Shown: piece after piece, positions 1-36,179 of the stretch
Position numbering within the stretch: position 1 is the first letter of the stretch
Layout of the letters: every line of letters begins with the position of its first letter
NCBI GenBank assembly: GCA_007122335.1
Contig: SKTZ01000087.1
Span: forward strand, 1-36,179
Source of the DNA: Bacillota bacterium
Lineage (GTDB): Bacteria > Bacillota > Halanaerobiia > B1SED10-174
DNA: 36,179 nucleotides
Direction: 5' to 3'
The notes under the pieces: generated by a model
What the model saw: the letters and a program-made list of their open reading frames with translations, nothing else
Told to the model about the DNA's origin: nothing
Database searches by the model: none
Made by a program: the position numbers and the translations under genes

Positions 1-2
1 AC

Positions 3-569
3 CTGCTTTTTTCCACTAGGGCCATGCTCGAAAATACCGATCCCGAAAAAACAAATAAGGATGTTTTTATAGAAACATTTTTTGGTCCTGAAGGTCTGGA
101 AGTTGAAGATTTTTTCCCTCTGTTTGAAGAATTTTATGCGAGGGATTTTCCCCGGTTGAATAATGGTTACGGACCTGTACCCGGAGCCCATGAAGCCCTG
201 GAAGCTTCTTTAGAAAGGGGATGCCAGCTGGTTTTGGCAACTAACCCCCTATTCCCTCGGGAAGCGGTTCTGGAAAGAATGCGCTGGGCGGGAATTGAAG
301 ATTATCCATTTGCCCTTGTTTCCAGTTATGAACACATGCATTTTTGCAAACCCAATCTACAGTACTACGAGGAAATCCTGGAAAGGCTTAACCTTGCTCC
401 GGAAGAAGTCCTTATGGTTGGCAATGATCCTCTCGAGGATTTGATAGCAGGTAAACTGGGAATAAAAACTTATCTGGCCGAAGATTACCTGGTTGCAAGA
501 AAGGAAAAACTCTCTCCGGATTATCAGGGAAAACTGAAGGGAGTTGTATCAATAATAAAAGAACAGTAA
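3..569 (+). CDS. HAD-superfamily hydrolase, 5' end cut off by window edge
   Basis: This is the C-terminal part of a haloacid dehalogenase-type phosphatase. Such enzymes remove phosphate from small cytosolic metabolites through an aspartyl-phosphate intermediate. The frame is open from base 3 with no stop, so the ATG at 24 is probably internal and the gene starts outside the window. Numbering from that ATG, the cap region comes first. Motif II follows as LATNPLF near residue 72, the motif III lysine as CKPN near residue 109, and motif IV as VGNDPLEDL near residue 131. Motif I (DxDGT) is not present and must lie upstream. The gene is followed by its own hairpin terminator, so it ends a transcript. 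The substrate cannot be told from the sequence. Confidence 0.85.
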   Translation: MLFSTRAMLENTDPEKTNKDVFIETFFGPEGLEVEDFFPLFEEFYARDFPRLNNGYGPVPGAHEALEASLERGCQLVLATNPLFPREAVLERMRWAGIEDYPFALVSSYEHMHFCKPNLQYYEEILERLNLAPEEVLMVGNDPLEDLIAGKLGIKTYLAEDYLVARKEKLSPDYQGKLKGVVSIIKEQ

Positions 570-570
570 A

Positions 571-604
571 GAAAGGCCGGTCCATCGGGGCCGGTTCTTT
601 GTCT
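571..604 (+). terminator. Rho-independent terminator after HAD gene
   Basis: A GC-rich hairpin (CCGGTCC, loop ATCG, GGGCCGG, with one G-T pair) is flanked by AAAGAA and TTCTTT, which can extend the stem. It starts two bases after the HAD stop codon and is followed by a short T-rich tail. It ends just before the ribosome binding site of the next gene. Confidence 0.6.
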
Positions 605-622
605 TGAAAGGAGGACCGGGGT

Positions 623-1063
623 ATGCGTTTGTGGAGTTTGCACCCCAGGTACCTGGATCGTTTAGGGTTGGTTGCAGTCTGGAGAGAGGGACTTCTGGCC
701 CAAAAAGTATTGGCAGGAAAAACCCGGGGCTACCAGAACCACCCCCAGCTGGAGCGGTTTCGGGAAAGCGAAAATCCCCCGGAAGCAATCGCCCAGTACC
801 TGCTGGGGGTCTGGCGGGAGGCCTGTCGGCGGGGGTATTGTTTTTCAGGGGAAAAGATCGGACCCACGGGACAGAATATTTTTCTACAGGTTTCCCGGGG
901 CCAGCTGGAGTTTGAACTGCAGTGGTTGGGGGAGAAATTGAAAAAAAGGGATTTCCGGGCCAGGCAAAAACTGCCTCCTGCAGAAAGAATTGATTCTCAC
1001 CCTCTTTTCCGGGTTGTTCCAGGAGAAATCGCCTCCTGGGAAAAAGGAAAATTGACAGATTAA
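623..1063 (+). CDS. Pyrimidine dimer DNA glycosylase / endonuclease V-like protein
   Basis: This 146-residue protein matches the bacterial branch of the T4 DenV (Pyr_excise) family. Those enzymes excise UV-induced pyrimidine dimers and cut the resulting abasic site. The family pattern is clear: an N-terminal MRLWSLHPRYLD, then the helix VAVWREGLLAQKVL, then TRGYQNHPQLERF, and later a YCFSGEKIG stretch. The length fits the family (about 140 residues). The start is ATG at 623, eight bases after AAAGGAGG (608-614). It appears to be a single-gene unit between the terminator upstream and the promoter of the next small gene. The C-terminal third, roughly residues 95 onward, is more divergent than the N-terminal half. 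The assignment is from recognised family motifs, not from a search. Confidence 0.8.
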   Translation: MRLWSLHPRYLDRLGLVAVWREGLLAQKVLAGKTRGYQNHPQLERFRESENPPEAIAQYLLGVWREACRRGYCFSGEKIGPTGQNIFLQVSRGQLEFELQWLGEKLKKRDFRARQKLPPAERIDSHPLFRVVPGEIASWEKGKLTD

Positions 1064-1114
1064 AAAATTGGCCTAAGAAATTAAAAAAATTAATAAAAGA
1101 ATTAATTTTTGGTG

Positions 1115-1143
1115 TTGACAAGATCACTGGGTATAGTTATAAT
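1115..1143 (+). promoter_or_regulatory. Perfect consensus sigma-A promoter
   Basis: TTGACA at 1115-1120 and TATAAT at 1138-1143 are both exact consensus hexamers, separated by exactly 17 bases. The start of transcription would be near 1150. The next gene is the small ORF at 1202, giving a leader of about 50 bases. Confidence 0.9.
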
Positions 1144-1201
1144 AAATATAGAACTTAAAATAATTAACTAAAAGATTAAAAATGATGAGGAGGTGGGAAG
1201 A

Positions 1202-1294
1202 ATGTTTGATTTTGGAGTAGCTTACCTGGCAGGTAAAGCCTACGAATTTAACAACCGCAAGGAAAGAGAACGCCAGCGTCGGCCCGGCCGTTAA
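1202..1294 (+). CDS. Small 30-residue protein, unknown function
   Basis: A 30-codon ORF has a textbook AGGAGGTG ribosome binding site (1188-1195) seven bases before its ATG, and a perfect sigma-A promoter about 60 bases upstream. The N-terminal half (MFDFGVAYLAGKAYEF) is mildly hydrophobic and aromatic. The C-terminal half is strongly basic (NRKERERQRRPGR), so binding to nucleic acid or to a membrane surface is possible. I do not recognise a family. The combination of ideal promoter and ideal ribosome binding site argues that it is a real and highly expressed gene. The alternative is that the ORF is incidental and the transcript is a small RNA reaching the terminator near 1443-1484. Confidence 0.6.
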   Translation: MFDFGVAYLAGKAYEFNNRKERERQRRPGR

Positions 1295-1337
1295 AAAAAG
1301 AAAGTAGGGATAAAAATGATAAAAGGAGAGTATTAGC

Positions 1338-1442
1338 TTGAAGAAAAAGGAGGCTGGAAGAGAGGTTCAAAAAAACCGGCTTTGCAACGCCGGTATTAAA
1401 CCTCGGGATAACATGATATTAAAAAGGAGCGAACATAACTGA
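1338..1442 (+). CDS. Possible 34-residue small ORF downstream of the small gene
   Basis: A TTG-initiated ORF follows AAAAGGAGAG at a workable distance and ends at the base of the next terminator. It is basic (LKKKEAGREVQKNRL at the start) and contains a hairpin-forming stretch (ACCGGC at 1375-1380 with GCCGGT at 1389-1394). Real coding status is doubtful. It may simply be the untranslated 3' part of the 1202 transcript. Confidence 0.22.
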   Translation: MKKKEAGREVQKNRLCNAGIKPRDNMILKRSEHN

Positions 1443-1484
1443 AAGGCCCTATCACCAGAAAGTGAGAGGCCTTAATTATTTTCT
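1443..1484 (+). terminator. Terminator of the small-gene transcript
   Basis: AAGGCC (1443-1448) pairs with GGCCTT (1468-1473), and inside it TCAC pairs with GTGA. A T-rich stretch follows (AATTATTTTCTTTTTTTT). It overlaps the 3' end of the convergent minus-strand transporter gene. Confidence 0.65.
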
Positions 1485-2353
1485 TTTTTTTCTCCTGGAG
1501 AATAGATTGTGAGGACAACCTGAGGCCAGCGGTTTTGGAACTCCTTATTTTTATGAGCGATTTTATCCTGGATTTCCGGGAAAGTGAGGCTTGGAGAAAA
1601 ATCAATTCCCGCCTCCAGGAAAATTTTCTGCCCTGCAGATCTAACTTTAAACTCCCTGATTTCCCCCAATTTTTCCAGCTCAATTATCATGGTGGGAATT
1701 TTTTTGTCCTCTGGGGCTCGGTCCAAAAGCTGGAGTATGCTTTTGCGGGAGGTTCTGATTCCTGCGAAAAGGAGAAAACCCGCAATTACTAAAGAACCCA
1801 GGGGATCAATATAAATTGACCAATCCCAGCCCAGCCCCACAAAAATCAGGGTAATTAAAACAACCAGGTCGATAAAAGTTTTGGCCTGGTAAAGCCCTCC
1901 CTGGGCTGTGAAAATTGGTGTAGTTTCCTCTTTATTCAGGCCCCGAAAACGAAACCAGAACCAGCCGTTGACCAGAACTCCGCCTCCTGCAACCAGGAAA
2001 CCTGGAAGAAGCCAGCCGGGAATAGCAGGGGAAATAAAACTCTGGATTGCCGAGTAGGATATGATTACAGCAGACCCCGTCATAATGACCCCCACCAGGA
2101 GGCTGGCCATATCTTCCATTTTTTCGGCCCCGAAATGGAACCGGTCATCGGGGCCCTGCATGACCCGGCGGTAAGCCAGCCAGGCCAGGAAAAGACCAAT
2201 TAGCTCGGTGTTACGGCGAAGAAAGTCCGCAAACAAAACGGTAGTCTGGCCAAAATAAAGGGCTACTCCTGTTCCCAGGGGAGCCCAGAGGCTGATCAAC
2301 CAGGCTGCGCGGAGAGTTCTTTCCTTTTTGCGGTGGAGTTCTTTCATTTTCAA
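1472..2353 (-). CDS. Cation diffusion facilitator (CDF)-like transporter with altered metal site
   Basis: This 293-residue membrane protein has the CDF layout. About six hydrophobic segments lie in residues 15-205, and a soluble C-terminal domain (about 210-290) resembles the CDF cytoplasmic metallochaperone-like fold. The HFGAEKMEDMASL loop corresponds to the family HPYGHGRAE motif. CDF proteins normally export Zn, Mn, Fe or Co in exchange for protons. The usual ADxxHxxxD of helix 2 is here ADFLRRNTE, and the usual HxxxD of helix 5 is AKTFID. Both metal-binding histidines are therefore replaced, so the substrate may be unusual. The start is TTG at 2353, seven bases after GGAGG. The alternative ATG at 2347 lies 13 bases from it. 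The TTG overlaps the stop of the upstream gene (TTGA), so the two are translationally coupled. Confidence 0.8.
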   Translation of the reverse strand: MKMKELHRKKERTLRAAWLISLWAPLGTGVALYFGQTTVLFADFLRRNTELIGLFLAWLAYRRVMQGPDDRFHFGAEKMEDMASLLVGVIMTGSAVIISYSAIQSFISPAIPGWLLPGFLVAGGGVLVNGWFWFRFRGLNKEETTPIFTAQGGLYQAKTFIDLVVLITLIFVGLGWDWSIYIDPLGSLVIAGFLLFAGIRTSRKSILQLLDRAPEDKKIPTMIIELEKLGEIREFKVRSAGQKIFLEAGIDFSPSLTFPEIQDKIAHKNKEFQNRWPQVVLTIYSPGEKKENN

Positions 2354-3093
2354 AACAACCCCTCCAGATAATTTAATAATAAGTAAACAGGTGTGGCTCC
2401 CGCGCAGACAAAAAGCGGAACCGTAAGAGTGTCAATTCCTTTCCGGGAAGAGGCTTCAACAACTGCTGAAGTTATCCCGGCAAAAATTGCCAGAACAATC
2501 TGGCCGGGAATAGCAAGGGGGTTGAAGAATAAAAGAACTGCAAAAACTCCAGCAGAAGCTGCTAGGGTTCCGGCGATGGTTCCCTCCTGGGTTTTCTTGC
2601 CGTCAAAAATTTTCTGTTTTAATTGGTTGCGACCGATGCTTTTTCCCACGAGAGCAGAGGTGGCATCACCAAAACCCCAGGCGACAACACCGATGGCAGC
2701 AATAAATTTGAATTCATCCCCCAGGATTCCCCAAAAAAGGGTAAGCAAAACAATAAGAACTATGCAGATATAGCCAATCTGAAAGGGGATCTCTGATTTT
2801 TTGGAATAACGTTTAACCTTCGTAATTGGAGCAGCTTTAAATTTTTCCAGAATAACAACCAGGACGAGGGCGGTAACCATTATCAAAAGTACCGAAATCA
2901 GGGCGGAATACCAGGTAGAAAAAAACCTCAGGATTATTATAATGGATAAACTGGCAAAAATGTGGTAGGATTTTCGGATTGGTTCTCTTTTGGCTTCTGG
3001 AAGAAATGCCGAGAGCAGTGCGATGGGAATTGCAAAAGCAAGGTAATATCCAACAAGAAAAGCTATTGCCACGAGATCCTGCTGAAGGTCCAA
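2350..3093 (-). CDS. Dolichol/phytol kinase-like (CTP-dependent, COG0170) membrane protein
   Basis: A 247-residue polytopic membrane protein with about seven hydrophobic segments. It carries hallmarks of the SEC59/VTE5/phosphatidate cytidylyltransferase-like group. RKSYHI is near residue 41. The CTP-binding signature GDATSALVGKSIGRNQL spans about residues 144-160, followed by KTQEGTIAGT. Members phosphorylate long-chain isoprenoid alcohols or activate lipids at the cytoplasmic membrane. The precise substrate is unknown. The start appears to be TTG at 3093, preceded at short distance by GGTGGGG; GTG seven codons in is another option. It overlaps the downstream CDF-like gene by four bases, so the two form an operon. 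Confidence 0.75.
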   Translation of the reverse strand: MDLQQDLVAIAFLVGYYLAFAIPIALLSAFLPEAKREPIRKSYHIFASLSIIIILRFFSTWYSALISVLLIMVTALVLVVILEKFKAAPITKVKRYSKKSEIPFQIGYICIVLIVLLTLFWGILGDEFKFIAAIGVVAWGFGDATSALVGKSIGRNQLKQKIFDGKKTQEGTIAGTLAASAGVFAVLLFFNPLAIPGQIVLAIFAGITSAVVEASSRKGIDTLTVPLFVCAGATPVYLLLNYLEGLF

Positions 3094-3151
3094 GTTGCCC
3101 CACCGCCCTTTCTTTTAATTAATGGTAAACTTCGGCATATTAAAGCTTTAT

Positions 3152-3185
3152 CCTTCCAGGGGCCTTTATTTTCTCCCCAGGAAGG
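3152..3185. promoter_or_regulatory. Imperfect hairpin in divergent intergenic region
   Basis: CCTTCC-A-GGGG (3152-3162) faces CCCC-A-GGAAGG (3175-3185). The stem has ten pairs with one A-A mismatch and a T-rich loop. It lies between the minus-strand kinase-like gene and the plus-strand DUF2087 gene. On the plus strand it is followed by TTAAAAGGTTTTTTAG, so it could act as a weak terminator or leader hairpin. Its function is not established. Confidence 0.35.
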
Positions 3186-3265
3186 TTAAAAGGTTTTTTA
3201 GTCAAAATAATAAACAGGTCCTTTTGCTGGGGAGCCGCCAGGAAGAAAGGGGAGAAATTGATAAA

Positions 3266-3544
3266 ATGAAAGAAATTCCGAAAGATATTAAGAATTTTTT
3301 TGATGAAGAAGGTCGCCTGGAAGTTTGGCCGGGGAAAAGGAAAAAACAGCTGTTGGCCCTGGAATTTATAGCAGGGCTTTTCCAGGTTGGCAGGGAATAT
3401 ACTGAAAAAGAAATTAATGAACTTCTGGAAAAAGTTCATACCTTCAATGATGCAGCCCTCTTACGACGGGAGTTATTTGAGCTGGGTTACCTGAACAGAA
3501 AAAAAGATGGTTCTTCTTACTGGAGAGACCGGGCGGAGGAATAA
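3266..3544 (+). CDS. DUF2087 domain protein (winged-helix-like)
   Basis: A 92-residue protein that matches DUF2087: the order KRKKQLLALEFIAGLF, then YTEKEINELL, then DAALLRRELFELGYLNR, then DGSSYWR is the family pattern. DUF2087 is a small winged-helix-like domain often found alone or fused to ArsR-type regulators, so a regulatory role is likely but unproven. The reading frame is open further upstream (to an ATG at 3122). The start at ATG 3266 is chosen because GGGGAG lies 11 bases before it and because the upstream extension crosses a hairpin and looks non-coding. The next gene begins two bases after the stop, so the gene heads an operon of acetyltransferases and methyltransferases. Confidence 0.75.
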   Translation: MKEIPKDIKNFFDEEGRLEVWPGKRKKQLLALEFIAGLFQVGREYTEKEINELLEKVHTFNDAALLRRELFELGYLNRKKDGSSYWRDRAEE

Positions 3545-3546
3545 AA

Positions 3547-4332
3547 TTGATTGAAGAACAGGGAGTTAACTTTTATTTCTGGGGGAATAAGTGTTTGTGG
3601 AAAGAATGGATGGCAGAGCAGGCCAGACTGGTTTCAGAAAAACTGGGAGCTGATTTTCAACAGCACGATATCGCTCTCCAGCCTGAACTGGCTCGGAGGA
3701 AAAGAATATTTTTTCCGGGAACAGTGGAAATTGGCGACTTTAAAATTCCCTATCCGGGTACCGCCGAAGAGATGCTGGCCTCTTTTAAACGGAGGGGTCC
3801 CCTTGGGGGGGAATTAAAAGTCCGTAAGCTTCCTGCAGGGATTCCCCAGAGAATAGAAAAATTAAAGGGAAAGCTAAAAGACGCAGCCCCTTTTTGTCGG
3901 GAAGACAGGCAGAGAAACTCCTTCAGAGAGAAGGAAAAATGGTTAGAAAAGCATATTTTACCCGGTTTAAATACTCCCGGTTATATTGCTTATAATGCTG
4001 AAGAGGCAGTGGGAGCAGTCGAATTTGTTTTGGAAAAAGACTGTCCCTATCCTCTCCCGGAAAAAGGGGAACGGAGCATTTTTGTGACCTGTATTTACGG
4101 CTCTTCAGAAGAAGGGGTTGATTATCGGGGGTATTTAATCGACTTTTTAGCTCAAAAGGCCAGAGAAGCTCGCTACCAGGCCCTGAATGTTTTAGCAGGG
4201 GAGAAAACTCCATATCCCAACGGCCCTGTTGAATTATTCCGGGCCAGGGGTTTTGAAAAAGAGGTTTTCCTGGAGCGGATTCTTTTAAGAAATTGCTGGG
4301 AAAATATTTCCTATCTCCAGAGGAAATTGTGA
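3547..4332 (+). CDS. GNAT-like acetyltransferase with possible thioredoxin-like N-terminus
   Basis: A 261-residue protein. The C-terminal half (about 110-261) has the spacing of a GNAT domain: a GYIAYNAEEAVGAVEFV strand pair, a YRGYLIDFLAQKARE acetyl-CoA-binding helix, then NGPVELFRARGFEKE near the end. The first 85 residues (FYFWGNKCLWKEWMAEQARL onward) look like a separate alpha/beta module. They carry a single Cys where thioredoxin-like folds have CxxC, a combination known in YoaP-type acetyltransferases. That resemblance is inference. The start TTG at 3547 is seven bases after GGAGG (3535-3539) and directly follows the DUF2087 stop, so the genes are co-transcribed. The substrate is unknown. 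Confidence 0.6.
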   Translation: MIEEQGVNFYFWGNKCLWKEWMAEQARLVSEKLGADFQQHDIALQPELARRKRIFFPGTVEIGDFKIPYPGTAEEMLASFKRRGPLGGELKVRKLPAGIPQRIEKLKGKLKDAAPFCREDRQRNSFREKEKWLEKHILPGLNTPGYIAYNAEEAVGAVEFVLEKDCPYPLPEKGERSIFVTCIYGSSEEGVDYRGYLIDFLAQKAREARYQALNVLAGEKTPYPNGPVELFRARGFEKEVFLERILLRNCWENISYLQRKL

Positions 4333-4347
4333 GAGGAGGGGGTTTAA

Positions 4348-4923
4348 TTGTTAGCTTACAGGCTAAATGAAGATAGTGAACTCAGGTTTTTAGAACCATT
4401 TCACGCCGAGGAACTTTTCGCCCTAACTCAGAAAAATAAAGAATATCTGAGTGAGTGGCTGCCCTGGGTTAAAAAGAATAAAGAAATTGAAGATTCAAGG
4501 AGATTTATTGAAGCAACCCGCCAGCAGTTTGCTGAAAATAAAGGAGTGCATTTAGGAATTTTTTATCGGGGGAAAATTGCCGGGGTAATTGGAATGCATG
4601 GAATAGACTGGCATAATCGCTCCACCAGTATCGGTTACTGGCTGGGGGAGCAATTCATGGGAAAAGGCCTGATTACAATGGCCTGTCGGGCCCTGATATA
4701 TTATTCCTTCCGGGAGTTAAATCTTCACCGGGTGGAGATCAGATGTGCGGTGGAGAATAAAAAAAGCAGGGGGGTTCCCGAAAGACTCGGGTTTAAAGAA
4801 GAGGGAAGGATTAGAGAAGCAGAGCTTTTGGACAATTATTATACCGACCATATCCTTTATGGATTTTTGGCGGGAGACTGGAATGAGCTGGAGCAGGACT
4901 CAGGAGGTGATGAAGCTGGATAA
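4348..4923 (+). CDS. RimJ/RimL-type N-acetyltransferase (YdaF-like)
   Basis: A 191-residue GNAT protein of the group that acetylates ribosomal-protein N-termini or related substrates. Visible family features are LRFLEPFHAEELFALTQKN at the N-terminus, YLSEWLPWV, the GVIGMHGIDW core strand, IGYWLGEQFMGKGLITMA (acetyl-CoA loop, residues about 99-113) and NLHRVEIRCAVENKKS. The late RLGFKEEGRIREAELLDNYY stretch is also typical. The start is TTG at 4348 with GAGGAGGGGG (4333-4342) five bases upstream. The 3' end overlaps the methyltransferase that follows. It sits third in the operon starting at 3266. Confidence 0.85.
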   Translation: MLAYRLNEDSELRFLEPFHAEELFALTQKNKEYLSEWLPWVKKNKEIEDSRRFIEATRQQFAENKGVHLGIFYRGKIAGVIGMHGIDWHNRSTSIGYWLGEQFMGKGLITMACRALIYYSFRELNLHRVEIRCAVENKKSRGVPERLGFKEEGRIREAELLDNYYTDHILYGFLAGDWNELEQDSGGDEAG

Positions 4924-5536
4924 AGATATTTTTAATAAATGGGCAGATAATTATGATAAAAGTGTAGAGGGAGAAGAAACCTTTCCTTTTGCCGGTTACC
5001 ATAAAATTCAGACTATGGTAAAGACGATGGTTTTAGCAGGGGCAGGGACAAAAATTTTAGACCTGGGAGTGGGAACCGGACTGGGTTCGGTTGAATTTTA
5101 CAAGCAGGGGGCTGAAATTACGGGAGTGGATTTTTCCGATAATATGCTGGAAAAAGCCCGGGAAAAAATGCCCGAGGCCCGGTTAATTAAGCATGATTTC
5201 TCCAAAAGTTTCCCTCCACCTGAACTTAGGGAGGAAAAATTTGATTATATAATACTCTCCTATGCCTTGCATCACCTCCCTGACTGGAAAAAAGTAGAGT
5301 TTCTCGGGGAGTTAAAAGAATTTTTAAAGCCCGGCGGCCGGATAGTCGTTGCAGATGTGGCCTTTGCTGATCGGAAAACCATGCAGAAAGCCCGGAAAAA
5401 GGCCGGTGACAGGTGGGATTCTTCAGAACACTACCCCATTATTGAGGACATTGCTTTCAGCCTGGAACAAAAAGGGTTTTCCCTGACCTTTTTCCAGATA
5501 TCTTTTTGTGCGGGGATCCTGCAGTTGCGGCAATAA
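4910..5536 (+). CDS. Class I SAM-dependent methyltransferase (YrrT-like)
   Basis: A protein of about 208 residues beginning MKLDKDIFNKWADNYDKSVEG. This opening is typical of the YrrT group of small-molecule methyltransferases. Motif I is ILDLGVGTGLGS, the acidic end of strand 2 is GVDFSDNM, and HHLPDW and LKPGGRIVVADVAF mark motifs post-II and III. The start is uncertain. ATG 4910 has AGGAGGTGA almost abutting it, while an in-frame ATG at 4883 has GGGAG six bases before it and would add nine residues. The gene overlaps the preceding acetyltransferase, a sign of translational coupling. A convergent terminator follows. Confidence 0.8.
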   Translation: MKLDKDIFNKWADNYDKSVEGEETFPFAGYHKIQTMVKTMVLAGAGTKILDLGVGTGLGSVEFYKQGAEITGVDFSDNMLEKAREKMPEARLIKHDFSKSFPPPELREEKFDYIILSYALHHLPDWKKVEFLGELKEFLKPGGRIVVADVAFADRKTMQKARKKAGDRWDSSEHYPIIEDIAFSLEQKGFSLTFFQISFCAGILQLRQ

Positions 5537-5537
5537 A

Positions 5538-5560
5538 AAACCTCCCCGGGGGGAGGTAGC
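5538..5560 (-). terminator. Terminator of the Gfo/Idh/MocA gene (possibly bidirectional)
   Basis: A palindrome ACCTCCC-CGGG-GGGAGGT (5540-5557) is followed on the minus strand by TTTTTTATTG. It sits between the convergent methyltransferase and oxidoreductase genes. The T-run is on the minus side, so it mainly serves the oxidoreductase. Confidence 0.8.
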
Positions 5561-5563
5561 ATT

Positions 5564-6523
5564 TTAGATTTCAACTGCACAGTTGTTTTGCAAAGCTTTA
5601 TTACAGGCCAGGCCAATTTTTAATGATTTTATTGCTGCATCAATGGAGAGATCCGGGCAGGGCAGGTTTTGCCTGATTGCGGAACAGACCTTTTCCAGAA
5701 CCAATTTGTTCTCGTCATCTCGTTTAGGGGTGATTTCTTCAATATTTCCATCCTGGTGGTAGATTGTTGTTTTTTCCTGGGGCTTATCTCCAAATTCTCC
5801 GGCATAGTTAATTGTTCCCCTGGAACAGACAATATTGTAACCGATGCTAAAGGGGTATCCGTGGGGAACCATCGAGGAACAATCTACACTGGCCATGCTG
5901 TCTAAATAATTCAGTGTTGCTACAACGTGGGCGTTATTATCGTTTCCGATGCCCCTTGCTGTAACGTGGTTGGGAATACCCAGAAGTTCAACCAGGAAAT
6001 CAAAATTATGCAGCGCAAAATTCAATACGATATCTTCGATTCCAACATTTTCCCAGAAGGAAGGGGTGCGATTATAGGTTGTTACCGAGCGTGGGGTTCC
6101 CAGTTTTCCGGACCGGATCAGGTCCAGGGCCATCTTGTGGGGAGGGGAATATTTAAAAAAAAGATTAACAAATAATTTCCGTTTGAATTTACGGGAAAAG
6201 TGCTGCATTTTCTGTGCTTCCTGCAGGGAATAGGCAAGGGGGGTTTCACAGAAGACGGTTTTCCCTTTTTCCAGAGCCGCAGTCACATATTCAAGGTGAA
6301 CCCTGGTTGGTAAACAAACATCAATTAAATCGATTTCCGGGTCTTCAATTAATTGATAGGGATCGGTAGTTACTTCAACTCCAAATTTTTCTTTTACTTC
6401 TTCCAATTTATCTGGTTTTCGGCCAAAGATGCTTTTTACCTGGACTCCTTCAATTGCCCGGTAATGTTCCGCATGGACCAGGCCGAACCCGGTACCCAAA
6501 ATTCCAACTTTAATAATCCCCAC
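5564..6523 (-). CDS. Gfo/Idh/MocA-family oxidoreductase lacking canonical catalytic Lys and Asp
   Basis: NAD(P)-dependent sugar-dehydrogenase-like protein of about 317 residues. The N-terminal Rossmann fold begins KVGILGTGFGLVH; the C-terminal GFO/IDH domain follows. Two family landmarks are changed. The EKP motif that supplies the catalytic lysine reads CETPLA, and the Asp of the later D-x-G-x-H motif reads LNFALHNFD, with the His kept. This suggests a non-standard reaction or a binding role. The start is a puzzle. The GTG at 6523 overlaps the GGAGG itself, and no ATG, GTG or TTG lies at proper spacing after it. ATT at 6517 or 6514 (five or eight bases from GGAGG) gives a perfect family N-terminus. 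A long extension to a TTG at 6664 would overlap the divergent gene and looks unlikely. Confidence 0.82.
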   Translation of the reverse strand: MGIIKVGILGTGFGLVHAEHYRAIEGVQVKSIFGRKPDKLEEVKEKFGVEVTTDPYQLIEDPEIDLIDVCLPTRVHLEYVTAALEKGKTVFCETPLAYSLQEAQKMQHFSRKFKRKLFVNLFFKYSPPHKMALDLIRSGKLGTPRSVTTYNRTPSFWENVGIEDIVLNFALHNFDFLVELLGIPNHVTARGIGNDNNAHVVATLNYLDSMASVDCSSMVPHGYPFSIGYNIVCSRGTINYAGEFGDKPQEKTTIYHQDGNIEEITPKRDDENKLVLEKVCSAIRQNLPCPDLSIDAAIKSLKIGLACNKALQNNCAVEI

Positions 6524-6645
6524 CTCCAGCTTTTCTGATGAACTAATTAGGTTTTCGCCTCCAGTTAAGAAATTCCTTCCCCGGGAAATCCCCTCTGGAA
6601 GGGAAAGGAGTATTATGTTATGATTGAACCGGAGTTGATTTTTAA

Positions 6646-7194
6646 ATGGAAATTTTAAATACAAGGCGTCTTTTTTTATTGCCGCTAAGGCCTTTAGAAT
6701 TACAGTTGCGTCTGTCTTCTCCGGAACAGCTGGAAAGGCTTTTAAATTTACGTTTCGCCCAGCTGGAAATGCCCGGGCCTCTCAAGGAAGCCTACCGGAA
6801 AAAAATCGCTTTAATTGATGAAACCGATGCAGACTATTTGCTATTGACCTACTGGCAATTTATTCTCAGGGAAGAAGGCTGGATAATAGGAGAAGCAGGA
6901 TTTAAAAATCTCCCCGATTGTAAGGGAGATATTGAAATTGGTTACGGAATTGTTCCTGATTTTCGGGGCAAAGGATACGCCCGAGAGGGAGTTGAGGTAC
7001 TAACTCGTTGGGCCCTGGGACGGGAGGATGTGCAGGGGATAATTGCCACAACCGCGAAGGGAAATATTCCCTCGCAAAAAGTTCTGGAATCCGGAGGTTG
7101 GGTTAAAACCGGTGCAGATAAAGAAAATATTTTCTGGCGCCTGAGCAAAAAAAACGGGAAAAAAATTAATACTAGCAGAATAAGGAGAGAATAA
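6646..7194 (+). CDS. GNAT N-acetyltransferase
   Basis: A 182-residue acetyltransferase. The N-terminal LNTRRLFLLPL strand, EEGWIIGEAGFKN, the IEIGYGIVPDFRGKGYAREGV acetyl-CoA binding loop (about residues 105-125) and AKGNIPSQKVLESGGWVKTG near the C-terminus are the standard GNAT A, B and C/D motif order. The ATG at 6646 is preceded by an immediate in-frame stop, and GGAG lies 11 bases upstream, so the start is fixed. The stop overlaps the ATG of the next methyltransferase by one base (TAATG), so the pair is translationally coupled. It is divergent from the oxidoreductase; the roughly 120-base gap must hold both promoters. The substrate is unknown. Confidence 0.85.
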   Translation: MEILNTRRLFLLPLRPLELQLRLSSPEQLERLLNLRFAQLEMPGPLKEAYRKKIALIDETDADYLLLTYWQFILREEGWIIGEAGFKNLPDCKGDIEIGYGIVPDFRGKGYAREGVEVLTRWALGREDVQGIIATTAKGNIPSQKVLESGGWVKTGADKENIFWRLSKKNGKKINTSRIRRE

Positions 7195-7859
7195 TGGAAC
7201 GGGAGTCCTGGCTGAAAAAAAGGCGGAAAATTGCAGTCCAAAGGTACAACGAAATATTTTCACCAAACTACGATGAGATGTGGGGAACAATCAGTTTGAC
7301 CCACAATGTAATGTTTAATCGTTTTTTAGAAGTTCTTCCTGAAGGACCGATCCTGGATGCAGCCTGTGGAAGTGGAAAATACTGGCCTTTATTGCTCCAG
7401 GAAGGAAGGGAAATAATTGGAGTTGACCGTTCGGCAGCTATGCTGGAAAATGCCCGCCACAAATTTCCCGGAGTTAAAACCCACCTGCGGGATTTAGAGG
7501 AGATAGATTTTCAGAAAGATTTCGCTGGAGCTGTTTGTGTTGATGCTCTGGAAAATATGCCTCCGGAGTTGTGGCCCCGGGTTTTTTCCAGGCTGTTTAG
7601 AGCTCTAATCCCCGGCGGGGCATTATATTTTACCGTGGAAATTTTGTCAGCAGCAGAACTGGAAAAAGCATATCTGGAAGGGAAAAAACAGGGTTTCCCC
7701 CTGGTTCCTGGAGAAGTAATATCAGATGGGGGCTATCATTTTTATCCCCAATCCGAACAATTGGGCCGCTGGCTGGAAAATGAAAAATGGGAGAAGGAAA
7801 TTGAAGAGGAGGGCGATGGCTACCTGCATATAATGGTCCGCAGGAGAGAGGGGGAATGA
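7194..7859 (+). CDS. Class I SAM-dependent methyltransferase
   Basis: A 221-residue Rossmann-type methyltransferase. Motif I is ILDAACGSGKYW (residues 53-64), the strand-2 acid is in IIGVDRSAAML, and VDALENMPPELW and LIPGGALYFTVE follow in order. The C-terminal EGDGYLHIMVRR strand closes the fold. It resembles small-molecule rather than nucleic acid methyltransferases, but the substrate cannot be named. The ATG overlaps the preceding stop (TAATG), with AAGGAGAG a few bases upstream. The stop overlaps the ATG of the next short gene (ATGA), so three genes are tightly coupled. Confidence 0.85.
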   Translation: MERESWLKKRRKIAVQRYNEIFSPNYDEMWGTISLTHNVMFNRFLEVLPEGPILDAACGSGKYWPLLLQEGREIIGVDRSAAMLENARHKFPGVKTHLRDLEEIDFQKDFAGAVCVDALENMPPELWPRVFSRLFRALIPGGALYFTVEILSAAELEKAYLEGKKQGFPLVPGEVISDGGYHFYPQSEQLGRWLENEKWEKEIEEEGDGYLHIMVRRREGE

Positions 7860-8140
7860 AGATGTCAGCAGGAGGAACTTCTGCTTACCTATTGATAATG
7901 GAAGCGAAAAAGGCCCTGGGGTCCATTATCCATATCGAGAACAAGGACTTCCTTGACCTGGTTAAAAAAGAGGAAAACCCTCTCGTGGTTTTTCACCACG
8001 GAGGGGTTTTAAGAAAGGTTTATTCTTATCTTTTTTCCTGGCAGGGCTATATCTTTGTAACAAAAAGCCAGAAGAAATTATCTCTGCCCGGGAAAACCCA
8101 GGTAATTAAAGCGAAAAAATTAGAATTGCCCAGTCTTTAG
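7856..8140 (+). CDS. Conserved-looking hypothetical protein, 94 residues
   Basis: I do not recognise a family with certainty. The protein has a short N-terminal helix (AYLLIMEAKKALG) and a central strand-rich part (LVVFHHGGVLRKVYSYLFSW, then GYIFVTKSQKKLSLP) that looks like a small beta domain. Basic residues are frequent. The ATG overlaps the methyltransferase stop (ATGA) after GAGAGGGGG, so it belongs to the same transcript. An ATG two codons later is an alternative. The last four bases overlap the stop of the convergent ABC-F gene. Confidence 0.6.
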   Translation: MKMSAGGTSAYLLIMEAKKALGSIIHIENKDFLDLVKKEENPLVVFHHGGVLRKVYSYLFSWQGYIFVTKSQKKLSLPGKTQVIKAKKLELPSL

Positions 8141-9822
8141 GGCCGGGGATTTTTCCCGGCTTTTATTTTTTTTCTGACCTGAACCAGCTTTTGAAATTCC
8201 TGGTCAAGTTCCTGGTATTCCAAAGAGTCGGGTTCGACCTGACCCAATTCCCCTAAAATCTTGCTGATTCTGGTTTCGATTACCATCAGGTCTTCTTCGG
8301 GCGGAGTGGAAGTCTGTTCTTCTTTAAGGGGTTTTTTAGTGATTTTTTGTTTTTCGATAAGTAGTTGCGTGGAACAAAGAGAATCAACCAGGTAGCGGTC
8401 GTGGCAAACCATAACCAGAGTTCCCCGGTAGCTTTTCAGGGCTCTTTCCAATCCTTCCCTTAAACTCAGGTCCAGATGAGTTGTTGGTTCGTCGAGAAGG
8501 AGTAGATCGGGTTCTTTTAATAGAAGATGGCAAAGTTGAAAACGTCTCCTTTCCCCATAACTCAAACTGCAGAGAGGGATATTGAGCAATTCCCTGCCGA
8601 ATCCCATTCGGGCCAGGAGGGTAATAAACCATTCTTTTTTCTCCCTCGCAAAACTAAAAAGAATTTCTGTGCCTGTTTCTCCGGGCAGAGGAAGTTTTTC
8701 TTCCTGGGGTAAAAAGCCGATATTGGCCGAAGGACTTAACCAGAAATTTCCCTGGTCCAAATTATCTTCCCCGGAAAAAATTCGAAGAAGAGTTGATTTC
8801 CCGCAGCCATTGGGGCCACGCAGGGCTGTTTTTTCTCCGCGCAAGAGGTAAAAAGAACTGGAACAAAATAAATCCCTTCCACTGTAACCTTTTTTGCCTT
8901 CCTGAATTTCCACGATTCGCCGCCCCCTTTTTTGGGGAGCAGCCAGGTCAATATTCAATTCCGGGTTTTTTCCCGGCCTGGGGGTTGAGGCCTGAGATAA
9001 TTTTTCCAGTCTTTTTATTTTGGACTGGGCCTGGCGTTCTTTTTTGGCGGCCCTGGCTCGAAAAAACTCTTTGCCACCTTTTTTGTTTTCTCTGGACTTT
9101 TCCCTAGATCTGTCATGGCCACTTTGAGCCCAATTTTTGGTCCGGGTTATTTCTGTTTTAAGTTTTTTTTGTTCCCGCCTTTCCTTTTCAAAGGCCCTTT
9201 TCTGGGTCTTTTTTTGGTGAGCTTTTTCTTCCCGGTAAAAACTGAAATTACCGGGGAAAATGGTTACTTTTCCGTCCTTCAATTCCAGGGTTTTTTCGCT
9301 GACCTGATCCAGGAAAAAACGGTCGTGAGAAATTACTAAAAGTGCTCCGGGGAAGTTTTTGAGCTGTTCAATAAGCCAGGTTATACCCTGTTCATCCAGG
9401 TGATTGGTCGGTTCATCCAGCACCAATAAATCAGGGTTTTTATTCCAGATTCGGGCCAGGGCCAGTTTGGTCCTTTCCCCTCCGCTGGCTTTTTCCCAGC
9501 GCTCTTCTTCCCAGAGGTAAACTTTTTCTAACCCCAGTTTTTTACTTGTAGCCAGAAAACTCCCTGGAAAATCCTCCCCAGAATTATTTTTTTCCCTGCC
9601 CTGGCGTAAATATCCAATTTTTAGATTTTTTTGATGAAAAACAAGCTGGCCATGGTCGGGGCTTTGTTCTCCAGCTATAATTTCGGCAAGGGTTGTCTTT
9701 CCCGAACCATTTTTCCCAATTAAACCTACCCGGTTTGCAGGACCCAGATCAAAACTTATTTCCTTTAAAACCGGTGTATTGTTGAAAGATTTTTTAAGTT
9801 TTTGACAGCTGAGTAAAAGCAT
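8137..9822 (-). CDS. ABC-F family ATPase (ribosome protection / translation factor type)
   Basis: A 561-residue protein with two ABC domains and no membrane segments, the hallmark of ABC-F. The first Walker A is GKNGSGKTT (36-44), the first signature is SGGERTK, and Walker B is LLVLDEPTNHLD. A very basic linker follows (about 205-275). The second domain has GPNGCGKST, LSYGERRRF and LLLLDEPTTHLD. The C-terminal 60 residues form a probable coiled coil. ABC-F proteins bind the ribosomal E-site and either relieve antibiotic stalling (Vga, Lsa, VmlR) or act in translation. Residues alone do not decide between these. The regulated leader upstream (9823-10062) favours an inducible resistance-type or stress role. 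ATG 9822 has GGAGG seven bases upstream. Confidence 0.92.
   Translation of the reverse strand: MLLLSCQKLKKSFNNTPVLKEISFDLGPANRVGLIGKNGSGKTTLAEIIAGEQSPDHGQLVFHQKNLKIGYLRQGREKNNSGEDFPGSFLATSKKLGLEKVYLWEEERWEKASGGERTKLALARIWNKNPDLLVLDEPTNHLDEQGITWLIEQLKNFPGALLVISHDRFFLDQVSEKTLELKDGKVTIFPGNFSFYREEKAHQKKTQKRAFEKERREQKKLKTEITRTKNWAQSGHDRSREKSRENKKGGKEFFRARAAKKERQAQSKIKRLEKLSQASTPRPGKNPELNIDLAAPQKRGRRIVEIQEGKKGYSGRDLFCSSSFYLLRGEKTALRGPNGCGKSTLLRIFSGEDNLDQGNFWLSPSANIGFLPQEEKLPLPGETGTEILFSFAREKKEWFITLLARMGFGRELLNIPLCSLSYGERRRFQLCHLLLKEPDLLLLDEPTTHLDLSLREGLERALKSYRGTLVMVCHDRYLVDSLCSTQLLIEKQKITKKPLKEEQTSTPPEEDLMVIETRISKILGELGQVEPDSLEYQELDQEFQKLVQVRKKIKAGKNPRP
8142..8173 (+). terminator. Strong terminator of the acetyltransferase/methyltransferase operon
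   Basis: GCCGGG and CCCGGC form a tight hairpin (8142-8160, with extra A-T/G-T pairs inside). It is followed by TTTTATTTTTTTT. It lies inside the 3' coding end of the convergent ABC-F gene, where the same bases encode the C-terminal AGKNPRP. Confidence 0.85.
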
Positions 9823-9840
9823 AAAACCACCTCCGAAAAT

Positions 9841-9874
9841 AAAAACTGCAGGGGAACAATGGGTTCCCCTGCAG
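9841..9874 (-). terminator. Distal leader terminator just upstream of the ABC-F ribosome binding site
   Basis: CTGCAGGGGAAC (9846-9857) and GTTCCCCTGCAG (9863-9874) form a perfect 12-bp stem with a five-base loop. On the minus strand it is followed by TTTTTATTTT and then the GGAGG of the ABC-F gene. A full-strength terminator placed before a start codon is an attenuator. Confidence 0.88.
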
Positions 9875-9920
9875 GCAAAAGCAAATTATGCAGGGCAAAA
9901 AACTATTATGTTCCGACCCG

Positions 9921-9956
9921 AAAAAGTACACACCAAAGAACTGAGCAAGGGTGTGT
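9921..9956 (-). terminator. Proximal leader hairpin with T-tract (second possible attenuator)
   Basis: ACACACC (9928-9934) pairs with GGTGTGT (9950-9956) across a 15-base loop, and on the minus strand the stem is followed by ACTTTTT. It lies between the leader peptide and the distal terminator. Outer segments (GGAAC with GTTCC, GGGTC with GACCC) can enclose it in a longer-range pairing with the leader peptide region. Confidence 0.6.
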
Positions 9957-9971
9957 CCTATTTAATTCCTT

Positions 9972-9995
9972 TTATTGGGTCAGGTTTCTGAACAT
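9972..9995 (-). CDS. Putative 7-residue leader peptide of the ABC-F gene
   Basis: ATG TTC AGA AAC CTG ACC CAA TAA encodes MFRNLTQ. A GGAGG (10010-10014) lies upstream, but the spacing (14 bases) is longer than ideal. It is the only start-stop unit between the promoter and the attenuators. Its last codons overlap GACCC, which can pair with GGGTC downstream. Ribosome position on this peptide could therefore control the fold, as in other ABC-F leaders. Confidence 0.5.
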   Translation of the reverse strand: MFRNLTQ

Positions 9996-10033
9996 TTTTT
10001 TATTTTTAACCTCCGGAACTTTTTTCTTAAAAC

Positions 10034-10062
10034 ATAATATCACAGGTCAGTGGGGGTGTCAA
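10034..10062 (-). promoter_or_regulatory. Promoter of the ABC-F leader transcript
   Basis: On the minus strand TTGACA (10062-10057) and TATTAT (10039-10034) are 17 bases apart, a near-perfect sigma-A promoter. Transcription would start near 10027, giving a 5' leader of about 205 bases before the ABC-F start codon. Confidence 0.85.
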
Positions 10063-10296
10063 AAAAGAAAATCAGGAAGCTAAAAAGGAGTTTTTCCGGG
10101 CTCTTCTTTTTCGTGGAAGGGTAAAACCCCCAAAAGGCGAAATATTTAAGTTATTACAATAATTGTTAGAAGCAAGGAGAGAAAAAGAGGGGGATTGCTT
10201 ATCCCTGATAGCTTATTGTGAACTGGAAAAAGTAAGGATGGAGAGGGAAATTGGCGTAATCGCCTGGTCTGGTTGCAAGAATAAGGAGGGAGAACC

Positions 10297-10842
10297 ATGA
10301 GCCGCCGCCGCCTTTTGTTATATTTGTTGTTTTTCTCGATCGCAGTTTTGGTTACGATGGTATTCCATGAAGGGGGACACTTTTTAGCAGGGTCTCTCCT
10401 GGGAAACGCCATGGAAATGGATCTGAACCGGACGCGCCCGGTGCAGGGTTATTACCTTGAAACCTGGCATTCTCCCCTTGTGGCAGCGGCGGGGTCATTT
10501 GTTTCTCTAGTTCAGGCAATTGTTTTTTGGCTTTTACTGGGGAGAAAAAAGGTTCTTTTTCTTTATCCTTTTATTTTTTACCCGTTTTTTTACCGTGCCT
10601 TACCTTATATAATTACCCTGGGTCATCAGGAGCAGATGTACCTGCAGGACAAGGGACAGGTGGGAGCGTACCTGGGAATTTCCCCCTGGTTTTTAATTTT
10701 CCCGTATCTGGGTTTATTATTTTACTTCGTTATTTCTGGGAGCGGGAGGTTAAAAATCAAATGGCAGCTCAACCTTTTGAGTTTAATTTTCTCTTTTTTA
10801 CTGACCCTTTTCTGGCTGCAGGTTAATTACCTAATCCTTTAA
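10297..10842 (+). CDS. M50-like integral membrane metalloprotease homologue
   Basis: A 181-residue, very hydrophobic protein with four to five membrane segments. HEGGH at residues 24-28, at the end of the first segment, is an HExxH zinc motif. It is followed by FLAGSLLGNAMEM, as in the M50/site-2-protease-like and related membrane proteins (VFHEGGHFLAG). A third zinc ligand is not obvious; HQEQMY after the central segments is a possible candidate. The function may be proteolytic or merely structural. ATG 10297 follows AAGGAGGG at good spacing. The upstream 200 bases hold no clear gene of their own. The neighbour downstream is a pseudogene. Confidence 0.6.
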   Translation: MSRRRLLLYLLFFSIAVLVTMVFHEGGHFLAGSLLGNAMEMDLNRTRPVQGYYLETWHSPLVAAAGSFVSLVQAIVFWLLLGRKKVLFLYPFIFYPFFYRALPYIITLGHQEQMYLQDKGQVGAYLGISPWFLIFPYLGLLFYFVISGSGRLKIKWQLNLLSLIFSFLLTLFWLQVNYLIL

Positions 10843-10909
10843 TTAGCAAAATTTTCCGGTTAAAAAACAAAGGAAAAAGAGGGGCAAGAAAATTTTAAAA
10901 ATTTTTGTT

Positions 10910-12029
10910 TTGTTGCTATGTTTATTTTTGGGAAATAGTGTGGCTTTGGGAGATCCAGTTTTTGAAGGGAATTTTTTCCCGCAGGCAGCTGACCAAAATC
11001 TCCGGTTTCGCCTGACTGACGTGGGGGGAGGGGCAGGAATTACCCTGAGATTGACCATGGAACATGGCGGGGAAAAATGGGAATCCTGGGCTACATTTGT
11101 TGCCGATAGGAGTGGTTTTGTCAATCCCGGCCTTCAATCTCCTAAGGAGGGTTCTTATGAGGAAGCAGATCAGATGGGTCTCTTCTGGTCCATGCTCCCT
11201 GTTAGTGAAGGGGAGCTGTTTATCCTCAGGGATTTAGAGCCCTTGAGGTATGAAATAAGTATAGAAGATGGGGATCAATTCGGCAAACAATCAGCTTTCA
11301 GCGTTTTTTTGGGTCCCGGAGGAGAAAGAAGAGAAATCAGAGAAGAAGGATTTATCGGAACTTATTTCACTCCTCCAGGAGAGGAGCCTGGACCGGCAGT
11401 TTTAATCATTGGCGGTTCTGAAGGAGGGTTAGAAAAATACAGAGCAGCCCTCCTGGCCAATCGGGGTTAGGCCACACCCTGGCCCTGGCTTTTTTTGGCG
11501 AGGATAATTTACCCGACCAGCTTGTTGATATTCCCCTGGAATATTTCCAGGGAGCTCTTTCCTGGCTTGCAGGACAGGAAAGGGTCAGGGATGATTCGAT
11601 AATTGTCCTGGGCAACTCCAAAGGAGGAGAAGCAGCAATTTTGCAGGGGAAAATCGATGATAGAGTTGCGGGGGTAATTGGTATTGCCCCCAGCAGTGTG
11701 GTCTTGCAGGGACTGGTAAGCAAGGCTGCACTCCCCGTGGAAAAAATTGGGGACCAATCCTTTTGATTTCCGGTGGGGATGACCTGGTCTGGCCTTCTTC
11801 AGAAATGTGTGCTGCTATTGTCAAGAGGCTGAAAGAAAATGAATTCTCTTACGAGGTAAAAAACCTGAATTTTCCCGAAGCGGGACATACTTTCCGTGCT
11901 CCATACCTTCTGGCTTTTGCAACCCGGGAGAGCGATGGGATTTAATTTGGGGAATATCCCCGGGCGAATTCCCGCGCGGAAGCAGATTCCTGGCAGGAAA
12001 TCCTGGGGTTTCTGGCGAATTCCCAGTAA
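10910..12029 (+). pseudogene. Acyl-CoA thioesterase / BAAT-family protein, inactivated by two frameshifts and a nonsense codon
   Basis: Three reading frames together make one bile acid-CoA N-acyltransferase/acyl-CoA thioesterase-type protein with a signal peptide-like start (LLLCLFLGNSVALG). Part 1 (10910-11467) holds the N-terminal beta domain and the start of the hydrolase (VLIIGGSEGGLEKYRAALLANRG). A one-base loss near 11465-11467 shifts the frame to LGHTLALAFFGEDNLP and GNSKGGEAA (nucleophile Ser). A second loss near 11749-11751 shifts it to GPILLISGGDDLVWPSS (Asp) and AGHTF (His). An in-frame TAA at 11943-11945 then interrupts it before EADSWQEILGFLANSQ, with the natural stop at 12027-12029. 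No good start codon lies at the head; TTG 10910 is the first canonical one. Both indels are in GGGG runs, so sequencing error could explain them, but not the nonsense codon. Confidence 0.85.
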
Positions 12030-12042
12030 AGGGGTGGAATTT

Positions 12043-12609
12043 TTGTCCATTATCTATACCCTTGGCCATTCCAACCACTCTTTTTCCTATTTTGCCGACC
12101 TTTTGCAGAAGTACGGAATTAACCTGGTGGTGGATGTCCGCAGTATTCCTTACAGCCGGCCCCATCCGCAGTTCCGTAAAGATAACCTGGAAAAATGTCT
12201 TTTAAGCAAAGGTTTATCTTACTGTTTTCTTGGCCGGGAACTTGGCGGGAAAAGAGATGAACAGAGTGTAAGGACACCTCAGGGCAGGATAGATTATGAA
12301 CTTGTCCGGGGATTGTCAGATTTCCAAAGAGGGCTTGAATATCTGGAAGGTCAGCTTTCCCAGTGGAAAATTCCCGCCCTGGTTTGCGCGGAAAAAGATC
12401 CCCTGCGTTGTCATCGTTTTTTCCTGATAACACCCGCCCTATTAAAAAAAGAATGGCCGGTAAAACATATCCTTGCTGACGGGGAAACTATTTCCCACGA
12501 GGAAGGCGAGGAAATATTTTTAAAACAAAAAACAAAACCCTCGTTATTTACTCCCGCCGAAGAAGTATTAAAAAATGCCTACCGCTGGGGAAGAATGGGA
12601 AATTTTTAA
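12043..12609 (+). CDS. DUF488 family protein
   Basis: A 188-residue protein matching DUF488: YTLGHSNHSFSYFADLL at the start, then NLVVDVRSIPYSRPHPQF, SYCFLGRELGGKRDE, and LVCAEKDPLRCHRFFL near the C-terminus. DUF488 proteins have conserved Cys and His residues and are of unknown biochemical role; links to stress or metal chemistry have been suggested. TTG at 12043 is chosen because AAAGGGG ends eight bases before it; GTG at 12034 is alternative but overlaps that site. The longer open frame upstream belongs to the pseudogene region. The next gene starts 12 bases downstream, so the two form an operon. Confidence 0.85.
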   Translation: MSIIYTLGHSNHSFSYFADLLQKYGINLVVDVRSIPYSRPHPQFRKDNLEKCLLSKGLSYCFLGRELGGKRDEQSVRTPQGRIDYELVRGLSDFQRGLEYLEGQLSQWKIPALVCAEKDPLRCHRFFLITPALLKKEWPVKHILADGETISHEEGEEIFLKQKTKPSLFTPAEEVLKNAYRWGRMGNF

Positions 12610-12621
12610 GGAGGTTGCAGC

Positions 12622-14118
12622 ATGCGTGGAAGTTTTAAAAGCGAATATTCCAATCAAATACATCAGCTTCTGATAACTGTTTCTCGCCATTTCTATATAA
12701 AAAAGGACGGGAGAATAGCCTATCAGGAAAGTCCTCTTTCTGCCCATGTAAAAAATCTGGCAGAAGCCCAAAAAGAACCCCTGGTCTATTATATTGTTCG
12801 CGATCATTTCAGCGGCAATTTTATCCTTGGTCTTGGCTCGGGCCAAGATTTAATCCCCTTGATTGATTTCCTCTACGCTGCGTGGCGGAAAAAGGAGGAG
12901 GGGGGAACCCTGGCAGGCCTTCCGGAAATCCTATCTGTTCCTAAAAATATTGCCACCCCGGAGCTTCTCTCCGGATTGAAGGAGCTTGGAATTAAGCCGG
13001 TTCACCCTCCCAGCGGTTTTGCTTCGGGGATTGCCATGATCCGCTCCCTGGAAGAGAATGTTGGTTTTAACCTGACTCGAATTGCAATTCCGGATTTTCC
13101 CGGACTCCTCTCAATGGAAGATAACATCAGCCATTATATGCTGGGGGGATCCTTCCGCAAAAGCAAAAAACAGGTCTGGAAGGAAGGTTTAACCGGGGGG
13201 CATCCCAGGGTACCTGGAAATCTAAAAACTTTTCGGGAAATATTCCCTGACCCTGACCCCGAAGAATTCTCCCTGCCCTGGAAAGGGGAAGGACAAAACC
13301 CACAGATCCGGGTTAAGGGGCGAAGTGCTTTACCCCCAATGGAAGGGGAAGTTCCTTCTCCGCAGAAACTGGAAAAAGCGCAGATGATAGTAGAAGAAGC
13401 AAGGGAAAAATTTTTCACTTCTGCCCGCTGTTCCAGGGCTTACGAGGCTTTACAGGTAACCCCTTACTGCAGCGACGCCTATCTTTACCTGGCCAATTTA
13501 AGCAAATCAAACGAGGAAAAGGTTACCCTGTTCCAGAGGGCTGTTGAAGCCTGCAAGGCAATCTGGGGAGCAGAATACTTCCAGGAAATTGACCGCAACT
13601 TCTGGCATGATGTAGTTTCTCGTAATTACATGCGGGGTTTGTTGGGTTTGGCCCTTTGTTATTATGAACAGGAAAAAATTGGGGCTGCGGCGGCAATACT
13701 AGAATACCTGATCAAACTTGACCCTGAAGATAATCTTGGAGCCCGGTATTTCCTGGTAAATTCCTTATTATACGAGGGAAATGCAAGAGAAGCCCAGGCT
13801 TTTCTGCGCAAATATGACGATGATTCCAGCTGCATGCTGTATGCCCGGGTTTTGCTGTGGCTGCAACTGGATGATAAGGTTCAGGCCAGGATTGCCTTAG
13901 AAGAAGCGCTGGAAGCCAATATGAGGGTTCCCTACAGGCTGCTGCGCCTTCACCGGGTCTTTTTCCGGTCAGCAGGCTTTTACCAATATCCGGAGGGGAG
14001 CCCGGAAGAGGCCGAGTTATGTGCAAGTATTTCTTTACCGGCATGGAAAAATACTCCCGGGGCAAAAGACTGGTTATTCCGCCAGGTCAAAAAAAGAAAC
14101 CTTCAGCATATCTATTAA
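12622..14118 (+). CDS. 498-residue protein: dead DDE-integrase-like N-terminus plus TPR/ST7-like C-terminus
   Basis: The C-terminal half (about 250-420) is a TPR-type helical repeat region. It has the feel of ST7-like proteins: SRAYEALQVTPYCSDAYLYL, then RNYMRGLLGLALCYYEQ, then LIKLDPEDNLGARY. The N-terminal half has the strand order of an RNase H-fold integrase (rve): YYIVRDHFSGNFILGLGSG (D61), then PEILSVPKN, ELLSGLKELGIKPVHPP, and IRSLEENVG. In active integrases the second part reads SDNG; here it is SVPKN, so the catalytic Asp is missing. A domesticated, inactive transposase fold is the inference. ATG 12622 follows AAGGAGG. A bidirectional terminator follows. Confidence 0.6.
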   Translation: MRGSFKSEYSNQIHQLLITVSRHFYIKKDGRIAYQESPLSAHVKNLAEAQKEPLVYYIVRDHFSGNFILGLGSGQDLIPLIDFLYAAWRKKEEGGTLAGLPEILSVPKNIATPELLSGLKELGIKPVHPPSGFASGIAMIRSLEENVGFNLTRIAIPDFPGLLSMEDNISHYMLGGSFRKSKKQVWKEGLTGGHPRVPGNLKTFREIFPDPDPEEFSLPWKGEGQNPQIRVKGRSALPPMEGEVPSPQKLEKAQMIVEEAREKFFTSARCSRAYEALQVTPYCSDAYLYLANLSKSNEEKVTLFQRAVEACKAIWGAEYFQEIDRNFWHDVVSRNYMRGLLGLALCYYEQEKIGAAAAILEYLIKLDPEDNLGARYFLVNSLLYEGNAREAQAFLRKYDDDSSCMLYARVLLWLQLDDKVQARIALEEALEANMRVPYRLLRLHRVFFRSAGFYQYPEGSPEEAELCASISLPAWKNTPGAKDWLFRQVKKRNLQHIY

Positions 14119-14143
14119 AAACCCCTCGCAGAGAGGGGTTTTT
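14117..14143. terminator. Bidirectional terminator
   Basis: AAAAACCCCTC (14117-14127) and GAGGGGTTTTT (14133-14143) form an 11-bp hairpin with A/T runs on both flanks. It serves both the TPR-protein gene and the convergent patatin gene, and overlaps the stop codons of each. Confidence 0.9.
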
Positions 14144-14951
14144 AGTGGTTGGAGAAGAAGGAAAGAATTTTTTCCCAGGGAGATTTTTTTATTTTGAAGT
14201 CTTGCAAATCTTCCCGGGCCGCCTGATAGCCGAGTTCAATGGCTTCTTTGGTTTTTTTCAAATCCCAGGAACCTATATCCCCAAGGTCGGGAGTTATCCA
14301 GTAGTCCGCCTGGCGGGCGTTTTTTTCTTCCCGATCCCGGGTCATCAGGTAGGTTGACTTGTAAAACATCTCAATAATATTGCGGGGTTCTTTTTGCAGG
14401 GGGGAGTGCTGGGTAAGGTCAACTGCAATTATAGGGCGAACCTTTTTTTGCTGAAGGATGGAGGTAGGTACACTCTGGAGAACTCCACCATCTACCAGTG
14501 TCCTGCCGTTTCTTTTTACAGGGGAAAAGATGCCGGGTATGGCGCAGGAGGCGGTGACCGCTGAAATTACGTCGCCCTGGTTCATGCAAACCAGGCAGTT
14601 TTCAATAATATCAACAGCAACAACATCCAGGGTAATATATAAATCGGAAAAATCGGGCCGCCCCAGGTCTCTTTCCAGGATTCGAGCAATGAATTCGGTG
14701 TTGATCAGGCCCCGGCGGGGAAGGCGGGTCCGGGGAATATTCCGGAAAAAATCGCTCCTGGTCAGATTTAGGGCTAGGTCTTCCATTTCTCCGGGGGATA
14801 TCCCCGCAGCATAATAAGCGCCAATTATGGAACCGGCGCTCGTTCCGGCAATGGCATCAACCTTGATATTTTGTTCTTCAATAAATTTAAGTACTCCAAT
14901 GTGGGCAAAACCCCGCAGGGCTCCACCGCTTAAAGCAAGGCCGACCCCCAT
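14142..14951 (-). CDS. Patatin-like phospholipase (RssA-type)
   Basis: A 269-residue cytosolic serine lipase of the patatin family, with a Ser-Asp dyad. The oxyanion-hole SGGALRG is near residue 8, the nucleophile GTSAG has Ser38, and DGG with Asp154 (LVDGGVLQSVP) completes the site. IIGAYYAAG after the nucleophile is typical of the YlbK/RssA group. Members hydrolyse phospholipids or fatty acyl esters. No signal peptide is seen. ATG 14951 has GGGGAGG seven bases upstream. It is convergent with the TPR-protein gene and shares its terminator. Confidence 0.9.
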   Translation of the reverse strand: MGVGLALSGGALRGFAHIGVLKFIEEQNIKVDAIAGTSAGSIIGAYYAAGISPGEMEDLALNLTRSDFFRNIPRTRLPRRGLINTEFIARILERDLGRPDFSDLYITLDVVAVDIIENCLVCMNQGDVISAVTASCAIPGIFSPVKRNGRTLVDGGVLQSVPTSILQQKKVRPIIAVDLTQHSPLQKEPRNIIEMFYKSTYLMTRDREEKNARQADYWITPDLGDIGSWDLKKTKEAIELGYQAAREDLQDFKIKKSPWEKILSFFSNH

Positions 14952-15261
14952 TTTAATACCTCCCCAAGAGCAGATTTATTCGGTATCCCTTACAAAGTGT
15001 TATTGCATGCTCTCCCAACAGGAAAGAGATTTAAAATAATGAAAAATGTCCAGTGTAAAGAAGGTGGAATCCTGAAAAGCATTTTGGGATTTTTTGTTTT
15101 TCAACCCTTTGTAATTGTTCCATTTGTTCTGATTATAATTTAACTGGGCAAGGTGGTCAAGCCAGGAGCAATTAAATTTTCTGAAGGGGGCCCCAAAATG
15201 AAGAGAGGATAAAATTATTCACCTGCCCTATTATAACTCCTGGAAAACTGCAGGGTAAGAA
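14952..15261. other. Intergenic stretch without a clear gene
   Basis: About 310 bases between the patatin start and the doubtful ORF at 15262. A TATAAT at 15134-15139 on the plus strand has a weak TTGTAA 19 bases before it, which could be a poor promoter for the following ORF. I see no convincing promoter for the patatin gene and no other feature here. Confidence 0.5.
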
Positions 15262-15624
15262 TTGATTATATTAAATTATTCCTTTATCCCGGCCTTGAAG
15301 AATGATTTGAGCCTGTTATATTCGGATTTCCTGTCCTTGGTCCATGGTATTAATCCACCGGTTCCAGAGGAATTGGGGGCTGGAATATTTCCGGAACTGG
15401 ACTGGAATCGATACCAGGAGTTAGAAGGGTTAGATTATCAATGTTTTTCCTGGGTTCTGGAAAAATGTTTTCCCGATATAGTAACTCTGGAATACGATGG
15501 TTCACGCAAGAATTTTGCCTGTGGCAGTAACTCCCATTCAATAATCAGGCAGGTCGAGAGCATCAGAGGGATAAAAAAAAGCAATAGGTGTTTAAGGAAA
15601 AAAGGGATCATTAAATTAATGTAG
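15262..15624 (+). CDS. Doubtful hypothetical ORF, perhaps a remnant of a TIM-barrel (DUF692-like) protein
   Basis: A 120-residue TTG-initiated ORF. The middle (PELDWNRYQELEGLDYQCFSWV, then PDIVTLEYDGS) has a real-protein look and recalls the C-terminal part of DUF692-type TIM-barrel proteins. The ends (IIRQVESIRGIKKSNRCLRKK) are basic and unconvincing. No good Shine-Dalgarno precedes the TTG, only GGGTAAGAA. I read it as a truncated or decaying gene; it may not be translated. No partner domain is found in other frames upstream. Confidence 0.3.
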   Translation: MIILNYSFIPALKNDLSLLYSDFLSLVHGINPPVPEELGAGIFPELDWNRYQELEGLDYQCFSWVLEKCFPDIVTLEYDGSRKNFACGSNSHSIIRQVESIRGIKKSNRCLRKKGIIKLM

Positions 15625-15669
15625 AAAATCTTATTTACGTTTGGATAGGATTAGCAGAAGAAAGAAATT

Positions 15670-15758
15670 AAAGAGATAGGATAACTTTCTGTCTGGTTAT
15701 CATTATTATGTTTATGCAGCAACAAACACCAATTTGTTAAATAACCCTATTTCTCTTT
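15670..15758 (+). ncRNA. Possible structured RNA (three-way junction)
   Basis: An outer stem AAAGAGA-TAGG (15670-15680) with CCTA-(TT)-TCTCTTT (15746-15758) encloses two hairpins: ATAAC/GTTAT (15681-15700) and AACAAA/TTTGTT (15721-15738). The nested layout is tidy for an AT-rich gap, but each helix is short. No known RNA class is recognised. It precedes the lipoprotein gene by about 130 bases. Confidence 0.25.
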
Positions 15759-15886
15759 GATTCACCTTTGGTCGGCTCTAGCTGAATCCCGGGTCAATTT
15801 TTAAATTTAGGTAGTGTTTTTTGAAATTTGGTTCAGGTAAATTCCTGGTGGCAGCTTGTTTGGTTTTTTGGAATGGAGGTAAAATA

Positions 15887-16354
15887 ATGAAAAAGGTTTT
15901 GCGTTGGGTTGTTCTGGGCCTTGCGGTTTTCCTCCTTCTTTCCTGCACCACTGATTACGCCAGGTTATTTAACAATCAAAGAGCCCTGCGGGCAGAAGAG
16001 GATCAATTTTATTTCCGGATTAGAAATGGTCGGATAAACCCGGGAATGGAATTTCAGGATTATTCTGGTATAAATACAATTTGGATGTTAAATAGCCCTG
16101 GTGAATCCTGGATTACCTGCAGTTATGATTTGCAAATAGATAAAGGTCGCTTTAAGGTTATACTTATTTCCCCTGCGGGAGAGATTCTCAACATAGTGGA
16201 AACTTCAATAAGCGGAACCAGGACAATAAATCTTCTCCCGGGAGAGAGCAGGATCAGGATAGTGGGGGCCAGGACCACAGGGAAAATAGATTTTTATTTA
16301 GAAACTGGCCCCGGTATTGAAGAAAAAAGAAGTCCCCGCTTTGAGATAAATTAA
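15887..16354 (+). CDS. Small lipoprotein, unknown function
   Basis: A 155-residue protein with a type II signal peptide: MKK, a hydrophobic core (WVVLGLAVFLLL) and the lipobox LLSC with the Cys at about residue 20. It should be lipid-anchored outside the cytoplasmic membrane. The mature part is rich in beta strands (WITCSYDLQIDKGRFKVILI, then INLLPGESRIRIVGA, KIDFYLE) and looks like a single all-beta domain. I do not recognise a family. ATG 15887 follows GGAGG (15874-15878). An in-frame TTG at 15821 would add 22 residues but spoils the signal peptide, so it was not used. Confidence 0.75.
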   Translation: MKKVLRWVVLGLAVFLLLSCTTDYARLFNNQRALRAEEDQFYFRIRNGRINPGMEFQDYSGINTIWMLNSPGESWITCSYDLQIDKGRFKVILISPAGEILNIVETSISGTRTINLLPGESRIRIVGARTTGKIDFYLETGPGIEEKRSPRFEIN

Positions 16355-16544
16355 CCGGGAAAAAGGGATTTAAGAAATGATCTGGAATAAAAACATAAAG
16401 GAAACAGCGTAAAACATTTTTCGGGCCGGGGCTGATTTAGTGGAAGCGATGATTTTTCTTGCCAAAACGGGGGAAATAGTGTAATCTAATAATAATCGGG
16501 CTGTAACTGGTGCAGCTTTATTTTTTTATGCAAGAGGTGGAAAA

Positions 16545-17882
16545 ATGCATATAATAATAATCGGGGCAGGCAAGGTTGGGTACAGCCTGGCCGAGAAATT
16601 GAGTAGAGAACAACACGATATTTTTTTAATCGACCATAATGAAAACCGCCTGGAAACAGTCCAGGAGAATCTTGATGTTTCGACTATTTTAGGGCCAGGT
16701 GGAAACATTTATACCCTGCAGGAAGCAGGCGTAGCAGAAGCTGACCTGCTCCTGGCTGTAACTAACGCTGAAGAGGTAAATATTCTGGCCTGCCTACTGG
16801 GCGGGCAGATGGGAGTAAAAAGGACTGTGGCCAGGGTTTCTAACCCGGAGTATGTGGAAAACGGTCCCTTTGAAATTTCTTCCTTCGGGATCGATTTAAT
16901 GATTAACCCTGAAATGGTAACTGCAGAATCAATCCTCAAGTTAATTCGGGTCCCGGAAGCTTTGAACGTGGAATATTTCGCTAACCGGCGGGTGCAACTT
17001 TTGGAATTAAGTGTTGATAAGGATTCTCCAATTGTGGGAAAAACCCTCTATGAACTGGATTTTGACCACTCCTATCTAATTGTTGCCGTAATGCGTAACG
17101 GCAAAATTGTAATTCCTCATGGTAGTGACAAAATCGAACCTGATGACCTGATTTTTGTCATGGCTAGAACAGAAGATATGCTTGCCGTGGAAGAATTTTT
17201 GGGGAAAAGAAGAGAAAAGGCCAGAGATATTACCATTCTGGGAGGAGGCAAACTGGGTTATCAGCTTGCAAAAATCCTGGAGAAGAAGGATTTTAATGTC
17301 AAATTAATTGAAAAACAGATTAAAAGGTGCCAATGGCTTTCAGAAAAACTGGAAAAAACCCAGATAATTAATGGAGATGGAACAGACCTTAATTTACTGG
17401 AAAGCGAAGATATTGCCAGTTCTGATATTTTTGCTGCAATGACCGGAGATGACAAGGCCAATATTTTGGTTTCTCTCCTGGTTAAACACCTGGGAGTTCC
17501 CCGGACAATATCCCAGTTGCGCCGCTCGGATTATGTTCCCCTGGTGGAAAAACTGGGTATTGATGTTGCAGTAAGCCCCCGGATGCTCACCGCCGGGGCA
17601 ATAATGAAATTTATCAGGCGGGGGAAAATTCTTTCTGTAACATTTTTGGAAGGGGACCGGGCTGAAATGCTGGAACTTATCGCTCCTTCTGAAGGCAGGA
17701 TAATCAACAAACCCCTTAAGGAATTGAAACTGCCCCGGGGAATGATAATTGGAGCTATCTGCCGGGGGGATGAAGTCATAGTTCCCGGTGGAAATGACTT
17801 TATTGGGCCTGGAGACCTGATTATCATTTTTGCTCTGCCGCAGGCAATTGCCCAGATAGAGAAAATTTTTGATGGTCGGTGA
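16545..17882 (+). CDS. trkA: Trk system potassium uptake protein TrkA
   Basis: Cytoplasmic NAD-binding regulator of the Trk/Ktr potassium channel, 445 residues. It has two RCK modules in tandem. The first begins IIIGAGKVGYSLAEKL (GxGxxG at residues 5-10), the second ITILGGGKLGYQLAKIL near residue 228. Each is followed by a TrkA-C domain (about 140-220 and 370-445). The NAD-acidic residue is in FLIDHNENR. ATG 16545 follows AAGAGGTGG. It ends just before trkH, so the two form an operon, as expected for the gating ring and its channel. TrkH-TrkA uptake is important under osmotic stress. Confidence 0.95.
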   Translation: MHIIIIGAGKVGYSLAEKLSREQHDIFLIDHNENRLETVQENLDVSTILGPGGNIYTLQEAGVAEADLLLAVTNAEEVNILACLLGGQMGVKRTVARVSNPEYVENGPFEISSFGIDLMINPEMVTAESILKLIRVPEALNVEYFANRRVQLLELSVDKDSPIVGKTLYELDFDHSYLIVAVMRNGKIVIPHGSDKIEPDDLIFVMARTEDMLAVEEFLGKRREKARDITILGGGKLGYQLAKILEKKDFNVKLIEKQIKRCQWLSEKLEKTQIINGDGTDLNLLESEDIASSDIFAAMTGDDKANILVSLLVKHLGVPRTISQLRRSDYVPLVEKLGIDVAVSPRMLTAGAIMKFIRRGKILSVTFLEGDRAEMLELIAPSEGRIINKPLKELKLPRGMIIGAICRGDEVIVPGGNDFIGPGDLIIIFALPQAIAQIEKIFDGR

Positions 17883-17888
17883 TGGATT

Positions 17889-19316
17889 ATGCGTTACGGA
17901 ACCCTTTTTAACATCCTGGGGAAACTGATTTTTTTCCTGGGCTTGTCCCTGTTATTACCTCTGGGATGGGCAGTTTATTATGGAGAGGCTACCGGGCCAT
18001 TTATATGGCCCATTTTGCTTTCCATTTTCCTGGGTGGTTCTCTTTTTAACCGGGTAAAGGAAAATGGCGATATCCGGCCCAGAGAAGGCTTTGCCGTTGT
18101 GGGCCTGGGCTGGCTGGTTACTGTCCTGATCGGGGTTTTACCCTACCTGATTTCCGGAACTTTTTCCACTTTTAGTGATGCTTTTTTCGAGACAATGTCC
18201 GGATTTTCAACCACGGGAGCCAGTGTTTTAGCAGATATTGAAGGAACCGATCGCAGTATTCTCTTCTGGAGGAGCTTAACCCACTGGCTGGGCGGGATGG
18301 GCATTATGGTTTTATTTATCTCCATCCTGGGAACAGTAGGTCCGGGAGGATTACAGGTTTTTCGAGCTGAAGTTCCGGGTACCTACAGTCTCGAGAAATT
18401 CAAACCCCGAATCAAAGAGATGGCAGCAATACTCTGGACTACATATGTGGTTATCTCCGGTGCCCAGACAATTGCCCTTCTGTTTGCGGGCCTGGATTTT
18501 TTCGATGCCACCGTCCACACCTTCGGAACCATGGCCACGGGAGGATTCAGCTCCTATTCTGCAAGTATTGGGGCCTTTGATAATACTGTCCGGTGGATAA
18601 TAACCTTTTTCATGTTTTTGGCGGGGGTAAATTTCAGCCTTTATTACGTGGCCCTGCGCAGGAAAACCCTGCGGGAATTCTGGAAAAGTGCAGAATTTCG
18701 CCTTTATCTCGGTATTCTGGTTTTCTTTTCTATTGTTATGACCCTGGTTCTCTGGGGAGAAGGGGAGACCATCACCGATACTGTTTTCCAGGTGGTTTCC
18801 ATTACTACGACTACTGGGTTTGCTACCGCTGATTTTGCTGCCTGGCCTTTTGCCGCCAGCGGCATCCTTGTTTTTTTGATGTTTATCGGGGGTTGCGCAG
18901 GATCTACCGGGGGATCGATGAAAGTAGGCCGCCACCTGATCCTTTCCCGACACGCCATGATTGAAATGCAGAGGATGGTCAGGCCCCGCCGGGTTTTGAG
19001 CATGAGGATCGAGGGCATGGTTATCCCGGAAAGGGTTATAACCAATATTTTGACTTTTGCTTTCATTTATTTATTCCTTACTGCTGTGAGTACAATTGTT
19101 GTGCTTACGGGGGGACATAATCTGGTAACCAGTTTTTCTGCCGTTGTGGCCTGTATAGGCAATATAGGGCCTGGCCTGGGTGGAGTAGGGCCAACTATGG
19201 ATTACACCATTTTTGGTGGAGGTTATAAAATTTACCTGGCCTTTTTGATGCTGATTGGAAGGCTCGAGATATTTACAATTTTAGTTTTATTCCTGCCTAA
19301 TACGTGGCGCAGGTAA
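17889..19316 (+). CDS. trkH: Trk system potassium uptake protein TrkH
   Basis: The ion-conducting subunit, 475 residues, with the four membrane-pore-membrane repeats of the TrkH/TrkG/KtrB family. The four filter loops are visible: SGFSTTGAS, MATGGFSSYS, TTTTGFATADF and ACIGNIGPGLGG. SLTHWLGGMGIMV and GGCAGSTGGSMKVGR are also typical. It is a K+ channel-like transporter in the cytoplasmic membrane, gated by TrkA. The start is ATG 17889, six bases after the trkA stop, with only a weak Shine-Dalgarno (GGTGATGG), suggesting translational coupling to trkA. A strong terminator follows. Confidence 0.95.
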   Translation: MRYGTLFNILGKLIFFLGLSLLLPLGWAVYYGEATGPFIWPILLSIFLGGSLFNRVKENGDIRPREGFAVVGLGWLVTVLIGVLPYLISGTFSTFSDAFFETMSGFSTTGASVLADIEGTDRSILFWRSLTHWLGGMGIMVLFISILGTVGPGGLQVFRAEVPGTYSLEKFKPRIKEMAAILWTTYVVISGAQTIALLFAGLDFFDATVHTFGTMATGGFSSYSASIGAFDNTVRWIITFFMFLAGVNFSLYYVALRRKTLREFWKSAEFRLYLGILVFFSIVMTLVLWGEGETITDTVFQVVSITTTTGFATADFAAWPFAASGILVFLMFIGGCAGSTGGSMKVGRHLILSRHAMIEMQRMVRPRRVLSMRIEGMVIPERVITNILTFAFIYLFLTAVSTIVVLTGGHNLVTSFSAVVACIGNIGPGLGGVGPTMDYTIFGGGYKIYLAFLMLIGRLEIFTILVLFLPNTWRR

Positions 19317-19320
19317 GAAA

Positions 19321-19347
19321 AAGGTGACCTGAGGGGTCACCTTTTTT
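19321..19347 (+). terminator. Terminator after trkAH
   Basis: AAGGTGACC (19321-19329) and GGTCACCTT (19335-19343) form a 9-bp stem with a five-base loop, followed by a run of T. It lies five bases after the trkH stop. Confidence 0.92.
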
Positions 19348-19401
19348 GCAGGGAAAACAGGTTTTTAGTTAAAGTAATAAAAGACAGGAAAGGGGAGGCA
19401 A

Positions 19402-20817
19402 ATGAATACTGATGAGTTCAGGAAAAATGGATATGCCTTCGTGGACTGGGCCGCTGATTACCTGGAGGAGATTGAAAAATATCCAGTGAAAGCCCGGGTT
19501 AAACCGGGAGATATTAAAAGCCAGATTCCCGGATCTCCCCCGGAAAAAGGGGAAAAAATGGAAGAAATTTTCGGGGATTTTAAAGAAATTATCATTCCCG
19601 GAATGACTCACTGGCAGCACCCGGGCTGGTTTGCCTATTTTCCGGCTAACAATAGCCCGGAATCCATCCTTGCAGAGCTACTTACCGCAGGAATGGGGGC
19701 TCAGTGTATGGTCTGGGCGACATCTCCTGCTGCCACAGAACTGGAAGAAGTGGTTACCGAATGGCTAAAACAAATGTTGCATTTACCAGAGGATTGGGCC
19801 GGCGTTATCCAGGACACTGCTTCCACGGCAACTCTCTGTGCCCTGCTCACCGCCCGGGAATGGAAATCCAATTTCCAGGTAAATGAAAAGGGAATGGAAG
19901 GCAAATTTGTAATTTATGTTTCCCAGGAGGCCCATTCCAGCGCGGAAAAGGGAGGCAAAATAGCGGGTTTTGGCAGGGGAAATATTCGCTATATTGAGAC
20001 TGACGAAAAATTTGCCATGAAACCAGAAGAACTGGAGCGGGCGATTATCGAGGATCAGGAAAAAGGGATGCGGCCTACAGCAGTTGTGGCCACTCTTGGA
20101 ACAACTTCCTCCGGGGCTTTTGATCCCTTAGATGAACTGGGCAGAATCTGCAAAAAACATTCAGTCTGGCTTCATGTTGATGCAGCCTATGCCGGACCTG
20201 CTGCGATGTTAGAGGAAAAAAGGCATCTTTTCCGGGGACTTGAAAACGTGGACTCGTTTGTGTTTAATCCCCACAAGTGGCTTCTAACCAATTTTGATTG
20301 CTCGGTTTATTATGTTAAAAACCCCGAGCTTTTAACCCGAACCATGTCGATTGACCCTGAATACCTAAAAACCGCCCATGACCAGGAGGTGAAAAATTTC
20401 CGGGACTGGGGTGTTCCACTGGGGAGAAGGTTCAGGGCGTTGAAGCTCTGGTTTGTCCTGCGTTCTTACGGGACAGAGGGGTTACAGGAATTTTTACGGG
20501 AACATATCCGGCTCGGGGAATTTTTCAAAAACCTGGTGCTGGAGGATCCGGATTTTGAATTAATGGCTCCAGCAGAACTGGGGTTGGTCTGTTTTCGGTA
20601 TAACTCGGGAGATATTAAAGGTGAAAACCTGGACAATTTTAACAGGCAGTTGATGGAGGGGATTAATTCCCGGGGAGAAGTCTTTTTGACCCATACTGTT
20701 CTGGGTGAAAAATTTGTCCTGCGAATGGCAATTGGGCAGAGAACAACCCGGGAAGAACACGTCCGAAAGGCCTGGGAGATTATTAAAGAAGAGACGAGAA
20801 ATTTAAAAGATAAATAG
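19402..20817 (+). CDS. Pyridoxal-phosphate-dependent decarboxylase (aromatic amino acid / group II type)
   Basis: A 471-residue group II decarboxylase close to aromatic-L-amino-acid decarboxylases. Landmarks are KPGDIKSQIPGSPPEKGE, then ITHWQHP-type GMTHWQHPGWFAYFPANNS, IQDTASTATL, QEAHSS (His178 stacks on the ring), HVDAAYAG (Asp260 binds the pyridine nitrogen) and NPHKWLL (Lys292 forms the Schiff base). It would convert an aromatic amino acid (Tyr, Phe, Trp or DOPA) to its amine and CO2. The true substrate is not fixed by these motifs. ATG 19402 follows AAGGGGAGG. A GlcD-type flavoprotein begins 27 bases later, so the two are probably one operon. Confidence 0.9.
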   Translation: MNTDEFRKNGYAFVDWAADYLEEIEKYPVKARVKPGDIKSQIPGSPPEKGEKMEEIFGDFKEIIIPGMTHWQHPGWFAYFPANNSPESILAELLTAGMGAQCMVWATSPAATELEEVVTEWLKQMLHLPEDWAGVIQDTASTATLCALLTAREWKSNFQVNEKGMEGKFVIYVSQEAHSSAEKGGKIAGFGRGNIRYIETDEKFAMKPEELERAIIEDQEKGMRPTAVVATLGTTSSGAFDPLDELGRICKKHSVWLHVDAAYAGPAAMLEEKRHLFRGLENVDSFVFNPHKWLLTNFDCSVYYVKNPELLTRTMSIDPEYLKTAHDQEVKNFRDWGVPLGRRFRALKLWFVLRSYGTEGLQEFLREHIRLGEFFKNLVLEDPDFELMAPAELGLVCFRYNSGDIKGENLDNFNRQLMEGINSRGEVFLTHTVLGEKFVLRMAIGQRTTREEHVRKAWEIIKEETRNLKDK

Positions 20818-20844
20818 AGCAAAGAGGATAAGGAGCGGATTTTC

Positions 20845-22257
20845 ATGCAGCAAGAAATAGTAGAACAGCTAAAAAAAATTGTAGGAGAAAAATGGGTGGA
20901 TACTGACGAAGAAAGGGTCTGGAAATACAGCCACGAGCATACTCACGAATCCTATGGCCTGGTTGCGCCCAAACCCGTTGGCGGCTCTGTTATTGTTAAA
21001 CCGGTTAAAACAGAAGAGGTTTCTGAGATAATGAAGCTTGCTTATGAAGTTGATATCCCCGTTATTCCCCGGGGAGCAGGGACTGCACTTGCCGCAAATG
21101 CCACTCCCAATCAACCCAGTATAATACTTTCCCTGGAGAGAATGAATAAGATCATTGAAGTTGATGATACAAACCTGATAATAACCTCTGAGGCTGCTGT
21201 AAGCCTGGGGGATTTGATTGAATACCTCAAGGGGGAGGGAAATCTCCACTTTCCCCTGCACCCCGGTGATGAGGGAGCCCAGGTTGGGGCCATGGTTGCC
21301 ATGAACGCCGGGGGAGTTAGAGCAGTCCGGCACGGAGTTATGCGGGATCAGGTCCGTGGTTTAGAAGCTGTATTACCCACGGGCGAAATTATCCAGACTG
21401 GGGGCAGCATGGGGAAACTCGCCAAAGATAACGCGGGATTGAATTTGACTCACCTTTTGATAGGAAGCGAAGGAATTCTGGGGATTATTACCCGAGTTAT
21501 GTTAAAATTACACCCCAAACCCCGTTATTCTGCAACCTTAATTGCCTCCTTCCCGGAAAGAGTTGCTGCATTCAGGTCCGTTCCCAGGTTAATCAAGGAA
21601 GGGATCATTCCCATGGCGGTGGAGTACGTGGAAAAGGACCAGATTAAAGAAACGGCTTCTGACCTGGGTAAAAGATGGCCTGCTCCCGATGGAGAAGGAG
21701 ACTTAATCCTGATAATGGCCGAGAAGAGCGAGGATGATTTTTATGAACAGGCCCGGGAGATAGAGAAAATTTGTTCTGAAGAAGGGGTTCTTAATATATT
21801 CATGGCGGAATCTCCCGCAGAACAGAGGGATATTATCGAAATCCGTAGCCATATCCTTCCTGCAATTGAAAAAGATATTGTTGATTCTCCTGATATTACA
21901 GTCCCCCGCAGCCAGCTGGAAAACCTGATGCAAGCTCTGGATGAACTGGCGGAAAAATTCAATACCAGGATCCCTGTTATAGCTCACGCAGGTGACGGCA
22001 ATCTCCATGCTTTTATTCTGAAAGAAAACGGTCAGGTACCTGATTACTACGATGAGCTTAAAGAATCAATGTACCAAAAAACCCTGGAATTGGGTGGGAC
22101 AATAACCGGGGAACACGGGGTTGGGAGTTTGCGTTTAAACCAGCTGAAAATGCAGTTTTCAACCCGGGAACTGGAGATAATGTGGGGAATCAAAAAAGCT
22201 TTCGACCCCAAAAATCTGCTTAATCCGGGGAAAAAAGTTATCCAATTCAAAAATTAA
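20845..22257 (+). CDS. FAD-binding oxidoreductase, GlcD / D-lactate dehydrogenase type
   Basis: A 470-residue flavoprotein of the VAO/PCMH family. The FAD-binding domain (about 40-220) holds VIPRGAGTALAANA, HPGDEGAQVGAMVAMNAGG and GSEGILGIITRVMLKLHP. The C-terminal domain has HAGDGNLHAF and GTITGEHGVGSLR, which line the active site. Family members oxidise glycolate, D-lactate or other 2-hydroxy acids. No second subunit (GlcE or GlcF iron-sulfur protein) is present, so the electron acceptor is unclear. ATG 20845 follows AAGGAG. It is the last gene of the operon with the PLP decarboxylase. Confidence 0.88.
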   Translation: MQQEIVEQLKKIVGEKWVDTDEERVWKYSHEHTHESYGLVAPKPVGGSVIVKPVKTEEVSEIMKLAYEVDIPVIPRGAGTALAANATPNQPSIILSLERMNKIIEVDDTNLIITSEAAVSLGDLIEYLKGEGNLHFPLHPGDEGAQVGAMVAMNAGGVRAVRHGVMRDQVRGLEAVLPTGEIIQTGGSMGKLAKDNAGLNLTHLLIGSEGILGIITRVMLKLHPKPRYSATLIASFPERVAAFRSVPRLIKEGIIPMAVEYVEKDQIKETASDLGKRWPAPDGEGDLILIMAEKSEDDFYEQAREIEKICSEEGVLNIFMAESPAEQRDIIEIRSHILPAIEKDIVDSPDITVPRSQLENLMQALDELAEKFNTRIPVIAHAGDGNLHAFILKENGQVPDYYDELKESMYQKTLELGGTITGEHGVGSLRLNQLKMQFSTRELEIMWGIKKAFDPKNLLNPGKKVIQFKN

Positions 22258-22284
22258 TTTCCTGGGTTTTTCCGAAAATTAAAA

Positions 22285-22310
22285 GAGCTGTTGCCAAAAG
22301 GCAACAGCTC
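22285..22310. terminator. Bidirectional terminator between GlcD and the permease operon
   Basis: GAGCTGTTGCC, loop AAAA, GGCAACAGCTC is a perfect 11-bp hairpin. On the minus strand it is followed by TTTTAATTTT, so it ends the dppC transcript. On the plus strand the tail is CTGCAGGTTCCTTTTT, which is weaker. Confidence 0.85.
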
Positions 22311-22339
22311 CTGCAGGTTCCTTTTTGGGGCCTGTTTTT

Positions 22340-23164
22340 TTATTTTAGCCTCGGGTCAAATACATCTCGCAGGCCGTCTCCGAGCAGGTTAAAACCCAGT
22401 GTAGTGAATACAATAGCGATACCGGCATAGGTAGCAACATGCGGGGCGGTCCGCAGAGCCGCCCGGGCTGTTGCCAGCATCCGGCCCCAGCTGATTGTGG
22501 GGGGCTGAGTACCCAAACCAAGGAAACTTAAAGCTGCTTCAGTAACGATGGCCAGACCCATTCCCAGGCTGATAATAACCAGCAGGGGAGCGAAGCTATT
22601 AATGAGAATATGTTTTACAAGTATGCGGACATGGGAGGCTCCGAGCGAACGTGCGGCCAGGACGAAATCTTCTTCTTTAAGGGCCAAAACCTGGCTCCTG
22701 GTAACCCGAGCAAGTTGGGGGATCCGGACGATGGCAATAGCCAGCATCGCGTTAAAAAGACTGGGCCCGAGAACTGCGACAATGAATATTGCCAGTAAGA
22801 TGGCGGGAAAAGCCAGGATCAGATCCATGAACCGCATTATCAGTTCGTCAATTTTCCCTCCAACGTAGCCGGCTAAAAGCCCGAGAATTACCCCTATGAC
22901 CAGGGATATGCTAACGGCCACAACACCTACATAAAGCGAGGCCCGGGTTCCCATAATAATCCTGCTCAATACACATCGCCCCAGATTGTCGGTCCCCAGG
23001 ATATACTCCCCACCAAATCCCTGGGGAGCTTCATAGCGGTTGTAAATGTTTTGGGTATAGGGATCATTGGGAACTATATAAGGGGCGATAATGGCGGTTA
23101 AGGAGACAATAAAAATGATGACCAGGCCTGCTACTGCTTGTTTATTTCTAAGAATTCTTTTCAT
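22340..23164 (-). CDS. Peptide/nickel-type ABC transporter permease (DppC-like), set 1
   Basis: A 274-residue inner-membrane permease with about six membrane segments. It has the N-terminal OppC/DppC extension (IAPYIVPNDPYTQNIYN, then GTDNLGRCVLSRIIMGTR). The EAA loop LAARSLGASHVRILVKHIL near residue 185 contacts the ATPase, and LSFLGLGTQPPTISWGRML and NLLGDGLRDVFDPRLK are typical. It partners the DppB-like protein encoded 14 bases upstream. No ATPase gene is in this minus-strand cluster. ATG 23164 follows AGGGGAGA. It closes the operon binding protein-permease-permease. Confidence 0.92.
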   Translation of the reverse strand: MKRILRNKQAVAGLVIIFIVSLTAIIAPYIVPNDPYTQNIYNRYEAPQGFGGEYILGTDNLGRCVLSRIIMGTRASLYVGVVAVSISLVIGVILGLLAGYVGGKIDELIMRFMDLILAFPAILLAIFIVAVLGPSLFNAMLAIAIVRIPQLARVTRSQVLALKEEDFVLAARSLGASHVRILVKHILINSFAPLLVIISLGMGLAIVTEAALSFLGLGTQPPTISWGRMLATARAALRTAPHVATYAGIAIVFTTLGFNLLGDGLRDVFDPRLK

Positions 23165-23178
23165 AGTTGTCTCCCCTC

Positions 23179-24150
23179 TTAATCATAGCGGATTTTTGGG
23201 TTTAAAAACCCATAGCTGATGTCGACAAGTAAGTTAATTAGGGCGAAGGTAATGGCTACCAGAAGGGTTCCAGCCTGGACAATGGGGAAATCCCTCTGGC
23301 TGACTGCGTTGATAATCAAGCGAGCCATACCGGGCCAGGAAAATACTGTTTCCACTACAACCGCTCCCCCTAAAAGATAGCCAAATTGAAGCCCAACTAT
23401 TGTAACTACGGGCAGCATGGCGTTGCGGAGGGCATGTTTAAAAATAACAACCCTGTCGCTAAGGCCCTTGGCCTTGGCAGTCCTGACATAATCCTGCTGC
23501 AAAACTTCCAGCATGCTGGAACGCATTAACCGGGTCTGAAGCGCGGTTGCAGCCGTTCCCAGGGCCAGAGCAGGCAGGATCAAATGACGGAAACCGAGAA
23601 CTACATCCTGCCAGTTCAGGGAAAAAATCCCCACAAAAAGCGAGGCTTCCCGCCCAAAAAGCGGGAAAAAATCAAAATTCAAACCGATGTAAATTAAAAG
23701 CATCAAACCCACCCAAAACCGAGGCATGGAAATACTGATTAAGGCCGCGGTCATGGCCAGGAGATCAATCCAGCTGCCTCTTCGAATTGCGGATAAAACT
23801 CCCAGGGGAACTGATATTAAAATGGCGATAAACATGGCCATGAAGGCCAGTTCAATGGTAGCTCCAGCACGCTCCAGGATTAAACCTGCTACAGTCCGGT
23901 TCTGGCGAATGGACATGCCAAAGTCCCCCTGAATTGCGTTACCGAACCAGCGCATATACTGAATATGCAGGGGCTGGTCAAACCCGTATTGGGCCTGAAT
24001 CCTCTCAATGTCTGCCAGGCTGGCGTCTTCTCCTACCATCAGGGTAACCGGGTCCCCGGGGGCAAGGTGGATCATGAAAAAAACCACAAGGGATACGCCG
24101 AGAATGGTTGGTATGATGTTGAGGAAGCGGCGAATAATAAATTTTTGCAT
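23179..24150 (-). CDS. Peptide/nickel-type ABC transporter permease (DppB-like), set 1
   Basis: A 323-residue permease with six membrane segments. Family marks are the start FIIRRFLNIIPTILGVSLVVFF, LAPGDPVTLMVG, GDFGMSIR, the EAA loop RTAKAKGLSDRVVIFKHALR (about residues 222-241) and GYLLGGAVVVETVFSWPGMARL. It forms a heterodimer with the DppC-like protein. ATG 24150 follows GGGAAGGG. A strong hairpin without a T-run separates it from the binding-protein gene upstream, which would lower its expression relative to the binding protein. Confidence 0.92.
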   Translation of the reverse strand: MQKFIIRRFLNIIPTILGVSLVVFFMIHLAPGDPVTLMVGEDASLADIERIQAQYGFDQPLHIQYMRWFGNAIQGDFGMSIRQNRTVAGLILERAGATIELAFMAMFIAILISVPLGVLSAIRRGSWIDLLAMTAALISISMPRFWVGLMLLIYIGLNFDFFPLFGREASLFVGIFSLNWQDVVLGFRHLILPALALGTAATALQTRLMRSSMLEVLQQDYVRTAKAKGLSDRVVIFKHALRNAMLPVVTIVGLQFGYLLGGAVVVETVFSWPGMARLIINAVSQRDFPIVQAGTLLVAITFALINLLVDISYGFLNPKIRYD

Positions 24151-24180
24151 TGATCTATCCCTTCCCTTTCTAAATTAGTT

Positions 24181-24208
24181 CCGGAAGCCCGCAAGGACGG
24201 GCTTCCGG
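24181..24208 (-). promoter_or_regulatory. Stable intergenic hairpin between binding protein and permease
   Basis: CCGGAAGCCCG (24181-24191) and CGGGCTTCCGG (24198-24208) form a perfect 11-bp stem with loop of six. In the direction of the operon there is no T-run, only AACTAATTTAG. It is therefore more likely an mRNA-stabilising or partial-termination structure than a full terminator. This is common after binding-protein genes. Confidence 0.75.
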
Positions 24209-24245
24209 ACCTTTTTACTTTGCTTGATCCTGTTTTTAATAAAAC

Positions 24246-25766
24246 TTAGTTAGTTTTATCAAACAGGTGAGCGTTTTCCCAACTTGCAGGGTGGTAGGGG
24301 TGGACTTCAAAGCCAGTAATATAAGGATGGCTGACTGCAATTTCTTCGATGTAGAAGATAAAGGCGTAAGGAACATCACGATAAAGGATTTCCTGGACTT
24401 CGCGGTAAAGCTCAAGAGATCTCTCGGAATCAGCAGGAACAACCCTTCCTTCATCCAGTAGCATGTTCACACGGGCGTTGTCGTAGTAAATATAAGGGTA
24501 ACGTCCACCATCGCTGTGGAACTGGCGGTGAGTGGCCCGGTCGGGGTCCAACTGGCCGTGCCAGCTCAGGATATACATATCATAGTCGGTGGTGTGCATA
24601 ATGCGATCCCAGAAAGCGCCCCACTCTTCAATGCGGACCTCAACATCTACGCCGAGTTGACCCAGTTCATAGGCCAGGATCTCAGCGATTTCAATCCGGT
24701 GCGCCTGTTCACTGGCGTGAAGGGTGAGAGAAAATCCACCATCAGGATAGCCAGCTTCGGCTAAGAGTTCTCTTGCTTTCTCAGGATCGTAGGCGTGTGG
24801 TTCCAGACCGTCATGGTGCTGTGGAAGCATGGGGGGGATTGGGCTGTAAGCAGGGCTGCCAACTCCACCCAGAACATGGTCCACGATTCCCCTGCGGTCG
24901 ATCAGGTGAGATACTGCCTGGCGGATCCGGTAATCGTTCATATAGGGGCTCATTTGGTTAAAGCCTACATATTCATAACCAGGACCGGGGGTCCGGCCAA
25001 CAATAATATTAGGATCATTTTCCAGTCGTTCGATTTCCTGTGGGTCGATTCCACTCTGGAACATGTCAATTTCTCCAGCTTCAAAAGCCATCAAGCGGGC
25101 TGAATCGTCGGGAATGGGACGGAACTGGAGTTCATCAACTTTTGGAGCGCCTCCCCAGTAATCGGGGTTGGCTTTTAAGACCAGGCGGTCATCGCGGCGC
25201 CAGCTATCAAACATAAAAGGCCCGGTTCCTACAGGCTGGCTTCCGAACTGATCACCAAGTTCTTCAGCCTTGTCATAAGGAACAATGTTCATCCGCGCGA
25301 TATTGTTAATTAAAAATCCATTGGGTTGGTTGAGATGGAATATTACTTCATGGTCATTGACAATTTCAATTTCTTCAATGTCAACATAGAGAGAGCGGTT
25401 CGGGGCATCATTTTCGGGGTCAAGTAACCATTCATAGGTATACTTGACGTCCTGGGCCACGAATTCCCGGCCATGATGGAAAGTAACACCTTCCCGCAGG
25501 TAGAAAGTAATCTGCAGGCCATCATCACTGTGTTCCCAGTTTGTAGCCAGCCTTGGGGTTAGTTCCATATCATGATTGAAACAGGCCAGGGCTTCCATGA
25601 TTGTATTGGAACGCTCGGCTTCAGCGACACCTGGTTCAACCCTTCCGTCAAGACCCATTGCTTCTTGAGTAGTACCAATTACTAAGGTTTTTGCTTCGGC
25701 CATGCTACCGGACCAGATCATTATGAAAGCCAGTAACAGGACCACTAAACCCAACTTCTTTTGCAT
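24246..25766 (-). CDS. ABC transporter substrate-binding protein (family 5, peptide/nickel type), set 1
   Basis: A 506-residue extracytoplasmic binding protein. The signal peptide (residues 1 to about 25, core LVVLLLAFIMIW, end SMAEAK) has no lipobox Cys, so the protein should be free in a periplasm. SBP_bac_5 marks are ATNWEHSDDGLQITFYLREGV, FHHGREFVAQDVKYTYEWLL, VGTGPFMFDSW and WGGAPKVDELQFRPIPD. IRQAVSHLIDRRGIV and ARELLAEAGYPDGGF follow. Ligands are probably peptides or similar amides. ATG 25766 follows GGAGG at 10 bases. It is paralogous to the binding protein encoded at 26255-27805 and heads the minus-strand operon. Confidence 0.92.
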   Translation of the reverse strand: MQKKLGLVVLLLAFIMIWSGSMAEAKTLVIGTTQEAMGLDGRVEPGVAEAERSNTIMEALACFNHDMELTPRLATNWEHSDDGLQITFYLREGVTFHHGREFVAQDVKYTYEWLLDPENDAPNRSLYVDIEEIEIVNDHEVIFHLNQPNGFLINNIARMNIVPYDKAEELGDQFGSQPVGTGPFMFDSWRRDDRLVLKANPDYWGGAPKVDELQFRPIPDDSARLMAFEAGEIDMFQSGIDPQEIERLENDPNIIVGRTPGPGYEYVGFNQMSPYMNDYRIRQAVSHLIDRRGIVDHVLGGVGSPAYSPIPPMLPQHHDGLEPHAYDPEKARELLAEAGYPDGGFSLTLHASEQAHRIEIAEILAYELGQLGVDVEVRIEEWGAFWDRIMHTTDYDMYILSWHGQLDPDRATHRQFHSDGGRYPYIYYDNARVNMLLDEGRVVPADSERSLELYREVQEILYRDVPYAFIFYIEEIAVSHPYITGFEVHPYHPASWENAHLFDKTN

Positions 25767-26254
25767 AATAAAAATTCCTCCTAGTTTTTTATAAGGACCT
25801 TACAACAGAAACAGGTCTTTACTAGGCAAGACCACCTCCTTTGGGGAGCAGAAATTAGAAATCTAAATTACAAAATTCAATATACTTTAACCACTTCTGG
25901 GCTGAAAACCCAGAATCCTTTTTAAACTTGTTAAAGTTTTACCAGATTGCTATGAAAAATTATTTGAAGGGGAAATGGTGCGATTTGCAAATAAATAGTG
26001 GGGAAAAAGTAAAAGAGGGTGTTAATAACCTACTATCATCTTTGTAACTTTAACTTACTTATATTTCTTGTTTGGCCAGTAGAATTTTTTATGCGGGGTC
26101 TTTTTTCTGGGAAAGACCTCGCCCATCCCTTAGTCCAAGGGAGGGAAAGTAAACCAGGGTTATTTTAAAGTGTTTATTCCAAACTTGCTAAAGAAGTGCT
26201 TCCCCAGAAGAAAGCAAAGGACCCGCTTCCTAAAAAAGAAGCGGGTCTCTACCT
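25767..26254. other. 488-base intergenic region with several hairpins upstream of SBP gene 1
   Basis: This gap is the 5' leader of the minus-strand binding-protein gene. It holds stem-loops at 26093-26122 (11 pairs, one G-T), 26127-26143 (TCCCTT/AAGGGA) and near 25904-25924 (TTCTGGG/CCCAGAA). It also holds a short minus-strand AAAGGAGG followed by a nine-codon TTG ORF. No convincing promoter hexamers were found. I cannot assign a known riboswitch. Confidence 0.4.
26220..26247 (-). terminator. Terminator of SBP gene 2
   Basis: GACCCGCTTC (26220-26229) and GAAGCGGGTC (26238-26247) form a 10-bp stem with an A-rich loop. On the minus strand the tail is CTTTGCTTTC. It begins eight bases after the stop of the minus-strand binding-protein gene, so that gene is monocistronic. 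Confidence 0.75.
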
Positions 26255-27805
26255 TTAATTTACAATATCTACCTTGTGGAAGCGGTGACGGCTGTTGGGG
26301 TGGATTTCAAAACCAGTTACTTCGTTGCGAACACCAATTGCCTGCTCGCCAAACTGGATGAAAATCCAGGGAGCTTCTTCAGCAATTATTTTCTGGGCTT
26401 CCATATAATATTCCCATCGCTGTTCCCATTCGGGTTCTTGCATTCCGAGTTCAAGAAGTTCATCTACCCGATCGTTCTGGTACCAGACCCGGTTTCCAGC
26501 CGCACCATGAGCTCCACCGTAGAAGGGGCGGGTGGCCATCTCGGGGTCACCACTGGAGCTGGTCCAGCTCAGGAACATCATGTCATAATCTCCACGGTTA
26601 CCAGCTCTGTCCAGAAGGACAGACCATTCTACTATTTCAATGTTCATGGTAACCCCAATCTGGGAAAGATAGGCCTGGACGATTTCTGCAGAGTTAACCC
26701 GCTGGTCAAAGGGGTCGGTAATTGCAGTAAAGGTAAATCCATCAGGATATCCCGCTTCGGCTAAAAGTTGCTTAGCTTTCTCAGGATCAAAACCATATTG
26801 CTTAATTTCGCCGGCCTGATCGCCTGGATTGAGGATAGTGTAGTTAACCGGAGCCTGAGCTTTCTGGCCAAGTCCTTCATAAACTGCTTCAACCAGGGCT
26901 TCTGTATCAACAGCATAGTTCATTGCCTGGCGAACGCGAACGTCATTAAAGGGTTCTCTCTTATTGTTCATTCCAGCGTAACTTACCATCAAGTCAAGAT
27001 CCCGGAGAAGAGTAATGTTGGGGTGATTATCAATCCTATCAAGATCGGAAGGTGCGATGTCTTCTGCAATGTGAACTCGACCTGTTTCAAGTTCAATAGT
27101 TCTATTGGAAGCCTGCTCAATAAACCTGAACTGAAGTTCATCTACTTTAGCGGGGCCTTCCCAGTAATCTTCGTAGCGCTCGAGAAGGACGTAGTCACCG
27201 GAAGACCACTCGACGAACTTAAAGGGTCCGGTTCCTACAGGGTTCTGGCCATACTCATCGCCATACTGCTCAACTGCTTTCTGGTTAAGGATTACGCCAG
27301 AGCTGTGAGCCAGATTATTAAGAATTGGCGCGAAGGGGCGGGATGTGCTAAAACGAATGGTGTAATCGTCAATAACTTCAATTGTGTCAAGGTCAATTTC
27401 CTGGACAAATCGCATGTTGGGTGATCCGAGATCCGGATCCAGGCGGCGTTCAAGGGTGAATTTTACATCTTGGGCTGTGAAAGGTTCTCCGTTGTGGAAA
27501 GTGACCCCTTCGCGAAGAGTAAATTCAATGGTTAAATCATCAATCCATTCCCAACTGGTTGCCAGTTCTGGTTCTAGTTCCATGCTTTCGTTAAAACGAA
27601 CCAGGCGGTTTCCAGTTTGTTCGATAACCCAGTAGGAAGGGACATCGGGAACAAGGTGGACGTCAAGACTGGCAGGTTCGGAAATCATTGCCACCTGTAG
27701 ACGCTTGGGAGAGCCAGCACTTGCTTCATTTACCAGGCCTGCTCCTGTAAAAACAAGGCCCATAATTAGAAAAACAGATATCAGTGTAATTAATTTTTTA
27801 GGCAA
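26255..27805 (-). CDS. ABC transporter substrate-binding protein (family 5, peptide/nickel type), set 2
   Basis: A 516-residue paralogue of the binding protein encoded at 24246. The signal peptide (core LITLISVFLIMGLVFTGAGL, end NEASAG) again lacks a lipobox Cys. ATSWEWIDDLTIEFTLREGV, FHNGEPFTAQDVKFTLERRL, VGTGPFKFVEW and VRQAMNYAVDTEALV are SBP_bac_5 marks. The start is TTG 27805 with AGGAGG seven bases upstream. It is transcribed away from the dppBCDF operon with 341 bases between, so it probably supplies that permease, and its own terminator follows. A weak promoter candidate is at 27951-27980. Confidence 0.92.
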   Translation of the reverse strand: MPKKLITLISVFLIMGLVFTGAGLVNEASAGSPKRLQVAMISEPASLDVHLVPDVPSYWVIEQTGNRLVRFNESMELEPELATSWEWIDDLTIEFTLREGVTFHNGEPFTAQDVKFTLERRLDPDLGSPNMRFVQEIDLDTIEVIDDYTIRFSTSRPFAPILNNLAHSSGVILNQKAVEQYGDEYGQNPVGTGPFKFVEWSSGDYVLLERYEDYWEGPAKVDELQFRFIEQASNRTIELETGRVHIAEDIAPSDLDRIDNHPNITLLRDLDLMVSYAGMNNKREPFNDVRVRQAMNYAVDTEALVEAVYEGLGQKAQAPVNYTILNPGDQAGEIKQYGFDPEKAKQLLAEAGYPDGFTFTAITDPFDQRVNSAEIVQAYLSQIGVTMNIEIVEWSVLLDRAGNRGDYDMMFLSWTSSSGDPEMATRPFYGGAHGAAGNRVWYQNDRVDELLELGMQEPEWEQRWEYYMEAQKIIAEEAPWIFIQFGEQAIGVRNEVTGFEIHPNSRHRFHKVDIVN

Positions 27806-28146
27806 AATCTTACCTCCTTTAGAATGTTAATCCTCGGATAATTTACGGCTTCTATCAGCTGCTTAACTCAGCTTCAAAAAAGGCCTCACCTCCCGGGAAA
27901 AAGTTTAACCATGTTAAGAATATTTTTCTGTATTAAACCTTTTCTACGTTCTTATAAAAATTTCCTGCTTGAATTAGCAAAAAATTTGATGAGATTAAAA
28001 AAAATTCGTGAAGGAAAATTTTTAGTTGTGTCAAAAAAGTATAAGTAGAGAAAAAATTCGATTGTTTTTATAAAACATAACAGGGGGGAATTAATCGGGA
28101 CTGCTAACAAAGGATTGGGAAAAAATTTTCCAAAGGAGGTACGGCC
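27806..28146. other. 341-base divergent regulatory region of the second peptide transporter
   Basis: The gap separates the minus-strand binding protein from the plus-strand dppB. It is very AT-rich. Besides the minus-strand promoter candidate it contains the AAAGGAGGT (28132-28140) of dppB. No clear plus-strand hexamer pair or operator palindrome was found. Confidence 0.5.
27951..27980 (-). promoter_or_regulatory. Candidate promoter of SBP gene 2
   Basis: On the minus strand TTGCTA (27980-27975) and TATAAG (27956-27951) are 18 bases apart. Both are imperfect (4/6 and 5/6 to consensus). It would give a leader of about 140 bases. Confidence 0.4.
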
Positions 28147-29133
28147 TTGCATCGTTATATAATAAAGCGTCTAATCTACTTTATCCCGGTTTTAATTGGA
28201 GTTTCTTTAATAGTATTTACAATAATGTACCTGACACCCGGTTGTCCCGCAACTATTCGCCTGGGAGATCAGGCAACAACCGAGCAAATTGAGAGAATGC
28301 GGGAATTAATGGGGCTTAATCGGCCATTCCTGGTCCAGTTTGGTAGTTACCTCTGGGGCGTGGTTCAGGGAGACTTTGGTAGATCCCTGCACACCAACCG
28401 GCCGGTTTTAGGAGAAATGTTAATTCGGTTTCCCAATACCATGATGCTGGCTGCTGCAGGTATGGCCATCGCCGTGGTTATTGGTATCCTGGTCGGAGTT
28501 TTATCCTCGGTAAAACAGTATTCCTTTGCCGATACTATAGCCATGTTATTTGCTCTTGTGGGGATTTCAGTACCCAATTTCTGGTTCGGGATGATGGCTA
28601 TTTTAGTTTTTGCCGTGTGGTGGTCTGGGGCCTTTGGGTATTCGCTTTTCCCTTCATCTGGGTTTGATGATGGAATAAGGTCTTTATTTCTGCCGGCCCT
28701 TACCCTGGGAACGAGTAGCGCGGCAATTGTATTGAGGATGACTCGCTCATCCATGCTTGAAGTATTACGCCAGGATTATATCAGAACCGCCCGGGCTAAG
28801 GGATTGAAGGAAAGGGTTGTAGTTTTCAAGCACGCCCTTAAAAACGCTTTAATTCCAGTTATTACAGTTGTTGGTTTGCAATTTGGTTTCTTGCTGGGAG
28901 GAGCGGTTTTTACTGAAACGGTTTTTTCCTTCCCCGGATCAGGGAGGTTTATTGTTGAAGCAATAAGGTCCCGGGATTTAATGGTGGTTCAAGGAGGGGT
29001 TCTTTTCCTGGCCATTGCTTTTAGCTTTATTAACCTCCTGGTGGACATTCTTTACGGAGTGATTGATCCCCGCATTAGAACACAATACAAAGCCCAGAGA
29101 TGGAATATTCCCTGGTTGAGGAGGGGAAAATAA
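28147..29133 (+). CDS. Peptide/nickel-type ABC transporter permease (DppB-like), set 2
   Basis: A 328-residue permease, six membrane segments, family start HRYIIKRLIYFIPVLIGVSL, TPGCPATIRLG, GDFGRSLHTNRPV, EAA loop RTARAKGLKERVVVFKHALK (about residues 212-231) and GFLLGGAVFTETVFSFPGSG. The start is TTG 28147 after AAAGGAGGT at six bases. It is the first gene of a plus-strand operon with the matching DppC one base beyond its stop. Confidence 0.92.
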   Translation: MHRYIIKRLIYFIPVLIGVSLIVFTIMYLTPGCPATIRLGDQATTEQIERMRELMGLNRPFLVQFGSYLWGVVQGDFGRSLHTNRPVLGEMLIRFPNTMMLAAAGMAIAVVIGILVGVLSSVKQYSFADTIAMLFALVGISVPNFWFGMMAILVFAVWWSGAFGYSLFPSSGFDDGIRSLFLPALTLGTSSAAIVLRMTRSSMLEVLRQDYIRTARAKGLKERVVVFKHALKNALIPVITVVGLQFGFLLGGAVFTETVFSFPGSGRFIVEAIRSRDLMVVQGGVLFLAIAFSFINLLVDILYGVIDPRIRTQYKAQRWNIPWLRRGK

Positions 29134-29134
29134 T

Positions 29135-30037
29135 ATGGCTGCTAAAACGAGTGATCAAGCTGTAGCAATGACCACCCCTGCTGCTAAAAAGAAGAAAAGA
29201 AGCCAGCGGGCAGAACTTTGGAGGCGGTTTAAAAAGAGTAAAACGGCCCTAATTGGATTAGGTCTTCTAGCCCTGGTTCTGGTAACAGCCATTTTTGCTA
29301 ACCAGATTGCTCCTCACCCTTATGATGGTATGAACCTTATGGTGCGGCGCCAGCCTCCCTCGGCAGAATACCTGATGGGAACCGATCACATGGGACGCTG
29401 CGTTTTCAGCCGGGTGGTTTACGGGACAAGGATTTCCCTGGTTGTTGGTTTTTTTGCAGTTTTGCTTTCTGCAATTGCCGGAGGAACCATTGGAGCAATT
29501 TCCGGCTTTTATGGCGATAAAGTGGATAATTTTATCATGCGGATAATTGATGTAGTTTTATCAATTCCACCAATTCTTTTAGCGATAGCAATTGTAAGTG
29601 CCTTTGGTGGTTCGCTGGTAAATGTTATGATTGCCATAGCTATTGGTTACACTCCCCGGTTTGCCCGGGTGGTAAGAGGGTCGGTTATGACCATAAAAGA
29701 AGATGAATTTATTGATGCGGCGAGGGTCTTGGGAGCATCGGATTATCGAATTATTACCAAGCATATTATGCCCAATGCTCTGGCCCCGGTTATCGTACAG
29801 GGAACCCTATTTGTGGCCATGGCTATTTTGCAGGCTGCAGGGTTAAGTTTTATTGGCCTGGGAGCACAGCCCCCAACACCCGAATGGGGGGCCATGCTTT
29901 CGACGGGACAAAACTATATTCGTGACGCCTGGTGGATGTCGGTATTTCCAGGCCTGGCGATTGCGTTTACAGTCCTTTCTCTGAATCTCCTGGGAGACGG
30001 CCTGCGCGATGCATTAGATCCGAGATTGAAAACCTGA
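29135..30037 (+). CDS. Peptide/nickel-type ABC transporter permease (DppC-like), set 2
   Basis: A 300-residue DppC-type permease. It has a long basic N-terminus (AAKKKKRSQRAELWRRFKKS) before the first membrane segment. IAPHPYDGMNLMVRRQPP, GTDHMGRCVFSRVVYGTR, the EAA loop DAARVLGASDYRIITKHIM and LSFIGLGAQPPTPEWGAML follow. NLLGDGLRDALDPRLK closes the protein. ATG 29135 is one base after the DppB stop; GAGGAGGGG lies upstream. It forms the heterodimeric channel with the preceding protein. Confidence 0.92.
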   Translation: MAAKTSDQAVAMTTPAAKKKKRSQRAELWRRFKKSKTALIGLGLLALVLVTAIFANQIAPHPYDGMNLMVRRQPPSAEYLMGTDHMGRCVFSRVVYGTRISLVVGFFAVLLSAIAGGTIGAISGFYGDKVDNFIMRIIDVVLSIPPILLAIAIVSAFGGSLVNVMIAIAIGYTPRFARVVRGSVMTIKEDEFIDAARVLGASDYRIITKHIMPNALAPVIVQGTLFVAMAILQAAGLSFIGLGAQPPTPEWGAMLSTGQNYIRDAWWMSVFPGLAIAFTVLSLNLLGDGLRDALDPRLKT

Positions 30038-30052
30038 TAGGGGAGGAGAACT

Positions 30053-31039
30053 GTGGGAAATAAACTACTGGAAATAAAAGGTCTTAAAGTTCACTATATT
30101 ACCGAAGATGGAACTGTCCCTGCTGTGGATGGGATAGATATGGAAATTGAAGAAGGGGAAACCCTGGGTCTGGTTGGGGAAACCGGAGCTGGTAAAACCA
30201 CAACTGCTCTGGGAATAATGAACCTGGTTCCCGATCCTCCAGGAAAAATTGTTGATGGTGAAATAATTTTTAATGGAGAAAATCTCAGAACAAAAAGCCG
30301 GGAAGCTTATCGGCAGATCAGGGGAAACAAAATATCAATGATTTTTCAGGATCCCATGACTTCCCTGAATCCGGTATATACAGTTTTTGATCAACTTACA
30401 GAGGTTATAAAGCTACACCAAAAAGTAGGTTCGGGCGAGGCCCTGGAAAGGGCCAAGGAAATGCTGGCCAAGGTTGGTATCCCTCAGGAAAGGGGAGAAG
30501 AATATCCTCATCAATTCAGTGGGGGTATGAAGCAGAGAGTTCTAATTGCAATTGCCTTGGCCTGTAACCCGGCTTTATTAATCGCTGACGAACCAACGAC
30601 TGCTCTTGATGTAACAATCCAGGCCCAGGTCCTGGAAGTAATGAAGGATTTGAAAAAACAGTTTAAAATGGCCATGATCTTAATAACCCATGACCTGGGT
30701 GTGGTTTCTGAAATCTGTGAGAAGGTTGCGATTATGTACGCGGGAAAAATAGTGGAGTTTGCTGACCTGGAATCTCTCTTCACCAATCCCTCACATCCCT
30801 ATACAGTTGGGCTTTTTAATTCAATCCCCGATCCCGAGGAGGACGTGACAGAACTTACTCCTATTAAGGGATTAATTCCTGAACCCACTGAACTGCCTCC
30901 GGGATGTGTTTTCAACCCTCGTTGCCCGGATGTTATGGACATTTGTAAGGGCGAGTTTCCGGAAACAGTTGAACTCAGCCCAACCCACCGGGTAGCCTGT
31001 TACAAATACCATAAAGGGATTGGAGGGGAGAATAAGTGA
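30053..31039 (+). CDS. Oligopeptide/dipeptide ABC transporter ATPase (DppD/OppD-like)
   Basis: A 328-residue ATPase. Walker A is GETGAGKTT (residues about 43-51), signature [12 protein letters not shown], Walker [14 protein letters not shown], and switch His in LITHDLGVV. The C-terminal oligo_HPY extension has [20 protein letters not shown], which often holds an iron-sulfur or structural Cys pair. It energises the permease set and, since there is no other ATPase pair in the window, perhaps also the minus-strand set 1. The start is GTG 30053, five bases after GGGGAGGAG. It overlaps the next ATPase start (TGATG). Confidence 0.94.
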
Positions 31040-31992
31040 TGGAAGAAAAACTCTTAGAAGTCGAAAACCTGCAGAAAATTTTCAATACTCCCCGTGGCGC
31101 TCTCCATGCTGTTGACAATATCAACTTTTTTGTTCGCAAAGGAGAAACCCTTGGACTGGTTGGGGAAAGTGGCTGTGGCAAATCCACAACCGGGCGAATG
31201 ATTGTCCGCCTGACCCAACCAACCTCGGGACGGATTATGTTCCAGGGCCAGGATATTCACATTTTAAATAAAAAACAACTCAAGGAAACCAGGAAAAATA
31301 TCCAGATGGTTTTCCAGGACCCTTTTTCTTCTCTAAACCCCAGGATGAGCGTTTCGGATTTGATTAAGGAAACTTTTGATATCCACAAGGTTTACAGAAA
31401 AGATAAGGAGCGGGACGAGAGAGTTTTGGAAATAATGAATGTTGTGGGATTAAGTCCACGTTTGGTTAATTCTTACCCCCATGAACTTGATGGTGGTAGG
31501 CGCCAGAGGGTGGGGATTGCCCGGGCGATCGCCTTAAATCCTAAATGTATTGTCCTGGATGAGCCAGTTTCTGCCCTTGATGTTTCGGTTCAGGCCCAGA
31601 TTTTAAATCTCCTGGATCGTTTGCAGGATGAATTCAAGTTAACCTATCTCTTTATCGCCCACGATCTCTCAGTTGTAAAACACGTAAGTGATAGGATTGC
31701 AGTTATGTATGTGGGGAAAATGGTAGAGTTAACCGATTACAAAACTATCTTTAAAGAACCTCTACATCCTTATTCCCGGGCTTTAATCTCTGCTATTCCA
31801 ACACCTAATTTAAAGAAAAAGAAGGACAGGATTATACTGGAAGGTGATGTGCCCAGCCCTATTAATCCTGGTCCCGGGTGCCGGTTTTATCCTCGCTGCC
31901 GGGAGAGAATAGATCCCATCTGCAAGGAAACTGAACCGGAAATGCGAGAAGTTAAACCCGGACATTTTGTTGCCTGTCACAGGGCAGAATAG
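31039..31992 (+). CDS. Oligopeptide/dipeptide ABC transporter ATPase (DppF/OppF-like)
   Basis: A 317-residue ATPase, the second of the DppDF pair. Walker A is GESGCGKST, Walker B KCIVLDEPVSALD, switch His in LFIAHDLSVV, and the C-terminal oligo_HPY region has GPGCRFYPRCRERIDPICKE. The signature reads ELDGGRRQRVGIA, where most members have LSGGQRQR, so the first Ser is replaced by Asp. I choose ATG 31039, which overlaps the preceding stop (TGATG) and has GGAGGGGAG eight bases before it; a GTG one codon upstream is possible. Confidence 0.94.
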   Translation: MEEKLLEVENLQKIFNTPRGALHAVDNINFFVRKGETLGLVGESGCGKSTTGRMIVRLTQPTSGRIMFQGQDIHILNKKQLKETRKNIQMVFQDPFSSLNPRMSVSDLIKETFDIHKVYRKDKERDERVLEIMNVVGLSPRLVNSYPHELDGGRRQRVGIARAIALNPKCIVLDEPVSALDVSVQAQILNLLDRLQDEFKLTYLFIAHDLSVVKHVSDRIAVMYVGKMVELTDYKTIFKEPLHPYSRALISAIPTPNLKKKKDRIILEGDVPSPINPGPGCRFYPRCRERIDPICKETEPEMREVKPGHFVACHRAE

Positions 31993-32004
31993 GGGGACGA
32001 AAGG

Positions 32005-33183
32005 ATGCTCACAGAAGAACGGAAAATGAAATTAAAACTTCTGGCCCGGGACCTGGTCAGCATTAAAAGCCTTTCTGGGGAAGAAGGAGAACTGGTGGAA
32101 TATCTCCAGAAAACCATGGAATTCTTTTCTTTTCAATCCATTGAGGTTGATGAAGCGGGTAATATTATCGGGGGGGTAAAGGGAGAACATTCCGGGAAAA
32201 AAATTCTCCTTGACGCCCATTTAGATACAGTTCCCGCCGAGGATAAAGACAAATGGGAAAAAGATCCCTTTACAGGAGCCATTCGGGATGACAGGATCTA
32301 TGGGCGGGGAGCTTCAGATATGAAGGGAGCGCTTGCCGCAATGCTTTGTGCTGTTGCTTTCTTCAAGGAAGATTACGGGAAAGATTTTTCAGGGGAAATC
32401 TATATCAGTGGAATTGTCCTGGAAGAGTTTTTAGAGGGAGTAGCAGCTAGGAAAGTAAGTGAAAAAGTTAACCCCGATTTTGTGATAATTGGGGAAGCCA
32501 GTGATTTAAGGATTAATATTGGCCAGAGGGGGAGAGCGGAGGTTGTTCTGGAAACTTTTGGTCGCCCGGTCCATTCATCCCAGCCCCAATTTGGTCATAA
32601 TGCAGTATATGATATGGTGAAGATTATTGAAAGGATAAAAACTTTCAAGCCATCTAAACACCTATTACTTGGTGAAGGGATCCTGGAATTGACTGATATA
32701 ATTTCAGAACCATATCCCGGAGCTTCTGTAGTTCCCTCCTACTGCCGGGCGACCTTTGATCGAAGGCTCCTGCCGGGTGAGGATAAAGAGATAATTTTTA
32801 AGCAAATCGATGAACTTTTAGCGGGAGGGGACATTTTAGAATGGGGGATTTCCATTCCTGTGTTGGAAAGACCAACCTGGCGAAACACTACTTTAATAGC
32901 CGAACAGTTCCTTTTACCCTGGGTTATTGCTCGGGACCATCCCCTGGTTAAAATGGCCGAAGAAGGTTTGAAAAAACAGGGTCTTGACCCCCAGCTTGGT
33001 CATTATTCTTTTTGCACAAATGGTAGCCATTATGCGGGGGAAAAAGGTATCCCAACCATTGGTTTTGGTCCTTCACGGGAGAGTCTTGCTCATGTTGATA
33101 ATGAATATATAGAAATTGAGCAATTGGAAAAAGGCTGCAGGGGTTATTACGGGTTGCTTCAATCCCTGTGCAAAACAAATTAA
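32005..33183 (+). CDS. YgeY-like M20 metallopeptidase/amidohydrolase
   Basis: A 392-residue zinc hydrolase of the M20/ArgE/DapE family. Metal ligands are in DAHLDTVP (His72), GRGASDMKG (Asp105), LEEF (Glu140/141), GEASD (Glu164) and the C-terminal LAHVDNEY His. FGRPVHSSQPQFGHNA is the dimerisation-domain part, and HDRR-type ATFDRRLLPGE is also present. The order and WRNTTLIAEQFLLPWVIARDHPL segment resemble the YgeY group, which is linked to purine/amide catabolism in some bacteria. It would hydrolyse an N-acyl or peptide bond of an imported compound. ATG 32005 lies 12 bases after dppF, so it is in the same operon. Confidence 0.88.
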   Translation: MLTEERKMKLKLLARDLVSIKSLSGEEGELVEYLQKTMEFFSFQSIEVDEAGNIIGGVKGEHSGKKILLDAHLDTVPAEDKDKWEKDPFTGAIRDDRIYGRGASDMKGALAAMLCAVAFFKEDYGKDFSGEIYISGIVLEEFLEGVAARKVSEKVNPDFVIIGEASDLRINIGQRGRAEVVLETFGRPVHSSQPQFGHNAVYDMVKIIERIKTFKPSKHLLLGEGILELTDIISEPYPGASVVPSYCRATFDRRLLPGEDKEIIFKQIDELLAGGDILEWGISIPVLERPTWRNTTLIAEQFLLPWVIARDHPLVKMAEEGLKKQGLDPQLGHYSFCTNGSHYAGEKGIPTIGFGPSRESLAHVDNEYIEIEQLEKGCRGYYGLLQSLCKTN

Positions 33184-33220
33184 ATAGCCCGGATAACTTT
33201 ACAGGAAAGGAGGGTCTTTT

Positions 33221-33799
33221 TTGCTACCCACTTCAGGAGACAGGGAGATTAATCTTAAAGAAATTGGCGATACAATTAAAAATATCAGGCGAGAAAGAGG
33301 GATGAAATTAAAGGAGGTTGCAGCAAAAACAGGACTCAGTAATGGGTTTTTAAGCCAGGTAGAAAATGGCCAGGCCCAGATTTCTCTTATGAACCTCTGG
33401 AAAATTTCCGGGGTCCTTGGGGTTCCTCTCGCTGTATTTTTCGCTGAACTTGATAAACAAACCATGGATATTGTTCGTAAAGACGAGAGGAAACATTTGA
33501 AATTGCCCAAGTCAAACGTTTCTTACAGTCTTTTATCGCCGGATATGAGCCGAAAAATTGAAATGCTGCTCATTGTTTTAGAACCGGGAGAAATTGATGA
33601 CCACGAAACAATTGCCCACGAAGGGGAAGAATGCGGGTTTGTGGTTGAAGGAGAACTGGGGATTATCCAGGACGGAACAAAAGTTATATTAGATGAGGGA
33701 GATAGTGTTTATCTGGATTCTTCCATACCCCACCGCTTTTTTAACCCCGGTTCGGGTAGATCTGTTAGCGTTTGGGCGATAACTCCACCCAGTTTTTAA
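33221..33799 (+). CDS. XRE-family regulator with cupin domain
   Basis: A 192-residue regulator. The N-terminal HTH_3 (residues about 13-67) reads IGDTIKNIRRERGMKLKEVA and TGLSNGFLSQVENGQAQISL. The C-terminal cupin_2 (about 115-190) has ETIAHEGEECGFVVEGELGI and GDSVYLDSSIPHRFFNPG, where the cupin would bind a small ligand. Such XRE-cupin proteins (PuuR-like) usually control nearby catabolic or uptake genes. This one likely senses a product of the transporter/hydrolase operon. TTG 33221 follows AAAGGAGGG. It lies between the hydrolase and creatininase genes, in the same direction. Confidence 0.92.
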   Translation: MLPTSGDREINLKEIGDTIKNIRRERGMKLKEVAAKTGLSNGFLSQVENGQAQISLMNLWKISGVLGVPLAVFFAELDKQTMDIVRKDERKHLKLPKSNVSYSLLSPDMSRKIEMLLIVLEPGEIDDHETIAHEGEECGFVVEGELGIIQDGTKVILDEGDSVYLDSSIPHRFFNPGSGRSVSVWAITPPSF

Positions 33800-33826
33800 A
33801 AATAAATGCAGAAAGAGGTGTAACAG

Positions 33827-34600
33827 TTGCTGGACTTTAGCCGGCTGACCTGGCCGGAAATCAAGGATACAATACCCCGGCTTGATGCTCTTTTGCTTCC
33901 CCTTGGTTCAATTGAACAACACGGTTTCCATCTTCCGGTAAATAATGATTATTACACTGCCCGAGAGCTGGCCGGAATAATTCAAAAAAAAGGTGAAGAG
34001 GAAGGTTTAACCCTGGCTGTTAGCTTTTCTCTACCAGTTGGTTGTTCCCATCACCATATGGCTTTTCCCGGCACTGTTTCTCTTTCCGAGGAGACTTTTT
34101 CCCAGGTTCTCGGAGAGATACTGGAATCTTATAATCAACATGGGATCCGGCGGGTTTTTATAGTTAACGGTCATGGGGGGAATGCTCCTGGTATTGAAAA
34201 AGCTCTTATTAAGGCACGCGAGGATGGAACATGGGATATGCTTGAGCCTTTTCATTACTGGGATACTTTCAAAGAGAAGGGAAGCGAAATCCTAGAATCT
34301 GGGCATTATTTTCATGCTTGTGAAGGGGAAACTTCTCTGGCCCTGGCATTAAAACAGCGGGTCTTAATGGAGAAGGCGGTAAATTCTCTAGAGGAAAATG
34401 CAGATTTAAAGAGGTTAAACATACTGGAAATGGAAGATATTTTTGTCCCGCCTTTTCACCACCTCACCAAAAGCGGAGTTATTGGAAATAGTAAGGCTGC
34501 GGATAAAGAAAAGGGAGAAAAATTAATTGAAATAATTACTTCAGAGGCGGTTAAAGTAATCAAGGAAAATCTGGTCCTAAATGGTAAAACAGCAGGTTAG
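33827..34600 (+). CDS. Creatininase-family amidohydrolase
   Basis: A 257-residue metal-dependent amidohydrolase of the creatininase/MftE/ArfB-type superfamily. Metal residues are Glu30 and His32 in GSIEQHGFHLP, Asp41 in NNDYYTA, His116 in NGHGGN, and Glu168 in CEGETS. FPGTVSLS is a further family mark. Members hydrolyse cyclic or linear amides such as creatinine or formamides; the real substrate is not known. TTG 33827 follows AGAGGTG. It is the last gene before a terminator. With the M20 enzyme and the peptide transporter it suggests catabolism of an amide-bearing compound. Confidence 0.9.
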   Translation: MLDFSRLTWPEIKDTIPRLDALLLPLGSIEQHGFHLPVNNDYYTARELAGIIQKKGEEEGLTLAVSFSLPVGCSHHHMAFPGTVSLSEETFSQVLGEILESYNQHGIRRVFIVNGHGGNAPGIEKALIKAREDGTWDMLEPFHYWDTFKEKGSEILESGHYFHACEGETSLALALKQRVLMEKAVNSLEENADLKRLNILEMEDIFVPPFHHLTKSGVIGNSKAADKEKGEKLIEIITSEAVKVIKENLVLNGKTAG

Positions 34601-34611
34601 AAAAAATATTT

Positions 34612-34650
34612 AAGGTCCCTCCACAGGCGGGCCTTTTATATTTTTCGGGT
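34612..34650 (+). terminator. Terminator after the creatininase gene
   Basis: AAGGTCC (34612-34618) pairs with GGGCCTT (34629-34635) with one G-T pair, followed by TTATATTTTT. It ends the dppBCDF-hydrolase-regulator-creatininase operon. Confidence 0.7.
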
Positions 34651-34949
34651 AGCCAAAAATCCAGGGAAAAATGTTAATGAAAAAAGGTTCTTAAAAAAAG
34701 TAAAGAAACAAGAGGAAAAGAACCAGGGTTTAACAAAACGATAGTTAATTTATTAAACCCCATTAAAAACAGAAATTTTTAGGAGTTTTATAAAAAAACT
34801 TCTGATTTCAGGCAGGGAAATCTTCCTGAAAAAAGAACTGTATACATATTGAACAGTTGTTTTTCCCGGTACAATTCCCCCCGGGATTTTTTTAAGGCAA
34901 AACCAAAAAAATGACGACCGTCGTCAAAACATTAAATGGAGTGATCTTC
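34651..34949. other. Gap before the UDP-glucose dehydrogenase gene
   Basis: About 300 bases, very AT-rich. It holds a weak promoter-like pair, TTGAAC (34849-34854) and TACAAT (34870-34875), with a short 15-base spacer. It also has a six-pair hairpin TCCCGG/CCGGGA (34864-34886) followed by a T-run, which could end an upstream transcript. A tight dyad sits just before the gene. Confidence 0.4.
34912..34926. promoter_or_regulatory. Operator-like 15-bp palindrome upstream of UDP-glucose dehydrogenase
   Basis: TGACGAC-C-GTCGTCA is a perfect seven-base inverted repeat about a single central C. A one-base loop cannot form an RNA hairpin, so binding by a dimeric protein is the simpler reading. It ends 23 bases before the start codon. 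I cannot name the regulator. Confidence 0.45.
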
Positions 34950-36179
34950 ATGCAACCAAAAAAAATTGGAGTAGTTGGAACCGGTTACGTGGGTCTTGTC
35001 GGGGGTGTTTGCCTGGCTGACTTTGGGAATAAGGTTATTAATGTTGATATTGACGAAGAAAAAATAGCAAAACTCAATAACGGCCATGTTCCAATTTATG
35101 AACCCGGGTTAGAGGGAGTAATAAAAAAAGTAGTGGATAGGGGAATGATTGAATTTACTACTGATTTCAAATATACAGTCGAAAATAGTGAAGTGCTTTT
35201 TATTGCCGTGGGAACCCCGCCCAGGGAGGATGGCAGCGCTGACCTTAAACATGTTTTAACTGTGGCCAGAGATATTGGCCGGCATATGAATGGTTACAAA
35301 GTAGTTGTAGATAAGTCTACGGTTCCCGTAGGGACCGGGCAACTGGTTAAAGCCACTATCAGGGAGGAATTACATAAGCGGGGGGTTGATTTCGAATTTG
35401 ATGTAGTGAGCAACCCCGAGTTTTTACGAGAAGGAAAAGCAGTAGATGATTTCTACAACCCGGACCGGATTGTAATTGGCGGGGAAAGCGAAAAGGCCCT
35501 GGAAATAATGAAAGAAGCCTACCGGGCTCTCTATGACCGGAAGGTGCCCTTTTTATTCACCAATATCGAAACAGCTGAAATTATTAAATATGCTTCCAAT
35601 GCTTTTCTTGCCACCAAGATTTCCTTTATTAATGAAATCTCCCGTGTTTGTGAGAGTTTAAATGCCGATGTGAGAGATGTAGCCAGAGGAATGGGAATGG
35701 ATGCCCGGATTTCCCCTCAGTTTCTCCAGGCAGGATGTGGTTATGGGGGAAGCTGTTTTCCCAAGGACACCCAGGCTTTGGTTCATATTGCCCGTGCTAA
35801 TGGTTTGCCAATGGCAATTGTGGAAGCTGCCATTAAAGCCAATGAAGAGCAAAAGATGCACATGGTAAAAAAGATTAAAGACAAAATCGATGAATTAAAA
35901 GGAAAAACAATTGGGGTTCTTGGTTTGAGCTTTAAACCAGAAACTGATGATATGCGCGAAGCTCCCGCTTTAACAATTATTCCTGCTCTTATCCAGGAGG
36001 GAGCTAAAATAAAAGCTTTCTGCCCGGAGGGAATGAAAGAAGCCCGCTGGAGGTTGGAAGAGTTCCAGGAAAGTATTGAGTACCAGGAAGATCCCTATGC
36101 AGCGATTGAAAAAGCAGATGCCCTGATTCTACTTACCGAGTGGAACCAGTTTAAAGATCTGGACCTGCTCAGGATTAAG
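34950..36179 (+). CDS. ugd: UDP-glucose 6-dehydrogenase, 3' end cut off by window edge
   Basis: An open frame of 410 codons from ATG 34950 (GGAG eight bases upstream) to the edge, with no stop. It is a UDP-glucose/GDP-mannose dehydrogenase. The N-terminal NAD domain begins IGVVGTGYVGLVGGVCLADFG, then EPGLEGVIKK, FIAVGTPPREDGSADL and STVPVGTG follow. NPEFLREGKAVDDF, the central-domain YASNAFLATKISFINEI, and the catalytic Cys in GYGGSCFPKD come next. The C-terminal domain has LGLSFKPETDDMREAP. The enzyme makes UDP-glucuronate for polysaccharide. At a typical length of about 430-440 residues only the last 20-30 residues are missing. Confidence 0.95.
   Translation, partial: MQPKKIGVVGTGYVGLVGGVCLADFGNKVINVDIDEEKIAKLNNGHVPIYEPGLEGVIKKVVDRGMIEFTTDFKYTVENSEVLFIAVGTPPREDGSADLKHVLTVARDIGRHMNGYKVVVDKSTVPVGTGQLVKATIREELHKRGVDFEFDVVSNPEFLREGKAVDDFYNPDRIVIGGESEKALEIMKEAYRALYDRKVPFLFTNIETAEIIKYASNAFLATKISFINEISRVCESLNADVRDVARGMGMDARISPQFLQAGCGYGGSCFPKDTQALVHIARANGLPMAIVEAAIKANEEQKMHMVKKIKDKIDELKGKTIGVLGLSFKPETDDMREAPALTIIPALIQEGAKIKAFCPEGMKEARWRLEEFQESIEYQEDPYAAIEKADALILLTEWNQFKDLDLLRIK

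Follow-up and report, generated by a model that had tools for sequence, protein, structure and literature searches.

A probable ribosome-dependent attenuator upstream of a VmlR2-like ABC-F gene in a Halobacteroidaceae-related bacterium

The ABC-F gene and its surroundings

The window, by which we mean the whole 36,179-nucleotide stretch of DNA that was analyzed, carries on its minus strand a gene for an ABC-F protein with two ABC domains and the ABC-F linker. The protein passes the ribosome-protection-like ABC-F model NF000355, with 416.2 bits against a cutoff of 380, and falls below the cutoffs of the NCBIfam models for Vga (318.6 versus 725), Msr (291 versus 680), Sal (274 versus 725), Lsa (226 versus 750) and CplR (255 versus 780). 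Its best solved relative is the ribosome-bound VmlR2 (8buu; 401 bits, aligned over residues 6 to 555), followed by VmlR (6ha8; 310 bits). These matches bear out the suggestion of a first-pass annotation of this DNA that the gene is a candidate ribosome-protection gene. Judged by its sequence, it encodes a VmlR2-like ribosome-protection protein and is probably an antibiotic resistance gene of this Halobacteroidaceae-related bacterium.

Several kilobases around the gene are collinear in the genus mate G004 (the same contig as L002) and partly so in a second genus mate, G002, so the ABC-F gene appears to be resident on the chromosome. Separately, about 190 bp of the window (6778-6970) are absent from G004/L002, at a GNAT acetyltransferase ORF (6646-7194); in L002 the matches on its two sides share 15 overlapping bases, which points to an indel or a short duplication.

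Architecture of the leader

Upstream of the ABC-F gene lies a leader of about 205 nt whose parts are listed in Table 1. Transcription is expected to start near 10027, and between the promoter and the first full-length gene there is a strong intrinsic terminator (T2), with a 7-codon upstream ORF (uORF) as the only ORF. The downstream neighbor gene is convergent with the ABC-F gene and the nearest long upstream ORF is divergent, so T2 is not obviously needed for ending an upstream unit. At -60.3, the leader (206 nt as folded) has a more stable predicted fold than its dinucleotide shuffles, which score -47.3 (z = -2.84). The spacing between the uORF Shine-Dalgarno sequence and its start codon, 14 nt here and 14 to 15 nt across the leaders, is over the usual optimum.

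Table 1. Features of the ABC-F locus, in order of transcription from the minus strand.
Feature	Position	Strand	Basis or remark
Sigma-A-type promoter, TTGACA-N17-TATTAT, TG before the -10	10034..10062	minus	11/12 consensus match
uORF Shine-Dalgarno, GGAGG	10010..10014	minus	sequence; 14 nt ahead of uORF ATG
uORF ATGTTCAGAAACCTGACCCAATAA, encoding MFRNLTQ and stop, 7 codons	9972..9995	minus	same start, length and stop position in all three leaders
P1 outer helix, AUGUUC can pair with GAACAU	9995-9990 with 9913-9908	minus	93% of cells paired
P1 5' strand CUGACCC, uORF codons 5-7	9977..9983	minus	7-bp core fully (100%) paired in all three leaders
T1 hairpin ACACACC/GGUGUGU, enclosed by P1	9928..9956	minus	followed by UUUUU, 9925-9921
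P1 3' strand GGGUCGGAACAU (DNA GGGTCGGAACAT)	9908..9919	minus	includes GGGTCGGAAC at 9919-9910
CCCUGCA, candidate antiterminator strand against T2 5' arm UGCAGGG (9873-9867)	9889..9895	minus	
T2 intrinsic terminator, perfect 12-bp stem, 5-nt loop	9846..9874	minus	U-tract 9845-9841
ABC-F Shine-Dalgarno, GGAGG; start codon ATG	9834-9830; 9822	minus	sequence
ABC-F ATPase, 561 aa, VmlR2-like	8137..9822	minus	NCBIfam NF000355, closest solved structures

The first-pass annotation had described, in order, a near-perfect sigma-A promoter, a 7-codon ORF with a GGAGG, a hairpin followed by a T-tract and a perfect 12-bp terminator directly before the ABC-F ribosome binding site, and each of these is present where it was placed. 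Its reading of the layout as a double terminator did not hold up. T2 has an intrinsic-terminator score of +35.6, and T1 scores negative in the window (-30 to -70, varying with the stem boundaries) and in both orthologues, described below. T1 probably serves as a pause hairpin or spacer and is weak as a terminator.

Conservation of the leader in genus mates

We found the ABC-F gene in two of four genus mates searched (82% and 67% protein identity), and both also keep the whole leader, including the Shine-Dalgarno sequence, uORF, P1, T1 stem and T2. TTGACA, TATTATG and the uORF GGAGG are unchanged in both. The orthologous uORFs encode MFRTLAH and MFRTLTR, with stop codons TAA, TAG and TAA across the three leaders. 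All sense-codon differences among the three are nonsynonymous, so at least part of the constraint acts on the RNA. Between the window and G002, the uORF is 83% identical, the P1 3' strand 82%, and the T1 stem and T2 86 to 88%; identity drops to 44% for the loop of T1 and to 43% for the spacer ahead of T2, and between orthologues loops and spacers go down to 43 to 47%. The segment GCCCTGCAT, which holds CCCUGCA, is 100% identical in G002 and matches at 8/9 positions in G004, next to a divergent spacer.

The paired elements are likewise kept. Across the three leaders, P1 consists of CUGACCC:GGGUCGG (7 to 9 bp) together with AUGUUC:GAACAU (5 to 6 bp), the T2 stem retains 11 to 12 bp in all three, and pair 5 of T1 is A-U, G-U or G-C. 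In the window itself P1 is only modestly unusual, since 105 of 3,000 shuffles of its 3' strand pair equally well, and its credibility comes from its conservation rather than from shuffle statistics. Pair counts within the three close leaders showed no excess over shuffles (n = 3); three sequences cannot beat shuffles, and wider relatives are required. An alternative fold enclosing the proximal hairpin had been proposed in the first-pass annotation, and the part in which uORF codons pair with GGGUCGG, namely P1, is conserved. The other part, a 5' GTTCC arm (10019-10015), finds its partner GGAAC in one of the folds predicted for the window leader, but neither orthologue has the same bases at the aligned positions, and we rejected it.

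Codon 3 of the uORF, AGA, is invariant across the three leaders, as might be expected if the uORF sensed general translation stress or the shortage of a specific aminoacyl-tRNA and the ABC-F protein were a housekeeping translation factor. We consider this explanation unlikely: the uORF has no run of a single amino acid, the peptides differ in most relatives, and the protein scores above the cutoff of the ribosomal-protection ABC-F model, with VmlR2 and VmlR as its nearest solved relatives.

Distribution of the leader sequence

The covariance model R1, which represents the uORF-P1-T1 portion of the window-type leader, gave significant matches in 59 genomes of the class only at the three ABC-F leaders, in the genomes bearing the gene, and in 399 genomes of the phylum only at the window. 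The remaining matches were at chance level, with a best non-self E value of 0.01, and we found no credible further copies in either set. No Rfam family, RF02452 included, matches the window at the gathering score, and a loose threshold yielded chance matches only. RF02452, filed in Rfam as the Bacillus sRNA ncr1575, does match three vmlR-type leaders with 101 to 160 bits (minus strand; L082 at 3147-3388, L089 at 3143-3341 and L091 at 3135-3321). Because it coincides with vmlR-type ABC-F leaders, RF02452 seems to describe an attenuator that acts in cis and not, or not only, an sRNA. In the collection of papers that we searched, we found none linking Halanaerobiia ABC-F genes with attenuation. 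We conclude that the window leader is one of the uORF attenuators already known as a class for ABC-F genes, as a member restricted to its genus; its sequence, its leader peptide and possibly its antiterminator wiring are new.

A wider family of ABC-F leaders

A protein search of several hundred genomes of the phylum returned about 50 ABC-F relatives with roughly 32 to 46% identity, most of which are preceded by a Shine-Dalgarno sequence and a uORF of 3 to 9 codons, and most have a terminator within the last 130 nt. Dozens of further ABC-F leaders across the phylum, including those of the vmlR type, combine a uORF, a P1 formed between codons of the uORF and a stretch located downstream of it, and a terminator.

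A distant relative is L029, from the same class (43% protein identity), which we aligned by hand on the anchor UUUUUCGG...GAACA since MAFFT misplaced its leader. It has a 10-bp P1, UUCUUGACCG:CGGUUAAGAA, at the window's position and with equal spacing: P1 follows ACUUUUUCGG in both leaders, and in both the P1 3' strand measures 11 nt from GG to GAACA. In this hand alignment, P1 differs from that of the window by two double compensatory changes (C-G to A-U and G-C to U-A), and only 2 of 3,000 shuffles equal the L029 helix. In a group of 18 leaders with uORFs of the type MRKxILA and similar, 96% of P1 is paired and 11 cells show double changes; none of 500 shuffles reached these levels of cells paired and of covariation score. 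The alignment of homologues that the first-pass annotation had proposed as a check, with a lack of covariation or of leader-ORF conservation as grounds for dropping the idea, has thus yielded a conserved uORF and compensatory changes in P1. In vmlR-type leaders, F26/MRKxILA leaders and most MF (MFIxx) leaders, the P1 3' strand also pairs with the 5' arm or loop of the terminator, better than non-cognate or shuffled sequences do.

The survey brought up several observations in their own right. A conserved uORF, M[RI]I[NS]TLTIQ, marks a second ABC-F group of the same class (L033, L034, L036 and L038; about 35% identity); its ACUUUAACCA can be matched by base pairing to UGGUUAGAGUAU, which follows some dozens of nucleotides downstream. 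A U-tract terminator was not detected in three of these four leaders, so the group may act on translation. L030 (minus strand; uORF MKFLLI) has two successive terminator hairpins, each with a GGGUUUA able to pair with the same UAAACUC, which belongs to the P1 3' strand, making it an apparent tandem attenuator. In L032, which belongs to another ABC-F gene of the class, an 11-codon uORF (MRLWIELSAQI) lies about 237 nt ahead of the ABC-F start and begins with MRL, a motif of macrolide leader peptides. Finally, leader peptides across groups (the window, L025, L026, L029 and others) tend to end in or near a Leu with Thr, Ala, Asp or Asn right after it (NLTQ, TLAH, TLTR, ILDR, ILA, FLA, VLN); pairing within P1 or a preference in stalling may lie behind this.

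Coupling of P1 to the terminator

An antiterminator of the vmlR type, formed by the P1 3' strand and the T2 5' arm, was rejected for the window group, where 209 of 300 shuffles were as good. Two other segments resemble the terminator. GGAACA, the end of the P1 3' strand, resembles the tip of the T2 5' arm and can pair with UGUUCC in T2, making it a candidate antiterminator strand as well; taken alone, this pairing was equaled by 1,489 of 5,000 shuffles, so that its support comes from the combination and from its position. CCCUGCA, situated 15 nt ahead of UGCAGGG, copies part of the T2 3' arm, and its pairing with UGCAGGG was equaled in 138 (window), 718 (G004) and 102 (G002) of 5,000 shuffles. 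CCCUGCA:UGCAGGG nests inside GGAACA:UGUUCC, and both form in the window leader when it is folded with T2 excluded and the uORF blocked. It is possible, though less likely than not, that the window group has a rewired antiterminator in which two upstream decoy copies of the arms of T2 (GGAAC and CCCUGCA) capture both arms simultaneously; if so, a nested decoy antiterminator could beat a 12-bp terminator kinetically.

Folding with and without an occupied uORF, another check raised in the first-pass annotation, gave a divided answer. Blocking the uORF reduced the lead of T2 over the best alternative fold by 2.4 kcal/mol in the window and 1.8 kcal/mol in G004, but raised it by 2.4 kcal/mol in G002, which is the wrong sign; in vmlR-type leaders the same block lowers the T2 advantage by 3.8 to 8.6 kcal/mol. 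Sequestration of the T2 5' arm changed by +0.7, -2.7 and +0.1 kcal/mol in the three window-group leaders, compared to +2.4 to +9.0 kcal/mol in vmlR leaders, and in folding with the uORF blocked before T2 completion we saw no consistent effect across the three. As T2 is still favored by about 10 kcal/mol, antitermination would need to be kinetic, and given the weak pairing between the P1 3' strand and the T2 5' arm, folding predicts only weakly how a stalled ribosome would lead to antitermination here. On these folding models, a link from ribosome to terminator in the window leader is no more than plausible.

The same folds bear on a leader wired the other way around, in which a ribosome on the uORF would free GGGUCGGAAC to fold onto GUUUUUUGCCC, hiding CCCUGCA and letting T2 form, while an empty uORF would allow P1 together with CCCUGCA on the T2 5' arm, giving readthrough and thus induction when uORF initiation fails. 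The GGG/GGAAC:GUUUU/CCC hairpin that this requires is predicted in all three leaders with the uORF blocked and T2 formed, and CCCUGCA:UGCAGGG coexists with P1 in the fold of the free window leader. In other leader groups, however, stalling mostly favors antitermination, and we know of no ABC-F attenuator in which an empty uORF gives readthrough, making such wiring distinctly unlikely. It is also quite improbable that the leader is simply leaky and constitutive, with T2 merely lowering expression and the uORF and P1 incidental, as the mild improbability of P1 by chance in the window and its weak predicted coupling to T2 might suggest, since the uORF frame, stop, Shine-Dalgarno sequence and noncoding P1 3' strand are conserved amid divergent spacers, and homologous leaders keep P1 with different sequences.

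A model for regulation

Our preferred model, to which we assign a probability of roughly 0.8, is that the leader is a ribosome-dependent transcription attenuator of the VmlR2-like ABC-F gene. Without drug, the uORF would be free or quickly translated, and its codons would pair with the downstream GGGUCGG to form P1, which encloses T1 and would act as an anti-antiterminator; T2 could then form, and RNA polymerase would stop near 9841. A ribosome-targeting drug that held a ribosome on the 7-codon uORF would block P1, and the freed GGGUCGGAACA, aided by CCCUGCA, would keep the T2 arms apart through CCCUGCA:UGCAGGG within GGAACA:UGUUCC, so that polymerase would read through and the ribosome-protection factor would be produced. 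The promoter, uORF, P1, T2 and protein family in this model are based on sequence and comparison. By analogy with vmlR and cplR, we infer uORF translation, drug-dependent stalling, antiterminator pairing with the resulting antitermination, and drug induction, and we extend the same caution to the resistance function.

This locus adds a probably intrinsic resistance gene, with a probably drug-responsive leader, from an uncultured lineage. More broadly, the plan of an attenuator with its uORF inside P1 precedes VmlR2-like ABC-F genes in many of the phylum's families, although the leader peptides themselves differ considerably. MFRNLTQ, MRKxILA, MFIxxLx and MIN thus make up a natural peptide series in which to ask which drugs each uORF senses.

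Comparison with known systems

Attenuation through an anti-antiterminator and an antiterminator has been demonstrated by experiment for vmlR of Bacillus subtilis (PMC9226507). Like the window leader, the vmlR leader is about 200 nt long and has a Shine-Dalgarno sequence and short uORF inside the anti-antiterminator stem, followed by a further hairpin and then an intrinsic terminator near the ABC-F gene. It differs in its uORF (MIN versus MFRNLTQ) and in matching RF02452. In addition, the P1 3' strand of vmlR-type leaders, AGGATTAG, pairs with the terminator 5' arm, which that of the window does not clearly do, and T2 of the window is far stronger. The vmlR-like, ribosome-mediated attenuation put forward in the first-pass annotation is supported as far as the uORF, Shine-Dalgarno sequence, P1 and T2 are concerned, all of which are conserved in a plan that recurs, but not for T1 as a terminator or for the GTTCC arm.

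VmlR2 of Neobacillus vireti (8buu) is the closest solved relative of the protein, at 401 bits; its predicted uORF is MK[L/Q] (PMC10201436) rather than MFRNLTQ, and the window protein is known by sequence. For cplR of Clostridioides difficile, uORF-dependent attenuation acts on both transcription and translation (PMC10201436). The cplR leader shares with the window uORF-dependent control of an ABC-F gene and a terminator just ahead of it, but its uORF is MR[I/M] and its terminator stem hides the Shine-Dalgarno sequence of the gene, which in the window lies outside T2. Closer to hand, the F26 leaders (for example L062, L063 and L067) and MF leaders (for example L046 and L049) likewise have a Shine-Dalgarno sequence, a uORF of 5 to 8 codons in P1 and a terminator, and in the MF leaders the uORFs start with AUGUUC and the P1 3' strand ends in GAACA, as in the window. 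Unlike in the window leader, however, their P1 3' strand pairs strongly with the 5' arm or the loop of T2, and neither group matches the R1 covariance model.
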